Part shown: one piece after another, positions 1 through 64,000 of the stretch
Layout: every line of letters begins with the position of its first letter
How positions within the stretch are numbered: the stretch's first letter is position 1
Origin: Nocardioides conyzicola
Lineage (GTDB): Bacteria; Actinomycetota; Actinomycetes; Propionibacteriales; Nocardioidaceae
DNA: 64,000 nucleotides
Assembly (NCBI RefSeq): GCF_039543825.1
Contig: NZ_BAABKM010000001.1
Span: 248,001-312,000, forward strand
Reading direction: 5' to 3'
Made by a program: the position numbers and the translations under genes
The notes under the pieces: model-generated
Told to the model about the DNA's origin: nothing
Database searches by the model: none
Seen by the model: only the letters and a program-made list of their open reading frames with translations

Positions 1-651
1 CCGCGCCGACAGCTTGGTGTCGAGCCGCTCGGCGACGTACACATACTGGTTGAGCCGACCCATCGACGCCCAGAGGTTGGTCTTCTCCAGGTTGAGGGCG
101 ACGTTGTCCTTGGTCAGCTCGTCCTGGCCGTTGCGCAGGCTGTGCAGGATGCCGTTGAGCTGGCTCTGCGCGGACTGGTACTTGCGGAAGTAGTCGGTGA
201 CCTTGTCGCCGAAGGGCAGCAGGTCGAGCCACTTGCGCGCGCCCGTGGCCTGGCTCGGGTCGAGGTCCTCGACCGTGCGCCGCAGCTCGAGCAGCGTCTT
301 GCCGACGGCCGAGCCCTCGGCGATCCCGCCCTCCTGGAGCGCTCGCACGGGCTGCTGCAGCATCCGGTTGGAGGTCTCGGCGGCCTTGCGGATGTCGGCA
401 TCACCCATGGTGCGCACGCTCTCGGCCTGCTTCGCGAACTCCGGGCTGTTGACGGCCGTCGCGCTCAGCGCGGTCATGAAGCCCTCGACCTTCGCGTCCA
501 GCTCGGGCAGCGCCTCCGCCGAGACCTGCGGGGCCATCCGGGGCGCCTGCGTGGTGGTCACCGCGGCCGGCGCCTCGGGGGCCACCAGTGTCAACGACGC
601 GTCCGGCGGAGCCAGCGGTGCGACCGCGGCCTCGCCCTGGTTCTCGGTCAT
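1..651 (-). CDS. TelA-like toxic anion resistance protein, N-terminal part (runs off window start)
   Basis: This frame is open for 217 codons from an ATG at 651 to base 1, so the C-terminal part lies outside the window. The first ~45 residues are Ala/Pro/Thr-rich and look disordered. A helical region follows with the stretches RMLQQPV, LLPFGDKV and NVALNLEKTNLWASMG, typical of the TelA (tellurite/toxic anion resistance, PF05816) family. Family members are cytosolic helical proteins often encoded near stress or TerD-type genes. The ribosome-binding site GGGAGGGG lies just upstream of the ATG. The TelA identification comes from recognised motifs; the biochemical role of the family is poorly defined. 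Confidence 0.8.
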   Translation of the reverse strand, partial: MTENQGEAAVAPLAPPDASLTLVAPEAPAAVTTTQAPRMAPQVSAEALPELDAKVEGFMTALSATAVNSPEFAKQAESVRTMGDADIRKAAETSNRMLQQPVRALQEGGIAEGSAVGKTLLELRRTVEDLDPSQATGARKWLDLLPFGDKVTDYFRKYQSAQSQLNGILHSLRNGQDELTKDNVALNLEKTNLWASMGRLNQYVYVAERLDTKLSAR

Positions 652-691
652 GCCGTCCCCTCCCGATCGTGGTGACCGGAAGTCTGTCAGA

Positions 692-1372
692 TCAACCGAG
701 GCGGCGGGACCCAACGCTGGTCGAACGAGGCTCGATCGTCCACGCCGGCAGCCACAGCTGGGTCAGCGGACCGATCGCCAGCGCGTAGAGCACGGTGCCG
801 ACGCCGATCCCCCCACCCAGGAGCAGCCCGAGCACGACCACCGTGACCTCGAGCCCGGTCCGCACCAGCCGCAGCGAGAGCCCGGTACGCCGCGCGAGCC
901 CGGTCATCAGCCCGTCGCGCGGGCCGCGGCCGAGCTGGGCGCCGATGTACATCGCGGTGGCCAGCCCGCAGAGCACGATCCCCCCGAGCATCAGCGCGAC
1001 CCGCAGCACCATCGAGTCGGGCGTGTCGAGGAGCGCGAGGGTGCCGTCCGCGGCGAACCCGACGACCAGCGCGTTGGAGATCGTGCCCAGGCCCGGCTTC
1101 TCGCGCAGCGGGATCCACAGGAGCAGCACCACGAAGCTCATCCCGACGACCGCCTCGCCGAAGGTGATCGGCAGGTAGCGCGTGAGCCCGGAGTGCAGCA
1201 CGTCCCACGGCGCCAGCCCGACGTCGCCACGCACCATGAAGGCCAGCGAGACGCCGTAGGCCACCAGGCCGACGTACAGCTGCGGCAGCCGGCGGCCGAG
1301 GCGGCCGGTGCGCAGCTGGGCGATCGGGCCGAGGTCGGCGAGCTGCGGGGGCGCGGTGGCGATCGTGGTCAC
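692..1372 (-). CDS. YczE/YitT-type integral membrane protein
   Basis: A 226-residue hydrophobic protein with about five membrane segments. It opens with a cytosolic stretch, then QLYVGLVAYGVSLAFMV and the family-typical GLAPWDVLHSGL and GRGPRDGLMTGL motifs seen in YczE-like proteins. The substrate is unknown. I chose the GTG at 1372; a longer frame reaches 1798 but only by running antisense through the neighbouring regulator. It is divergent from the MocR-type regulator at 1434. YczE-type genes are repeatedly found beside MocR regulators, so this gene is the likely regulatory target. The shared inverted repeat at 1386-1420 lies between the two starts. Confidence 0.8.
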   Translation of the reverse strand: MTTIATAPPQLADLGPIAQLRTGRLGRRLPQLYVGLVAYGVSLAFMVRGDVGLAPWDVLHSGLTRYLPITFGEAVVGMSFVVLLLWIPLREKPGLGTISNALVVGFAADGTLALLDTPDSMVLRVALMLGGIVLCGLATAMYIGAQLGRGPRDGLMTGLARRTGLSLRLVRTGLEVTVVVLGLLLGGGIGVGTVLYALAIGPLTQLWLPAWTIEPRSTSVGSRRLG

Positions 1373-1385
1373 GCATCCATGGTGA

Positions 1386-1420
1386 CCACGATTGGCCTTC
1401 TCTGAAATAGCCAATCGTGG
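1386..1420. promoter_or_regulatory. Perfect 11-bp inverted repeat, probable MocR operator
   Basis: CCACGATTGGC at 1386-1396 is exactly repeated in inverted orientation as GCCAATCGTGG at 1410-1420, with a 13-nt spacer. It occupies most of the 61-bp gap between the divergent GTG at 1372 and ATG at 1434. The arm spacing (24 bp centre to centre) puts both half-sites on about the same face of the helix after two turns, as expected for a dimeric wHTH regulator. Assignment to the adjacent MocR protein is an inference from position. Confidence 0.7.
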
Positions 1421-1433
1421 AAGAGTGGCCTGC

Positions 1434-2867
1434 ATGACCCGCCTCATCGGCGCCGGCCGGGTAGCCACCCTGGTCGGCGAGTTCGACCGCTCCCCCGCGT
1501 ACGCCGGCCTGGCCGACGCCCTGATCCTGCTGATCGGCGACGGCCGGATCTCGGTGGACACCCGACTGCCGAGCGAGCGCGAGCTGACCGAGGCGCTCTC
1601 GGTCTCGCGGACCACGGTCACCCGGGCGTACGCCGCGCTGCGCGACGCCGGGTACGCCGAGGCGCGGCGCGGTGCCGGGACGTTCACCCGGGTGCCCGGC
1701 GGCCGCAGCCGCGCCCACGACCGGGCGCTGCTCCCCCGGCCCGGCGACGGCGACGCGATCGACCTCAACTGCGCGGCCCCGTCCGCCCCGCCCGGCATCG
1801 CCCACGCGTACGCCGACGCCGCGGCCGACCTCCCGGCGTACCTCGGCGGGCACGGCTACTTCCCCGCCGGGCTACCCAGCCTCCAGGCGGCCATCGCCGC
1901 GTCGTACGACGACCGCGGCCTGCCCACCTCGCCCGACCAGATCATGGTGACGCCGGGTGCGCTGACCGCGGCGTCGGTCGTCGCGCAGGCGTTCAGCGGG
2001 CTGGGCGACCGGGTGCTGGTCGAGACGCCGACCTACCCCAACGCGACCGACGCGCTGCGGCACGCCGGCGCGCGGCTGACGCCGAGCCCGGTCGACCCCG
2101 ACGGCTGGGACCTCGACGCCGTCGCGGCCACCCTGCGCCAGACCTCGCCGCGGCTGGCCTACCTGATCCCCGACTTCCAGAACCCGACCGGGCACCTGAT
2201 GACCGACGAGCAGCGGGAGGTCTACGCCGCGCACCTGCGCCGCGCGCACACCGTCGCCGTGGTCGACGAGGCCCACCAGGCGCTCCCTCTCGAGGGGCAG
2301 CCGATGCCGCGCCCGTTCGCGTCGTACGCCCCCGACGCGATCACGATCGGCAGCGCCAGCAAGTCCTTCTGGGGCGGCCTGCGCCTCGGCTGGATCCGCG
2401 CGCCCCGCGGTCAGATGGAGCGCCTCACCCAGGCCCGGGTCAGCATGGACCTCGGCGCCCCGGTCCTCGAGCAGCTCGTCCTGGTCCGCCTCCTCGCCGA
2501 CGCCGACGAGATCCTCGCCGCCAACCGCCTCCGCCTGCGCGCCCAGCGCGACGCCCTCGTCACCGCCGTCCGCGACCAGCTTCCCGACTGGACCTTCCGC
2601 CTCCCCACCGGCGGCCTCGCCCTCTGGTGCGAGCTCCCCGGCGCCTTCGGCACCGCCCTCGTCACCGAGGCCGAACGCCGCGGCGTCATCATCGCCCCCG
2701 GCCCCGTCTTCGCCGCCGAAGGCGGCCTCGACCGCTTCGTCCGCATCCCCTGGACCCGCCCCGTCGACGAGATGACCGAGGCCGTACGCCGGCTCGCGGC
2801 AGCGTGGTCCGTCGTCCGGGAGCGACCCACCTCGTCGAGCCGCTCCACCCGCGTCATGGTGGCCTGA
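1434..2867 (+). CDS. MocR-family transcriptional regulator (GntR wHTH plus aminotransferase-like domain)
   Basis: A 477-residue protein. Residues ~20-90 form a GntR-type winged helix (LPSERELTEALSVSRTTVTRAY). The rest is a fold-type I aminotransferase domain that binds PLP: it has the PTYPNATDALRHAG segment, IPDFQNPTGHLM, the Asp of VVDEAHQ, and a probable Schiff-base lysine in GSASKSFWGGLRLGW. Such proteins usually act as PLP- or amine-responsive regulators rather than enzymes. I prefer the ATG at 1434 over a TTG at 1392, because the TTG lies inside the inverted repeat. The divergent YczE-like gene is the likely target. The effector is unknown. Confidence 0.9.
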   Translation: MTRLIGAGRVATLVGEFDRSPAYAGLADALILLIGDGRISVDTRLPSERELTEALSVSRTTVTRAYAALRDAGYAEARRGAGTFTRVPGGRSRAHDRALLPRPGDGDAIDLNCAAPSAPPGIAHAYADAAADLPAYLGGHGYFPAGLPSLQAAIAASYDDRGLPTSPDQIMVTPGALTAASVVAQAFSGLGDRVLVETPTYPNATDALRHAGARLTPSPVDPDGWDLDAVAATLRQTSPRLAYLIPDFQNPTGHLMTDEQREVYAAHLRRAHTVAVVDEAHQALPLEGQPMPRPFASYAPDAITIGSASKSFWGGLRLGWIRAPRGQMERLTQARVSMDLGAPVLEQLVLVRLLADADEILAANRLRLRAQRDALVTAVRDQLPDWTFRLPTGGLALWCELPGAFGTALVTEAERRGVIIAPGPVFAAEGGLDRFVRIPWTRPVDEMTEAVRRLAAAWSVVRERPTSSSRSTRVMVA

Positions 2868-3070
2868 GTTCCGGATGAGTGCACGTCAAATCGTCGCGAT
2901 CGAGCCTCAGGCGCGGAGGGTCGACCCGTGCCCGGTGACACCACCAGGTACGCCTGACAATCGGGCCCGCGCGGCCTCGCCCGTCGCACGACACGTCCAC
3001 CTTGCGTCCGACCGGGCTCAAACAGTCTTAGCCTGACCAAGCGCAAGAGGCGCACACAGAGGGGTTGCAC

Positions 3071-3463
3071 ATGTCGAACACTCCAGCCGGCTGGTACGAC
3101 GACGGTTCGGGAACGGGCGCAAAGCGCTGGTGGGACGGCCAGACTTGGAGCGACGAGCTCCAAGCGCCAGCCGAGGGCGGTGGCATCACTGGAGTCGTCA
3201 CCCGGATCCAAGAGAGCGCGGTTGCTGGCGCCCAACCCCGGCCCGCTGCGCAAGGCGCGAGCTACGTGGTGCTCCAGGTCATCCTCAAGGAGAAGCTCTG
3301 GGGCACAGGCTCGGGCAACCTCACCGAACTGGAAGGCGTACTGAACCGTCAAGCCGCTCTCGGGTATCGGCTGCACACGATTACCACCGCCGCGTCCGGC
3401 AGCAAGGGACTCGGCGGTGGGGACCGTATTCAGGCGACCATGGTGTTTGAGAAGGTCGTATAA
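3071..3463 (+). CDS. DUF2510 / DUF4177-like small protein
   Basis: A 130-residue protein. The N-terminus has the DUF2510 signature PAGWYDDGSGTGAKRWWDG followed by TWSDE. The C-terminal half (YVVLQVILKEKLWGTGSGNLTELEGVLN, then a GYRLHTIT turn and IQATMVFEK) resembles DUF4177, a small alpha/beta domain. The ATG at 3071 follows GAGGGG at a good distance, and a TAGCCT hexamer at 3029-3034 could be the -10 of its promoter. It has no membrane segment, although DUF2510 domains are often joined to one. Function unknown. The flanking 203-bp gap before it shows no other gene. Confidence 0.72.
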   Translation: MSNTPAGWYDDGSGTGAKRWWDGQTWSDELQAPAEGGGITGVVTRIQESAVAGAQPRPAAQGASYVVLQVILKEKLWGTGSGNLTELEGVLNRQAALGYRLHTITTAASGSKGLGGGDRIQATMVFEKVV

Positions 3464-3507
3464 ATCTTTCCGCCGCTTCTAGGACGTGCGACCCGCCGAC
3501 GAGCGGC

Positions 3508-4031
3508 TCACCACGAGGTCGGCAGGTGGTATCCCTGCGGCGTCAGATAGTCACGAAGAGCGCGGGTCGCGAGCCACGGCTTGGCCGTCAGCATCGGGAC
3601 CAGGTCGAGCATCGACACGGTGCTGTCCAGGAGATCCGCGACCGGAGTCGCGATGACTGCCGCCACCTCCTCGATCAGCTCGTCAGGCGACATCGCCTCG
3701 TACATGTCTGCGTCGAGCAGGCTGATTCCCGGGATCTCGGTTGTCGTGATCCCGTCCGGGCGGATCCTCTGGATCGACGGGATCACGTCGGCCTGTTCCG
3801 CACGCATCGTCAGGCAGCACTCGTGCTCGGGACGAAATCCTTTGTCGGGCACGGCGGGTCCCAGCCCAGGTTGAGGTAGCGGCTGCCGCCTCCCCAGGAC
3901 GACTTCTGCAGGTTGACCACTTGGTACTGATTCGCAGACGTGGTGCGGAACCAGTTGCGTCCGCGCTTGCGGAAGCCGCGCGACTTGAAGACCGTCGCCA
4001 TCGTCGACTCGATGAGCTCAGCTCCACCCAC
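3508..4031 (-). pseudogene. DUF4304-family protein interrupted by a one-base frameshift
   Basis: The first frame (4031 down to 3810, GTG start) gives a typical DUF4304 beginning: FKSRGFRKRGRNWFR, then VVNLQKSSWG and YLNLGWDPP. It then leaves frame. The natural continuation lies in the adjacent frame (3852 down to 3508): VPDKGFRPEHECCLTMRAEQ, which is the expected second half with the family's conserved Cys/Arg stretch. The switch occurs at GACCCGCCGTGCCC near 3848-3860, and inserting one G would restore a single ~174-residue protein. It is either a recent pseudogene or a sequencing error in a GC run. DUF4304 has no known biochemical function. Confidence 0.7.
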
Positions 4032-4096
4032 TTCGCCAGCCTTGCACAGCCGCGAGCTCTGAGCTCGCTAAGCGGACCGGCTCCGTCACGACCTAC

Positions 4097-4678
4097 CTAT
4101 TCGGTCGGCGTCGGGCCGACCGCCAAGTCCTCGTCGCTCGCCTCAACCGCACGGATCGGCGGTGTCCCAGCCGACCCGGCGGACTTCACGCGACGGAGGC
4201 GTTCATCCGCCTTGCGGTCGGCCCGCCCGTCAGCACGCCGTCGTGAGACGGCGACGACGATGCCGCTGCGCTGGCGGGTCTCGAGGTCGTCGGTGAGGCC
4301 GGTGCGGAAGTACGAGGCGGCCTCCCTGACCGCCTGGTAGTGCTGCGCGGCCTTCTCCTCGTCCATCGACAGCACGGCATCGAGGACGACCTGGAGGTGC
4401 TCGTACCTGGCCCGGGCACGACTCGACAGGTAGAGGCCGCCGGCGCCGTAGTACCAGGTGCGCAGGTCCTCGTGGAGGCGGAGGAACTCCTCGCGGCCGG
4501 CGTCGGTGCGCGGCCAGCGGGAGACGACGCCGGTGCGCTTCCAGACGGCGGGGTACGTCGCCATGCGCTGGGTGCGTACACCCTCGGCGACGTGCTCACG
4601 GCCGGACAGCCAACTGTTGACCATGGCCAGCACAGCCGCAGTGACGAATCCGATGGCCGCTGCCACGAGGGCGTCCAT
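4097..4678 (-). CDS. Hypothetical membrane-anchored protein
   Basis: 193 residues. An N-terminal hydrophobic helix (residues ~2-22, ALVAAAIGFVTAAVLAMVNSW) is followed by a charged, helical soluble region with many Arg/Glu/Tyr, then a low-complexity acidic tail. It starts at an ATG at 4678. No family was recognised. The divergent amidase promoter lies in the 92-bp gap upstream. The protein probably sits in the inner membrane with a cytosolic domain; this comes only from the hydrophobicity pattern. Confidence 0.6.
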   Translation of the reverse strand: MDALVAAAIGFVTAAVLAMVNSWLSGREHVAEGVRTQRMATYPAVWKRTGVVSRWPRTDAGREEFLRLHEDLRTWYYGAGGLYLSSRARARYEHLQVVLDAVLSMDEEKAAQHYQAVREAASYFRTGLTDDLETRQRSGIVVAVSRRRADGRADRKADERLRRVKSAGSAGTPPIRAVEASDEDLAVGPTPTE

Positions 4679-4758
4679 GGACCTACGGTGCCACCGCCGG
4701 CGCGAGCGGTCCAGGAGGGCGAGGGACTAGACCGGTCACACGGGAGCACAGACGTTCC

Positions 4759-4764
4759 TACACT
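4759..4764 (+). promoter_or_regulatory. -10 hexamer TACACT placing the start point at the amidase ATG
   Basis: TACACT ends 6 nt before the ATG at 4771, so transcription would begin at or within a base or two of the start codon, giving a leaderless mRNA. No Shine-Dalgarno sequence precedes the ATG, which fits. No convincing -35 is visible. Confidence 0.5.
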
Positions 4765-4770
4765 CTGCCC

Positions 4771-6267
4771 ATGCGACTCGATGAGTACCTCAGTGCGGAC
4801 GCCACCACGCTGGCCGGCCTGGTGGCCGGCAAGGAGGTGACCGCCGCCGAGCTGCTGGCCCTCGCCCGCGAGCGCGCCGACCAGGTCAACCCGAAGATCA
4901 ACGCGATCGTCCGGACGCTGGACGAGGTGGCGGACGCGCGCGCAGTGGAGTCCCTGGAGGGTCCGTACGCCGGCGTGCCGTTCCTGGTCAAGGACCTGGC
5001 CCAGGAGTACGCCGGCTTCCCGACCACCAGCGGCTCGCGCTCCCTGGAGCACGACGTGGCCGACGAGCACGCCCTGCTCACGCAGCGCCTGCTCGACGCC
5101 GGGACGGTCATCTTCGGCAAGACCAACACCCCGGAGTTCGGCGCGAAGGGCATCACCGAGGACGAGCTGCTGGGGCGGGCGCGCAACCCGTGGAACCTCG
5201 ACCACACCCCCGGCGGCTCCTCCGGCGGATCCGGGGCCGCGGTGGCCGCCGGCATCGTCCCGGCCGCAGGCGCGAACGACGGCGGCGGGTCGATCCGGAT
5301 CCCGGCGGCCTGCAACGGCCTCGTCGGGCTGAAGCTCAGTCGCGGGCTCACGCCGTACGGTCCTCAGACCAGCGAGTCGATGTTCGGCATGGTCACCCAG
5401 GGCGTGGTCTCGCGCACGGTCCGCGACACCGCCGGCCTGCTCGACGCCGTCGCGGGTGCGCCGACGCGCTACGCGGCGTACGTCGCTGCCAGGCCCGAGC
5501 CGTTCCTCGAGGGACTCGACCAGGCGCCGGCGCGCCTGCGCATCGGGTTCACCACCGCCTCGGCCATCAACCCCGATCCGGACCCGGAGGCGATCGCGGC
5601 CGTCGAGAAGGCAGCCGCTCTCCTCACCCAGCTCGGTCACGAGGTGGAGCCGGTTGCACCGCCCCACGACGACGAGGCCCTGGCGCGCGACTTCCTGACG
5701 ATCTGGTTCGCCCAGCTCCACGGGCAGATCACTGCGATCAAGCGCAGGCTCGGCTCTCCCGACAGCGCCTTCGCGGCCGACTCGCTCGCCGTCGCCGAGA
5801 TCGGCCGGTCCGCCGGTGTCGGGGCGCTCTTCCAGGCGCTGGACAACGTCAACCTCTACATCCGCGCGCTCGCCGACTTCCACGACCGCTACGACCTCCT
5901 GCTCACGCCGACGCTGGCCAAGCCGCCGCTGAAGGTCGGCTCCGTCGACACACCACCCCTGCTGCAGAAGGCATCGCGGGTGATCGCCAAGGTGCACGCC
6001 GGCAAGCTCCTCAACGCGACCGGCGTCCTGGACCAGCTCATCACCGACAACCTCGGCTGGGTCCCCTACACACAGCTCGCCAACCTCACTGGCCGGCCGG
6101 CGATCTCGGTGCCCCTGCACTGGACGACGTCCGGGCTGCCGCTCGGGGTGCAGTTCGTCGGCCCGCTCGGCTCCGACCGCCTGCTGGTCCGGCTCGCGGC
6201 GCAGCTGGAGGAGGCACAGCCGTGGTTCCACCGGTACGCCGCCCTGGACCCCGCGCTCACGCCCTGA
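4771..6267 (+). CDS. Amidase (amidase signature family)
   Basis: 498 residues with the complete amidase-signature catalytic triad. The Lys lies in FLVKDLAQEYAG (~residue 74). The cis-Ser lies in the Gly/Ser-rich segment TPGGSSGGSGAAVAAG. The nucleophilic Ser lies in NDGGGSIRIPAACNGLVGLK. The family hydrolyses carboxamides; substrates range from aryl or fatty amides to 6-aminohexanoate cyclic dimer, and the sequence alone does not decide among them. There is no signal peptide, so it is cytosolic. It stands alone, and the ATG at 4771 is probably translated from a leaderless transcript. It is distinct from the GatA at 54414-55934. Confidence 0.92.
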   Translation: MRLDEYLSADATTLAGLVAGKEVTAAELLALARERADQVNPKINAIVRTLDEVADARAVESLEGPYAGVPFLVKDLAQEYAGFPTTSGSRSLEHDVADEHALLTQRLLDAGTVIFGKTNTPEFGAKGITEDELLGRARNPWNLDHTPGGSSGGSGAAVAAGIVPAAGANDGGGSIRIPAACNGLVGLKLSRGLTPYGPQTSESMFGMVTQGVVSRTVRDTAGLLDAVAGAPTRYAAYVAARPEPFLEGLDQAPARLRIGFTTASAINPDPDPEAIAAVEKAAALLTQLGHEVEPVAPPHDDEALARDFLTIWFAQLHGQITAIKRRLGSPDSAFAADSLAVAEIGRSAGVGALFQALDNVNLYIRALADFHDRYDLLLTPTLAKPPLKVGSVDTPPLLQKASRVIAKVHAGKLLNATGVLDQLITDNLGWVPYTQLANLTGRPAISVPLHWTTSGLPLGVQFVGPLGSDRLLVRLAAQLEEAQPWFHRYAALDPALTP

Positions 6268-6292
6268 GCGGGGTACAGCCCGGCGTCAGCGC

Positions 6293-7072
6293 TCAGTCCG
6301 CGGCGACGGGGAGCGTGTTGACCTTGCAGTGCGCGCGGGGCAGGACCAGGAAGGCGTAGCGATCGTCGGGCCGGGAGACGAACAAGCTGTTGGCGGCGGA
6401 CGCGTCCAGGTCGGCGAAACCCTTCAGCGCCTCGCCGCCAGTCACCGCCACGTCCGTGGTGTCGCCACTCTGCTCGAAACGCACGGTGCGGGTCTCGCCC
6501 TGGTCGCCGTCCCCCAGCCCGACCTGGGCGACGACCTGGTCGCACTGCTGGGCGAGGTTCCAGTAGAGGTAGGAGCTCTCGCCCATGGCGAAGGTGTGGG
6601 CGGGCGGCTTCCCACCTCCGATGGTCGTGGTCTCGTAGGCACCGCGGCCCACGACGCCGCCACCGGTCAGGTACGGCTGGTCGTACAGGTCGAGCCAGCG
6701 CCAGGACTGCAGGGCGACGGTCTTGCTGGTGCCCTTGCCGACGGTCTTGCTCCTCGGCACGACGACCCGGTAGGAGGTGGTGCCGGCGCTGGCGACCTTG
6801 GCCTTGTACGTGTACTTGCCCGTCTTCGTGGTCGTGGTGGTCCCGAGGCGCTTCCAGGCGCTGCCGTCGGTGCTCACGTCGACGCCGACCTTCTTCTTGC
6901 CCGCGCCGCGGCCGGAGACCTTGCCCGTCAGGACGGTCACCTGCCCGACGTCGGCAACGCTGCGACTGGAGGCGAGGGTGACCTTGTAGACGCCGGCGGC
7001 CGTTGCCGGCGCGACGGCGAGACCGCTGCACGCGACGAGAACGGCGACCACGGCCAGGGCAAGACGGTGCAT
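6293..7072 (-). CDS. Secreted protein of unknown function
   Basis: 259 residues with a clear signal peptide (MHRLALAVVAVLVACSGLAV, cleavage probably after ATAA). Residues ~27-115 look like one Ig-like beta domain of the kind that binds or spaces extracellular proteins (YKVTLASSRSVADVGQVTVLTG, GKYTYKAKV, SYRVVVPRS). The C-terminal ~140 residues have the layout of an NPCBM-type carbohydrate-binding beta sandwich (WRWLDLYDQPY, then TFAMGESSYLYWNL and RFEQSGDTTDVAVTGG). That resemblance is suggestive only. The gene is convergent with the amidase. The ATG at 7072 is preceded by GAGGATCG. Confidence 0.65.
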   Translation of the reverse strand: MHRLALAVVAVLVACSGLAVAPATAAGVYKVTLASSRSVADVGQVTVLTGKVSGRGAGKKKVGVDVSTDGSAWKRLGTTTTTKTGKYTYKAKVASAGTTSYRVVVPRSKTVGKGTSKTVALQSWRWLDLYDQPYLTGGGVVGRGAYETTTIGGGKPPAHTFAMGESSYLYWNLAQQCDQVVAQVGLGDGDQGETRTVRFEQSGDTTDVAVTGGEALKGFADLDASAANSLFVSRPDDRYAFLVLPRAHCKVNTLPVAAD

Positions 7073-7211
7073 CGATCCTCCTGGGTCGGCAGCAGGCTGC
7101 CGTCGGATGTCCAGCTCGGTGCGGACACCCTAATGTCCGCGACGGTCACCCGTGGTCGATCGCGGGACCCTCCCCTGGGCGAGTGTCGGTGTCCTGGTGC
7201 ATCCTCGTGTC

Positions 7212-7445
7212 ATGGTCGACGAGGACACGATGGAGCTCATCCACCGCCGCATGCGCAAGCTCGACGAGTTCGTGACGCCCGGTGCGGCGTCCAAGCGGGT
7301 GGGCTACGACCGGTCCACCCTGAGCGTCGCGTTCCGGGAGGGGCTCGCGCGCGGGTGGTACGAGACCCGCGGCAGCGCGAAGTGGAAGAACCCGCAGACC
7401 GGCGCCCCGGCGACCGAGTACCGGGCCGTGCCCCGCAAGGGCTAG
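7212..7445 (+). CDS. Small hypothetical protein
   Basis: 77 residues from the ATG at 7212: a basic helical start (MELIHRRMRKLDEF), then SKRVGYDRSTLSVAFREGLARGWYETR. The composition suggests a small DNA- or RNA-associated protein, but no family was recognised. An upstream GTG at 7152 would add 20 residues without any supporting ribosome-binding site. It ends 9 bp before the convergent serA stop. Confidence 0.5.
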   Translation: MVDEDTMELIHRRMRKLDEFVTPGAASKRVGYDRSTLSVAFREGLARGWYETRGSAKWKNPQTGAPATEYRAVPRKG

Positions 7446-7454
7446 CCGGCCGGC

Positions 7455-9041
7455 TCAGACCAGGTCGACGGCGCGCACCGAGTCGGCCTCGATGGCGTGC
7501 TGCAGGTCCGCGAGCACGTCGGCGGGGATGGCGGAGTCGACGGAGAGCGCGACCAGCGCCTGGCCGCCCTTGCTGTCGCGGGAGACCTGCATGCCGGCGA
7601 TGTTGATGCCCGCCTCGCCGAGGATGCCGCCGACGGTGCCGACCATGCCCGGGCGGTCGCCGTACGTGAGGAAGGCGAGGTGCTCCGTGGGCTCGAGGTC
7701 GACGTCGTACCCGTTGAGCTCGACCAGGCGCTCGCGCTGGTTGATGCCGACGAGGGTGCCGCTGACGGAGACCTGGGAGCCGTCGGCGAGGGTGCCGCGG
7801 ATCGTGATCAGGTTGCGGTGGTCGGGGCTCTCGGGGTCGATGACCAGGCGCACCGCCATGCCACGCTCGGCGGCGAGGAGCGGGGCGTTCACGTAGGAGA
7901 CCTGGTCCTCGACGATGTCGGCGAAGATGCCCTTGAGGGCCGCGAGCTCGAGCACCTTGACGTCGTAGTCGGTGATCTCGCCGCGCACCTCGACGTCGAC
8001 CTGCTGGGCGACCTCGCCCGCGAGGCCGGTGAAGACCCGGCCGAGCTTCTCGGTGAGCGGGATGCCGGGACGCACGTCCTCGGCGATCACGCCGCCCTGC
8101 ACGTTGACGGCGTCCGGGACCAGCTCGCCCGACAGCGCGAGCCGCACCGAGCGGGCGACCGAGATGCCGGCCTTCTCCTGCGCCTCGTCGGTCGAGGCGC
8201 CGAGGTGCGGCGTGGCGACGACGTTCTCGAGCTCGAAGAGCGGGCTGTCGGTGCAGGGCTCGGACGCGAAGACGTCGAGGCCGGCGGCCGCGACCCGGCC
8301 CTCCTTGAGGGCGGCGTACAGCGCGGGCTCGTCGACGATGCCGCCGCGGGCGGCGTTGACCAGCACCAGCGACGGCTTGACCTTGGCGAGCTGCTCGACG
8401 CCGACCAGGCCGACGGTCTCGGGAGTCTTGGGCAGGTGCACCGACATGAAGTCGGCCTCGGCGAGCAGGGTGTCGAGGTCGACCAGGCGCACGCCCATCT
8501 GGGCGGCGCGGCCGGCCTGGACGTAGGGGTCGTAGGCGATCACCTTCATGCCGAACGCCGAGAGGCGCTGGGCGACGAGGACGCCGATCCGGCCGAGGCC
8601 GACGATGCCGACGGTCTTCTCGTAGAGCTCGACGCCGGTGTAGCGCGAGCGCTTCCACTCACCGGCCTTGAGCGCGGCATGGGCGGGCGAGACGTGCCGC
8701 GCCGCGGCCAGCATCAGCGCGACGGCGAGCTCGGCGGCGGAGACGATGTTGGAGGTCGGCGCGTTGACGACCATGACGCCGGCCTGGGTCGCGGCCCGTA
8801 CGTCGACGTTGTCCAGCCCGACTCCCGCGCGGGCGACCACCTTGAGGCGGGTCGCGGCGGCCAGCGCCTCGGCGTCGACCTTGGTGGCCGAGCGGACCAG
8901 CAGGGCGTCGGCATCGACGATCGCCGCCAGCAGCTCTCCCCGGTCGGCGCCGTTGCAGTGGCGGATCTCGAAGTCCGGGCCGAGCGCCTCGACGGTGGCG
9001 GGGCTCAGCTCTTCGGCGATGAGTACGACGGGCATGCTCAC
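7455..9041 (-). CDS. serA: D-3-phosphoglycerate dehydrogenase, long form
   Basis: 528 residues, first step of phosphorylated serine synthesis: 3-phosphoglycerate to 3-phosphohydroxypyruvate with NAD. N-terminal substrate-binding domain; Rossmann fold with VGIVGLGRIGVLVAQRL (~residues 145-160); catalytic region NAARGGIVDEPALYAAL and the His of ATPHLGASTDEAQ. Residues ~320-450 are the allosteric substrate-binding domain, and the C-terminus (~455-528) is an ACT domain (DRPGMVGTVGGILGEAGINIA) that binds serine for feedback control. Length and domains match the actinobacterial type-I enzyme. It is monocistronic; a TAGAGT -10 candidate near 9118 would give a leader of about 70 nt. Confidence 0.97.
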   Translation of the reverse strand: MSMPVVLIAEELSPATVEALGPDFEIRHCNGADRGELLAAIVDADALLVRSATKVDAEALAAATRLKVVARAGVGLDNVDVRAATQAGVMVVNAPTSNIVSAAELAVALMLAAARHVSPAHAALKAGEWKRSRYTGVELYEKTVGIVGLGRIGVLVAQRLSAFGMKVIAYDPYVQAGRAAQMGVRLVDLDTLLAEADFMSVHLPKTPETVGLVGVEQLAKVKPSLVLVNAARGGIVDEPALYAALKEGRVAAAGLDVFASEPCTDSPLFELENVVATPHLGASTDEAQEKAGISVARSVRLALSGELVPDAVNVQGGVIAEDVRPGIPLTEKLGRVFTGLAGEVAQQVDVEVRGEITDYDVKVLELAALKGIFADIVEDQVSYVNAPLLAAERGMAVRLVIDPESPDHRNLITIRGTLADGSQVSVSGTLVGINQRERLVELNGYDVDLEPTEHLAFLTYGDRPGMVGTVGGILGEAGINIAGMQVSRDSKGGQALVALSVDSAIPADVLADLQHAIEADSVRAVDLV

Positions 9042-9213
9042 AGCTGTTCGTCCTAGCGGTGGTGCGGCTTCGGATGGCCGGTGACCGGCCGGGCACGACG
9101 CTGTGCTGTCCCGCGACTCTACCCCGCCGGTGTCGGGAAATGCGGTGGCGTCCGGCCGGGTCGGTGCCTACCCTGGCGAGGTCGTATCCCCTCCCCCCGG
9201 CAGGTCGCGTTGA

Positions 9214-9252
9214 AGCTCTGAGGTGCCGTCCGTCCACCACCTCTCAGGAGCT
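9214..9252 (+). promoter_or_regulatory. Hairpin sequestering the ribosome-binding site of the ABC-F gene
   Basis: AGCTCTGAGGTG at 9214-9225 pairs with CACCTCTCAGGAGCT at 9238-9252: five pairs, one bulged G, four pairs, a two-base bulge, then three pairs, closing a 12-nt loop. The Shine-Dalgarno AGGAG (9246-9250), 7 nt before the ATG at 9258, lies inside the stem. Opening this stem would be needed for efficient initiation. Confidence 0.5.
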
Positions 9253-9257
9253 CCGCC

Positions 9258-10790
9258 ATGCCCGCACCCACCTCAGTCATCGCCGCGTCCGGCCTCACCT
9301 TCGCCTGGCCCGACGGCACCCCGGTCCTCCGCGACCTCGACCTCCTCGTCTCCCCCGGCCGGTCGGGACTGGTCGGCGTCAACGGCGCCGGCAAGTCCAC
9401 CCTGCTGCGCCTCGTCGCCGGGAGCCTGACGCCCACGTCCGGGCACCTGGCCGTCAACGGCACGGTCGGCTACCTGCCGCAGGACCTCCACCTCGACGCG
9501 CAGCAACCAGTCGTCGACTTCCTGGGCATCGGCGCGGTGATCCGGGCGATCCAGGCCGTCGAGGGCGGCGCCACCGACCCTGAGCTGTACGACGTCATCG
9601 GCGACGACTGGGACGTCGAGGACCGGGCCGTCGCCGAGCTCGGCCGTCTCGGGCTCCCCCGCGACGTCATCGACCGGCGGCTCGGCCAGCTCTCCGGCGG
9701 CGAGGTCACCCAGCTCGGGCTGTCGCGGCTGCTGCTCCAGCGTCCCGACGTGCTCGTCCTCGACGAGCCCACCAACAACCTCGACGCCGACGCCCGGCAC
9801 CGGCTCTACGAGGTGGTCGAGGGCTGGACCCGGTCGCTGCTCGTGGTCAGCCACGACCGCGACCTGCTCGAGCGGATGGACCGGATCGGCGACCTGCGCG
9901 GCGGCTCGGTCCGCTGGTACGGCGGCGGCTACTCGTCGTACGCCGCCCAGGTCGCGGCCGAGCAGGAGGCCGCGGAGCACGCGGTCACCGCGGCGCGCTC
10001 CGACCTCCGCCGGCAGCGCAACGACCGCGCCGAGGCCGAGCGGCAGCTGGCCGGTCGACGCCGGCAGGCCAAGAAGGCCGAGGCCAGCGCCGGGCTCGGC
10101 AAGGCGCAGATCAACTACAAGCGCAACCGCGCCGAGGCGTCGGCGGCAGGCCTGCGCGGCGTGCACGACGCCCGGCTCGAGCAGGCCCGCGAACGCCTCG
10201 ACGCCGCCGAGTCCCGGCTGCGCGAGGACCGCGAGATCCGGGTCGACCTGCCCGGCACCGAGGTCCCGCGCGGTCGGGTCGTGCTCGAGAGCGACGACCT
10301 GGACATCAGCGGACCCGACCGGGTCGGGGTGGTCGGCCCCAACGGGTCCGGCAAGACGACGCTGCTGCACCGGCTGGTCGACCACGCCCAGGTCCCGGTG
10401 GCGCTGCTCCCCCAGCGCCTCGACCTGCTCGACGACGACGACACCGTGGTCGGCAACGTCGCCGGGCGGGCGCCCGGCGCGGACCCCAACACGGTGCGCG
10501 CCCGGCTCGCACGCTTCCTCTTCCGGGGCGGCGCGGCGGACCGGCTGGTGGGCGAGCTCTCGGGAGGCGAGCGCTTCCGCGCGACGCTGGCCGCGCTGCT
10601 GCTGGCCGATCCGCCGCCCCAGCTGCTGCTGCTCGACGAGCCGACCAACAACCTCGACTTCGCGTCGTACGACGCCCTGGTCTCGGCGCTGGAGTCCTAC
10701 CGGGGCGCGCTGGTCGTGGTCAGCCACGACCCGGCCTTCCTGGAGGACATCGGGGTCGAGCGCATCGTCGACCTGGCTGAGAGGGTGTGA
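9258..10790 (+). CDS. ABC-F family ATPase
   Basis: 510 residues, two ABC domains, no membrane segment. Domain 1: Walker [10 protein letters not shown], signature LSGGEVTQL, Walker [16 protein letters not shown]. The linker (~residues 230-325) is a charged coiled coil (the P-site tRNA interaction region). Domain 2: [40 protein letters not shown] proteins act on ribosomes; some relieve antibiotic or stalling arrest, others are housekeeping. Nothing in the sequence proves an antibiotic-resistance role, but the hairpin over its ribosome-binding site is compatible with drug- or stalling-responsive expression. It overlaps the next gene by 4 bp (GTGA). Confidence 0.93.
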
Positions 10791-11332
10791 GCGTGTACCT
10801 GGAGACCGAGCGACTGATCATCCGTCTGTGGCGCTACGACGAGGCCGACCGGCTGCTCGACCTGCTGAGCCGCCTCGAGGTCGTGAAGTGGCTCGGCGAC
10901 GGGCCGCCGCAGCCGATGAAGGACCTCGACGAGGCGCACGCCCGGATCGACCGCTACACCACGCGCGACAACCCGCCGCTGGGGATCTGGGCGATCGAGC
11001 GGCGGAGCGACGGCGTCGTCGTCGGCACCGCGCTCCTGGTGCACCTCCCCAACGACGACGACGGCGCCGTCGAGATCGGCTGGCACCTGCACCCCGACTC
11101 GTGGGGCCACGGCTACGCGACCGAGGCCGCGCGGGCCGTGCTGGCGCACGGGTTCGCGGGCGGGCTGTCCGAGATCATCGCGGTCAGCCACACCGACAAC
11201 CACCCGTCGCAGGCGGTGATGCGCCGGCTCGGCATGGAGGACCGGGGCATCGTCGAGCGGTGGTACGAGGGCGAGTCGGCGTACTTCGCGATCACCCGCG
11301 AGCAGTGGGCTGCTCAGGCGAAGAGCGACTGA
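10787..11332 (+). CDS. GNAT-family N-acetyltransferase (RimJ/RimL-like)
   Basis: 181 residues beginning [12 protein letters not shown], the usual opening of RimL-type acetyltransferases. The acetyl-CoA loop is recognisable in [15 protein letters not shown], followed by [18 protein letters not shown], the C-terminal GNAT motif. The target amine (protein N-terminus, spermidine or a drug) cannot be told. The GTG start at 10787 overlaps the ABC-F stop, so the two are translationally coupled. Its 3' end overlaps the convergent efeB by 19 bp. Confidence 0.88.
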
Positions 11333-12573
11333 CCGACGTACTCCCCCGGGCCGATGCCGGGAGGTACGGCGAACAGCGCGGAGCCGGTGACCTTGAGGTA
11401 CTCCATCATCGCGTCGTGCTTGGCCATCGTGTTCTGGATCGGGATGAAGTGCGTGTCCGGGTCCGTCACGTAGGCGATGAAGAACAGCCCGGCGTCCAGG
11501 CCGCCCAGCGGGTTGGACCCGTCGACGAAGTTGTAGCCGCGCCGCAGCATCCGGGCGCCATTGTTGAAGTCGGGGTGGACCAGCCGGACGTGCGCGTCCT
11601 CGGCGATGACCGGGCCGGTGCTGCCCGGCATGTCGAAGTCGGGCTCGGTGAACTCGGTGCCGCCGGACAGCGGGGCGCCGGTGTCCTTGGTGCGGCCGAT
11701 GAAGTCCTCCTGGTCGCCCAGTGACTGCCGGTCCCAGATCTCGATATGCATGTTGATCCGGCGCGCGACCAGGTAGGAGCCGCCCGCCAGCCAGTCGGCC
11801 TGGGCGTCCGCTCCCGGAGCGACCCAGACGTGCTTCTCGACGTCCTTCTTCTCCTGGGACTTGATGTTGGCCGTGCCGTCCTTGAAGCCGAAGAGGTTGC
11901 GCGGCGTCGACTGCGCGGTCGAGGTCGTCGAGGTCCGGCCGAAGCCGAGCTGCGACCACCGGACGGCGACCGTGCCGAAGCCGATCCGGGCCAGGTTGCG
12001 GATCGCGTGCACCGCGACCTGCGGGTCGTCGGCACACGCCTGCACGCAGAGGTCGCCGTACGACTTGTCGGGATCGAGCACGTCGGCCGGGAAGTGCGGC
12101 AGCGTGCGCAGCGCCTTCGGCTGCCGGTCGGCGAGGCCGAACCGGTCCTTGCCGTCGTCGTCGCGGAAGAGCGTGGGCCCGAAGCCGAACGTGATCGTCA
12201 GACCGCCGGCGTCCAGCCCGATCGCCTCGCCGGTGTCGTCGGGCGGGAGGTTGATCGAGCCCTGGGTCGGGCCGATCTCGCCCGCGGGCAGGCCGCGGGT
12301 CATCCGGTCGGCGGCCGCGGTCCAGGCCGTCAGCAGGGCGATCAGCTCGTCGCGGGAGTCGGTGGTGACGTCGAACGCGGCGAAGTGCAGGCGGTCCTGG
12401 GCGGGGGTGGTGATGCCGGCCTGGTGGGCGCCGCGGAACGCGTACTCCACGCGGGCGTCCGGGTGCGGCGCACCGTCCGCGGCGGTCGAGCGACCGGCGG
12501 CGTACGCACCCGCGGCGAGGCCGGCGGCGGCAACGCCACCGCCGACCAGTCCGCGTCGGGAGACTCCGGTCAG
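11314..12573 (-). CDS. efeB: Deferrochelatase/DyP-type peroxidase of the Efe iron-uptake system
   Basis: Tat-exported haem peroxidase that acts with EfeU and EfeO. The twin-arginine signal is SRRGLVGGGVAAAGLAAG followed by AYA. DyP hallmarks include LFGFKDGTANI and a C-terminal GLFFIAYVTDPDTHFIPIQ. The family takes iron from haem or oxidises Fe(II) outside the membrane. The frame has no ATG, GTG or TTG near the signal peptide; the best start is CTG at 12573, whose CTGA overlaps the efeO stop as ATGA would. A longer open frame back to 12831 merely overlaps efeO. From CTG it would be 419 residues. Confidence 0.9.
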   Translation of the reverse strand: MTGVSRRGLVGGGVAAAGLAAGAYAAGRSTAADGAPHPDARVEYAFRGAHQAGITTPAQDRLHFAAFDVTTDSRDELIALLTAWTAAADRMTRGLPAGEIGPTQGSINLPPDDTGEAIGLDAGGLTITFGFGPTLFRDDDGKDRFGLADRQPKALRTLPHFPADVLDPDKSYGDLCVQACADDPQVAVHAIRNLARIGFGTVAVRWSQLGFGRTSTTSTAQSTPRNLFGFKDGTANIKSQEKKDVEKHVWVAPGADAQADWLAGGSYLVARRINMHIEIWDRQSLGDQEDFIGRTKDTGAPLSGGTEFTEPDFDMPGSTGPVIAEDAHVRLVHPDFNNGARMLRRGYNFVDGSNPLGGLDAGLFFIAYVTDPDTHFIPIQNTMAKHDAMMEYLKVTGSALFAVPPGIGPGEYVGQSLFA

Positions 12574-13736
12574 GACAGCACCGCCGCGGTGAGCTGCGAC
12601 AACGGCTCGGAGAGCGCGTTGACGGCGTTGGCCAGGTCCTGGACCTCGTCCGGCGTCAGGTCGTCGTAGAACGTGAAGCCGGTCGCGGTCTTCTGCGCGT
12701 CGAGCAGCTTCTGCAGGTCGGCGAAGCGGGTGGTCAGCGTCTTCGCGAGCGCCGGGTTGGTCTGCTCGACGATCGGCTTGAGGCCCTCGAAGCCCACGCG
12801 GGCACCGTCGACGTTGGCCTGGAAGTCCCACAGGTCGGTGTGCGACCAGTACTCCTCCTCGCCGGTGACCTTGCCCGAGGCGACCTCCTCGAGCAGGCCG
12901 CGGGAGCCGTTCGCGATCTGGTCGACGGTGTAGTCGAGGCCCTGGACGCGCGTGTCGAGGGTGGTGATGTTCTTCATCAGGTCATCAGCGTAGGTCGCGC
13001 GCTGCTGGGGCGTGAGCGGGGTGTAGTTCTTCGCCAGCTCGGGCCAGAGGTCCTTCTCGATCCGGTGCCAGCCGGTCCACTTCTCGCCGGGCTCGAGGTC
13101 GGCCTCGCGCGCGTCGGTCTTCGGGTCGAGGTCACCGAAGGACTCGGCCACGGTCTCGATCCGCTCCCAGTGGGTGCGGGCCTCGGGGTAGAGCGTGCGA
13201 GCGGCGTCGTCGTCGCCGGCCTTGTAGAGCTTGACGAACTCCTGCGTCTTGGCCACCAGCTGGTCGGACTGGTCCTGGACGTACGCCGAGTAGTTGGCCA
13301 GCGCGGTGTCGACCAGCTGCTGGTCGTCGGCGGAGACGGTCGGCTCGTCGCCGGACTTGGTGACGGTGAAGTCGGCCCGGATGCCGTCGCCCTTCATGCC
13401 CGGCTTGCAGGCGGTGAAGTAGGTGCCGGCCGGCGCGTTGACGACCAGCTGGCGGGAGAGCTGGGGGCCGACGTTCTCGACCTCGGCGACGATCCGCAGG
13501 CCGTCGTCGCCGAGCAGGTAGAACTCCGTGACCTGCGAGCCGTCGTTGGTGACGTTGAACGTGACCGTCCCGGCCGGCACCTTGGCGGTCGAGACCTTGC
13601 ACTCGTCGTCGGTCGACGTGACCGAGACCGAGCGTCCGTCGGCGGACTTGCCGCCGTCGTCCTTGGCGTTCTCGGTGCAGGCGGCGAAGAACGGCGTGGT
13701 GACCAGCAGTGCGGCCACGAGCAAGGGCTTGCGCAT
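12570..13736 (-). CDS. efeO: Iron uptake system component EfeO (cupredoxin plus M75 domain)
   Basis: 388 residues. It has a lipoprotein-type signal with lipobox FFAAC (Cys ~21), so it is anchored outside the membrane. Residues ~40-130 form a cupredoxin-like domain (GTVTFNVTNDGSQVTEFYLL) that can oxidise or bind iron. Residues ~150-388 form the imelysin-like M75 domain with the metal-site motif HWERIE. It passes ferric iron to EfeU. The ATG at 13736 is 26 nt downstream of the efeU stop. Confidence 0.94.
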   Translation of the reverse strand: MRKPLLVAALLVTTPFFAACTENAKDDGGKSADGRSVSVTSTDDECKVSTAKVPAGTVTFNVTNDGSQVTEFYLLGDDGLRIVAEVENVGPQLSRQLVVNAPAGTYFTACKPGMKGDGIRADFTVTKSGDEPTVSADDQQLVDTALANYSAYVQDQSDQLVAKTQEFVKLYKAGDDDAARTLYPEARTHWERIETVAESFGDLDPKTDAREADLEPGEKWTGWHRIEKDLWPELAKNYTPLTPQQRATYADDLMKNITTLDTRVQGLDYTVDQIANGSRGLLEEVASGKVTGEEEYWSHTDLWDFQANVDGARVGFEGLKPIVEQTNPALAKTLTTRFADLQKLLDAQKTATGFTFYDDLTPDEVQDLANAVNALSEPLSQLTAAVLS

Positions 13737-13762
13737 CGGAGTCTCAGTTCCTTCGGGACGGG

Positions 13763-14611
13763 TCAGCTGTGGACGGGGGCAGGGGCAGGAGGAGAGGTAC
13801 GCCGGCGGGCGCCGCGGACGAAGAGGAACATCACCGGCACGACGTACAGGACCCAGACGGTCGCCTCGAGGACGGTGGTGGCCGGCGAGAAGTTGAAGAT
13901 GCCCTTGAGCAGGGTGGCGTACCAGGTCGTGGGATCGATCGTGTCCGAGACGTCCCACGCGAGGCGGTGGAGCCCGGGCAGGACACCGGCCTCCTGGAGG
14001 TCGTGGACGCCGTACGACAGGACGCCGCCGGCGACCAGGATCAAGAAGCCGCCGGTCCAGGTGAAGAACGTGCTCAGGTTGATCGAGATGGCGCCGCGGT
14101 AGAGCAGGTAGGCCAGCACCACGGCGGTGACGATGCCGAGCGCGGCGCCCACCAGCGGCTGCCAGGTCGAGTCGGTGTCGCGGGAGACCGCCTCGGTGGC
14201 GGACCAGAGGAAGAGGGCCGTCTCGAGGCCCTCCCGACCGACGGCGAAGATCGCGACCAGCACGAGACCCCACCAGGGTCCTTCGGCGGCGTCGTCGATC
14301 TGGCCACGCAGCTCGCCGCTCAGCGAGCGGGCCGCGCGCGCCATCCAGAAGATCATCCAGGTGACGAAGACGACCGCGACGATCGACAGGGTGCCGCCGA
14401 TCGTCTCCTGCGCCTCGAACGTCAGCCCGCGCGGACCGTAGAAGAGCGCGAACCCGAACCCGAGCGAGACCAGCACGGCGATCGCGACGCCGAACCAGAT
14501 CCGCGGCAGCAGGCCGCGGCGCTTCGTCTTGACCAGGTAGGCGACCAGGATGCTGACCACCAGGGCAGCCTCGAGGCCCTCGCGCAGGCCGATCAGGTAG
14601 TTCGCAAGCAC
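13763..14611 (-). CDS. efeU: Iron permease EfeU (FTR1/OFeT family)
   Basis: 282 residues with about seven membrane helices. It carries two copies of the REGLE iron-binding motif: REGLEAALVV at residues 10-19 and GREGLETALFLW in the fourth helix, the diagnostic pair of Ftr1/EfeU permeases. First gene of efeUOB. The GTG start at 14611 has no strong ribosome-binding site; a TAGCAT hexamer at 14620-14625 puts the probable transcription start close to the GTG. Two iron-box-like sites directly upstream point to DtxR/IdeR control. Confidence 0.95.
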   Translation of the reverse strand: MLANYLIGLREGLEAALVVSILVAYLVKTKRRGLLPRIWFGVAIAVLVSLGFGFALFYGPRGLTFEAQETIGGTLSIVAVVFVTWMIFWMARAARSLSGELRGQIDDAAEGPWWGLVLVAIFAVGREGLETALFLWSATEAVSRDTDSTWQPLVGAALGIVTAVVLAYLLYRGAISINLSTFFTWTGGFLILVAGGVLSYGVHDLQEAGVLPGLHRLAWDVSDTIDPTTWYATLLKGIFNFSPATTVLEATVWVLYVVPVMFLFVRGARRRTSPPAPAPVHS

Positions 14612-14636
14612 AAGCCGCGATGCTACGCCTGCTTTA

Positions 14637-14670
14637 TTAGGTTTGCCTAAGCAACGTGAGGCTTACCTCA
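14637..14670. promoter_or_regulatory. Two iron-box-like palindromes upstream of efeUOB
   Basis: TTAGGTTTGCCTAA (14637-14650) and TGAGGCTTACCTCA (14657-14670; arms extend to GTGAGG/CCTCAC at 14656-14671) are 20 bp apart centre to centre. Both resemble the DtxR/IdeR iron box (TTAGGTTAGSCTAACCTAA); the first matches about 14 of 19 positions. They lie 12-45 bp upstream of the -10 candidate of efeU, where an iron-loaded repressor would block RNA polymerase. Confidence 0.65.
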
Positions 14671-14677
14671 CCCGAGG

Positions 14678-15385
14678 TCAGATCGCGCAGCCGTCGGGGC
14701 CGCACGCGTCAGCGTCGCCGCCGGCCATCTGGAGCGTCGGGTGTGACGCGGTCCACGCCTGGTCGAGGACCTGGCTGAAGACCTCGGCCGGCTGGGCGCC
14801 GGAGACGCCGTACGCCTGGTCGACGACGAAGAACGGCACGCCCGTCGCGCCGTACGCGCGGGCCTGGGCGATGTCGGCCGCGACCGCGTCGGCGTACTCG
14901 TCGCTCGCAAGGACCTCGCGGACGCGGGCCTCGTCGAGGCCGACGCTCGTCGCGGTGGCGGTGAGGACGTCGTGGTCGCCGACGTCGGCGGCGCCCTCGA
15001 AGTACGCCGAGAGCAGCGCCTCCTTGAGCTGGCGCTGGAGCGCCGGGCCACCGGTGCCGAGGGCCAGGTGGAGGAGGCGGTGGGCGTCGATGGTGTTGGT
15101 GTGCACGGTGTCGAAGAGCCGCATGGCCAGGCCCTCCTCGGCCGCGACGTCGATCAGCTGCTGCTGCATCTGGCGCATCTCGGCCTCGGGGCGCCCGTAC
15201 TTGCGCGCGATCACGCCGGTGCTCAGCTCGTGGCCGTGGTGCGGCGCGGTCGGATCCAGCTCGAAGGAGCGGTAGACCACCTCGACCTCGTCGGCGTGCG
15301 GGAACGTGGACAGGGCCGTCTCGAGACGACGCTTGCCGACGAAGCACCACGGGCAGACGACGTCACTCCAGATCTCGATCTTCAC
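14678..15385 (-). CDS. DsbA-family oxidoreductase (FrnE-like)
   Basis: 235 residues with a thioredoxin fold. The N-terminal active site is VCPWCFVGKRRL (CxxC at residues ~11-14). The insertion is all-helical, the cis-Pro region is GATGVPFFVVDQAYGVSGAQ, and the C-terminus ends in a Cys-rich tail (ACGPDGCAI). These features fit the FrnE/2-hydroxychromene-2-carboxylate isomerase-like branch. With no signal peptide it is cytosolic and probably handles disulfides or thiol adducts. The GTG start at 15385 gives the correct family N-terminus (KIEIWSDVVCPWC). Confidence 0.92.
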   Translation of the reverse strand: MKIEIWSDVVCPWCFVGKRRLETALSTFPHADEVEVVYRSFELDPTAPHHGHELSTGVIARKYGRPEAEMRQMQQQLIDVAAEEGLAMRLFDTVHTNTIDAHRLLHLALGTGGPALQRQLKEALLSAYFEGAADVGDHDVLTATATSVGLDEARVREVLASDEYADAVAADIAQARAYGATGVPFFVVDQAYGVSGAQPAEVFSQVLDQAWTASHPTLQMAGGDADACGPDGCAI

Positions 15386-15488
15386 GTCGGCTGAACGTCG
15401 AGCGGAGCGGTGATTTTCCTGCCTCCGCGTGTGACACCGGTATCGGTGCCGGACGTTTCCTAGTGTGAGGTCACACGAGGGAGACCAG

Positions 15489-15992
15489 GTGGACGTCGCG
15501 GAGTTCGAGGCGTGCTGGCACGCGCACCTCCGCCGCGTCAGCGCGTACGCCGAGCGGCACGTCGGGCGCGATGCGTCGTACGACGTCGCCGCCTCGACGT
15601 TCCTGACCGCGTGGCGGACGTGGGACGCGGTGCCCGCCGAGCCGTTGCCGTGGCTGATCGCCGTGGCGCGCGGGCACGTCCGCAACCACCTCCGCTCGCA
15701 CCGACGCCGGGCGGGCCTCGAGCAGCGGCTCCGCCTCCTCGACGACGCGACCCCGTCCGCGACCGACGCCGGCACGACGGCGGCCGAGCGCTCGGACGCC
15801 CTCGCCGTACTCGCTGCGATGCCGGACGGCGAGCGCGAGGCGCTGCTGCTCGTCGCGTGGGAGGGCCTCACGACCGAGCAGGCCGCCGAGGTGCTGGGCT
15901 GCCGTCCCGGCACCCTGCGGATGCGCCTGCACCGGGCCCGAGCCCGCATCGAGGCCACCACCCCTCTCCCCCTGATCAGGAGCACCCCATGA
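15489..15992 (+). CDS. Sigma-70-like (ECF-type) RNA polymerase sigma factor
   Basis: About 167 residues. Region 2 resembles FEACWHAHLRRVSAYAERHV and ends in FLTAWRTWDAVP; region 4 is EGLTTEQAAEVLGCRPGTLRMRLHRARARI, a typical HTH. I chose the GTG at 15489 because GAGGGAG precedes it and because TAGTGT at 15461-15466 looks like the -10, which makes the upstream GTG at 15465 impossible. The sigma stop overlaps the next ATG by 4 bp, so the next gene probably encodes its membrane partner. The target regulon is unknown. Confidence 0.82.
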   Translation: MDVAEFEACWHAHLRRVSAYAERHVGRDASYDVAASTFLTAWRTWDAVPAEPLPWLIAVARGHVRNHLRSHRRRAGLEQRLRLLDDATPSATDAGTTAAERSDALAVLAAMPDGEREALLLVAWEGLTTEQAAEVLGCRPGTLRMRLHRARARIEATTPLPLIRSTP

Positions 15993-16669
15993 CCGTCCTC
16001 GACGACCTCCGTCCCCGTGCCGAGCACCTCACCGAGGAGCGGTCGCACGCGATGCTCGACGCCGTGCTCACGGCTCCCGACCCTCGACGCCGCCGCGGCC
16101 GCTGGATCGCCGCCGCCGGCCTGTGCGGCGCGATCGCCGCCGGCGGTGGCGCGTACGCCGGCGGCCTGGTCCCCCACATCGTGACCGAGCGCTTCGACCA
16201 GATGCGGTCCGGCGACGACGCCTGGCCCTCCCCGATCGACCACGAGCGCCAGGTCGCCGACGTCGTGCTCAGCAACGGCAAGCACGCGCGCGTCTGGTAC
16301 GCCGACACCACCGACGGGCAGTGCGTGATCCGCGACATGACCGGCACCGTCACGGAGCCCGAGGGCTTCGGCGTCGGCTGCGCCCTCTGGGGCGGCTCCG
16401 AGCACGACCCGCGCCGGGGCACCTACTGGCAGACCGCGCCGGACGGGCCGGCCGTCGTGTACGGCGAGTTCGCGGGAGTCTCGGCCCACGTCGCCTCCGT
16501 CGAGGTCACCGGCCCCGGCTGGTCACGCACCTTCGCCGTCATGGACGGCGCGTTTGCCGGCGAGGTCCCGGCCGGGGACGAGGGCGACCGGGTGCGCTTC
16601 GACTACCTGGACGCCGGTGGGCGCTCGCTGGCGCACAAGTCCGACACCGTGTTGCTGGAGTCGGAGTAG
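15989..16669 (+). CDS. Membrane protein, probable partner of the sigma factor
   Basis: 226 residues: ~38 cytosolic residues with acidic/basic helices (LRPRAEHLTEERSHAML), one membrane helix (WIAAAGLCGAIAAGGGAYAGG), then an outer domain with two Cys (QCVIRDM and GVGCALWGG) likely to form a disulfide. The layout and the ATGA coupling to the sigma gene are those of an anti-sigma or sensor protein, but no zinc anti-sigma (HxxxCxxC) motif is present. The anti-sigma role is an inference from position. Confidence 0.65.
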   Translation: MTVLDDLRPRAEHLTEERSHAMLDAVLTAPDPRRRRGRWIAAAGLCGAIAAGGGAYAGGLVPHIVTERFDQMRSGDDAWPSPIDHERQVADVVLSNGKHARVWYADTTDGQCVIRDMTGTVTEPEGFGVGCALWGGSEHDPRRGTYWQTAPDGPAVVYGEFAGVSAHVASVEVTGPGWSRTFAVMDGAFAGEVPAGDEGDRVRFDYLDAGGRSLAHKSDTVLLESE

Positions 16670-16685
16670 CGGCATCATCGGGGCT

Positions 16686-17120
16686 GTGAGCTTCGACGAC
16701 GACGCATGGGCGGAGCTGCTCGCGTCACTCAACCGGTGGAGCACCGCAAGCGAGCCCCGAGCCGGGCGGATCGAGGTCACAGCGCCACGCCCCGACGGGT
16801 CCACGACCTCGGTGACGATCGTGATGACTCCAGGTGAGTGGTCGGACCTCGTGTCCATCATGTACGGCGCCTCCGAGGTCAACGTCGAGGCCGCGGCCCA
16901 CGACCTCCGGGCACTCGTGCTCAGCCGGCCGCCGGAGCTGGGGTACCTCGTCTACGCGGACTACCGGCTCGTGCCGTCCGCGACGCCCGGCCTCCCGGTC
17001 GATCCCGACCAGGCGCGGCTCGACGAGCTCAGCCGGCAGCACCCGGGCGGCATCCCGGGTGGGGGCTGGTCTGCTCACCGGCCCGCGAGGGGTCGACCTA
17101 GGGCCGACGGTGGAACCTGA
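16686..17120 (+). CDS. Hypothetical protein
   Basis: 144 residues from a GTG at 16686. It is soluble and acidic, with WAELLASLNRW near the start and TSVTIVMTPGEWSDLVSIMYG in the middle. The tail is Pro/Gly/Arg-rich. No family was recognised. A weak CATCAT at 16672-16677 could give a leaderless start. Its last 23 bp overlap the convergent HNH gene. Confidence 0.5.
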   Translation: MSFDDDAWAELLASLNRWSTASEPRAGRIEVTAPRPDGSTTSVTIVMTPGEWSDLVSIMYGASEVNVEAAAHDLRALVLSRPPELGYLVYADYRLVPSATPGLPVDPDQARLDELSRQHPGGIPGGGWSAHRPARGRPRADGGT

Positions 17121-18345
17121 CCTTGCCGTTGGGTTGATGGGTCGTCTCGTACGTCGGGTCGTGGGCTCTCGCGTGGTGTCTCGGGCAGAGCAGTCCGCCG
17201 TTGTCGAGATCCGTCGGGCCGTCGTCGGTCCAGCGGGTCCAGTGATGTCCGTGGCAGAGCCAGGGTGGCCAGTCGCACCCCTCGGCGACGCAGCCGCCGT
17301 CTCGGATGCTCATGGCGGTGAGGTGGGCCTTGGTGAAGAAGCGCTTGGCGCGGCCGACGTCGAGGACCTCGGACTTGCCGTTGAGGACGACGGGGAGGAT
17401 CCGGGCGGTGCAGGCGAGCCGGCGGACCTGGCTCGGGCTGATCTTCTCGCCGGTGTCGAGGACCCCGGCCTTCTGCAGCTTCCCGGTCAGCACGTCGAGG
17501 TCGATGTGGATGACGACGGTGGCGTCGGTGCCGCCGACCTTCGGGAGGTCCTTGGCGGAGATGCGTTCGATGAGCTCGGCGAAGGCGCGTCCCATCCGCT
17601 CGGGTCCCGGGCGGCGTTCGACCCCGGGTCCGTGGGTCGCAGCCTGATGCTTGGGCGCGGCCAGGGCGAGCAGCATCTTCTTGAACATCGCCGCCTGCAG
17701 CGTCGGAAGCGTGAACCGGCCACATGTCTTCCCGTGACCGTCGTCGGTCATGGTGAGCCGCATCGCTTGGGCTGCTTTGGCTTCTTCCTTCTCGAGGAGG
17801 TCGGCCTCATGCTGGTCCGCCAGGTCCGGGGCGACGACCTCCAACAGCCGGCGGCCGAGGATCCGCAACGTCTTGGCGTCGTGCTCGCTCGCGGCGTCGA
17901 CCAGGTGCCGCTCCGCGCGGATCACCAGGTCCGGGTCCAGGCCTTGCGGTAGCTCCTTGACCGCCCGGAGGATCACGACCGCTTGCTCGGGCCGGAGGTC
18001 ACCGGCGGCGAGGGCATCCCGGACCACGTCGTGGGTGTCCAGGTCGTAGCCGAGGTGCACCACCCCCGCCGCAGCCGGCCGCGTGAGCCGAGTCTGATGA
18101 GCGAGCCAGGTCGCGGTCGACGTCGCACCGACATCGGTGCCGACCTGCAGCTCGTCGGCGTGCCGCGCCACCCGGGCCCGGAGCTCCACAACCTGCGCCT
18201 CCAACCGAGTCAGCTCCACCAGCGTCGAGGCTGCCTCGGCAGAGGACATGGACCACACCGACGCGTCCACCACGGCGTCGGCAACAGCGCGCATCCGCGC
18301 GGTCGCCGTGGCCACCTGGTGGTGGGGTGTGGTCATCGCTGTCAT
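17098..18345 (-). CDS. DUF222 / HNH endonuclease domain protein
   Basis: 415 residues from the ATG at 18345. The N-terminal ~300 residues are the helical DUF222 (13E12-repeat) domain (ELTRLEAQVVELRARVARHADELQ and a long Ala/Leu/Arg-rich region). The C-terminal ~70 residues are an HNH nuclease: GCDWPPWLCHGHHWTRW, then DNGGLLCPRHHARAHDP, with the paired Cys and His zinc/metal ligands intact. These proteins are multi-copy and lineage-specific in actinobacteria; their role (genome defence, selfish element or recombination) is unsettled. No inverted repeats flank it and no transposase is nearby. Confidence 0.9.
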   Translation of the reverse strand: MTAMTTPHHQVATATARMRAVADAVVDASVWSMSSAEAASTLVELTRLEAQVVELRARVARHADELQVGTDVGATSTATWLAHQTRLTRPAAAGVVHLGYDLDTHDVVRDALAAGDLRPEQAVVILRAVKELPQGLDPDLVIRAERHLVDAASEHDAKTLRILGRRLLEVVAPDLADQHEADLLEKEEAKAAQAMRLTMTDDGHGKTCGRFTLPTLQAAMFKKMLLALAAPKHQAATHGPGVERRPGPERMGRAFAELIERISAKDLPKVGGTDATVVIHIDLDVLTGKLQKAGVLDTGEKISPSQVRRLACTARILPVVLNGKSEVLDVGRAKRFFTKAHLTAMSIRDGGCVAEGCDWPPWLCHGHHWTRWTDDGPTDLDNGGLLCPRHHARAHDPTYETTHQPNGKVRFHRRP

Positions 18346-18393
18346 GGGACTAGCCAAGCACTGGCCACCGACAGTCAGAGGCCTCAGAGGGCC

Positions 18394-18402
18394 TTATCCA
18401 CA
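18394..18402 (+). promoter_or_regulatory. DnaA-box-like nonamer TTATCCACA
   Basis: An exact match to the DnaA box consensus lies 49 bp upstream of the HNH gene start, in a 210-bp non-coding gap (18346-18555). The same gap contains AGGTCACGA twice (18410-18418 and 18421-18429, 11-bp period). There is only one box, so this is not an origin; control of the neighbouring promoter is possible. The rest of the gap shows nothing. Confidence 0.3.
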
Positions 18403-18555
18403 GGGATCCAGGTCACGAAAAGGTCACGATCTCGACCACGGGAAGGCGGCCGGAAAGCCGGGAGGCGACCGCAACCCACCGCCCGCCGCACCCGCGTAAC
18501 TGCCTATCGGCGGCCAACCCGAGCGGACCCGCGGGCTACTGCCAGTCGGTGTCCG

Positions 18556-20340
18556 TCAGGCACCAGGCAACGTGACGGTGAAGATGGAGCCCTGACCGAG
18601 GTGGGAGTCGACCTCGACCCGACCGCCATGACGCTCGACGACCGTGGCGACGATGGCGAGGCCGAGCCCGGTACCGGGTTCGCTCAGGGCCTCGGGATTC
18701 TCGGTGCGGTAGAAGGCGCGGAAGATGCGCGCCTGGTCCTCCTCGGCGATGCCGAGGCCGTCGTCGGCGACCCGGACCTCGACGTCGTCGTCGCGACGGC
18801 GTACGGACAGGGTGACGGTGCCGCCGGAGGGGGTGTACTTGACGGCGTTGCTCACCAGGTTGGCGAGCAGCTGGTCGATCTCGGCCGGGTCGCCAAGGAC
18901 CAGCAGCGGGCCGTCGTCGAGGTGGACGTCGAGGGTGAGCCCCTTCGAGATCGCCGTCGAGTCCAGCAGCGTGACGACGTCCTCCGCGACCTCACGCAGG
19001 TCGACCGAGATCCTCGTCAACGGGTGCCGCGGATGAGTCACCCGCGCGAGGAGCATCAGGTCGTCGACGACCTTCTGCATCCGTTCGGCGCCACGGCCCA
19101 TCGCGTCGAGGAAGACCTTCGCCCCGTCGTCGATCGCGAGCCCACCGACGATCTCGAGGTTGCCGGAGATCACCGTCAGCGGCGTGCGCAGCTCGTGCGA
19201 GAGTGTCGCGAAGAGCTGGCTCCGGTAGTCGTCGAGCTCCTGCAGCTGACGCACCAGGCCACGCTCGCGCTCGAGCGCCCGGGCGGTGAGGAGCGCGGCG
19301 CCGAGGTCGTGGCCGATCTCGAGCGCCGACGCCTGCTCGACCGACGACCACACCGGCTGCGCGAAGTTGCGGGTGAGCACCAGCAGGCCGAGGCACTCCG
19401 CACCGGCACCGAGAGGTACGGCGAGCACCCGGTCGAGGTCGGCCGCCATCGTGTACTGGACGGCCTCGTCGACCAGGTCGCCCGGCAGGACCGCATCCGC
19501 CGCAGGTGCGGGCTCGTTGCCCATCACGAACACCTGCTGCTCGGCCCACAGCAGCGGAGCGATCGCGCGGGCGAGCTCGACGATCGCGTCGGGCACCTCG
19601 ATGATCTCCCGCTCCCGGTCGCAAGCATGTCCTCGGTGCCGCTCGTCCCCGTCGAACATCTCGATCCACAACCCGCTGGCCTGGAAGCCCTCGACCAGTG
19701 GGGCGTGCGTGTGCACGAGCACCGCCTCCACCGAGGCCTGGGCCGGCATCGCGGCGGAGCGGATCAGCCGGCGTGCCGCATCGGCCTGGGCGACCTGGTG
19801 CACGAGCTCCTCACGCTCGAACGCGGTCAGTACGGCGCGCTCCGCCTGCGCGGCGTACCTCTCGAGCAGGTCGCGCTGCGCGGCGTCGGGACGACGTCCC
19901 GAGACCGGCTGGTCGACCGACAGCACCCCCACCAGCTCACCGTCGTCCCCGGCGAGCAGCCCGATCAGCACGTTCTCCGGGTTCCAGGAGTCGGGGTGGT
20001 CGGAGCGGTCCGGCGCCACCATCACCCAGTGCCCCTCGAGCTCGACGTGGTCGACGTCCGCGTCCAGGAATCGGTAGCGCCCCCACGTCTCGGCCCGCTC
20101 CAGGACAGGGTCCAGCACGGAGACCGGGTCCACGGCGTTCATCAGGTAGTCGCGGTACTCGTCCGGCCCGGTGTACGCGACCGTGACCAGGTCCCCGTCG
20201 AGCACCACCGACAGCGCCGCGATCTCGAAGCCGATGAGCTCGGCCACGGACTCCACCATCAGCTGGAGCACGGCGCGCGCGGACGAGTCGGACCAGCCGG
20301 TGTGGTCCGAGCTGCTAGGACGTGTCTCGTCGAACGCCAC
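18556..20340 (-). CDS. GAF-domain sensor histidine kinase
   Basis: 594 residues, no membrane helix, so probably a soluble sensor. The N-terminal ~340 residues hold two GAF-like regions (VLIGLLAGDDGELVGVLSV and VLAVPLGAGAECLGLLVL). HisKA H-box: FATLSHELRTPLTVISGN. ATPase boxes: NLVSNAVKYTPSGG (N), VADDGLGI (G1), and GTGLGLAIV (G2). No response regulator is adjacent, so it is an orphan kinase within this window. The GTG start at 20340 follows TAGGTT (20347-20352) by 6 nt, so a leaderless mRNA is likely. Confidence 0.93.
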   Translation of the reverse strand: MAFDETRPSSSDHTGWSDSSARAVLQLMVESVAELIGFEIAALSVVLDGDLVTVAYTGPDEYRDYLMNAVDPVSVLDPVLERAETWGRYRFLDADVDHVELEGHWVMVAPDRSDHPDSWNPENVLIGLLAGDDGELVGVLSVDQPVSGRRPDAAQRDLLERYAAQAERAVLTAFEREELVHQVAQADAARRLIRSAAMPAQASVEAVLVHTHAPLVEGFQASGLWIEMFDGDERHRGHACDREREIIEVPDAIVELARAIAPLLWAEQQVFVMGNEPAPAADAVLPGDLVDEAVQYTMAADLDRVLAVPLGAGAECLGLLVLTRNFAQPVWSSVEQASALEIGHDLGAALLTARALERERGLVRQLQELDDYRSQLFATLSHELRTPLTVISGNLEIVGGLAIDDGAKVFLDAMGRGAERMQKVVDDLMLLARVTHPRHPLTRISVDLREVAEDVVTLLDSTAISKGLTLDVHLDDGPLLVLGDPAEIDQLLANLVSNAVKYTPSGGTVTLSVRRRDDDVEVRVADDGLGIAEEDQARIFRAFYRTENPEALSEPGTGLGLAIVATVVERHGGRVEVDSHLGQGSIFTVTLPGA

Positions 20341-20374
20341 GCGAGGAACCTATCGGTGCCACGACGTGCTCCGG

Positions 20375-21766
20375 TCAGATGCGCTGGTGGGCGCGGCCTC
20401 CGAAGTGCAGGTACGTCGGCGCCGCGGTCGCGTCGTCCGGGTTGAAGAACACGGCCAGCAGGTCGCTGTCGGCGATCGGCACCCTCAGCAGGAACGAGTC
20501 GGACCGCTCGACGGGCACCAGCGGCAGGTCGTCCATCGGCGGCATGCTCTGCATCTCCGCGGCCGCATGGGTGACGTGGAGGCCGGCGACCAGGGACCCG
20601 TCCCCCGTCGCCGAGATCTCGAAGCTGACGCCCTCGCGACGGTAGGTGCCGACGTACCGGTCGGGGTCGTCGACCACCCGCGTCGGAAGGGCTGCGGGGT
20701 CCTGCCGCAGGCTCACGCCGAGCCGCTGCGAGAAGAGCCAGTCGGCCAGCTCGCGGTACATCGCGAGCGCGCTCTCGACGTTGGTCTGCAGGCAGAAGCC
20801 GAACCGCTGCTCGGGAGCGAGCCGCATGAAGGCGTTCTGGCCCAGCGAGTTGCCGTCGTGCCCGATGACCGCGACGTCCCCGAAGTGGTCGAGGATCCAC
20901 CCCAGCCCCCACGCCTCGCCGAGGACGGTGTCGTCGACCAGGGACACCTGCGGCACCTGGGCGGCGGCGACGAGCTCCTCCGAGAGCAGCTGGGTGCCGT
21001 CGGCGGCGACGCCGCCGTCGAGGTGCAGCAGCGCGAACCGGAGGACGTCGCCCGCGCTGGCGACGAGCGACGCGCCCATCGGGCCGCACGAGCGGTAGAG
21101 CCCCCACGGGTTGCTGACGACGTGCGAGTCCGGGTCCTCCGGGTCGGGCTCGTGGCCCACCGAGAGCGGGTGCGGGATCGCGTCCTCGGCGAAGACCACC
21201 GACTGCTGGAGACCGAGTGGAGCGAGCAGCCGGTCACGCAGGGCGGTCTCGAAGACCGTGTCGCCCACGACCTCGACGAGCCGGCCGAGGATCGAGAAGC
21301 CGCTGTTGCTGTAGCTCCAGATCGAGCCGGGAGCAGCGATCTGCGGCAGGTCGCGGATGGCGTCCAGGTAGCGCGGCAGGGCATCGTCGCCGCGGCCGGT
21401 GTCGATGAAGACGTCACCGTCGAAGCCGCTCGTGTGGCGCAGCAGGTCGCGGACCGTGACGGTGTCACGGGCGTGGGTGTCGCGGACCTCGAAGTCGGGG
21501 AGGTAGCTGCGCACCGGACGGTCGAGGTCGATCAGGCCCTCGTCGACGAGCATCAGCACGAGCGTCGCCGTGTAGAGCTTGCCGATGGAGCCCGGCAGGA
21601 AGAGGGCGTCCGTCGTCACCGGGCTGCCGGTGCGGATGCTGAGCACGCCCGCCGCCACCTCGGTGATCGTGTCCCCGTCGAGCACAGCGAGCTGTGCCCC
21701 CGGGACGCGGTGCTGGTCGATGAGCTCGGCGAGCTTCTTCTCCAGATCGATCTGGGTGAGCGACAC
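20375..21766 (-). CDS. Serine hydrolase of the beta-lactamase class C / esterase family
   Basis: 463 residues, cytosolic (no signal peptide). SxxK motif: GSIGKLYTATLV (~residue 59). YxN motif: WSYSNSGFSILGRL. The third motif near the end is less clear. The C-terminal ~100 residues form an added beta domain (YVGTYRREGVSFEI) as in penicillin-binding-protein-related esterases. Likely substrates are esters or D-amino peptides rather than beta-lactams, but that is uncertain. It is divergent from the TetR gene at 21844, with two operators in between, so it is probably its target. Confidence 0.88.
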   Translation of the reverse strand: MSLTQIDLEKKLAELIDQHRVPGAQLAVLDGDTITEVAAGVLSIRTGSPVTTDALFLPGSIGKLYTATLVLMLVDEGLIDLDRPVRSYLPDFEVRDTHARDTVTVRDLLRHTSGFDGDVFIDTGRGDDALPRYLDAIRDLPQIAAPGSIWSYSNSGFSILGRLVEVVGDTVFETALRDRLLAPLGLQQSVVFAEDAIPHPLSVGHEPDPEDPDSHVVSNPWGLYRSCGPMGASLVASAGDVLRFALLHLDGGVAADGTQLLSEELVAAAQVPQVSLVDDTVLGEAWGLGWILDHFGDVAVIGHDGNSLGQNAFMRLAPEQRFGFCLQTNVESALAMYRELADWLFSQRLGVSLRQDPAALPTRVVDDPDRYVGTYRREGVSFEISATGDGSLVAGLHVTHAAAEMQSMPPMDDLPLVPVERSDSFLLRVPIADSDLLAVFFNPDDATAAPTYLHFGGRAHQRI

Positions 21767-21781
21767 GGTTCCTCCTCGGCG

Positions 21782-21821
21782 TACCTACAGTGTAGGTAAC
21801 TGTTAACCTACAGCGTAGGTT
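21782..21821. promoter_or_regulatory. Two palindromic operators between the hydrolase and TetR genes
   Basis: TACCTACAGTGTAGGTA (21782-21798) is a perfect 8-bp inverted repeat around one G. AACCTACAGCGTAGGTT (21805-21821) has 7-bp arms around AGC. They share the half-site ACCTAC and lie 23 bp apart centre to centre, filling the 77-bp gap between the divergent starts at 21766 and 21844. The form and position are typical of TetR-family autoregulation. Confidence 0.8.
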
Positions 21822-21843
21822 TGTCAAGGGGAACGAGGCGGAG

Positions 21844-22446
21844 ATGGCGGCACTGACGCGCGAGCGGATCCTGCAGACCGCGGTCCGGCTCGCGGACCGG
21901 GACGGACCGGACGCCGTCACGCTGCGCAAGATCGCCGGCGAGCTCGGCGTCCACGTCACCTCGCTCTACAACCACGTGCCCACCCGGGACGCCGTCACCG
22001 ACGGGATCGTGGAGCTGCTGCTCGACGAGGCGAAGCTCCCGACCGGACCGGTGGCCTGGGACGACTGGATCCGCCAGTTCGTCGAGGGCGTCACCGGCAT
22101 CGCCGCGACGCACCCCGGCGCGTTCCACGCCCTGCGGCAGCGGCCGGTCCAGGGCGCGCGGGCCACGGCGTCCTTCGAGGTCGCCCTCACCGCGCTCGCG
22201 GAGGCCGGCTTCAGCCGCACCGACTCGTTCGCTGCCGTGAAGACGGCGTCGTACCTCGCCCTGATGATCGGCATGGAGCGGAGCATGGTCGCCCGCGGCG
22301 AGCTGCTCGAGACCCAGCTCGATGACCTTCCGGAGGAGTCCTTCCCCCTGGTGCGGTCGATCGCGACGGACGTGAGCGACTACGAGTACGTCTGGTCGTT
22401 CTCGGTGGACACTCTCGTCGCCGGGCTCCGCAGCAGGCTCACCTAG
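21844..22446 (+). CDS. TetR-family transcriptional regulator (TetR_C-type ligand domain)
   Basis: 200 residues. HTH region: TRERILQTAVRLADRDGPDAVTLRKIAGELGVHVTSLYNHV, with the tetR-typical SLYNHV recognition-helix end. The C-terminal domain (from ~residue 75) is helical and binds an unknown ligand. ATG at 21844 with GAGGCGGAG in front. It likely represses itself and the divergent serine hydrolase through the paired palindromes. Confidence 0.93.
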   Translation: MAALTRERILQTAVRLADRDGPDAVTLRKIAGELGVHVTSLYNHVPTRDAVTDGIVELLLDEAKLPTGPVAWDDWIRQFVEGVTGIAATHPGAFHALRQRPVQGARATASFEVALTALAEAGFSRTDSFAAVKTASYLALMIGMERSMVARGELLETQLDDLPEESFPLVRSIATDVSDYEYVWSFSVDTLVAGLRSRLT

Positions 22447-22476
22447 CTCCGGGCGGAGGACCGCGCCGGACAGACG

Positions 22477-23598
22477 TCAGCAGGTACGCCGTACCTCGGC
22501 CGCGCAACGGTCCTGTCCCGGTCCACCGATGGCCGTGTCCCGACCGCCGCGGCCGACCAGGACGTCGTTCCCCCGTCCGCCGACGAGCCGGTTGGCCCGG
22601 GCGTCACCGCGGATGACGTCGGGGCCGCTGCTCCCCAGCACGTCCTCGAACGAGCGGAGCGTCGCGCGGCCGTGCTCGGTGCGCGACCGTCCGGCCGCCA
22701 GGTCCACGACGCCGCGGTTGACGAACCGGAGGGTGTCGCGGCCGCCGCCACCGTCGAGGTCCGCGACGGCGCAGACCGCCGAGCAGGCGTCGCCCTCGCG
22801 GTTGACGACCGGGTGCAGGATCACGTCCCTGCCCGCCCCGCCGTGCACGACCAGCCGGGATCCCTGCGGCGGTAGCCCGAAGTCCACGGTGCTCACGATC
22901 GGGTAGATGCTGTCGTCGCCCGGGCCACCCTTCGCGACGCCGTTCGTCACCAGGTAGAGCTCGTCGTCCCCGGCGCCGCCCGTGACGGTGCCGCCCGCGA
23001 CCGTCGCGTCGTCGTCACCGGCGCCGAGGTCCACCGAGCCGAGCCGGACCCTCGCGCTGTCGTCGCCGGCGCCCATGGCGACGTGGTCACCGTCGACGAG
23101 CACGTCCTCGGACGCCGCCACGTAGTAGTCGCCGCTGTTGTAGGTGTCCCTGCTGGCCGTCCCGACGAACGTGTCGTCGTACTTGCTCCCCATGACCGCG
23201 TGGATGCCGGTGACCGTGTCGGTCTCGCCGCCGTCGACGACGGTGCCCGCGGCGAGGTCGACCTGGACGCCCGCCGCCGCGACGTTGTAGGCCAGCATCG
23301 TCGAGCGCACGCCCGAGAAGCTGTCGGCTCCCGGCCCACCCTCGATCACCGAGTCACGGCCGGCGCAGACGATGTCGTCGCCTCCCTTGGCGTCGATCGT
23401 CACGTCGGTGAACCCGACCGAGCTGATGACGTCGGGCCCGTCGGTGCCAGTGACCGGACGACCGGTGCCGGTCGCGGCGATCGTGACGGCGTGACCTTGG
23501 CAGGTCGCCCCGGCCGCCTGCGCGGGCGTCGTCGCCACCGCGATCCCGCTCACACCGAGCGCCAGCAGCGCCATCGCGCCCATGGTCCGAGTCCTCAT
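22477..23598 (-). CDS. Secreted RTX-like calcium-binding repeat protein (paralog 3)
   Basis: 373 residues with a Sec signal peptide (MGAMALLALGVSGIAVATTP). The mature part opens with the shared block CQGHAVTIAATGTG, then GTDGPDVISSVG and KGGDDIVCAG. Glycine/aspartate nonapeptide-like repeats (GGAGDDELYL, GGPGDDSIYP, LVGGRGNDVLVG) resemble RTX parallel beta-roll repeats that bind calcium. A C-terminal Cys pair (CAAEVRRTC) ends the protein. No type I secretion genes are adjacent, and the signal peptide implies Sec export. Last of three tandem paralogs, 49 bp after the middle one. Confidence 0.8.
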   Translation of the reverse strand: MRTRTMGAMALLALGVSGIAVATTPAQAAGATCQGHAVTIAATGTGRPVTGTDGPDVISSVGFTDVTIDAKGGDDIVCAGRDSVIEGGPGADSFSGVRSTMLAYNVAAAGVQVDLAAGTVVDGGETDTVTGIHAVMGSKYDDTFVGTASRDTYNSGDYYVAASEDVLVDGDHVAMGAGDDSARVRLGSVDLGAGDDDATVAGGTVTGGAGDDELYLVTNGVAKGGPGDDSIYPIVSTVDFGLPPQGSRLVVHGGAGRDVILHPVVNREGDACSAVCAVADLDGGGGRDTLRFVNRGVVDLAAGRSRTEHGRATLRSFEDVLGSSGPDVIRGDARANRLVGGRGNDVLVGRGGRDTAIGGPGQDRCAAEVRRTC

Positions 23599-23647
23599 GT
23601 GCCAACCCCGTCGTGTCGTCGAGCCCCAGTGGACCACGTCCGGACGC

Positions 23648-25003
23648 TCAGCACGACGACTTCCGCTCCGCAACGCAGCGGTCCCGTCCGGGTCCGCCCA
23701 CCGCGCGGTCCTTGCCCGAGCCGCCGATGAGCTGGTCCGAACCGCCACGTCCGACCAGCACATCCGCACCGTCGTGTCCTCGGAGGACGTTGGCGCGGTC
23801 GTCGCCGAGCAGCCTGTCGGCGAACCGCGTGCCGCTGACGTCCTCGATCCCGCGGATCTTGCCTCGCGCGTCCTCGTGCCGGATGCGCCCGGCGTGGAGG
23901 TCGACCACCATCCCGAAGCGGTACGTCGTGAACGCGACCGCGTCCTGGCCGGTGCCCCCGTCGAGGACGGTGCGGCAGGTGCCGGGATCGGCGCACGGCG
24001 TGGCCCAGTCCGTCCCCATGAACTGGACCTCGAACCGGTCGGCGCCGCCGTCGCCGAAGAGGCGGACGGCTCCCCTGGCCTCCTTCTTCTGCCACTGCAC
24101 GCTCAGGTGGTCGTTGCCCGGCCCGCCTCGCGCCGTGCCGGAGACGCCGACCCCGACGTGGTCGTTGCCCGCGCCACCCGAGGCCGTGCCGCCGTCGACG
24201 ACCCCCACGGAGTCGTTGCCGTCGCCGCCGTCCACGGTGCCGCGCGCCACCACGAGGCTGTCGCGGCCGCCTCCGCCGGTGGCGACATCCGTGTTGAGGG
24301 CCGATCCGGGGGCGTCACCACGCCCGAAGTGGTCCGCGCCGTCCGAGCCGATGAAGGTGTCCGGCCCCGGCGACCCGGTGAACTGCCAGATGCGGGTGAA
24401 CGTGTCGTGTCCCTCCCCGTCGGCGGTGCCGGCCGCTACCTCGATGCGGACTCCGGCGGTCCCGCCGAAGTGGAGCTGGGTGTGCTCCGAGCCCACGATC
24501 GTGTCGTCGCCGGGGCCGGGCGTGAGGTCGGCGTACTCCACCTCGGAGATGAGCTGGTCGTCGCCCTCGCCGCCGTACGCCTTCGAGTTGTCCACGGCGT
24601 AACCACCGGCGGACGGGTCGCCGGCGAGCCGCAGGGTGTCGTCACCGGCCTCGCCGTACAGCTGGGTGGGCCCGCCGAGGCCTCCGACGATCTCGCTCTC
24701 CAGCGAGTCGTCGCCCTCGCCGCCGTGCACCACGATCTGGTGACCTGGCCCGGTGCAGATCACGTCGTCACCACCGAGCCCGTTGATCGTGAGCCGCACC
24801 CGGCCGACCCCGTCGATGACGTCCGGCCCCTCGGTGCCAGTGACCGTCGTGTCGCTCGCGGTCGCCTCGATGGTGACGAGCTGCCCCTGGCAGTAGCGGG
24901 TGGCGGCGCCCGCAGGTGCCGCCCCGACCGCCCCGGCGGCCACGACCAGCACGCCGCTGGCGAGGACTGCCGCACGCCGGGTCCACCGCTCGATGCTCAG
25001 CAC
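23648..25003 (-). CDS. Secreted RTX-like calcium-binding repeat protein (paralog 2)
   Basis: 451 residues, signal peptide ~1-34 ([15 protein letters not shown], then APAGAA). It carries the same N-terminal block (CQGQLVTIEATASD, GTEGPDVIDGVG, GGDDVICTG) and many GGxGxD repeats (YGEAGDDTLRLAG, GGDGNDSVGVV, GGPGNDHLSV). It ends in CVAERKSSC, identical to the end of paralog 1. The GTG start at 25003 overlaps the stop of paralog 1 by 7 bp, so the two are translationally coupled. Confidence 0.82.
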   Translation of the reverse strand: MLSIERWTRRAAVLASGVLVVAAGAVGAAPAGAATRYCQGQLVTIEATASDTTVTGTEGPDVIDGVGRVRLTINGLGGDDVICTGPGHQIVVHGGEGDDSLESEIVGGLGGPTQLYGEAGDDTLRLAGDPSAGGYAVDNSKAYGGEGDDQLISEVEYADLTPGPGDDTIVGSEHTQLHFGGTAGVRIEVAAGTADGEGHDTFTRIWQFTGSPGPDTFIGSDGADHFGRGDAPGSALNTDVATGGGGRDSLVVARGTVDGGDGNDSVGVVDGGTASGGAGNDHVGVGVSGTARGGPGNDHLSVQWQKKEARGAVRLFGDGGADRFEVQFMGTDWATPCADPGTCRTVLDGGTGQDAVAFTTYRFGMVVDLHAGRIRHEDARGKIRGIEDVSGTRFADRLLGDDRANVLRGHDGADVLVGRGGSDQLIGGSGKDRAVGGPGRDRCVAERKSSC

Positions 25004-26229
25004 GACGACTTCCTCTCCGCCACGCAGTGGTCATGGCCCGGGCCGCCCACGGCCCGGTCGCGGCCGGCGCCACCGAGGAGGCGGTCGGGACCACCTCGTC
25101 CGACCAGGAGGTCGTCGCCACCGTAGCCGTCGAACCGGTTGGCGTGCCCGTCACCGCGGATGATGTCGCGCCGCTTGCTGCCCCGCACGTTCTCCACGGC
25201 CGTGATGCTGGACCGTCCGCCCACGAAGCGGACCCGTCCGGACCGCAGGTCGACCACGGAGCTGCCGGCGCCGGCGACGTCCAGCCGGTCCGTCCCGGAT
25301 CCTCCGTCGAGGGCGCCCCGCGCGCAGAACCCCGGACAGTCGCCGAGGTCATCCCCCGAGGACGCATCGGTCGAGTACGCGACGGGCGGCCACAGCACGT
25401 CGTTCCCCGGCCCGCCGCGCAGCAGGATCGGCCCTCGACCGCTCAGCTCGTCCACGTCCACGAAGCCCGCGACGACGTCGCGACCCGCGCCGCCGTCCGC
25501 AGTGCCGCCCTGGTTGACCGAAATGACGTCGGCACCGTCCCCACCGTCCATCGTTCCGCCGGTGACCGACCCGCTGTCGTCGCCGGAGCCGAGGTCGACC
25601 GTGGCGCCGTAGCTGTCGACGAAGTCGACTCCCGCACCCATCGCGACCTGGTCGCCCGGTCCGGCTCTGTAGAGGTCCGGGCCGGACGAACCGCGGAAGG
25701 TGTCGGGGTGCGCGCTGCCGCTGAGCCACCGGATCCCGTCCACGGTGTCCGTGCCCCCGGCGTGGACGACGGTGCCGGCCACGAGGTCGAACGCGACGCC
25801 CGTCTCGGAGTCCCCGTAGGACAGCTGGGTGTCGCGTCCCCCGATGAACTGGTCGTCCCCGGCGTCACCGCCGCGCAGGGTCGTCCGCTCGTTGTCCTCG
25901 ACCTTCCGCGTGCTCGGCAGGTCCTCGAGGACGTCGCTGCCGGGTCCGCCGTCGAGGACCGCATCGTGTCCGGCCGTCGCGCAGATGACGTCGTCGCCGC
26001 CGTTGCCGTCCACGTGCACCTGGTCGAAGCTGCCCACGACGATCACGTCGGCGTCCTCGCTGCCCTGGAGGTTTTCGCCATCGGCGGTGGCGACGATGGT
26101 CGCCGCCTGGCCTCGACAGGTCGCGACCGCGGCGTACGCCGGCGAGACAGCGGCCGTGCCGGCACCGATCAGCAGAAGAGTCGCGGTAGCCGCGGTGAGG
26201 TGTCTCATGACCCGTACAGCGCTCGACAT
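24997..26229 (-). CDS. Secreted RTX-like calcium-binding repeat protein (paralog 1)
   Basis: About 410 residues from the ATG at 26229; an ATG at 26208 is equally possible and also gives a complete signal peptide (TAATATLLLIGAGTAAV). Same plan as its two paralogs: CRGQAATIVATADG, GGDDVICAT, internal GGxGxD repeats (GGDAGDDQFIGG, GGAGRDVVAG), a final RTX cluster GGDDLLVGRGGPDRLLGG, and CVAERKSSC. First gene of the three-gene cluster; the ilvC terminator at 26257-26296 isolates it from upstream transcription. Confidence 0.8.
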   Translation of the reverse strand: MSSAVRVMRHLTAATATLLLIGAGTAAVSPAYAAVATCRGQAATIVATADGENLQGSEDADVIVVGSFDQVHVDGNGGDDVICATAGHDAVLDGGPGSDVLEDLPSTRKVEDNERTTLRGGDAGDDQFIGGRDTQLSYGDSETGVAFDLVAGTVVHAGGTDTVDGIRWLSGSAHPDTFRGSSGPDLYRAGPGDQVAMGAGVDFVDSYGATVDLGSGDDSGSVTGGTMDGGDGADVISVNQGGTADGGAGRDVVAGFVDVDELSGRGPILLRGGPGNDVLWPPVAYSTDASSGDDLGDCPGFCARGALDGGSGTDRLDVAGAGSSVVDLRSGRVRFVGGRSSITAVENVRGSKRRDIIRGDGHANRFDGYGGDDLLVGRGGPDRLLGGAGRDRAVGGPGHDHCVAERKSSC

Positions 26230-26256
26230 GGCCCCAGCGTTACATGGATTGAAATG

Positions 26257-26296
26257 CCGAGTCGGCGCCAGTTTTCTCAAACTGGCGCCGACTCGG
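26257..26296 (-). terminator. Strong hairpin terminator after ilvC
   Basis: An 18-bp perfect inverted repeat (26257-26274 with 26279-26296) closes a 4-nt loop, beginning 5 bp after the ilvC stop. The arms run CCGAGTCGGCGCC then AGTTT on the plus strand. There is no long U tract on the minus strand, as is common for actinobacterial terminators. Confidence 0.85.
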
Positions 26297-26301
26297 GGTG
26301 G

Positions 26302-27909
<1,608 letters not shown>

Positions 27910-27913
<4 letters not shown>

Positions 27914-29667
27914 GGGCGGAGCTCCAGGTCGGCGTCGTCCTCGAACTGAGGAGCCAGGTCGCGGGCGTACTTGATGTCGTCGTTGCTCGTGCCGGCGGCG
28001 ACCATCGGCCACACCATGGCGTCGCGGTGCACCCGGAAGTCGACGACCACGGGCACGTCGTTGATCTCCATCGCCTTGTTGATCGTGGCGTCGACGTCGT
28101 CCGGGCTCTCGCACGACAGGCCCACGCAGCCGTAGGCGTCGGCGAGCTTGACGAAGTCCGGGATCCGCTTCGAGTGCAGGTCGGTGTTGGAGTAGCGCTC
28201 GTTGTAGAAGAGCGTCTGCCACTGCCGGACCATGCCGAGCGACTCGTTGTTGATGATCGCGACCTTGATCGGGATGTCGTTGATCGTGCAGGTCGCGAGC
28301 TCCTGGTTGGTCATCTGGAAGCAGCCGTCGCCGTCGATGGCCCACACGGTCGAGTGCGGCATGCCGACCTTGGCGCCCATCGCGGCGGGCACGGCGTACC
28401 CCATCGTGCCGAGACCCCCGGAGTTGATCCACGTGTTGGGGTTCTCGTAGCCGACGAACTGGGCCGCCCACATCTGGTGCTGGCCCACGCCGGCGCAGTA
28501 GATGGACTCGGGGCCGGCGATCGCACCGAGCCGCTCGAGCACGTACTGCGGCGCGAGCGCGCCGTCGGTGGGGGTGTCGTAGCCGAGGGCGTACTTCTTC
28601 TTCACCCCGGCGAGGAGCTCGACCCAGGCCTCGTAGTCGCCGGTGTGGCCGGCGTCGGCCTCGGCCGTGAGGGCCACGACCAGGTCGCTGATGACCTCGC
28701 GGCAGTCGCCGACGATCGGGACGTCGACCGCGCGGTTCTTGCCGATCTCGGCCGGGTCGATGTCGGCGTGGATCACGCGGGCGCCGGGCGCGAACGAGTC
28801 GAGGTTGCCGGTGACCCGGTCGTCGAAGCGGGCGCCGAGGCTGATGATCAGGTCGGACTTCTGCAGCCCGGCCACCGCGGCGACCGTGCCGTGCATGCCG
28901 GGCATGCCCAGGTGCTGCGGGTGGCTGTCCGGGAACGCGCCGCGGGCCATCAGCGTGGTGACGACCGGCATGCCGGTCAGCTCGGCGAGCACCTTGAGCT
29001 CACGGGAGGCGCCGGCGCGGATGCAGCCGCCGCCGACGTAGAGCACCGGACGACGCGCCTCGAGGATGAGCTTGGCGGCTTCGCGGATCTGCTTGGCGTG
29101 CGGCCGGGTCACCGGGCGGTAGCCGGGCAGGTTGAGCTCCGTCGGCCAGGCGTACGACGTCATCGCCTGCAGCGCGGACTTCGCGACGTCGACGAGCACC
29201 GGGCCGGGGCGGCCGGTGCTGGCGATGTAGAACGCCTCGGCGACCGTGCGCGGGATGTCGGCCGGGTCGGTGACCAGGAAGTTGTGCTTGGTGATCGGCA
29301 TCGTGATGCCGCGGATGTCGGCCTCCTGGAAGGCGTCCGTCCCGATCTGCGCGGCGCCGACCTGGCCGGTGATCGCGACGAGCGGGACCGAGTCCATGTG
29401 CGCGTCCGCCAGCGGCGTGACGAGGTTGGTCGCACCCGGGCCCGAGGTCGCCATGCAGACGCCGACCCGCCCGGTCGCGGCGGCGTAGCCCTGCGCGGCG
29501 TGACCGGCACCCTGCTCGTGGCGTACGAGGATGTGCCGGATCGACGAGTCCATGAGGGGGTCGTACGCCGGGAGGATCGCGCCGCCCGGGATGCCGAAGA
29601 TGTCGGTCGTCCCTGCGGCTTCCAGCGACCTGATCAGGCTCTGGGCGCCTGTCATCTGCTCGCTCAT
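27910..29667 (-). CDS. ilvB: Acetolactate synthase large (catalytic) subunit
   Basis: 585 residues, TPP-dependent condensation of pyruvate. The catalytic Glu lies in [16 protein letters not shown], and the central FAD/Rossmann-like domain follows. The TPP/Mg motif is [20 protein letters not shown] with [19 protein letters not shown] at 29667 preceded by AGGAGAAGG. Expression is probably controlled by transcription attenuation from the leader peptide at 29773-29814 and the terminator at 29710-29743. Confidence 0.98.
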
Positions 29668-29709
29668 CGATGTGTTCCTTCTCCTGGAGACCTGCCGTGC
29701 CTGCCCAAC

Positions 29710-29743
29710 AAAAAACCCCTCGGCCCGGTTGGGCGGCGAGGGG
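29710..29743 (-). terminator. ilvB leader attenuator terminator
   Basis: On the minus strand CCCCTCG (29743-29737) pairs with CGAGGGG (29722-29716), and an inner GCCC/GGGC (29734-29731 with 29726-29723) extends the stem with a two-base bulge. Six U residues (29715-29710) follow at once, a canonical intrinsic terminator. It lies 42 nt upstream of the ilvB start and 29 nt after the leader-peptide stop. Confidence 0.85.
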
Positions 29744-29772
29744 ATGACGTGCGCGCTCGAGTCGTTTCGGAC

Positions 29773-29814
29773 TCAGCCCACACGTCGCGTGCGTACAAGA
29801 AGGTGCTTGCGCAT
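29773..29814 (-). CDS. ilvB leader peptide (13 residues)
   Basis: MRKHLLVRTRRVG, an ATG-started mini-ORF too short for routine calling. Four of 13 residues are Leu or Val (Leu-Leu-Val together, then Val), as expected for a ribosome-mediated attenuator sensing branched-chain aminoacyl-tRNA. Its stop is followed by the attenuator hairpin. Isoleucine codons are absent. Confidence 0.7.
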   Translation of the reverse strand: MRKHLLVRTRRVG

Positions 29815-29888
29815 GGCACCACGGTAACCGCACGCCCTCCCGACCGCATCCGAGTGTGACAGGCGTCCCAGCATCCGGGACGCCCGTC

Positions 29889-30575
29889 TCACTCCGCGTC
29901 GTCCGTCGAGGACGGCTCCCGGCCGTCGGCGGTGCACACGCAGACCTTGTTGCCGTGGGCGTCGGCGAGGATCCAGTACGCCGGCACGGCCCGCTCGCTG
30001 ACCAGGGTCCCGCCGGCCGCGACGGCCGCCTGCACCCGCTCCTCGGCGACCTCGCGGGGCACCACGATGTCGAGGTGGAAGCGCTGCTGCACCTCCCCCG
30101 TGGCCTCGGGCGCGTGCTGGAACCACAGCGTGCTGTTGCGGCCGCCGGGGTCCATCACCTCGGTCGGGTACTGCGTGTCCTCGTAGCCGAGCACCGCCGA
30201 CCAGAACGGCTTGACCTCGGCGGCGTCCGGCACGTCGAGGGCGAGCTCGAGGGTCGAGACGTCGCGCGGAGCGGAGTCGATGCCCAGCTCGGCCGCGATC
30301 GCGGAGATCCGTCGGGCCAGGTCGATGTCACGGCTGGTGACGCCGTGGACGTCGTGGCTGTACAGGTCGACGTCGACCTGGGGGTAGGTCAGCACCACGT
30401 CGGGGTGGTGGTTGGCCTCTTCAGCCGCCTCGGTGATCCGGGTGACGAGCTCGAGGCCCTTCACGAAGCTGCCCGTCGTGAAGCGGGCGTGGATCCGCTC
30501 GAGGAAGAAGCGCCAGTCGGCGAGATCCTCCGCCACGACCTGCGGGTAACGGAGCTTCTGCTTCGGGTCGCTCAT
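29889..30575 (-). CDS. Fusion of pterin-4a-carbinolamine dehydratase and a VOC domain
   Basis: 228 residues. Residues ~5-100 match 4a-hydroxytetrahydrobiopterin dehydratase (PhhB/DCoH): WRFFLERIHARFTTGSF, the catalytic EEANHHPDVVLTY, and SHDVHGVTSRDIDLARRI. Residues ~105-220 are a glyoxalase/VOC-like domain (LELALDVPDAAEVKPFWSAV, LGYED, FHLDIVVPREVAEERVQAAV). The dehydratase recycles pterin cofactors of aromatic hydroxylases, but no hydroxylase gene is in the window. It overlaps the upstream VOC gene by 4 bp. Confidence 0.88.
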   Translation of the reverse strand: MSDPKQKLRYPQVVAEDLADWRFFLERIHARFTTGSFVKGLELVTRITEAAEEANHHPDVVLTYPQVDVDLYSHDVHGVTSRDIDLARRISAIAAELGIDSAPRDVSTLELALDVPDAAEVKPFWSAVLGYEDTQYPTEVMDPGGRNSTLWFQHAPEATGEVQQRFHLDIVVPREVAEERVQAAVAAGGTLVSERAVPAYWILADAHGNKVCVCTADGREPSSTDDAE

Positions 30576-30988
30576 GGGAGCACCACCTGTCCTATCGGTC
30601 CGGGGTTGGTCGCGATCTCCCAGCGGTAACCGTCGGGGTCACCGAAGTAACCCGTGTAGCCGCCCCACTCGCGCTCGACCGCGTCGTGCACCGGGTCGGC
30701 GCCGGCGGCCCGCGCCGTCGCGAGCACGGTGTCGACCTCGGCCGGTGTCGCGACGTTGTGGGAGAGCGTGATCGGCGCGACGCCCTCGCCACGCACGATC
30801 GGGCCGACCTCGGCCTCGAAGTGCTCGGCCACCCAGAGCGAGAGCACCACGTGCTCACCGACCTGGATCATCAGGACGTCGCCCTCGACCTGGAGGGCGG
30901 CCTCCCAGCCGAGGCCGTCGACGTAGAAGGCCCGGGACCGCTCCAGGTCTCGGACCGCGAGCGTCACGAAGCTCAACCGCTGGTCCAT
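30572..30988 (-). CDS. VOC (glyoxalase/dioxygenase-fold) family protein
   Basis: 138 residues from the ATG at 30988, which has GGTGGAGG upstream. VOC pattern: SFVTLAVRDLERSRAFYVDGL, GWEAAL, HNVATPAEVDTVLATARAAG, YTGYFGDPDGYRWEIA. Function (lyase, resistance, isomerase or dioxygenase) is undetermined. Its stop overlaps the start of the pterin-dehydratase/VOC fusion. Confidence 0.85.
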   Translation of the reverse strand: MDQRLSFVTLAVRDLERSRAFYVDGLGWEAALQVEGDVLMIQVGEHVVLSLWVAEHFEAEVGPIVRGEGVAPITLSHNVATPAEVDTVLATARAAGADPVHDAVEREWGGYTGYFGDPDGYRWEIATNPGPIGQVVLP

Positions 30989-31021
30989 GCCCTCCACCTT
31001 GGCACAGCCCGCCGACATCGC

Positions 31022-31726
31022 TCAGGACGCCGGACGAGGGACCCGGAGCCTCGTGACCTGAGCGCCGTCGGCGTCGAAGTTGGCAGGGTCGAGCCAGCGC
31101 TCGTGCTCGGCCTTCACGGCGGGCCACTCGGCGTCGGTCACGGAGAACCAGTCGGTGTCGCGGTTGCGGCCCTTCGTGATCATGTGGTGGCGGAACCTGC
31201 CCTCGTAGGTGAAGCCGAGCCGGGCCGCCGCGCGCCGCGACGGCTCGTTGAGGCTGTCGCACTTCCACTCGAACCGCCGGTAGCCGAGCTCGTCGAACGC
31301 GTGGCGCATGCTCAGGTGGATCGCCTCGGTCGCGGCCCGGGTGCGCTGCAGCGTCCGCGCGTAGAGGACGCCCGCGATCTCGACCTGGCCGGTCGCCGGG
31401 TCGATACGGGTGTACGACGCAATGCCCTGCGCCTGCTGGCCCGTCGGCACCAGGGCGAAGGTCACCAGCTCGGCCGCCGCCAGCGTCTGCTCGATCAACG
31501 CGGACATGGCCGGTACGCCGGCGGGCGGGTCCGTCGGCCGGTAGGTCCACAGCTCCTCGTCGCCGGGGTTGCAGAGGGCGTCGTACAACGCCTCGGCGTG
31601 AGCGGTGCTCAACGGCTCGAGGCTGACGTACCGACCCGCCAGCGTGACCGGCCCGGGCCGCGGCCTGACGGTCCAGTCGGGCACGAGGTCGCCGACCTGC
31701 TGGCCGAAGGCGTTGGTCGAGGGCAC
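31022..31726 (-). CDS. GNAT-family N-acetyltransferase
   Basis: 234 residues. The opening FGQQVGDLVPDWTVRPRPG is typical of the YjdJ/YoaA-type RimJ/RimL-like acetyltransferases with family-specific N-terminal extension; then TLAGRYVSLEPLSTAHAEAL. The acetyl-CoA-binding region is LQRTRAATEAIHLSMRHAFD, ending in NEPSRRAAARLGFTYEGRFR. The GTG at 31726 follows TAGGGT (31738-31733 on the minus strand) by 6 nt, so its mRNA is probably leaderless. Substrate unknown. Confidence 0.88.
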   Translation of the reverse strand: MPSTNAFGQQVGDLVPDWTVRPRPGPVTLAGRYVSLEPLSTAHAEALYDALCNPGDEELWTYRPTDPPAGVPAMSALIEQTLAAAELVTFALVPTGQQAQGIASYTRIDPATGQVEIAGVLYARTLQRTRAATEAIHLSMRHAFDELGYRRFEWKCDSLNEPSRRAAARLGFTYEGRFRHHMITKGRNRDTDWFSVTDAEWPAVKAEHERWLDPANFDADGAQVTRLRVPRPAS

Positions 31727-31732
31727 GATCGC

Positions 31733-31742
31733 ACCCTAGTGT
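31733..31742. promoter_or_regulatory. Overlapping divergent -10 boxes giving two leaderless transcripts
   Basis: On the minus strand TAGGGT (31738-31733) lies 6 nt before the GTG at 31726. On the plus strand TAGTGT (31737-31742) lies 6 nt before the ATG at 31749. The hexamers share the TA at 31737-31738, so only one polymerase can occupy the site at a time. Confidence 0.55.
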
Positions 31743-31748
31743 CGGGGC

Positions 31749-32099
31749 ATGGCCGAACGCGCTGGCATTGATCCGACCATCCCCCCGAGCGGCACCGGCT
31801 GCGTGGAGTGCGAGCAGGCCGGCGGCTGGTGGGTGCACCTGCGACGCTGCACCCAGTGCGGCCACATCGGCTGCTGCGACACCTCACCCGCCCAGCACGC
31901 CACCGCCCACTTCCACGCCACCGGTCACCCGGTGATCACCAGCTTCGAGCCCGGCGAGGACTGGTTCTGGGACTTCCCCACCGAGTCCGGCTTCCTCGGC
32001 CCCGCGCTGGTCGATGCCCAGGCCCACCCCGAGGAGCAGACCGTCCCCGGTCCCGCCGAGCGCGTGCCCGCCGACTGGCGCGACCACATCCACGAGTAG
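31749..32099 (+). CDS. UBP-type zinc finger domain protein
   Basis: 116 residues with the complete zf-UBP ligand set: GCVECEQAGGWWVHLRRCTQC, GHIGCCDTSPAQHATAHFH, TGHPVITSFEPGEDWFW. In eukaryotes this finger binds ubiquitin C-termini; actinobacterial homologues are small single-domain proteins of unclear role. The ATG at 31749 is probably leaderless (TAGTGT 6 nt upstream). Possible relation to the Pup system is only speculative. Confidence 0.9.
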   Translation: MAERAGIDPTIPPSGTGCVECEQAGGWWVHLRRCTQCGHIGCCDTSPAQHATAHFHATGHPVITSFEPGEDWFWDFPTESGFLGPALVDAQAHPEEQTVPGPAERVPADWRDHIHE

Positions 32100-32103
32100 C
32101 GGC

Positions 32104-32481
32104 TCAGGGGTGCTCGGCGTCGTACGACGCCTGGCTCTCCTCGATGCCGGGGTTGTTGTCCACGGCCCACTCCGCCAGCGCCACCGCGGGTCCGATCAAC
32201 GTGCGGCCCATCGCGGTGAGCTCGTACTCCACCCGCGGCGGGACCTCCGCGAAGACCGTGCGCGTCACGAGGCCGTCGCGCTCGAGGTGGCGCACCGTGC
32301 GCGTCAGCATCCGCTGGGAGATCCCGGGGATGCGTTGCTGCAGCTCCGTGAAGCGCAGGGACGCGCCGTCCAGCGTCGCCACCACCAGCAACGACCACTT
32401 GTCGCCGACCCGGTCCAGGATGCCGCGGATGGCGCGACCGCCGTCGCCCCGGATCAGGCAGGTCTTCTCGTACCGCGACAC
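32104..32481 (-). CDS. HxlR-family transcriptional regulator
   Basis: 125 residues, a winged helix of the HxlR type with Cys 8 near the N-terminus (CLIRGDGG), as in redox-sensing members such as YodB/HypR. The DNA-binding part is LDRVGDKWSLLVVATL, RFTELQQRIPGISQRMLTRT, LERDGLVTR. The GTG start at 32481 has GGACGGGGG upstream. It is divergent from the DoxX-like gene, the likely target. Confidence 0.9.
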   Translation of the reverse strand: MSRYEKTCLIRGDGGRAIRGILDRVGDKWSLLVVATLDGASLRFTELQQRIPGISQRMLTRTVRHLERDGLVTRTVFAEVPPRVEYELTAMGRTLIGPAVALAEWAVDNNPGIEESQASYDAEHP

Positions 32482-32594
32482 TCTCGACCCCCGTCCTCTC
32501 GATGTCCGTCACGCACATCCGTGTGCCTTTTGCAGACCCTCCGATCGTCACCCACGATGTGCCTACTTACAACTCGTAACCATAGGAGATCGTC

Positions 32595-32957
32595 GTGGAG
32601 ATCGCGTACTGGATCGTGGCCGGCCTGCTCGGCGTCTTCTACCTGTACGCCGGCAGCAAGAAGGTCCTGCAGAGCAAGGAGCAGCTCGCTCCCATGATGG
32701 GCTGGGTCGACACCATCCCGATGCCGCTGGTGCGGACCGTCGGCGTCCTCGAGATCCTCGGCGCCGTCGGCCTGGTCCTGCCTCCCTTGACCGGGATCGC
32801 CCCGTGGCTCGCCATCGTCGCCGCCCTCGGCTTCCTCGTGCTCCAGGTGCTCGCCACCGCCCTCCACCTGTCACGCGGCGAGGCCAAGGTGATCGGCCTC
32901 AACCTGATCCTCGTCGTGCTCGCCGGGCTGACGGTCTGGCTCGCGACCGCTTGGTGA
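32595..32957 (+). CDS. DoxX-like membrane protein
   Basis: 120 residues, four membrane helices: IAYWIVAGLLGVFYLYAGSK, TVGVLEILGAVGLVLPPLTG, WLAIVAALGFLVLQVLATAL, LILVVLAGLTVWLATAW. The length and the YAGSKKVL turn match small DoxX/DoxD-like proteins that often accompany quinone- or thiol-stress genes. The GTG start at 32595 has AGGAGAT upstream. HxlR/DoxX divergent pairs are common in actinobacteria and typically respond to electrophiles. Confidence 0.85.
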   Translation: MEIAYWIVAGLLGVFYLYAGSKKVLQSKEQLAPMMGWVDTIPMPLVRTVGVLEILGAVGLVLPPLTGIAPWLAIVAALGFLVLQVLATALHLSRGEAKVIGLNLILVVLAGLTVWLATAW

Positions 32958-32969
32958 CCGCCGAGGTTC

Positions 32970-34175
32970 TCAGCCAGCGACGCCGGTGAGCACCTCCGCG
33001 ACCAGCCCGATGCCGCGCTCGACCTCGGCGAAGGACGTCGACAGCGGGGACAGGCCGAGGCGCAGGCCGCCGGGGTCGCGGTAGTCGGGGATGACGTCGC
33101 GCTCCCAGAGGGCGGCGGTGACCTCGCGCATCCGGGGGTGGTTGAAGGTCACGTGACCGCCGCGCTCGGCAGCGGACCGCGGCGAGGCCAGCACCACGCC
33201 GAGAGGACCGAGGACCGACTCGCCGACAGAGATCGCGTACGACGTGAGCGCGATCGACTTCTCACGGACGGCGTCGATCCCGGCGTCCGAGATCAGCGAG
33301 ATCATGTCCTGCATCGCGAGCATGCCGACGACGGCCGGCGTGCCGGAGGTGAAGCGGCGGATGCCGGCGGCGGGCGCGTAGGACGGACCCATCAGGAACG
33401 GGTCGGCGGAGCCCAGCCAACCCTGGATGGGTTGGGTGAGCGACGCGAGGTGGCGGGACGCGACGTAGCAGAAGGCCGGCGAGCCAGGGCCTCCGTTGAG
33501 GTACTTGTAGGTGCAGCCGACCGCGAGGTCCACGTCCCACTCGTCCAGCGACACCGGGACCGAGCCCGCCGAGTGGCACAGGTCCCAGAGCACCAGCGCC
33601 CCCGCCTCGTGGGCGATGGCGGTCAGCTCCGGAGCGTCGGCCAGCCACGCCGACCGGTAGGCGACGTGGGAGAGCACCACGAGAGCGGTCGACGGCCCGA
33701 CGGCAGCGGCCAGCAGCTCGGGCGTCACCCCGGCATCCAGCGAGACGTCGATCCAACGCAGCGTCAGCCCGCACTCCTCCGCGATGCCGGCCGCGATGTA
33801 GCGGTCGGTCGGGAAGTTGTCGCGGTCGATCACGATCTCGGTGCGTCCGGGCCGCGCGGCGACAGCGGCGCGCATCAGCTTGTAGAGCAGCACCGTGGTG
33901 GAGTCGCCGATCGTCGTCTGCCCGGGCGCGGCACCGAGGGCCACCCGGCCGAGCTCGTCGCCGATCGCCTGCGGGAGCTCCATCCAGCGCTCATCCCAGC
34001 CGCGGATCAGCCGCCCGCCCCACTCCTCCTCGACGAACGCCGCCAGCCGCGGGCCCGTCACCGCCAGCGGCCGCCCCAGCGAGTTGCCGTCGAAGTAGAC
34101 GAGGTCCGAGGAGGCGCCGACGAAGCGGTCGCGGTACGACGCCAGCGGGTCCGCGTCGTCCAGCGGATGGGTCAT
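32970..34175 (-). CDS. kynU: Kynureninase
   Basis: 401 residues, PLP enzyme that cleaves kynurenine to anthranilate and alanine. Fold-type I features: [12 protein letters not shown] near the N-terminus, the PLP-phosphate site [25 protein letters not shown], and the Schiff-base Lys 224 in [16 protein letters not shown]. The ending matches family length (~400). The start overlaps the xylB stop by 4 bp, so the two share an mRNA even though their pathways are unrelated. No tryptophan dioxygenase gene is in the window. Confidence 0.94.
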
Positions 34176-35584
34176 GGCCGGACGGCCGTCAGATCACGCA
34201 CGTCGGCGTACCGCTCGCGCACGGACGGCGTCGGCTCGACCTCCGTCGAGACCACGCCGGACAGCGGCCACACCGGCGGCTCGGCACCGCCCGACAGCAC
34301 CCACGCGGCCTGCCGGGCAGCGCCGCGCGCGACGTACTCCCCCGGCTCGGGGACGGTCACCGGCAGCCCGAGGACGGCCGACGCGATCTCGCGCACGGCG
34401 CGGGAGCGGGCGGCTCCGCCGACCAGGATGATCCGCTCCACCGGCGTGCCCAGGGCACGGACGGCGTCGACGGCGTCGGCGAGGCCGCAGATCATGCCCT
34501 CCACGGCGGCGCGGGCGAGGTACGCCGGGTTGGCGGTCTCGAGCCGGAGCCCGTGGATCGCGCCGGTGGCGTCGGGCTTGTTGGGCGTGCGCTCGCCCTC
34601 GAGGTAGGGCACCAGCACGAGGCCGCCGGCGCCGGCCGGCGCGGACAGCGCCAGGTCGGACAGCTCCTCGTGCGAGACACCGAGCATCCGGCCCGCGGCG
34701 TCGAGCACCCGCGCGGCGTTGAGGGTCGCGACCAGCGGCAGGAACCGCCCGGTCGCGTCGGCGAAGCCGGCCACCGCACCCGTCACGTCACCGACGGGCG
34801 CGTCCGCGACGGCGCAGGCCACCCCCGACGTACCGATCGAGACGACGACGTCGCCGGCGACGGCGCCCAGTCCGAGGGCAGCGCCGGCGTTGTCGCCGGT
34901 GCCGGGGCCGAGCAGCGCGCCCGACGGCATCCGGAGGCCGGACTCGGCGGGTCCGAGCACGCGCGGCAGGACCGCGTCGTGCCCGAGGCCGAGGGTGAGC
35001 AGGTCGCGGCGGTACTCCCCCGTCGCCGGCGACCAGTAGCCCGTGCCGCTCGCGTCGCCGCGGTCGGTGACGAGCGCGTCGATGCCCGGCCCCGAAGATC
35101 CGGGGAGCCCGGCCAGCCGCCAGGTCAGGTAGTCGTGCGGCAGGCAGACCGCCGCCGTACGCGCCGCGTTGTCGGGCTCGGCGTCGCGCAGCCACCGCAG
35201 CTTGGTCACGGTGAACGACGCGACCGGCACCAGGCCCACCGCGTCGACCCACTGCTGGGGCCCGCCCAGCTCGTCGATCAGGTCGAGCGCGGCCTGCGCG
35301 GAGCGGGTGTCGTTCCACAGCAGAGCAGGACGTACGACGGCGCCGGACTCGTCCAGGCAGACCATGCCGTGCTGCTGCCCGCCGACCGCCACGGCCTCGA
35401 CGTCGTCGAGGCCGCCGGCGACCTCGATCGCCGCCTGGAGGGCGTCCCACCAGGCCTCGGGGTCGACCTCGGTGCCCTCGGGATGGGACGCGTGACCACT
35501 GCGGACGACGTGTCCGGTGTCGGCGTCGCAGACGACGACCTTGCAGGACTGGGTGGAGGAGTCGACACCGGCTACGAGAGGCAC
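34172..35584 (-). CDS. xylB: Xylulokinase (FGGY family)
   Basis: 470 residues. ATPase-fold N-terminal [22 protein letters not shown], the substrate region [12 protein letters not shown], and the second-domain motifs [13 protein letters not shown] and [15 protein letters not shown]. Matches xylulokinase in length and motifs, converting xylulose to xylulose-5-phosphate. The GTG at 35584 follows TAGGGT (35597-35592 on the minus strand) by 7 nt, again leaderless-like. No xylose isomerase or ABC genes are adjacent. Confidence 0.92.
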
Positions 35585-35622
35585 GGTGCAGACCCTAGTC
35601 AACGTCTGCCAGGGTGTGCTTC

Positions 35623-36525
35623 GTGCGTGCTGCTGCGGGCCTCCCGCTCCCTCTCTCCCACGGTCCCTACGAGGCCGAGGTCGTCACCGTCGGGGCGTGC
35701 CTGCGGACGCTCACCCGCGACGGCGTGGACCTCGTCGCCGGCTCCGAGCCCGGCGAGATGTGTCGCAGCGCGCGCGGTGCGGTCCTGATGCCGTGGCCCA
35801 ACCGCGTCGCCGATGGCGCCTACGACTTCGGCGGCCGCTCCTACCAGCTGCCGCTCAGCGAGCCCGCCAAGCACAACGCCATCCACGGGCTCGCCCACTG
35901 GGTCGCCTGGGAGGTCGCCGAGCACACGACCGACCACGTGGTGCTGACCTACGAGCTCCAGCCGCAGACGGGCTACCCGTTCGCCCTCGACCTGCAGGTC
36001 GACTACCGGCTCGGCGACGACGGACTGACCACGACCCTGTCGGCCACCAACGTCGGACCCGACACCGCGCCGTACGGCGCCGGGCTGCACCCCTACCTCA
36101 CCGTCGGCCGCCGAGTCGACGAGTGCCTGCTGACCCTGCCGGCGTCGACCTGGTGCCCGATGAGCGAGCGCGGGCATGCCTCGCCGGCGCAGCCGGTCGA
36201 CGGCACGGCGTACGACTTCCGCGCGGGCCGCGCGATCGGCGACCTGGTCCTCGACCACCCGTTCGGCGGCGTCGCCGACGGTGCGACGGCGACCCTGCTC
36301 GACCCCGACACCGGGCGCAGCGTGTCGCTGACCGGCCGCCAGGGCATCGGCTGGCTGCACGTCTTCACCGGCGACACGATCAAGGGCCGCGAGCGCGAGG
36401 CGCTGGCCGTCGAGCCCACGACCGCGCCGCCTGGAGCCTTCAACTCCGGCGTCGACCTGGTCGCGCTGGAGCCGGGCGACACCCACCGCGCGATCTTCAC
36501 GATCGCCGGCGTCACTGGAAGCTGA
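35623..36525 (+). CDS. Aldose 1-epimerase family protein
   Basis: About 300 residues. The beta-sandwich mutarotase has [17 protein letters not shown], the catalytic His in [23 protein letters not shown], and a C-terminal [20 protein letters not shown] carrying the catalytic Glu. The start could be GTG 35614 or 35623; a weak CAGGGT at 35610-35615 would favour 35623. It is divergent from xylB by ~40 bp, consistent with sugar metabolism. Confidence 0.9.
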
Positions 36526-37510
36526 CGAACCGGACCTTCGGCCGGATGGCGTGCACGCCGGGCGCGCGGAGCCGGCGTACGTCCTCGTCGTAGAACAGCT
36601 TGAAGCCCATCGTGAACTGCTGCGGGCGCGCGACCGCGTGGTACGTCGCCAGCTTCTGCCGCGGCGTCCCGAACCCGTCGACGTGCTGGACCGAGGCGAG
36701 CTCCGGCCGCTGCTTCACCCGACCGATGTCGCGGATCATGTCGGTGCGGAACTGGTGCAGCACGAAGAGCTTCTGGGGCAGCCCCTCGCGCTTGGTCAGG
36801 CGAGCCAGCCACAGGGAGGTGCGGTTGATCTCGCCCGCGCCGACCTGCCCGACGGTGTGAGCGGGGACCTGCCGGGGGCCCATCCGCCACTCGGGGTCGA
36901 GCGCGAGGCCGACCCAGGGGTCGCGCAGCGCCCACTCCCACCGCTTGGCCACCTCGGGGAAGGTGGACCGGCCCGTCTGGAGGTCGAGCAGCAGCAGTGC
37001 GCCGTTGCGGTGGGCGGCCCGGATGTAGCGGCGCACCTCGGAGCGGGCGATGTCGTGGCTGTAGTCGCCGCCCGGGCCCGGGTGGCCGTCCGCGATCGTC
37101 ACGATCAGCTCGTAGACGTAGCGCAGCGGCCGGCCGGGGCGGTGGAACGACGCGGCGGCGTGGTGCAGCCGTCGGTTCATGGTGTCGGGGTCGGTCTCGC
37201 CGAGCACGCCGAGCGACCCGGTCCCCCCGGTCCCGTAGTAGGCCACCAGGAAACGGTGGCCGGCGAAGACCTTCGTGCCACCACCGGGCAGCGCGTCGGT
37301 CCCGGTGGGCGGTCGGGCCGCGGGGGTCTCGACCGGGTCGACCACCGACGGGGAGGGCTCGCCCACCCGCGGAGAGGGGTCGACCGCCCGCGGTGCACCG
37401 TCGACCTCCGTGGGGTGGTTGACGCCCCAGGCGATGACGATCAGCCCGACCATCACCAGGAGGACCAGGCAGAGGACCGGCCAGCGGTTGTCCGGTGCTC
37501 GGTCGGGCAC
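36512..37510 (-). CDS. Membrane-anchored secreted protein of unknown function
   Basis: 332 residues from the GTG at 37510. One N-terminal membrane helix (WPVLCLVLLVMVGLIVIAWG), then a Pro/Ser/Val-rich spacer, then a ~220-residue extracytoplasmic domain (FAGHRFLVAYYGTGGTGSLGV, LLLLDLQTGRSTF, VGLALDPEWRMG, FKLFYDEDVRRL) with the look of a TIM-barrel/glycoside-hydrolase-like fold. This is a guess from the pattern of alternating strands. It begins one nucleotide after the ilvD stop, so it is probably cotranscribed with it. Confidence 0.7.
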   Translation of the reverse strand: MPDRAPDNRWPVLCLVLLVMVGLIVIAWGVNHPTEVDGAPRAVDPSPRVGEPSPSVVDPVETPAARPPTGTDALPGGGTKVFAGHRFLVAYYGTGGTGSLGVLGETDPDTMNRRLHHAAASFHRPGRPLRYVYELIVTIADGHPGPGGDYSHDIARSEVRRYIRAAHRNGALLLLDLQTGRSTFPEVAKRWEWALRDPWVGLALDPEWRMGPRQVPAHTVGQVGAGEINRTSLWLARLTKREGLPQKLFVLHQFRTDMIRDIGRVKQRPELASVQHVDGFGTPRQKLATYHAVARPQQFTMGFKLFYDEDVRRLRAPGVHAIRPKVRFVSFQ

Positions 37511-37511
37511 G

Positions 37512-39194
37512 TCAGCCGGTGATCGCGCCGTGCGCGGCGGACTGGACCATCTTGGCGTACTTGCCGAGCACGCCGCGGGTGTACTTCGGGGGCAGCGGCT
37601 CCCAGCCGACCTTCCGCTTCTCCCAGTCGTCCTCGTCGACGCCCTCGATCTCGAGCAGCCGGTTGGCCACGTCGAGGGTGATGGTGTCGCCGTCGCGGAC
37701 GTAGGCGATCGGGCCGCCATCGACGGCCTCCGGCGCGATGTGGCCGACGCAGAGGCCCGTCGTGCCGCCGGAGAAGCGGCCGTCGGTGATCAGCAGGACG
37801 TCCTTGCCCAGGCCGGCGCCCTTGATCGCGCCGGTGATCGCGAGCATCTCGCGCATGCCGGGGCCGCCCTTGGGGCCCTCGTAGCGGATGACCACGACGT
37901 CGCGGGCCTGGATCTGGCCGGCCTCGAGGGCGTCCATCGCGGCGCGCTCGCCGTCGAATACCCGGGCGGTGCCCGTGAAGACCGAGTCGTCGAAGCCGGC
38001 GGTCTTGACGACCGCACCCTCCGGGGCGAGCGAGCCCTTGAGGATCGTCAGGCCACCGGTCGCGTGGATCGGGCGATCCATCTTGCGGATCACGTCGTCG
38101 TCGAGGTCGGGCGGGGCGAGGTCGGCGAGGTTCTCGGCCAGCGTCTTGCCGGTGACGGTCAGGCAGTCACCGTGCATCAGGCCGGCGTCGAGGAGCGCCT
38201 TCATCACGACGGGGATGCCGCCGATCTTGTCGACGTCGTACATGACGTACTTGCCGAAGGGCTTGAGGTCGGCGAGGTGCGGGACCTTGTCGCCGATCCG
38301 GTTGAAGTCGTCGATGGTGAGGTCGACCTCGGCCTCGCGGGCCATGGCCAGCAGGTGCAGGACGGCGTTGGTGGAGCCCCCGAGGGCCATCACGACGGTG
38401 ATGGCGTTCTCGAACGCCTCCTTGGTCATGATCTGGCGGGCGGTGATGCCCTTGCGGAGCAGGTTGACCACGGCCTCCCCGGAGCGGTGGGCGAAGCCGT
38501 CACGGCGCCGGTCCACGGCCGGCGGGGCGGCCGAGCCGGGCAGCGACATGCCGATCGCCTCGGCGACCGCGGCCATCGTGTTGGCGGTGTACATGCCGCC
38601 GCAGGCGCCCTCGCCCGGACAGATCGCCTTCTCGATCCGGGTGACCTCGTCGCGGGAGATCTTGCCGGCCAGGCAGGCGCCGACCGCCTCGAACGCGTCG
38701 ATGATGGTGACGTCGTGGCCGTCGACCTGGCCGGGCATGATCGAGCCGGCGTACAGGAAGACGCTGGAGAGGTCGAGCCGCGCGGCGGCCATCAGCATGC
38801 CGGGCAGCGACTTGTCGCAGCCGGCCAGCAGGACGGAGCCGTCCAGGCGCTCGGCCATCATCACGGTCTCGACGGAGTCGGCGATCACCTCACGCGAGAC
38901 CAGCGAGAAGTGCATGCCCTCGTGGCCCATCGCGATGCCGTCGGACACCGAGATGGTGCCGAACTCGAGCGGGTAGCCGCCGGCCGCGTGGACGCCGTTC
39001 TTGACCGCCTGGGCAAGGCGCTGGAGGGAGAGGTTGCAGGGGGTGATCTCGTTCCAGCTCGAGGCCACGCCGATCTGCGGCTTCACCCAGTCGTCGTCGC
39101 CCATGCCTACGGCCCGGAGCATCCCTCGCGCGGCGGTCGCCTCGAGACCGTCGGTCACATCGCGGGAACGGGGCTTGATGTCGGGCTCGGTCAT
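37512..39194 (-). CDS. ilvD: Dihydroxy-acid dehydratase
   Basis: 560 residues, third common step of branched-chain amino acid synthesis, an Fe-S dehydratase. Cluster ligands: [31 protein letters not shown] and [14 protein letters not shown]. The carbamylated/metal Lys region is intact, and the C-terminus has [21 protein letters not shown] at 39194. It lies apart from ilvBNC, on the same strand 9 kb away. Confidence 0.97.
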
Positions 39195-39283
39195 GCCACC
39201 AGACTATTCGCCGACCGGTCGCTCGTCTCGACCTGCCCGGCACCCGAGAGGCAGACCTCACTGCGCGCCGGAGCCGGCACCCC

Positions 39284-39289
39284 TAGCCT
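39284..39289 (+). promoter_or_regulatory. -10 hexamer TAGCCT for the phosphorylase operon
   Basis: TAGCCT ends 6 nt before the GTG at 39296, predicting a leaderless mRNA for the HAD/GH65 operon. No ribosome-binding site precedes the GTG. Confidence 0.5.
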
Positions 39290-39295
39290 TGGTCC

Positions 39296-40015
39296 GTGAC
39301 CCGGGTGCAGTGGAGCGACTATGACGCAGTCCTGTTCGACCTCGACGGTGTGGTGACACCGACGGCCGAGGTGCACATGCGGGCGTGGGCGGAGATGTTC
39401 AACGCCTTCCTGAAGGAGTACGACGGGCCGGGCGACACCGCGCCGTACGACGACTCCGACTACTTCGCGCACGTCGACGGCAAGCCGCGGTACGACGGGG
39501 TGCGCGACTTCCTCACCTCCCGCGGCATCCCCGCGCCGCAGGACCTCGTCGTCGAGCTCGGCGACCGCAAGAACGACGCGTTCAACGACGTGCTCGCGCG
39601 CGACGGCGTGACGGCATACCCCGGCTCGGTGCTGCTGCTGGACCACCTGCGCGACCTCGGGATGCCGCTCGCGGTGGTCTCCTCGTCGGTCAACGCGCCG
39701 GCGGTGCTGGCCGCGGCCGGTCTCGCCGACCGCTTCAAGACGGTGGTGAGCGGCGCGGTCGCCACGGAGCTCGGCCTGCCGGGCAAGCCGGCTCCGGACA
39801 CGTTCCTGCACGCGGCCGAGGTGCTGGGCGCCACCGCCGCGACGTCGGTCGTCCTCGAGGACGCGGTGTCGGGGGTGCGGGCGGGGGCCGCCGGCGGCTT
39901 CGTCCTGGTCGTCGGCGTCGACCGAGGGGTCGGCGCCGCGACGCTCACCGAGGCGGGTGCGACGATCGTCGTCACGGACCTGGCCGAGCTGGTCCCGACG
40001 GGAGACGCAGCATGA
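39296..40015 (+). CDS. HAD-family beta-phosphoglucomutase-like protein
   Basis: 239 residues. HAD motif I VLFDLDGVVTPTAEVHM with Asp nucleophile and acid/base Asp; motif II VVSSSVNAPAVL; motif III/IV LPGKPAPDTFLHAAE and VVLEDAVSGVRAGAAGG. It fits beta-phosphoglucomutase, which isomerises the beta-glucose-1-phosphate released by inverting disaccharide phosphorylases. The stop overlaps the GH65 start by 4 bp, so the two act together. Confidence 0.9.
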   Translation: MTRVQWSDYDAVLFDLDGVVTPTAEVHMRAWAEMFNAFLKEYDGPGDTAPYDDSDYFAHVDGKPRYDGVRDFLTSRGIPAPQDLVVELGDRKNDAFNDVLARDGVTAYPGSVLLLDHLRDLGMPLAVVSSSVNAPAVLAAAGLADRFKTVVSGAVATELGLPGKPAPDTFLHAAEVLGATAATSVVLEDAVSGVRAGAAGGFVLVVGVDRGVGAATLTEAGATIVVTDLAELVPTGDAA

Positions 40016-42588
40016 AGGGCGACGCCGTGGGACCGGACCCGCTCGACCGCGGCCGCTTCCCGATCGAGCCCTGGGCGCTGATCGAGACCGGCTACCGGCC
40101 CGACGACCTCGGCGTGACCGAGACGCTCTTCTCGGTCGCCAACGGCTACCTCGGGATGCGCGGCAACCCCGAGGAGGGGCGGCCGTCGTACGCCCACGGG
40201 ACCTTCCTCAACGGCTTCCACGAGACCTGGCCGATCCGGCACGCGGAGGCGGCGTTCGGCTTCGCCCGCACCGGCCAGACGCTCGTCAACGTGCCCGACA
40301 CCAAGGTCATGAAGATCTACGTCGACGACGAGCCGCTGACCTTCGGCACCGCCGACCTCGAGCACTACGAGCGCTGCCTGGACTTCCGCGACGGCGTGCT
40401 GCGGCGGAGCCTGATCTGGCGCACGCCGTCCGGCAAGCGGGTCCGGATCGACTCGACGCGGATGGTCTCGATGACCCAGCGGCACCTCGCGATCCTGACC
40501 CTCGAGGTCGAGGTGCTGACCGGCGACGCCCCGATCGTGATCTCGTCGCAGATCCTCAACCGGCAGGACGGCATCGACGAGTACCGGATGCCGATGTCGG
40601 CCACCGGCGAGGTCGTCGACCCGCGCAAGGCCGGGGCGTTCGGCGCCCGGGTGCTGCAGCCGCGGATGAGCTACGCCACCGACGACCGGCTGATGCTCGG
40701 CTACCAGTGCGCCCACTCCGGCATGACGATCGCGGTCGCGGCCGACCACTCCCTCCACACCAGCGACGAGTTCGAGATCGTGTCCCGCGCCGAGGAGGAC
40801 CTCGCCAAGGTGGTCTACCGGGTCGACGCGACCCAGGGCACCACCATGCGGCTGCAGAAGACGGTCGCCTACCACTCCTCGCGCGGCGTTCCCGTCCGCG
40901 AGCTCTCCGACCGCTGCGACCGCACCCTCGACCGGGCGGCCCGGCACGGGCTCTCGCACTACGTCGCCGACCAGCGGGCCTGGTACGCCGACTTCTGGGC
41001 CGCGGCCGACGTCGAGATCGCCGGGGAGACCGACGAGCTCCGCGCGGTCCAGCAGGCGACCCGCTACAACCTCTTCAGCCTGGCCCAGGCGAGCGGCCGC
41101 ATCGACGGTCTCGGCGTACCCGCCAAGGGCATGACGGGGTCGGGCTACGAGGGCCACTACTTCTGGGACACCGAGGTCTACGTGATCCCGTTCCTCACCT
41201 ACACGCAGCCGGAGGTGGCCCGCAACGCGCTGCACTTCCGCTCGGTGATGCTGCCCGCGGCCCGCGAGCGCGCCCGGGAGATGGCGCAGAGCGGGGCGAT
41301 GTTCCCGTGGCGCACGATCAACGGCGAGGAGGCCTCGGCGTACTACGCGGCCGGCTCCGCGCAGGTGCACATCGACGCCGACATCGCCTGGGCCCTGATC
41401 AAGTACGTCCGCGCGAGCGGCGACGAGGGCTTCCTGGTGCGCGAGGGCATCGACATCCTCGTGGAGACCGCGCGGATGTGGGCCGACCTGGGCTTCTGGC
41501 GCAGCAACGGCGACGACTCCTTCCACATCCACGGCGTGACCGGGCCCGACGAGTACACGACCGTCGTCAACAACAACCTCTTCACCAACGTGATGGCGCG
41601 CTTCAACCTCGAGCAGGCCGTGGCCTCGGTGGAGCGCATCCGCGACGCCTACCCGCAGGACTACGTCCGGGTGGCCGCCCGGCTCGGGCTGTCCGACGAG
41701 GAGACCGAGGAGTGGCGCGCCTGCGCGGAGGGCATGACGATCCCGTTCGACACGGGTCTCGGCATCCACCCGCAGGACGACTTCTTCCTCGACCGCGAGG
41801 TCTGGGACCTGTCCAAGACGCCGTCGGAGCTGCGGCCGCTGCTCCTGCACTACCACCCGCTCGTCATCTACCGGTTCCAGGTGCTCAAGCAGGCCGACGT
41901 CGTGCTCGCGCTCTTCCTGCAGGGCGACCGCTTCTCGCTGGAGGAGAAGCGCGCCGACTTCGAGTACTACGACCCGATCACCACCGGCGACTCGACCCTG
42001 TCGGCCGTCGTGCAGTCCGTGATCGCCGCCGAGGTGGGCTACCACGAGGCAGCACTGCACTACTTCCACGAGTCGTTGTACGTCGACCTGATGAACCTGC
42101 ACGGCAACACCGTCGACGGTCTCCACATCGCGTCGACCGGCGGCGTGTGGAGCGCCCTGGTCTTCGGCTTCGGCGGCATGCGCGACCACGCCGGGCTGCT
42201 GAGCTTCGACCCGCGCCTGCCCGTGTCCTGGCCGGCGCTGCGCTTCCGCTTCTGCTGGCGGGGCTCGCGGGTGCTGGTCGAGCTGACCGAGGACCGGATC
42301 ACGTTCTCGCTCCCCGACCCCGACTCGGCCGACGTCGACCTCAGCGTCCGCGGCACGTCGTACGTCGTCACCGCGGCGGCGCCGCTCGTGGTCGAGCTCG
42401 ACGGCCAGGGCGACCGGATCGACGGGCTGCTCGGCGACCACCCGGTCATCGGCGGCACCCGCGCCGATGGCAGCACGATCACCGCCGGCGTACCCGACCC
42501 GATCCTGCCGCCGGAGGAGTTCGACAACACCGGCGAGCTGCCGATCTACGCCCCCGAGACCACGGTGCACCAGAGCTCGCAGTTCTGA
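40012..42588 (+). CDS. Glycoside hydrolase family 65 disaccharide phosphorylase
   Basis: 858 residues from the ATG at 40012. GH65 layout: N-terminal super-beta-sandwich (ETLFSVANGYLGMRGNPEEG), helical linker, (alpha/alpha)6 catalytic barrel, C-terminal beta sheets. The general acid is Glu 514 in HGVTGPDEYTTVVNNN. The phosphate-site region ASTGGVWSALVFGFGG is conserved, favouring a phosphorylase (maltose, trehalose, kojibiose or nigerose) over a hydrolase. It has no signal peptide, so it acts on imported disaccharides, yielding beta-glucose-1-phosphate for the partner HAD enzyme. No dedicated sugar transporter is adjacent. Confidence 0.93.
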   Translation: MKGDAVGPDPLDRGRFPIEPWALIETGYRPDDLGVTETLFSVANGYLGMRGNPEEGRPSYAHGTFLNGFHETWPIRHAEAAFGFARTGQTLVNVPDTKVMKIYVDDEPLTFGTADLEHYERCLDFRDGVLRRSLIWRTPSGKRVRIDSTRMVSMTQRHLAILTLEVEVLTGDAPIVISSQILNRQDGIDEYRMPMSATGEVVDPRKAGAFGARVLQPRMSYATDDRLMLGYQCAHSGMTIAVAADHSLHTSDEFEIVSRAEEDLAKVVYRVDATQGTTMRLQKTVAYHSSRGVPVRELSDRCDRTLDRAARHGLSHYVADQRAWYADFWAAADVEIAGETDELRAVQQATRYNLFSLAQASGRIDGLGVPAKGMTGSGYEGHYFWDTEVYVIPFLTYTQPEVARNALHFRSVMLPAARERAREMAQSGAMFPWRTINGEEASAYYAAGSAQVHIDADIAWALIKYVRASGDEGFLVREGIDILVETARMWADLGFWRSNGDDSFHIHGVTGPDEYTTVVNNNLFTNVMARFNLEQAVASVERIRDAYPQDYVRVAARLGLSDEETEEWRACAEGMTIPFDTGLGIHPQDDFFLDREVWDLSKTPSELRPLLLHYHPLVIYRFQVLKQADVVLALFLQGDRFSLEEKRADFEYYDPITTGDSTLSAVVQSVIAAEVGYHEAALHYFHESLYVDLMNLHGNTVDGLHIASTGGVWSALVFGFGGMRDHAGLLSFDPRLPVSWPALRFRFCWRGSRVLVELTEDRITFSLPDPDSADVDLSVRGTSYVVTAAAPLVVELDGQGDRIDGLLGDHPVIGGTRADGSTITAGVPDPILPPEEFDNTGELPIYAPETTVHQSSQF

Positions 42589-42607
42589 GGCGACGGTCGC
42601 CGGGACG

Positions 42608-43063
42608 TCAGGACTCGAGCACTGCCTTGAGGCGCGCGAGTCCCTTGTCGAAGTCCTTGCCGACGAGCCGATCCATGGAGACGACCTTGCCGAGGACGCC
42701 CCAGAGGCCCTTCTGCTCGCCGCGCATCCGCCAGGTGACCTGGGTGCCCGAGTCGGTCGGCACCAGCTCGAACGTCACCTTGCTGGCGGAGTCGAACGGC
42801 TTCATGAACACCAGGTCGACGTCGATGCGCTCCGGCGTCGAGCCGGTGATCTCCATGGTCCCCTGGCCGGCCTTGCGGTTGCCCTGCCAGGCGTAGTGGG
42901 CGCCGACGCCGGAGTCGGGCCCGGTGTAGGTGCGCTGCAGGTCGGGGTCGAGGTCCTCCCACGGCGACCACGCCGGCCACTCGTGGAAGTCGTCAACCAG
43001 CGCGTGCACACGCGTCGGGTCGACGGCGATGGTCGTCGTCCGTGCGACCTCGTAGGAGCCCAT
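42608..43063 (-). CDS. SRPBCC / polyketide-cyclase-like protein
   Basis: 151 residues from the ATG at 43063. Helix-grip fold signature: YEVARTTTIAVDPTRVHALV, WPAWSPWEDLDPDLQRTYTG, ITGSTPERIDVDLVFMKPF, TWRMRGEQKGLWGVLGK. It binds a hydrophobic ligand or acts as a cyclase/aromatase-like protein; the substrate is unknown. It follows the BNR-repeat gene by 2 nt in the same operon. Confidence 0.87.
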   Translation of the reverse strand: MGSYEVARTTTIAVDPTRVHALVDDFHEWPAWSPWEDLDPDLQRTYTGPDSGVGAHYAWQGNRKAGQGTMEITGSTPERIDVDLVFMKPFDSASKVTFELVPTDSGTQVTWRMRGEQKGLWGVLGKVVSMDRLVGKDFDKGLARLKAVLES

Positions 43064-43065
43064 CG

Positions 43066-44154
43066 CTAGATCCTCGCCGCCCGCACGACCATCACGTCGG
43101 GCAGGTCCGCGACGACCTGGTGCCACGTCTCACCCTCGTCGGGCGAGCTCCAGACCGCGCCGTTGCGCGCGCCGAAGTAGAGGCCGGTGCGCTCGTGGTC
43201 GTCGGCGCACATCGCGTCGCGCATCACCGCGACGTAGAAGGAGTCGGGCAGGCCGTCGCCGAGGGCCTCCCAGGTCTCGCCAGCGTCGCGGGAGCGCCAG
43301 ACCCGCGCCTTGGCCTCGGGCGGGTAGCGCTTGTCACCGCCGTTGATCGGGAAGACGAAGATCGTGTCGGGCTCGTGCGGGTGCACCACGATCGGGAAGC
43401 CGAAGTCCGCGGGCAGCCCGTCGGCGATCGACTTCCAGATCAGGCCCTCGTCGTCGGAGCGGTAGACGCCGCCGTGGTTCTGCAGGTAGAGCCGCTCCGG
43501 GCGGCTCGGGTGCCGGGTGATCTTGTGGACGCACTGGCCGAACTCGGGGTACTGCTGCCCCTCGGGCAGGAAGTCCGCGCGGATGCCGTGGTTGCGCGCC
43601 TCCCAGGAGCCGCCTCCGTCGGTGGACTGGTAGACGCCGCCGGACGAGAGCGCAGCCGTCACCGACGCGGGATCCGTCGGGTGCGGCAGCAGCGTGTGGA
43701 AGGCCTGGCCGCCGAAGCCGGCACCCCAGTCGGGCCGGTGCGGGTGGTCCCACAGCGCCTGCTCGAGCGCGAAGGTCTCGCCCCGGTCGGACGAGCGCCA
43801 CACCGCGGCGGGCTCGGTGCCGGCGTACACCACGTCGTCCTCGGCGCCGGGCACGAGCTGCCAGACCCGTTCGACGGTGGCGTCGGCGCCGTCGGGGAAG
43901 CGTACGGCGCCGTTGGGTGTCTCCTGCCAGCTCGCACCGAGGTCGTCGGAGCGCCAGACCTGCGGGCCCAGCCAGCTCGACGACGCCCCGACCAGCAGCC
44001 GCGGTGAGGCGCCGCGGGTGTCGACGAGGCAGGAGTAGACCTCCTCCATGTCGAAGTGCGGGCCGGTGAACTCCCAGTCCGCACGCGCCTCGTCCGACGT
44101 ACCGATCCACAGGCCCTTGCGGGTCCCGACCATCAACAGGGTCCGGTCTGCCAT
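43066..44154 (-). CDS. BNR/sialidase-like beta-propeller protein
   Basis: 362 residues of repeated bladed motifs, each with Asp-box-like sequences: WRSDDLGASWQETPN, WRSSDRGETFALEQ, YQSTDGGGSWEARN, YRSDDEGLIWKS, WRSRDAGETWEALG and WSSPDEGETWHQVV. There is no signal peptide. It is related to WD40/YCF48/sialidase-fold proteins annotated as exo-alpha-sialidase, but the catalytic Arg triad of true sialidases was not evident. ATG at 44154 with GAGGAGG. The SRPBCC gene follows it. Confidence 0.85.
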   Translation of the reverse strand: MADRTLLMVGTRKGLWIGTSDEARADWEFTGPHFDMEEVYSCLVDTRGASPRLLVGASSSWLGPQVWRSDDLGASWQETPNGAVRFPDGADATVERVWQLVPGAEDDVVYAGTEPAAVWRSSDRGETFALEQALWDHPHRPDWGAGFGGQAFHTLLPHPTDPASVTAALSSGGVYQSTDGGGSWEARNHGIRADFLPEGQQYPEFGQCVHKITRHPSRPERLYLQNHGGVYRSDDEGLIWKSIADGLPADFGFPIVVHPHEPDTIFVFPINGGDKRYPPEAKARVWRSRDAGETWEALGDGLPDSFYVAVMRDAMCADDHERTGLYFGARNGAVWSSPDEGETWHQVVADLPDVMVVRAARI

Positions 44155-44184
44155 GCCGCCTCCTCGGTCCTCCGGTCATTCTTC

Positions 44185-44190
44185 TAGATT
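44185..44190 (+). promoter_or_regulatory. -10 hexamer TAGATT for the EamA gene
   Basis: TAGATT ends 6 nt before the GTG at 44197. It sits in TTCTAGATT, whose complement also offers TAGAAG for the divergent BNR gene, so the two promoters overlap. Confidence 0.45.
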
Positions 44191-44196
44191 GACCCG

Positions 44197-45069
44197 GTGA
44201 CCGGTAGAGACTCATCGCGCCGGCTCGTGTCTCCCGTCTGGCTGGTGCTGATCGGCATCCTGTCGGTCCAGTTCGGCGCCGGCATCGCCAAGGGTCTCTT
44301 CGACGAGATCGCCCCGACCTCCATCGTGTGGCTGCGGCTCGTCACCAGCGCCGTGGTGCTCGTGGCGATCGCCCGGCCGGTGCTGCGCGGTCGCTCCCGG
44401 TCCGACTGGCTGGTCGTGCTCGCCTTCGGCACCTGCCTCGGGGTGATGAACTGGGCGATCTACCAGGCCTTCGCCCGGATCCCGCTGGGCATCGCGGTGA
44501 CGCTGGAGTTCATCGGCCCGCTGACGCTGGCGGTCATCGGGTCGCGGCGCCTGCGCGACCTCCTCTGGGTGCTGCTCGCCGGCCTCGGCGTCGCGGTGCT
44601 CGGCCTCGAGGGCGGCAGCGACGTCAACCTGGCCGGCGTCCTCTTCGCGCTCCTCGCCGGCGCGATGTGGGCGTCGTACATCCTGCTCGCAGGCCAGACC
44701 GGTCAGCGTTGGCCCGGCTTCGACGGGCTCGCTCTCGCCAGCGTCGTGGCCACGGTGCTGCTCACGCCACTGGCCATCGGCGAGGGCGGCGGCGACCTCC
44801 TCGACCTGCGCATCCTCGCGCTGGGCGCCGCCGTCGGACTGCTCAGCTCGGTCGTGCCCTACAGCTGCGAGCTGGTCGCGCTGCGCTCGATCAAGGCGTC
44901 CGTCTTCTCCATCCTGATGAGCCTGGAGCCGGCCGCCGCCGCCCTGGCCGGCATCGTCGTGCTGCAGGAGTACCTGACCTGGGAGCAGTGGCTGGCGATG
45001 ACGTTCGTCGTCATCGCGTCCGTCGGCGCCACCCGCTCGTCGCGCACCCTGGCGCCCGCCCCGGACTGA
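44197..45069 (+). CDS. EamA-family transporter (RhtA-like)
   Basis: 290 residues, ten predicted membrane helices in the two EamA repeats (LVLIGILSVQFGAGIAKGLF, SIVWLRLVTSAVVLVAIA, WLVVLAFGTCLGVMNWAIY, VVPYSCELVALRSIKASVF, LEPAAAALAGIVVLQEYL). RhtA-type members export threonine/homoserine. The closing LTWEQWLAMTFVVIASVG is typical. Directionality and substrate are inferred. GTG start at 44197, probably leaderless. Confidence 0.88.
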   Translation: MTGRDSSRRLVSPVWLVLIGILSVQFGAGIAKGLFDEIAPTSIVWLRLVTSAVVLVAIARPVLRGRSRSDWLVVLAFGTCLGVMNWAIYQAFARIPLGIAVTLEFIGPLTLAVIGSRRLRDLLWVLLAGLGVAVLGLEGGSDVNLAGVLFALLAGAMWASYILLAGQTGQRWPGFDGLALASVVATVLLTPLAIGEGGGDLLDLRILALGAAVGLLSSVVPYSCELVALRSIKASVFSILMSLEPAAAALAGIVVLQEYLTWEQWLAMTFVVIASVGATRSSRTLAPAPD

Positions 45070-45186
45070 GGTGACCGAGGCGTGACCGAGTTCACGCAAC
45101 CGTCACACGACGTTGACCCGAGCGAAGCGGCCGGCCCCTAGCGTGGAGCGCACGTTGTCACTCGGGACACACATGGGGAGCCCGTC

Positions 45187-45408
45187 ATGCACCTGCTACC
45201 GCGTCGTGCCGCTCGTCCGGTCGGACGGGCCGTGGACGCCGTACGCCGGTGGCCGGTCGAGTCCCAGCAGCGCTCCCGTCGCAACGCCATGATCGCCTCC
45301 ACCGCTCTCGCACAACGGCGTGCGGAGCTCAACGACGTCGAGGACTTCCTGGCCGCAGCTGGCCCCTCCCCGGCGCCGGAGGTCGCAGCCCAGGCTGCAC
45401 ACGGCTGA
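45187..45408 (+). CDS. Small basic hypothetical protein
   Basis: 73 residues: an Arg-rich first half (LPRRAARPVGRAVDAVRRW), then a helical end (TALAQRRAELNDVEDFLAAA). GGGGAG precedes the ATG and a hairpin terminator follows, which supports a real gene. A promoter-like TTGACC (45113-45118) with TAGCGT (45139-45144) lies upstream, though the 20-nt spacing is long. No family was recognised. Confidence 0.6.
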   Translation: MHLLPRRAARPVGRAVDAVRRWPVESQQRSRRNAMIASTALAQRRAELNDVEDFLAAAGPSPAPEVAAQAAHG

Positions 45409-45409
45409 G

Positions 45410-45452
45410 CCCACCGGGCGGGACCTGCCTCTCCCTGGCCGCCCGGTGGGTT
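45410..45452 (+). terminator. Hairpin terminator after the small basic protein gene
   Basis: CCCACCGGGCG (45410-45420) is repeated inverted as CGCCCGGTGGG (45440-45450), an 11-bp perfect stem around a 19-nt loop, immediately after the stop at 45408. Only two T residues follow, so it is a weak-U actinobacterial type. Confidence 0.6.
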
Positions 45453-45465
45453 CAGCCGCACTCGC

Positions 45466-45471
45466 TAGGGT
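45466..45471 (+). promoter_or_regulatory. -10 hexamer TAGGGT for the sugar-dehydrogenase lipoprotein gene
   Basis: TAGGGT ends 6 nt before the ATG at 45478 with no Shine-Dalgarno between them, indicating a leaderless mRNA. Confidence 0.5.
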
Positions 45472-45477
45472 CGGGCC

Positions 45478-46638
45478 ATGAGACGCCTCGCCGCCCTGGC
45501 CAGCGCCACGGTCCTCGCCGCCACCGGTCTGACCGCCTGCAGCGACGACGGCAGCGACGCGCCCGGCGCGACCGCATCGTCGCCGACGCAGACCACCGAC
45601 AGCGCGTCGCCGCCCGCGAGCCCGTCGACGAGCGGGTCGCCGTCCGCCGACACGACGCCCCCGAAGGTCGTCGACACGATCGCGACCGGCCTGGCCGCAC
45701 CCTGGGGCATCGGCTTCCTGCCCGACGGCGACGCCATCGTGACGGAGCGCGACACGACCAAGGTGCTCCTGCTCACGAGCCCGTCGTACGACGTGAGCGA
45801 GGTCGGCACCCTGTCGGAGGCCGTGGGCCTCGGTGACCAGGGCGGGGAGGCCGGGCTGCTCGGCGTCGCGGTCTCGCCGGACTTCGCGACCGACCACCTG
45901 CTGTTCTTCTACTACAGCACCGCCACGGAGAACCGGATCGTCAAGGCCACCCTCGAGGACGGCAGGCTCGGCACGCCGACGACGATCCTGGACGGCATCC
46001 CGCGGGGCTTCATCCACGACGGCGGCCGGCTCGCGTTCGGCCCGGACGGCTACCTCTACGCCTCGACCGGCGAGACCGGCAACGGGGAGCTCGCCCAGGA
46101 CAAGGACACCCCCGCCGGCAAGATCCTGCGGATCACGACCGACGGCGAGGCCGCGCCGGGCAACCCGGTGCAGGGCAACCCGTACTGGTCCTACGGGCAC
46201 CGCAACGTGCAGGGCCTCGCGTTCGACGACCGGGACCGGCTCTGGGCCTCGGAGTTCGGGCAGGACACCTACGACGAGCTCAACCTGATCGGCGAGGGCA
46301 ACAACTACGGCTGGCCGATGGTCGAGGGCATGGGCGACGGGGACAGCTCCCTGCAGGACCCCGAGCTCGTCTGGGACACCGACGAGGCCTCGCCGTCCGG
46401 TCTCGCCTGGCTCGACGGCCACCTCTGGATGGCCTCGCTCAGGGGCGAGCGGCTCTGGCGGGTCGACGTGACCGGCACCCGGGCGAAGGACCCGACGGCC
46501 TTCTTCGTCGGCACCTACGGCCGGATGCGCACCGTCGCGGTCGCCCCCGACGGGCGGCTCTGGGTGACCACCAGCAACACCGACGGCCGCGGTGACCCGC
46601 AGGACGGCGACGACCGGATCCTGGTCATCGAGCCCTGA
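45478..46638 (+). CDS. PQQ-dependent sugar dehydrogenase-like lipoprotein (GSDH/sorbosone family)
   Basis: 386 residues. Lipoprotein signal with lipobox GLTAC (Cys ~21), then a Ser/Thr/Pro linker, then a six-bladed beta-propeller: VVDTIATGLAAPWGIGFLPDG, LLGVAVSPDFATDHLLFFYYS, DGGRLAFGPDGYLYASTGE, WSYGHRNVQGLAFDD, the catalytic-face motif EFGQDTYDELNLIGEGNNYG, and WPMVEGMGDGD. It acts on aldoses outside the membrane using PQQ if supplied. No PQQ biosynthesis genes are in the window. It overlaps the convergent ECF gene by 14 bp. Confidence 0.9.
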   Translation: MRRLAALASATVLAATGLTACSDDGSDAPGATASSPTQTTDSASPPASPSTSGSPSADTTPPKVVDTIATGLAAPWGIGFLPDGDAIVTERDTTKVLLLTSPSYDVSEVGTLSEAVGLGDQGGEAGLLGVAVSPDFATDHLLFFYYSTATENRIVKATLEDGRLGTPTTILDGIPRGFIHDGGRLAFGPDGYLYASTGETGNGELAQDKDTPAGKILRITTDGEAAPGNPVQGNPYWSYGHRNVQGLAFDDRDRLWASEFGQDTYDELNLIGEGNNYGWPMVEGMGDGDSSLQDPELVWDTDEASPSGLAWLDGHLWMASLRGERLWRVDVTGTRAKDPTAFFVGTYGRMRTVAVAPDGRLWVTTSNTDGRGDPQDGDDRILVIEP

Positions 46639-47440
46639 CGACCCCGGTCACGGTGGCGCGCCGTGCCGCCCGTCGCAGGGTGGCCAGGATCGCCGGCCCG
46701 AGCACCACGATCGCGACGGCGGTCGTGATCGCGCGCATGGTGTCCCAGCTCCCGGTGGACGTCAGCACCGTGTAGACGAGGAACCGGTGCAGGTTGTCGG
46801 CCAGCTCCGCGCCGGGCACGTAGGACAGCGACCCCTCGTGCCCCTCGACCGCGATGCCGGCGATGAACGGCCAGCCGGACAGGTTCATCAGCAGCCCGAA
46901 CGCGTAGGACGCGACCACGCCGTACGCCGCCAGCGCGGCGATCTCGGCACGCCCGGTGAGCCGGCGCGGCAGCAGCCCGGCGCCCATCCCGACCCAGGCG
47001 GAGCAGAGCATCTGGTAGGGCAGCCACGGCCCGACGCCGGCGGTCATCAGGGCGGACGCGAAGAGCGAGGTGCAGCCCAGCACGAAGCCGAAGCCCGGCC
47101 CGAAGACCCGGCCGCCGAGGATCAGCAGGAAGAACGTGAGCTCGACCCCCGCCGTACCCGGGGAGATGCCACGCAGGATGGCGTTGGCGGCGCTCAGCAC
47201 GCCGAGGACGGCGAGCACCCGTGGGTCCAGGCCCCCCTCGTTGAGCTCGGCGAGCACCACCGCGATCACGATCGGCAGCAGGGCGAGGAAGACGAACGGC
47301 GGGTCGACGCGCTCGCCGGTGCCCGCGCGCAGCAGGAGCGGCCAGCACAGCATCATCAGTCCGGCGACCGACGCGACGGCGAGCACCAGGGCCGAGCGGG
47401 GCGAGATGCGGACGGCTGCCCGGTGGTGATCGAGCTTCAC
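46625..47440 (-). CDS. ECF transporter S component, predicted cobalamin-specific
   Basis: 271 residues, about six to seven membrane helices (SALVLAVASVAGLMMLCWPL, PPFVFLALLPIVIAVVLAEL, VLAVLGVLSAANAILRGISP, VELTFFLLILGGRVFGPGFG, LGCTSLFASALMTAGVGPWL). The length and the RGISPG and GxGFVLG motifs match actinobacterial ECF substrate-binding components. It follows the ATPase by a GTGA overlap, so all five genes are one unit. Cobalamin specificity is inferred from the riboswitch and the secreted partners. The whole set stands in for a BtuCDF importer. Confidence 0.8.
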   Translation of the reverse strand: MKLDHHRAAVRISPRSALVLAVASVAGLMMLCWPLLLRAGTGERVDPPFVFLALLPIVIAVVLAELNEGGLDPRVLAVLGVLSAANAILRGISPGTAGVELTFFLLILGGRVFGPGFGFVLGCTSLFASALMTAGVGPWLPYQMLCSAWVGMGAGLLPRRLTGRAEIAALAAYGVVASYAFGLLMNLSGWPFIAGIAVEGHEGSLSYVPGAELADNLHRFLVYTVLTSTGSWDTMRAITTAVAIVVLGPAILATLRRAARRATVTGVVRAR

Positions 47441-49008
47441 AGGGCCGCCACGACCTCGTCGACGCGCAGCCACGGCGCGCCGAGCACCTTGGTCACCTGC
47501 GGCGCGAACGCCGGCGACTCGGCCACGACGCGACGCACCGGGCCGGACGAGACGACCTCGCCGTCGGCCAGCACGACGACGTCGTCGGCGACTTGGGCCA
47601 CGAACTCCACGTCGTGCGTGGCGACGAGCACGGCACACCCGTCGGCGGTGAGGCCGCGGAGGATGCCGGCGAGGACACGCTTGGCCGCGTAGTCGAGGCC
47701 CCGAGTCGGCTCGTCGAGCAGCAGCACCGGGGGCCGGGACACGAGCACCAGCGCGAGCGCGAGCGCCAGCCGCTGACCCTCGGAGAGGTCGCGCGGGTGC
47801 TGGCCACCGGGGATCCCGGGCACCAGCCGGTCGAGGAGGCCGCGGCAGGCGCTGCTGCCGCCGTCGGCGGCGGCGCACTCCTCGTCGACGGTCTCGAGGT
47901 AGAGCAGGTCGGCGGCGTTCTGCGGCACCAGGCCGACCAGCGCGCGCCGGCCGGCAGGGGCGAGCGCGGCGGGGTCGCTCCCGGCGACGTCGACCCGGCC
48001 CGCCGTACGCCGTCCGCTGCCCTGGACCGCCCACAGCAGCGACGACTTGCCGGAGCCGTTGCGGCCCATCAGCGCGGTCACCCGGCCGGAGCCGAGGTCG
48101 AGGTCGAGGTGGCGTACGGCGACGGTGTGGCCGTGCACGACCTCGAGACCGCGGACGGCGACCGCCGTGGCGGCCGGCGCGTCGACCGGGACGGGCGGCG
48201 GGCCTAGACGGGCGGTGAGGTCGCGGGCCAACCGGCGGGCGTCGCGGACGCTGAGCGGCAGCGGGCTCCAGCCGGCGGCCCGGCCGAGCTCGACGATCGG
48301 CGGCACCACGGGCGAGGTGACCAGCAGCTCGCCGGGCTCCCCCACGGTGACCCGGCCGTCGCCGGTGAGCAGGCACATCCGGTCGACGAACGGGATGACC
48401 CGCTCGAGCCGGTGCTCCGCCAGCAGCACCGAGACCCCGAGGTCGTGCACGAGCCGGGTCAGCGTCGCGAGCACCTCCTCGGCGGCGGTCGGGTCGAGCG
48501 CGGAGGTGGGCTCGTCGAGCACCAGGAGCCGCGGGTGCATGGTCAGCACCGAGCCGATCGCGACGCGCTGCTGCTGCCCGCCCGAGAGGGTGCGCAGGTC
48601 GCGGTGGCGCAGCTCGGCGATGCCGAGCAGGTCGAGGGTCTCCTCCACGCGGCGGCGCATCGTCTCCGGCGGCAGGCCGAGCTGCTCCATGCCGTAGGCG
48701 AGCTCCTCCTCGACCGTGTCGGTGACGAAGCCGGCGGCGGGGTTCTGGCCGACGTACCCGATCGCGTGGGCGCGCTCGCGGGGCGGCGTGCGCACGATGC
48801 TGACGCCGTCCAGCAGCACGTCGCCGTCGAGGGTGCCGCCCGAGAAGCGCGGCACCAGCCCGGTCACGACGCCGAGGAGCGTGGACTTGCCGACGCCGGT
48901 CGGCCCGGAGACCAGCACCAGCTCGCCCTCGTCGACGACCAGGTCGACGTCGGTCAGCACGGCCGGCGCGTCGTCGTAGGAGAAGGCGATCCCGCGGAGC
49001 TCGATCAT
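47437..49008 (-). CDS. ECF transporter double ATPase (EcfA1-EcfA2 fused)
   Basis: 523 residues, two fused ABC domains. Domain 1: Walker A GPTGVGKST, signature LSGGQQQRVAIGS, Walker B LLVLDEPTSALDP, switch His in LLAEHRLERV. Domain 2: GRNGSGKSS, an altered signature LSEGQRLALALALV, Walker B VLLLDEPTRGLDYAA, and VATHDVEFV. It energises the transporter together with the T component, whose stop overlaps its ATG at 49008 by 4 bp. Confidence 0.93.
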   Translation of the reverse strand: MIELRGIAFSYDDAPAVLTDVDLVVDEGELVLVSGPTGVGKSTLLGVVTGLVPRFSGGTLDGDVLLDGVSIVRTPPRERAHAIGYVGQNPAAGFVTDTVEEELAYGMEQLGLPPETMRRRVEETLDLLGIAELRHRDLRTLSGGQQQRVAIGSVLTMHPRLLVLDEPTSALDPTAAEEVLATLTRLVHDLGVSVLLAEHRLERVIPFVDRMCLLTGDGRVTVGEPGELLVTSPVVPPIVELGRAAGWSPLPLSVRDARRLARDLTARLGPPPVPVDAPAATAVAVRGLEVVHGHTVAVRHLDLDLGSGRVTALMGRNGSGKSSLLWAVQGSGRRTAGRVDVAGSDPAALAPAGRRALVGLVPQNAADLLYLETVDEECAAADGGSSACRGLLDRLVPGIPGGQHPRDLSEGQRLALALALVLVSRPPVLLLDEPTRGLDYAAKRVLAGILRGLTADGCAVLVATHDVEFVAQVADDVVVLADGEVVSSGPVRRVVAESPAFAPQVTKVLGAPWLRVDEVVAAL

Positions 49009-50111
49009 GCCGCCACCTCCTCGAGGACGGGGACGACCGGGACGACGTCGGTGCGCGCCGCGGGCGGTGAGCAGAGGGCACCCAGGAGGGCGACGACCCC
49101 GACGGCGAGGGCCGCGACGCTGAGGGCCGGGAACGCGTCGAGGGGCGGGTAGGCGACCACGACCTGGTGGCCGCTCACCCACCAGCCGAGGCCGCCGGCG
49201 ACGAGGCCCGAGGCGACCACGACCAGCTCCGGCCAGCGCCACGGGTCGGGCCGGTAGCGGGTGCGCTCGACGCGGCGCCCGGCGCTGCGCAGGCCGGCGA
49301 CGGCGGCGGCGACCCCGAGTCCGAGCATCGGCAGCGCGAGGACGCGCGGTGCGGTGTGGTCGAGGACGGCGTAGGTCCCGACGCAGATGCCGACCAGGCC
49401 GGTCAGCATGAGGGCGCCGGTCGTACGACGCTGCGCGCGCGTCGCTGCGCCGGCGCGGCCGTAGCCGCGGGCGTCCATCCCGGCGGCGAGGGCGAGGGAG
49501 CGTTCGAGGGCGTCCTCGAGCACGGGCACCAGCAGGCGGCGCAGCGAGGCGACCCGGCCGGTCTCCCCCGCCCGGAGCGCCTGTGCCGCGCGCACCCGGC
49601 GCAGGCTGTCGGCGAACTGCGGCAGCACGCTCACCGCGACCACGAGGGCCGTCCCGATCTCGTAGAGGGCCGGCGGCACCGAGCGGAGCAGCCGCTTGGG
49701 GTTGGCCAGCGAGTTGGCGGCGCCGACACAGATCACGATCGTCGCGAGCCGGAGCCCGTCGTACAGCGCGAAGAGGAGCGCCTGCGAGTAGAGCGGTCCG
49801 AGCAGGGTGATGCCGGCGACCCAGTCGGGCAGCGGGATCGCCGGCAGGTCGAGCAGCACCCGGCCGCCGAAGTAGCCGCCGAAGACGATCCGGAACGCCA
49901 CCCGGATCACCACGATCGCGACGCCCAGCCAGACGTAGATCCGGAAGGACTGGCCCCAGGGCTGCTCCGAGCGCCGCAGGGACACCACGAGGGCGGCGAC
50001 GCCGATCAGCATCAGCAGGACCAGCGGGTTGGTGGTCAGCGACGCGGCGACCGCCAGCCCGATGGCCCACAGCCACCAGGCCACCGGGTGCAGGTCGCGG
50101 GGGCGGCTCAC
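49005..50111 (-). CDS. ECF transporter T component (EcfT/CbiQ-like)
   Basis: 368 residues. Hydrophobic segments (WWLWAIGLAVAASLTTNPLV, YVWLGVAIVVIRVAF, ITLLGPLYSQALLFALYDGL) surround the coupling region with the two motifs that grip the ATPases: RVRAAQALRAGETG and AAGMDARGYGRAG. The C-terminal third adds further helices beyond the usual EcfT length (~270 residues). GTG start at 50111 overlaps the stop of the DUF4430 gene. Confidence 0.9.
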   Translation of the reverse strand: MSRPRDLHPVAWWLWAIGLAVAASLTTNPLVLLMLIGVAALVVSLRRSEQPWGQSFRIYVWLGVAIVVIRVAFRIVFGGYFGGRVLLDLPAIPLPDWVAGITLLGPLYSQALLFALYDGLRLATIVICVGAANSLANPKRLLRSVPPALYEIGTALVVAVSVLPQFADSLRRVRAAQALRAGETGRVASLRRLLVPVLEDALERSLALAAGMDARGYGRAGAATRAQRRTTGALMLTGLVGICVGTYAVLDHTAPRVLALPMLGLGVAAAVAGLRSAGRRVERTRYRPDPWRWPELVVVASGLVAGGLGWWVSGHQVVVAYPPLDAFPALSVAALAVGVVALLGALCSPPAARTDVVPVVPVLEEVAA

Positions 50112-50980
50112 GGGGACGGGTTCCTCCGTCGGCGTACGACGGCGACGGCGCCCCCGGCGGCGAACAGCCCGACCACGACGACCGGGCCGACCCAGGTCGG
50201 CAGGCCGCCGTCGGCGGGGTCGGCGGGGTCGGCGGGGTCGGCGGCCGTCGAGGTGAGCGGCGACGGGGTCGTCGACGTCGACGTCGACTCGGGCAGCATC
50301 TCCCCGTCCACGCCGCCGGGCGACTTCGTCGGCTGGCCGACCTTGCCGGGCGCCAGGGTCGTGACCGACGGGCTGGGAGAGGTCGGCGTGCCCGATGACT
50401 CCGACGGCGCCGCCGACGTCGTGCTGGAGGGCTTCTTCGTGGGTGCGGCGCTCGCGTGGTGGGTCGGCCTCACGCTCGGCCTGGTCGTCGGCTTGCTGGT
50501 CGGCGTCGGCGCCGCGTGGTGCGCGGCCGGACTGACACCGGGGGCGGACCGCGAGGAGCTGCCGTTCCAGGAGAACGCGACGTACCCGCCGTCGGGGACG
50601 GTCTGGGAGCCGGCGCCGCGGGTGGCGTAGGTCCACTGGCCCGAGGTCCCGTCCGACCACCACAGTCCCCAGTAGGCGTCGGCCGGCGGGGTGTTGACGC
50701 AGGAGCTGCTCGGCTTGGCGTCCACCTGGCACACGAAGCCCGGCTGGCGCTGGACGTAGGACAGGTCGAAGCCGCCGGCCTCGAAGAGCGTCGAGGCGGC
50801 CTTCCCCCCACCGTCGGCGATGCAGGCCGTCTGCACCCCGCCGCCGAGCTCGTGGAAGTCCACCACCACGCTCACCCCGTCGCCGGTGGAGCAGGTCGCG
50901 GCTTCGGCACCCGAGAGAGGGACGACGCTCGCCGCCGCGGCCAGGAGGCACGCGGCGGCGAGGCGTACGCCGTGGGACAT
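50108..50980 (-). CDS. Membrane-anchored DUF4430-like protein (transcobalamin beta-domain-like)
   Basis: 290 residues. Signal peptide (AAACLLAAAASVVPLSG, then AEA). Residues ~30-145 resemble DUF4430, the beta domain of intrinsic factor/transcobalamin: VSVVVDFHELGGGVQTACI, then AASTLFEAGGFDLSYVQRQ, FVCQVDAKPSSSC, YWGLWWSDGTSGQWTYATR and GYVAFSWNG. A Thr/Ser/Pro-rich stalk follows and then a C-terminal helix (WVGPVVVVGLFAAGGAVAVV) with RRRR, anchoring it in the membrane outer face. The family link is by recognised pattern. It starts 2 bp after the toroid gene's stop. Probable B12-binding lid or presenter for the ECF importer. Confidence 0.78.
   Translation of the reverse strand: MSHGVRLAAACLLAAAASVVPLSGAEAATCSTGDGVSVVVDFHELGGGVQTACIADGGGKAASTLFEAGGFDLSYVQRQPGFVCQVDAKPSSSCVNTPPADAYWGLWWSDGTSGQWTYATRGAGSQTVPDGGYVAFSWNGSSSRSAPGVSPAAHHAAPTPTSKPTTRPSVRPTHHASAAPTKKPSSTTSAAPSESSGTPTSPSPSVTTLAPGKVGQPTKSPGGVDGEMLPESTSTSTTPSPLTSTAADPADPADPADGGLPTWVGPVVVVGLFAAGGAVAVVRRRRNPSP
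50212..50244. repeat. 9-bp tandem repeat in the stalk of the DUF4430-like protein
   Basis: CGGCGGGGT is repeated three times in tandem (50212-50238) with a partial fourth copy to 50244. On the coding (minus) strand it encodes the Pro-Ala-Asp repeats just before the C-terminal membrane helix. In-frame slippage here would alter stalk length only. Confidence 0.85.
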
Positions 50981-50982
50981 GG

Positions 50983-52593
50983 TCAGCGGACGACCTTGAA
51001 GGTCTTGCTGCCCTTGCGGTTGGCGAACTCGCCGACCACGGTGACCTTGAAGGTGCCCGGCTTGCCGTACTTGCCGGTCGCCTTCGCCGAGGCGACGAAG
51101 ACGCCCTTCCTGGTGGCCTGGCCGCTCCTGGTCTTGCCGAGCAGCTTGACCCTGACCGTCTCGCCGGGCGCGAGCCCGGTGACCCTGACGGTCTGGGTCG
51201 TGCCCTTGCGGACCTTGGCCTTGAGCTTGATCGGCAGCTTCTTCGCGCCGAGCGCCTTGATCGTCGCCGTGTCAGCGACGCCGCCAGCCGTCGAGATCGT
51301 GACCCGGGTCGTGGCCGTCTTCGCGCCCAGCGCGATCGGGAACTGCGCCTCGCCGTTGGCGTCGGCCACGCGGGCGACCTTCTGGGTGCCGGCGGCTGCG
51401 CACAGGGTCTCGCCGGGAGCGGCACCGACGACGCCGACGCGCGGCTTGGTGCCGGCCTTGACGTACTCGGCGGTGAAGAGGGCGGAGACGCCCGGGCCGG
51501 CCGGCGCCCACTGCAGGACCGGGAGCGCCTGCGCGGTCGCTCGGCGGAACTGGTCCGCGGTCTCGGCCGCGATCGGGGTGGTGTCGACCTCGCTCAGCGC
51601 GGTGTCGTCGTACGCGATGGACCCGGTGTCGGCCGCGGCGTACGTCGTGCAGGATCCGGCATTCGTGACCTGGTGCGCGCGGACCCAGACGGCGGCCTTG
51701 GCGGCAGCCGAGGTGTCGCCCAGGGCGGCGAGCGCCGTGCCGGCGAGGCCGGTGCTGTTGGCGTTGGCCGCCTCGGTGGACGGGCCACCTCCGAAGGAGC
51801 CATCGGCCTTCTGGCTCGACTCGAGCCAGCTCTTGGCCAGTGCCAGCTTCTCCGCCACGTCGACGTCCGCGGACTGCGAGGTCAGCGCGAGGACGGCGAT
51901 CGCGGTGGCGTCGGTGTCGGGCTGGCTCGTGGCGTCGCCTTCGCAGGTCTGGATCTCCGAGCTGCGGGACGGGAAGTCCAGCCGGAACCAGCCCGCGGCG
52001 CACTGCTGCTCGAGCAGGTAGTTGGTCACCGCACCGGCCTTGGGGCTGTCGGCGGCGACGAGCGCCTGCGCGGCGTAGGCCTGGCCGAAGGCGTTGGTGT
52101 CGCCGTACTCGTTGTTCTCGTCCACGACGCGCCCGTTGATCGGCGCGGTCGACCCCACCCGGCTCTCGAGCTCGGCGATCAGGTCGTGCCCACCGAAGTC
52201 GGCGGTGCTGCTGCCGGCCGCCTGGGCCAGCACGGCCGCCTTCGCGAGCGAGCCCGCGTAGAGCGTCGTCTGGCCCTCGTACGTCGAGGTGTACCACTCG
52301 TCGTGGGCGCGCGGCTCGATCGCGTCGGCGATGGCCGACACCGTGGCGTCATGGCCGCCGATGCGGTGCAGGCCGAGCGCGACGTCCGCGCTCAGGCCGA
52401 GGTCGTCGAAGTCGTACTGGTCGTTGTGGACGATCCCGCTGCTCAGCTGAGAGGTGAGCCAGGTGGCCGCAGAGTCGGCGGCGACGGGGTCGGTCCCGGC
52501 GGCCGAGGCGGTCCCCGGGGTGGCGGCGAGCGCCGCGAGGGCCAGTGTGGGGACGGCCACGAGGGCGGCCCCACGTCGTACGGAGCGAAGCAT
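50983..52593 (-). CDS. Secreted alpha/alpha-toroid-like protein (transcobalamin alpha-domain-like)
   Basis: 536 residues. Signal peptide (VAVPTLALAALAATPGTASA). Residues ~35-370 are helical repeats typical of the prenyltransferase/squalene-cyclase/cobalamin_bind toroid, with recurring DANAFGQAYAAQALVAAD-like, ATAIAVLALTSQSADVDV and NSTGLAGTALAALGDTSA pairs and KADGSFGGG turns. Cys pairs (LLEQQCAAGW, EIQTCEGD) may form disulfides. Residues ~385-536 are Ig-like beta segments. Animal intrinsic factor has just such a toroid followed by DUF4430. First gene behind the cobalamin riboswitch. Direct B12 binding is inferred. Confidence 0.78.
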   Translation of the reverse strand: MLRSVRRGAALVAVPTLALAALAATPGTASAAGTDPVAADSAATWLTSQLSSGIVHNDQYDFDDLGLSADVALGLHRIGGHDATVSAIADAIEPRAHDEWYTSTYEGQTTLYAGSLAKAAVLAQAAGSSTADFGGHDLIAELESRVGSTAPINGRVVDENNEYGDTNAFGQAYAAQALVAADSPKAGAVTNYLLEQQCAAGWFRLDFPSRSSEIQTCEGDATSQPDTDATAIAVLALTSQSADVDVAEKLALAKSWLESSQKADGSFGGGPSTEAANANSTGLAGTALAALGDTSAAAKAAVWVRAHQVTNAGSCTTYAAADTGSIAYDDTALSEVDTTPIAAETADQFRRATAQALPVLQWAPAGPGVSALFTAEYVKAGTKPRVGVVGAAPGETLCAAAGTQKVARVADANGEAQFPIALGAKTATTRVTISTAGGVADTATIKALGAKKLPIKLKAKVRKGTTQTVRVTGLAPGETVRVKLLGKTRSGQATRKGVFVASAKATGKYGKPGTFKVTVVGEFANRKGSKTFKVVR

Positions 52594-52598
52594 GGTGT

Positions 52599-52618
52599 CC
52601 TTCCCGCTGCTCAGCGGG
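52599..52618 (-). promoter_or_regulatory. Hairpin next to the ribosome-binding site of the B12-operon first gene
   Basis: On the minus strand CCCGCT (52618-52613) and AGCGGG (52608-52603) form a stem with a 4-nt loop; the 3' arm merges with GGGAAGG (52605-52599), the Shine-Dalgarno region, 5 nt before the ATG at 52593. It may be the riboswitch's translational expression platform. Confidence 0.5.
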
Positions 52619-52659
52619 AGGTGCTCGAGGATGCTCCTCGGGTCGCCACCCGCTGCTTT

Positions 52660-52815
52660 CCACGACAGCGATGTGATCAGGACGCGTCGTGTCGGGTGCT
52701 CCGGCTCGTCGTCGGCCCAAGGACCGACGACCCACGGTTGCGGGTCAGCGCCGGAATCTCACCGGCTTCCCCCGCCACGGGCGTGCGTTGATGTGCCCGC
52801 GCAGCATAACCCGGC
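52660..52815 (-). ncRNA. Cobalamin (AdoCbl) riboswitch
   Basis: On the minus strand the conserved core reads GGGGGAAGCCGGTGAGATTC then CGGCGCTGACCCGCAACCG, the classic cobalamin-riboswitch junction (about 52775-52735). A Cys-like B12-box region GAGCCGGAGCACCCGAC follows about 40 nt later, around 52706-52690, after a stable hairpin GTCGTCGG/CCGACGAC. The element ends ~70-100 nt before the ATG at 52593. Exact ends are approximate. B12 binding would repress the downstream capture/ECF operon. Confidence 0.9.
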
Positions 52816-52847
52816 CCTTCCCGGAGCCTGTGGTCGCCGCCAGATCC

Positions 52848-52910
52848 CGTCGAGTGACGTGAATCGGCCCTCAGAACGGTCTGCTGAGGGCGAATCCGCG
52901 TCACTCGACG
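52848..52910. repeat. Nested inverted repeat after gatB
   Basis: Outer arms CGTCGAGTGACG (52848-52859) and CGTCACTCGACG (52899-52910) are perfectly complementary. Inner arms GCCCTCAG (52867-52874) and CTGAGGGC (52884-52891) are too. GAATC occurs in both unpaired flanks. It starts 13 bp after the gatB stop (52924) and lacks a U tract on either strand. It may be a terminator between gatB and the riboswitch or a dispersed palindromic repeat. Confidence 0.75.
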
Positions 52911-52923
52911 CAGCAGGCGCCCC

Positions 52924-54413
52924 TCAGGACAGCTTCTCGAGGACCAGCTCGCGGACCCGGCCGGCATCGGCCTGGCCGCGCATCTCCTTCATGACCGCGC
53001 CGATCAGGGCGCCGGCGGCGGCCACCTTGCCGTCCCGGATCTTGTCGGCGACGTCCGGGTTGGCGGCGATCGCCGCGTCGACGGCGGCCGAGAGAGCACC
53101 CTCGTCGGACACGACGGCAAGGCCACGGGCCGCCACGATCTCCTCGGGAGTCCCCTCGCCGGCGAGCAGCCCGTCGAACACCTGGCGGGCGAGCTTGTCG
53201 TTGAGCGAGCCGCTGTCGACGAGTGCCTGTACGGCGGCCACCTGGGCGGGCGTGACGTCGAGGTCGGTGATGTCGAGACCGGCGTCGTTGGCCCGACGAC
53301 CGAGGTCGGAGAGCCACCACTTGCGGGCCGCCTGCGGCGAGGCGCCGGCCGCGACCGTCTCCTCGATCAGGCCGACCGCGCCCGCGGCCACGACGTCACG
53401 CATCTCGAGGTCGGTGTAGCCCCAGTCGGTCTGCAGGCGGGCCCGCTTGAGCAGCGGGTTCTCCGGCAGCGTGCCGCGCAGCTCCTCCACCCACTCGCGC
53501 GACGGCGCGACCGGCACCAGGTCGGGCTCGGGGAAGTAGCGGTAGTCGTCGGCGTCGGACTTCTCGCGACCACTCGTCGTGACCCCGGTGTCCTCGTGCC
53601 AGTGCCGGGTCTCCTGCAGGATCGAGCCACCGGCGTCGAGGATGGCGGCGTGCCGCTGCATCTCGTAGCGGACCGCGCGCTCGACCGAGCGGAACGAGTT
53701 GACGTTCTTGGTCTCGGTGCGGGTGCCGAGCACGTTGGAGCCCTTCGGCGCCAGCGACAGGTTGACGTCGGCACGCAGGTTGCCCTGGTCCATCCGCGCC
53801 TCGGAGACACCGAGGGCGAGGATCAGGTCGCGCAGCTGGGAGACGTACGCCCGGGCCACGGCCGGCGCCTTCTCGCCCATCCCCCGGATCGGCTTGGTGA
53901 CGATCTCGATGAGCGGGATCCCGGCGCGGTTGTAGTCGACCAGCGAGTGGTCGGCGCCGTGGATGCGACCGGTCGCGCCGCCGACGTGCAGCGACTTCCC
54001 GGTGTCCTCCTCCATGTGGGCGCGCTCGATCTCGACACGGACGGTCTCACCGTCGACGTCGACGTCCAGGTAGCCCTCGAACGCGATCGGCTCGTCGTAC
54101 TGGCTGGTCTGGAAGTTCTTCGGCATGTCCGGGTAGAAGTAGTTCTTCCGGGCGAAGCGGCACCAGTCCGCGATCTCGCAGTTGAGCGCGAGGCCGATCC
54201 GGATCGCCGACTCGATCGCCTTGGCGTTGACCACCGGCATCGCGCCGGGCAGGCCGAGGCAGGTCGGGCAGACCTGGGTGTTGGGCTCGCCGCCGAAGAC
54301 CGCGGGGCACCCGCAGAACATCTTGGTGTTGGTGTTGAGCTCGACGTGGACCTCCAGGCCCAGCGCCGGATCGTACGACGCCAGCACGTCGTCGAAGCCC
54401 ACCAGGGTGTCGG

Positions 54414-54417
<4 letters not shown>
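52924..54417 (-). CDS. gatB: Aspartyl/glutamyl-tRNA amidotransferase subunit B
   Basis: 497 residues from the ATG at 54417. GatB motifs: [37 protein letters not shown] (zinc Cys set), [32 protein letters not shown], and the C-terminal YqeY-like tail domain ([20 protein letters not shown]) that binds tRNA. It phosphorylates Glu/Asp-tRNA before amidation by GatA. Last gene of gatCAB; ATGA overlap with gatA. Confidence 0.98.
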
Positions 54418-55933
<1,516 letters not shown>

Positions 55934-55934
<1 letters not shown>

Positions 55935-56230
55935 CAGTCCTCCTCCAGGATCCGCGGCACGGAGAAGCGCTGCTGCTCGACGGCCGGGGCGCCGGAGAGC
56001 GCCTGCTCGGGCGTCAGGCTGGGGCGGACGACGTCCTCGCGGAAGACGTTGGTGAGCGGCAGCGCGTGCGAGGTCGGCGGGATGTCCTCACTGGCGACGG
56101 CGCTGATCGACGCCACCGACTCCAGGATCACCGACAGCTGCGGTGCGAGATGGTCGAGCTCGGCGTCGGAGAGGTCGATCCGGGCGAGGTCCGCCAGGTG
56201 CGCCACCTCGTCGCGCGTGATTTCGGGCAT
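55934..56230 (-). CDS. gatC: Aspartyl/glutamyl-tRNA amidotransferase subunit C
   Basis: 98 residues. Typical GatC opening [20 protein letters not shown], the linker helix [20 protein letters not shown] and the ordered loop [20 protein letters not shown]. It wraps GatA and GatB together. ATG at 56230. Confidence 0.97.
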
Positions 56231-56239
56231 GAACCAATC

Positions 56240-56731
56240 CTAGGAGAGAGCAGCATCGGCGCGTCGGCCGGTCACCACGACCTCGTCCTCGGCGACGTCG
56301 TGACCGGCGGCGCAGCGGACGGCCACGTGCACGGGCTCCCCGCAGCCGAGGTGGCTGACCTCCGGACCGCCGCCCGTCCCCGCCCAGGCGGCCCCCCATT
56401 CCAGGAGTCCCAGGACGACCGGCATCAGCGCGTGTCCAGCCTCCGTGAGCGTGTACTCGTGCCGGGTGCGCTGGCCCGGCTCGCGGTAGGGCACCTTCGC
56501 GAGCACGCCGGCCTCGACCAGCTCCTTGAGCCAACGGGCCGCGACCGCCTCGGTGACCCCGACCCGCGCGACGAGCGAGTCGAAGCGCGTCGACCCGTAG
56601 AAGACCTCGCGCACGAGCAGCACGGCGGACCGGTTGCCGACGACCTGCATGGCTCGGTCGATCGGGCAGCGATCGCCCAGGGGTCGGTCTCCCCGCTCCG
56701 CGAGGCTGCCTGCTGTCCGGACTGGTGGCAT
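56240..56731 (-). CDS. HxlR-family transcriptional regulator
   Basis: 163 residues. Winged-helix segment AMQVVGNRSAVLLVREVFYG, TRFDSLVARVGVTEAVAARW, LKELVEAGVLAKVPY, TEAGHALMPVVLGLLEWG. Cys 22 (GDRCPIDRA) lies in the usual HxlR position. The C-terminal extension (HLGCGEPVHVAVRCAAGHDV) has two more Cys and may sense metal or redox stress. It is divergent from the MFS gene and likely controls it through the inverted repeat at 56763-56791. Confidence 0.9.
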   Translation of the reverse strand: MPPVRTAGSLAERGDRPLGDRCPIDRAMQVVGNRSAVLLVREVFYGSTRFDSLVARVGVTEAVAARWLKELVEAGVLAKVPYREPGQRTRHEYTLTEAGHALMPVVLGLLEWGAAWAGTGGGPEVSHLGCGEPVHVAVRCAAGHDVAEDEVVVTGRRADAALS

Positions 56732-56762
56732 GACCTCATCGTACGACCTGGCTTGCCCTTTC

Positions 56763-56791
56763 CATAGTCAGGTGCTTGGGTTCTGGCTATG
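56763..56791. promoter_or_regulatory. Inverted-repeat operator reaching the MFS start codon
   Basis: CATAGTCAG (56763-56771) and CTGGCTATG (56783-56791) form an inverted repeat with one mismatch and an 11-nt spacer. The right arm contains the MFS ATG (56789-56791), and the left arm overlaps the -10-like CATAGT (56763-56768). A bound HxlR dimer would block both transcription start and translation. Confidence 0.6.
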
Positions 56792-58225
56792 AACAACCAA
56801 AGTCAGGTACGCCGGCAAGCGCTGGTGACCGCGATCCTGGTCGGCTCCGCCTTCCTCGCCGGGGTCGACCTCTTCATCGTCAACGTCGCCTTCGACGAGA
56901 TCGGCCACGACTTCGCGGCCGCCGCGCACCCGCCGACGCTCTCCCAGCTCAGCTGGATCCTCAACGCGTACGCCGTGATCTTCGCCGCGCTGCTGGTCCC
57001 GATGGGGCGGCTCACCGACCGCTACGGCCGCAAGGCAGGCTTCGTGCTCGGCATCGCGGTGTTCACGGCGGCCAGCGCCGCGTGCGCGCTGAGCGGGAAC
57101 GTCTGGGAGCTGGTCGCCTTCCGCGGGCTGCAGGCCGTCGGCGCCGCGGCGATGACGCCGGCCAGCCTGGGGCTGCTGCTGGCCGCGCTGCCGCCCGAGC
57201 GCAAGGCCCCGGCCGCTCGGCTGTGGGCGACGACCGGCGCCCTCGCGGCGGCCTTCGGTCCCGCGGTCGGCGGTGGCCTGGTCCAGCTGTCGTGGCACTG
57301 GGCCTTCTGGATCAACGTGCCGATCGGCCTCGCGCTGATCGCCGGCGCGATCCGCTACGTCCCCGACGTCCGCCACAACGTCGGCGCGCCCCGCCCCGAC
57401 CTCACCGGCGCCCTGGTCCTTGCGGTCGCCGTCGGCGCGCTGGTGCTCGGGCTCGTCCAGGGCCCGAGCTGGGGCTGCACCGCCGGGGTGCTGGGCTCCT
57501 TCGCGGTCGCCGCCATCGGGCTCGCGACGTTCGCGTGGCAGACCGCGCACCACCCGTCGCCGGTCGTCGACCCTGCGCTGCTGCGGGTGCGCGCCTTCGC
57601 CTGGGCCAACGGCGCGACCCTGGTCTTCAACACCGGCTTCGGCATCAGCCTGCTCGCCGGCATCCTGTGGATGCAGCAGGTCTGGGACTACTCCGCGCTC
57701 CGCACCGGCTTCGCGGTCGCGGCCGGCCCGTTGTTCGTGCCGGTCACCTCGATCCTGTCGCAGCGGCTCTTCCCGCGAGCCCGCCCCAGCCTCCTCGTCA
57801 CGGTCGGCGCCCTGGTCGCCGCGGCCGGTGCGACCCTGATGGCGGTCCGGCTCGACGAGCAGCCGTCGTACTGGACCACGTTCTTCCCGGGCTGGGCCGT
57901 CGTCGGCATCGCGGTCGGACTGGTGATGCCCAACCTGATCGCCGCAGCGACGTCCACGCTGCCGCCCGCCCAGGCGTCCACCGGCGGCGGGGTGATCTCG
58001 ATGTCGCGGCAGCTGGGCCTGGTGCTCGGGGTCAGCATCCTGGTGAGCATGCTCGGCGGCTCGGGGCCGGCCTCCGGGACCTTCACCGCCGCCTGGCTGG
58101 TGGTGGCGGCCGCGTCCGTGCTGGCCGCCGCATCGGCGTACGCCATGGAGGCGAGCCGCCGTCGCCCCGTCGCCGAGGCCGAGCCGGCTCCGTTTGCCCC
58201 GGCGAGCACCCGGGAAACCGGGTGA
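56789..58225 (+). CDS. MFS drug:proton antiporter, 14-helix DHA2 family
   Basis: 478 residues, about 14 membrane segments. DHA2 features: AFLAGVDLFIVNVAFDEIGH in helix 1, LSWILNAYAVIFAALLVPMG, motif A GRLTDRYGRKAGFVLG, LQAVGAAAMTPASLGLLLAA and AFGPAVGGGLVQLSWHWAFW with motif C-type Gly/Pro spacing. Likely exports toxic organic compounds. Controlled by the divergent HxlR regulator. Confidence 0.92.
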   Translation: MNNQSQVRRQALVTAILVGSAFLAGVDLFIVNVAFDEIGHDFAAAAHPPTLSQLSWILNAYAVIFAALLVPMGRLTDRYGRKAGFVLGIAVFTAASAACALSGNVWELVAFRGLQAVGAAAMTPASLGLLLAALPPERKAPAARLWATTGALAAAFGPAVGGGLVQLSWHWAFWINVPIGLALIAGAIRYVPDVRHNVGAPRPDLTGALVLAVAVGALVLGLVQGPSWGCTAGVLGSFAVAAIGLATFAWQTAHHPSPVVDPALLRVRAFAWANGATLVFNTGFGISLLAGILWMQQVWDYSALRTGFAVAAGPLFVPVTSILSQRLFPRARPSLLVTVGALVAAAGATLMAVRLDEQPSYWTTFFPGWAVVGIAVGLVMPNLIAAATSTLPPAQASTGGGVISMSRQLGLVLGVSILVSMLGGSGPASGTFTAAWLVVAAASVLAAASAYAMEASRRRPVAEAEPAPFAPASTRETG

Positions 58226-58226
58226 C

Positions 58227-59531
58227 GTGCCGACGAGCCGGACAACCGCGACCCTGACGCTGAGGCAGGGTCGTGCCGACGAGACCGTGGCCACCGCAGG
58301 CTGGACCCGCCTGGTGGCGACCCTCGCCGCTCGGGCCGCAGGGCGGGTCGAGGTCGACGTAGGCCTGGTCACGACCACCTTCCGCGGCAGCACGGAGCGC
58401 CTCGACCGGGTCCGGGCCTGGCTCGACGCTCCCGACCTCACCGATCTGGACGCCGTACGCCGCGAGCTCGCCGCCGACCCGCCCGACGTCGGAGCCGTCG
58501 AGGTCGCCCTCCTGGTCCGCTACGGCGCGCAGGGCCCGGGTCTAGCGGGCCTCGGCGAGACCGGTCTGGGCTCGGTGACGCCCGATGCCCTGCGCGCGCA
58601 CGTCGAGCGCTGCCTGGCGGGGACACCGCCGGCAGCGGTGCGCATCCCCCGCGACCCGGCGTACTCGCACGGCTACGCCTACGGGACGTCCGTGGTGATC
58701 GCCAGCGGCGTCGTGCCGGTGGACGCGGCCGACGCGCTGGGCGAGGACCTGGCGCGCGCACTGCGCGAGGAGGTCGGCGGGACCGGCGAGGAGGCGCCCT
58801 GGTGGCGGGCCGAGCAGGTCGACGCCGACCATGCGGTCCTCGTGGTCGCCGGTTGGCGGACCCGCAGCACGACGAGCCGGTGGCGGGAGGCACGGCCCCT
58901 GCTGCTCGACGAGGTCGGCCTGCCGGGCGCGACGGACTTCGCCGAGACCCTGCTCGTCGGCGCCCACCCGAAGGTGCTCGACTTCGTGCTCGGCGTCCCG
59001 GAGGCCGGGTGGCAGCACGCCCCCAGCGAGGGCACGGGGTATCGCCACCGGGGCAACGAGCAGCACCACCTGCGCGTCGACGGCCGCGGGGTCCACTTCG
59101 ACTACGGCTGGGGCGGGCCGTTCTTCCCGGCCGATCAGCTGGCCGCCGTGCTCGCGCACCCGGGTGGGGCGCGGACCCTCGTCGCCCAGGACGGGCTGAA
59201 CATGACGGTGCAGCCGCAGGACTGGCGGGACGGAGCCGGCGCGGTCGCCGAGATCGACGAGCTCGCCGGGTCCCGCCTCCTCCCCCAGCTCACGGACCCC
59301 GCGGCGGAACGGGAGCAACGGCTGCCGGGGCCGCCGCGGGTGCCGGAGCCGCGGACGACGGTTGCGCTGCTGGTCGGCGCCTTCGCCCTGTTGCTCGCCC
59401 TGGTCGTCAGCGTCGTGGTGGCGTTCACCCTGGCCGACGTCCCGCCGACGCCGTTCGTGCTGGTCGGCGGGGTCGCGGCGCTCACGGCCGGCCTGGTGGT
59501 CCGCAGGCGCGCCCGACGCGCGGAGGGCTGA
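58227..59531 (+). CDS. Hypothetical protein with two C-terminal membrane helices
   Basis: 434 residues from the GTG at 58227, immediately after the MFS stop. The N-terminal ~360 residues are soluble (GRADETVATAGWTRLVATLA, AYSHGYAYGTSVVIASGV, GYRHRGNEQHHLRVDGRGVH, FDYGWGGPFFPADQLAAVL). Helices at ~377-400 and ~408-425 end the protein (TVALLVGAFALLLALVVSVV; PFVLVGGVAALTAGLVV), leaving the large domain cytosolic. No family was recognised. Confidence 0.6.
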   Translation: MPTSRTTATLTLRQGRADETVATAGWTRLVATLAARAAGRVEVDVGLVTTTFRGSTERLDRVRAWLDAPDLTDLDAVRRELAADPPDVGAVEVALLVRYGAQGPGLAGLGETGLGSVTPDALRAHVERCLAGTPPAAVRIPRDPAYSHGYAYGTSVVIASGVVPVDAADALGEDLARALREEVGGTGEEAPWWRAEQVDADHAVLVVAGWRTRSTTSRWREARPLLLDEVGLPGATDFAETLLVGAHPKVLDFVLGVPEAGWQHAPSEGTGYRHRGNEQHHLRVDGRGVHFDYGWGGPFFPADQLAAVLAHPGGARTLVAQDGLNMTVQPQDWRDGAGAVAEIDELAGSRLLPQLTDPAAEREQRLPGPPRVPEPRTTVALLVGAFALLLALVVSVVVAFTLADVPPTPFVLVGGVAALTAGLVVRRRARRAEG

Positions 59532-59546
59532 CCCAACCGATCCGGC

Positions 59547-59571
59547 GGTCACCGCATCTACCGTGGTGACC
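59547..59571. promoter_or_regulatory. Inverted repeat upstream of the sigma-fusion gene
   Basis: GGTCACC (59547-59553) and GGTGACC (59565-59571) are perfect inverted arms with an 11-nt spacer, 17 bp upstream of the ATG at 59588. The spacer holds ATCTACCG, a possible -10. An operator or autoregulatory site is possible but unproven. Confidence 0.35.
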
Positions 59572-59587
59572 CGCTCGAGGAGGATTG

Positions 59588-61180
59588 ATGGCGAGACCGC
59601 CCAGGACGCTGACGGACGAGGAGTTCGCGGAGTTCGTGCATGCCAGCTGGCCCGGGCTCTATCGGACGGCGTACCTGATGCTGGGTGACCACCAGCTCGC
59701 CGAGGACCTCGTCCAGACGTCCCTCGCCAAGACCTACGCCTCCTGGCGCCAGGTCAAGGAGCCCGCCGCCGCCCCGGCGTACGCCCGGGTGGTGCTCGCC
59801 AACACCGCCGCCTCCTGGTTCCGACGCCGTGGCTGGCGCAACGAGCACCCGACGGAGCACCTCCCCGACAGCGGCACCGACCACGACCTCACCACGCGGA
59901 CCGCGGTCGTCGACGCACTCGCCACTCTCGCCCCGCGCCAGCGCGCCGTCGTGGTGCTCCGCTACTACGACGACCTCTCCGTGCGCGAGGTCGCCCAGGC
60001 CCTCGGCATCAGCGAGGGCACCGTCAAGAGCCAGACCTCCGACGCACTGGCCCGACTGCGCGACGTCCTAAGCGACGAGGCCGCCTCGGTCAGCGTCCCC
60101 ACCGTCGACCCGGTCGCCGTGGTCGGCAACGGTCGCCGGATCCAGCGCGACCGCCGGGTCCGCGTCGCCGCTGCGGTCTCCGCAGTCGTCGCGGTGGTCG
60201 TTGTGATCGTCGCCGCCGTCGCTGCTCCGGGAGGCGACCGCGCGGACGAGATTCCGCCCACCCACACTGGAGAGTCGAAGGACTGGGCGGTGGCGTCGGG
60301 GTCGACCGTCCAGCTCGGCTCGGGGTCCGTCATCGACCTCGATGACGGACCGGTCGGCTATCTCTTCTCCACGTCTGCCGGGCTGCTGGTGAACTACGGC
60401 AAGGACGGCGCGCCCTGGAGTGGCAGCTCGCGATGGACGGTCATCGCGCCCGACGGCAGCACCTCCGACTTCACCCTCGACGTCGGGGACCAGCTCACCG
60501 ACACCGACCCGTCCCAGCCGTACGTCGTCTACGTCGAGGCAACCGGGTCACCCACCGCGTGGGACGTCGTGGTGCGTGACCTCCGCACCAACGAGGTCAC
60601 GGACACCATCCGGGTCGACGGATCCTTCAGCTGGGCGGACGACGGCGGGGTCCCGGACGCCTTCGTGGACCGGGACCACGTCTACCTGAGCCTGGACGAG
60701 ACCGCGGTCGACGTGGACCTGACGACGCGCCAGGTGTCGCCGATCGACACCTTGCCCGCGAAGACGCCGCTGACGGTGGACGGCGGGCTGACGATCCTCT
60801 TCAGCGGCGACCTGGACGCCCATGCGGAAGTGGTCGACATCGACACGGGCGAGGCCCTGATGGACTACGACCAGGGAGACCGCTACCTGCAGCTGTCGCC
60901 CGACGGCCAACACGTCGCCGCCCTGCCACGTCGCTCCTGCAGCGACGTCGACGCGTGCACCTTCGACCTTCCGACGGCGTTCGTCTACGACCTCACCACG
61001 GACAAGCGGGTCGAGATCGACGTCGAGGGCTCCTCCACCGGCTGGACCCTCGACGGTGACCTCGTGCGGGTGACCAAGGACGACGTGTCCGTGTGCGACG
61101 CGGACGGCGGCGGCTGCAGCTCGACGCCCCTCCAGGTCGGGGCGGACAACCCCGTGGTGGCCGACACGGTCAACTGGTGA
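59588..61180 (+). CDS. ECF-type sigma factor fused to a membrane helix and outer domain
   Basis: 530 residues from the ATG at 59588 (GAGGAGG upstream). Residues ~1-165 are a complete SigE-type ECF sigma factor: region 2 FAEFVHASWPGLYRTAYLML, GDHQLAEDLVQTSLAKTYAS; region 4 LAPRQRAVVVLRYYDDLSVR, EVAQALGISEGTVKSQTSDA. A membrane helix (~191-213, VRVAAAVSAVVAVVVVIVAA) follows, then ~315 outer residues of WD/propeller-like strand repeats (GGLTILFSGDLDAHAEVVD, YLQLSPDGQHVAAL, VYDLTTDKRVEIDV). The sigma domain would be tethered to the membrane until released, for example by proteolysis, or would act from the membrane. No separate anti-sigma gene is adjacent. Confidence 0.88.
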   Translation: MARPPRTLTDEEFAEFVHASWPGLYRTAYLMLGDHQLAEDLVQTSLAKTYASWRQVKEPAAAPAYARVVLANTAASWFRRRGWRNEHPTEHLPDSGTDHDLTTRTAVVDALATLAPRQRAVVVLRYYDDLSVREVAQALGISEGTVKSQTSDALARLRDVLSDEAASVSVPTVDPVAVVGNGRRIQRDRRVRVAAAVSAVVAVVVVIVAAVAAPGGDRADEIPPTHTGESKDWAVASGSTVQLGSGSVIDLDDGPVGYLFSTSAGLLVNYGKDGAPWSGSSRWTVIAPDGSTSDFTLDVGDQLTDTDPSQPYVVYVEATGSPTAWDVVVRDLRTNEVTDTIRVDGSFSWADDGGVPDAFVDRDHVYLSLDETAVDVDLTTRQVSPIDTLPAKTPLTVDGGLTILFSGDLDAHAEVVDIDTGEALMDYDQGDRYLQLSPDGQHVAALPRRSCSDVDACTFDLPTAFVYDLTTDKRVEIDVEGSSTGWTLDGDLVRVTKDDVSVCDADGGGCSSTPLQVGADNPVVADTVNW

Positions 61181-61183
61181 GTC

Positions 61184-64000
<2,817 letters not shown>

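Follow-up and report, generated by a model that had tools for sequence, protein, structure and literature searches.

Why should a cobalamin riboswitch in Nocardioides conyzicola govern two surface proteins together with a complete ECF transporter, and what would such an assembly import? This question was addressed by computation on a 64-kb window, the term used here for the whole stretch of DNA that was analysed. An earlier note on this DNA had placed a riboswitch ahead of five overlapping or abutting genes, an arrangement that the coordinates, the RF00174 score and the gene junctions confirm:

52674..52823, (-), RF00174 cobalamin riboswitch aptamer in the leader (cmscan 37.5 bits, cut-off 31.5)
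50983..52593, (-), secreted toroid protein, 536 aa, with a signal-like N terminus, an alpha/alpha toroid at about residues 30-365 and then a beta-rich, Ig-like part
50108..50980, (-), small beta protein, 290 aa, with a signal-like N terminus, a transcobalamin beta-type ectodomain at about residues 28-147, a stalk rich in Pro/Ser/Thr and a hydrophobic C-terminal stretch followed by Arg residues
49005..50111, (-), ECF T component (CbiQ family), 368 aa, GTG start (PF02361 44 bits, cut-off 25)
47437..49008, (-), ECF ATPase with two ABC domains, 523 aa (PF00005 164.6 bits, two stretches)
46625..47440, (-), ECF S component, 271 aa, GTG start (PF12822, ECF_trnsprt, 33.6 bits, cut-off 30.7)

The aptamer at 52823-52674 passes the curated RF00174 gathering score, is the only match above any gathering score within the window, and ends 80 nt before the first gene of the operon, that for the 536-aa toroid protein. 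The toroid and small-protein genes are separated by a 2-nt gap, the remaining three junctions are 4-nt overlaps, and GC3 is 0.95-0.97 across the five genes. A T component, two ATPase domains and an S component thus lie in one locus, all above their Pfam cut-offs (CbiQ, ABC_tran twice and ECF_trnsprt), which marks an ECF transporter and upholds the identities first proposed for these genes. The signal and membrane anchor of the 290-aa protein were read by eye.

Modelling of the two surface proteins had been set beforehand as a possible refutation of the earlier note, and both expected folds, a toroid and a transcobalamin-type beta domain, were seen. The 536-aa protein, for which an alpha toroid had been claimed, forms an alpha/alpha toroid in its model with a structural match spanning the whole barrel, while the part past residue 370 is beta-rich and finds Ig-like proteins in Foldseek. 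Its best Pfam match is Prenyltrans at 20.2 bits, below the cut-off of 26.5; its nearest relatives by sequence and fold, among the matches listed, are squalene-hopene and drimenyl diphosphate cyclases, and GH76 and epimerase toroids likewise match its fold. The more specific likeness to the toroid of intrinsic factor held for the fold but not for the family, as PF01122 gave no Pfam match to the window protein at E<=1, does not occur among the eight families matched by 67 sequences at E<=0.01, and terpene cyclases are nearer by sequence and among the fold rows listed. Transcobalamin is not among the 50 listed fold-comparison rows for the toroid, and its absence from those rows is no evidence against kinship. 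Across 18 aligned toroids the polar residues D70, Q171, D228, T230 and N279 are conserved, and these would be expected to face the corrin. A viral fold library was also tried with this protein and not used, its 50 listed rows being mostly phage proteins and the domain-named ones mainly Ig-, Big- or FN3-like.

The model of the 290-aa protein shows the transcobalamin beta-domain fold, with a structural match clearly above other folds; the best Foldseek E-value was only 0.018, and none of its matches reached E<=0.001. The protein has no Pfam match at all, and DUF4430 (PF14478) matched none of 68 close sequences and none of 24 class-wide sequences, the window protein included. Profile-profile comparison with true DUF4430 proteins gave a weak match, albeit an in-register one (E 0.0053 and 0.0024; probability 6.8 and 12.3). 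The description of this product as a membrane-anchored DUF4430-like protein therefore survives as a predicted likeness of fold, the modelled beta domain being of transcobalamin type, but not as membership of the Pfam family. A PF14478 search of 246 class genomes matched three, all of one genus; in two of these (loci L030 and L031) the toroid gene is directly followed by the DUF4430 gene, which belongs to proteins named DUF4430. NCBIfam NF040672 (SCO2322 family), a name that conveys no function, matched 19 of 24 class-wide ectodomains at E<=0.01, and the window protein scored 15.8 bits against it, below the cut-off of 85. When solved structures were searched by sequence with the small protein, only low-complexity or unrelated matches came back, and these were not used.

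Conservation of the gene set was examined at three levels. A profile of the small protein matched 160 of 198 family genomes, weak tail matches included, and 74 of 246 class genomes; because the full-length profile also catches Pro/Ser/Thr tails, the class count, and to a lesser degree the family count, overstates the presence of the beta domain. Among 20 class-wide loci picked via a match to this profile, T, ATPase and S genes were present in 19, the contig of L045 ending inside T, and the toroid was found in 16, with L046 added by a wider profile. The loci without a toroid were L037, which starts at the small gene, and L048 and L049, which hold the small protein, T, ATPase and S and lack both toroid and riboswitch. 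S components of 17 relatives share 46-76% identity with that of the window. A second set, anchored on the S component alone and skewed to close relatives, comprised the best 80 of 592 loci (L115 among them apparently duplicates the record of L031, a caveat on the counts): 63 of the 80 carried all five genes, 71 the small protein and 65 the toroid, while eight had the small protein, T, ATPase and S without a toroid, including L067, which starts at the small gene. Moreover, the S profile matched 64 of 198 phylum genomes, from which 20 loci were chosen by hand, 18 of them outside the class; seven held the five genes, five a toroid without a recognised small protein, three a small protein without a toroid, and five neither.

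The riboswitch recurs with the genes. By the Rfam model, an RF00174 site that reaches the Rfam score precedes the operon or its first genes in 10 of the 20 class-wide loci (L031, L032, L033, L034, L036, L040, L044, L045, L046, L047) and one below that score does so in seven (L030, L035, L038, L039, L041, L042, L043); no site was found in L048 or L049, and L037, beginning at the small gene, was scanned at the gathering score only. A second count, kept separate from that of the Rfam model, used a covariance model, R1, trained on 11 leaders that come from the window and eight other loci (L031, L032, L034, L039, L040, L044, L045, L047), so that its E-values are rough. Across the S-anchored loci (the best 80 of 592) R1 found 88 sites, of which 82 lie less than 1 kb before a same-strand module gene and six elsewhere, and the toroid is the nearest module gene downstream of 63. 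An R1 site precedes a module gene on the operon strand in 69 of these 80 loci; 10 of the remaining 11 begin within the operon or at its first gene, leaving L109 as the sole case among the best 80 of 592 with visible upstream DNA and no R1 match. In the phylum set an R1 site precedes a module gene in nine of 20 loci, with six weaker sites elsewhere. The gene order is hence not unique to one genome: order and riboswitch are conserved class-wide and partly phylum-wide, an arrangement beyond chance that recurs in many genomes.

Some loci join the two surface domains in one frame. A toroid, a beta domain and a hydrophobic end follow one another in a single stop-free frame in L098 and L135, while the order is beta then toroid in L090 and L096, the latter fusion being a second site on the opposite strand. 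L103 encodes a beta domain and then two toroids in one open frame, and in L112 a hydrophobic stretch separates the toroid from the beta domain, an ambiguous fusion. Overall, such fusions amount to six of the 120 loci surveyed (20, the best 80 of 592, and 20); none was seen among the first 20 class-wide loci with the narrower profiles. These frames are the strongest indication that the toroid and beta proteins, which are separate in the window, act together.

Which genomes keep the operon bears on its cargo. The genome of the window has three more RF00174 sites on a different contig, all of them immediately ahead of corrinoid genes (CobH with CobI/CobJ; a cobaltochelatase with a CobO-type adenosyltransferase; CobN), and it also holds CobK near those sites, MetH and four mutase-family matches. 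Across 72 genomes of the genus, CobH and the small protein occur together in 38, the small protein alone in 28 and CobH alone in six, and none lacks both; for these related genomes the association is not significant (Fisher P 0.075), and at E<1e-15 the four cells become 38, 27, 6 and 1 (P 0.24). All 28 genomes without CobH match the small protein (27 of 28 at E<1e-15) and all 28 have MetH, whereas CobK occurs in one, G102, in pieces at contig ends, whose CobH may be lost to assembly. The search for riboswitch position therefore covered the 27 genomes other than G102, and each of the 26 whose small gene was located carries RF00174 on the same strand, 1.2-2.0 kb ahead of that gene; 18 of these sites reach the curated score and eight fall below it. 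G156, with a weak small-protein match, stands outside this count; its riboswitch (L157) is followed by a weak small domain and then by T, ATPase and S. A second riboswitch above 75 bits occurs in 18 of the 27, and in the three cases in which the next gene was scanned it stands ahead of a ribonucleotide reductase alpha subunit and not an importer; nine stretches were taken around other riboswitches, and the gene scan covered those other than L152, L153 and L158. Because genomes that lack ring genes and should need B12 keep the operon, its cargo would more probably be cobalamin or a late corrinoid than cobalt. PF01497 has five matches in the genome of the window; this family is generic and gives no pointer to BtuF, and the operon is therefore not claimed as the sole B12 importer.

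The system is real, widespread and B12-regulated, and the reading offered in the earlier note is supported. We consider it likely that the operon is a corrinoid importer, with cobalamin the most likely cargo, under a cobalamin riboswitch, in which two proteins capture the substrate at the surface and hand it over to the S component. Gene order, riboswitch, the two folds, conservation of the set, the fused frames and retention in CobH-less, MetH-bearing genomes were all observed computationally; that proteins outside the cell pass their ligand on to an ECF S component is what we infer, and it is the bold part of the reading. In the proposed mechanism, the riboswitch presumably turns the operon down when B12 is plentiful. 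The secreted toroid and the membrane-anchored beta protein would hold one corrinoid between them, like the two domains of transcobalamin, with the anchor keeping the complex at the membrane, and the corrinoid would then pass to the S component and be moved inward by the T and double-ATPase module. In the genome of the window, with its corrin-ring genes, the operon may serve to recover B12 or precursors from outside whenever the cell's own pool runs low. Whether the importer depends on this extracellular capture, two polypeptides closing round one B12 and the loaded pair docking on S, is a stronger proposal to which we give even chances. If true, intrinsic factor would have a bacterial counterpart built from two chains, and the single-chain forms at the equivalent place in the operon would reveal how fused and split carriers interconvert. 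An extracellular capture step is not known for ECF transporters.

The main alternative would have S, T and ATPase import the corrinoid alone, the toroid and beta proteins performing some other surface task without hand-over, such as hoarding B12 against competitors or acting on a cell-wall sugar. The eight toroid-less operons among the best 80 of 592 loci and the fold shared with GH76 and epimerase toroids are consistent with it, as is the description of ECF transporters, in the part of PMC5997447 available, with the S component as substrate-binding protein. The single frames with both domains, the conserved adjacency of toroid and beta genes, and the finding that 63 of 88 riboswitch sites in the S-anchored set (best 80 of 592) have the toroid as the closest module gene downstream argue against it, and we regard it as unlikely.

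Two further readings are much less probable. A CbiMNQO-like cobalt importer serving B12 synthesis would agree with the CbiQ-family T component and the corrin-ring genes of the host, and CbiMNQO too is often under B12 riboswitches. The S gene, however, matches ECF_trnsprt, with neither CbiM nor CbiN among its Pfam matches, and the small protein is kept in 28 of 28 CobH-less genomes of the genus, 27 of which also lack CobK and should therefore not need cobalt to make the ring; a cobalt importer is thus very improbable. Slighter still is the chance that the toroid is a secreted terpene-cyclase-like enzyme linked only indirectly to B12, for which the top sequence and fold matches to squalene-hopene and drimenyl diphosphate cyclases, among the matches listed, would speak. 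The class II acid motif is DXDD, but the corresponding position reads D-T-D-A in the window and the fourth-place Asp occurs in none of 18 aligned toroids; moreover, the protein looks secreted and lies within a riboswitch-controlled importer operon.

Surface capture coupled to the ECF importer, the preferred reading, has precedents, and its mechanism was in outline already predicted in 2007 for other Gram-positive bacteria. In the part of the text available, Burroughs et al. 2007 (PMC1796856) assign a transcobalamin-like clade to low-GC Gram-positives, planctomycetes and euryarchaea. They note its surface anchoring, its fusion to a toroid at either flank and its operons shared with CbiQ and CbiO, and predict that it scavenges B12 or precursors. 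The window operon shares with these SLBB systems the signal peptide, surface location (here read from sequence), transcobalamin-type beta-grasp with alpha/alpha toroid, the CbiQ/CbiO operon and the predicted B12 scavenging, and belongs among them by this composition. It differs in being actinobacterial and outside PF14478, with a leader riboswitch and a host that has corrin-ring genes; loci of its type mostly use two polypeptides, whereas those systems have toroid fusions and paralogous SLBB pairs. A split toroid/beta pair, an actinobacterial clade member and a riboswitch were not found in the available part of PMC1796856. Likewise, the parts available of PMC3766115, PMC2667541 and PMC4350170 held nothing on the actinobacterial operon, and no study of the five-gene operon was recognised in the open-licence literature (PMC).

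A BtuF-independent ECF route for B12, as the earlier note envisaged, is already known from ECF-CbrT of Lactobacillus delbrueckii, for which import of cobalamin and cobinamide has been shown (PMC5997447, available part); an E. coli strain without btuF, btuC and metE served in that work. Both are ECF-type corrinoid importers independent of BtuF, predicted here and shown for CbrT; unlike ECF-CbrT, the window operon includes its own T component and double ATPase and adds two surface proteins. A search of solved structures with a profile of 18 S components gave no S component at E<=10. The accessible passages elsewhere give CbrUVT as cobyrinate diamide uptake (PMC8123684) and CbrVUT for Lactobacillus (PMC6722938). 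With animal intrinsic factor, transcobalamin and haptocorrin the window proteins share both folds, and L098 and L135 also the toroid-then-beta order in one frame; the window pair is split, its toroid is nearer terpene cyclases and carries an extra Ig-like part, and it adjoins an importer, whereas the animal carriers work by endocytosis. The operon is a candidate corrinoid uptake route for many Actinomycetota, including Nocardioides members without corrin-ring genes. With it, a large group that uses a split form would join the bacterial relatives of intrinsic factor, and one may ask whether an ECF transporter can cooperate with binding proteins outside the cell. To the domain-context prediction of 2007, the riboswitch in most visible leaders adds regulation and the retention in ring-gene-less genomes adds need.

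The analysis of stretches of relatives' DNA (L numbers; genomes carry G numbers) reveals cobalamin riboswitches in arrangements other than a single copy ahead of the operon:

L150 (G178), L151 (G125), L154 (G183): strong second cobalamin riboswitch ahead of a gene for the ribonucleotide reductase alpha subunit (NrdA type)
L155 (G182), 7245-7578: divergent pair of cobalamin riboswitches
L032, 7501-8719: three riboswitches in 1.3 kb, each ahead of a toroid or small-protein gene

Of the three loci, L150 is the only one whose reductase gene NCBIfam named, and all three genomes lack the corrin-ring marker CobH. The placement of a riboswitch ahead of an NrdA-type gene suggests that B12 status may govern which reductase is used in G178, G125, and G183. 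Divergent pairs comparable to that of L155 were also found in G170, G181, G192, G194, and G196. The open reading frames flanking the L155 pair on both sides matched nothing in Pfam or NCBIfam, the scanned frames perhaps not being the true ones. Roughly 5 kb away sits a gene distantly related to the S component (E 5e-27); this locus is possibly a second corrinoid system.

Variation was also observed in the transport genes and their surroundings:

L048, 8222-11625, and L049, 5677-10405: small protein in a lipoprotein-like version (by eye)
Window, 45478-46638, + strand: open reading frame convergent with the S gene, overlapping its end by 14 nt
L145, 2-4171: open frame of 1390 residues, matched weakly by a DUF4430 profile (E 9e-4)

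The ATPase genes of L048 and L049 are separate, and a search of both loci found neither toroid nor riboswitch; these systems perhaps handle a different substrate. The convergent frame encodes a putative secreted sugar dehydrogenase. At the phylum level, L142, L143, L144, and L146 carry a distant S gene with a toroid gene directly behind, no small protein being recognised in these loci. The large L145 frame, which contains similar repeats (by eye) and neighbours an ECF ATPase gene and a distant S gene, resembles the big surface proteins of Burroughs et al. 2007 (PMC1796856).
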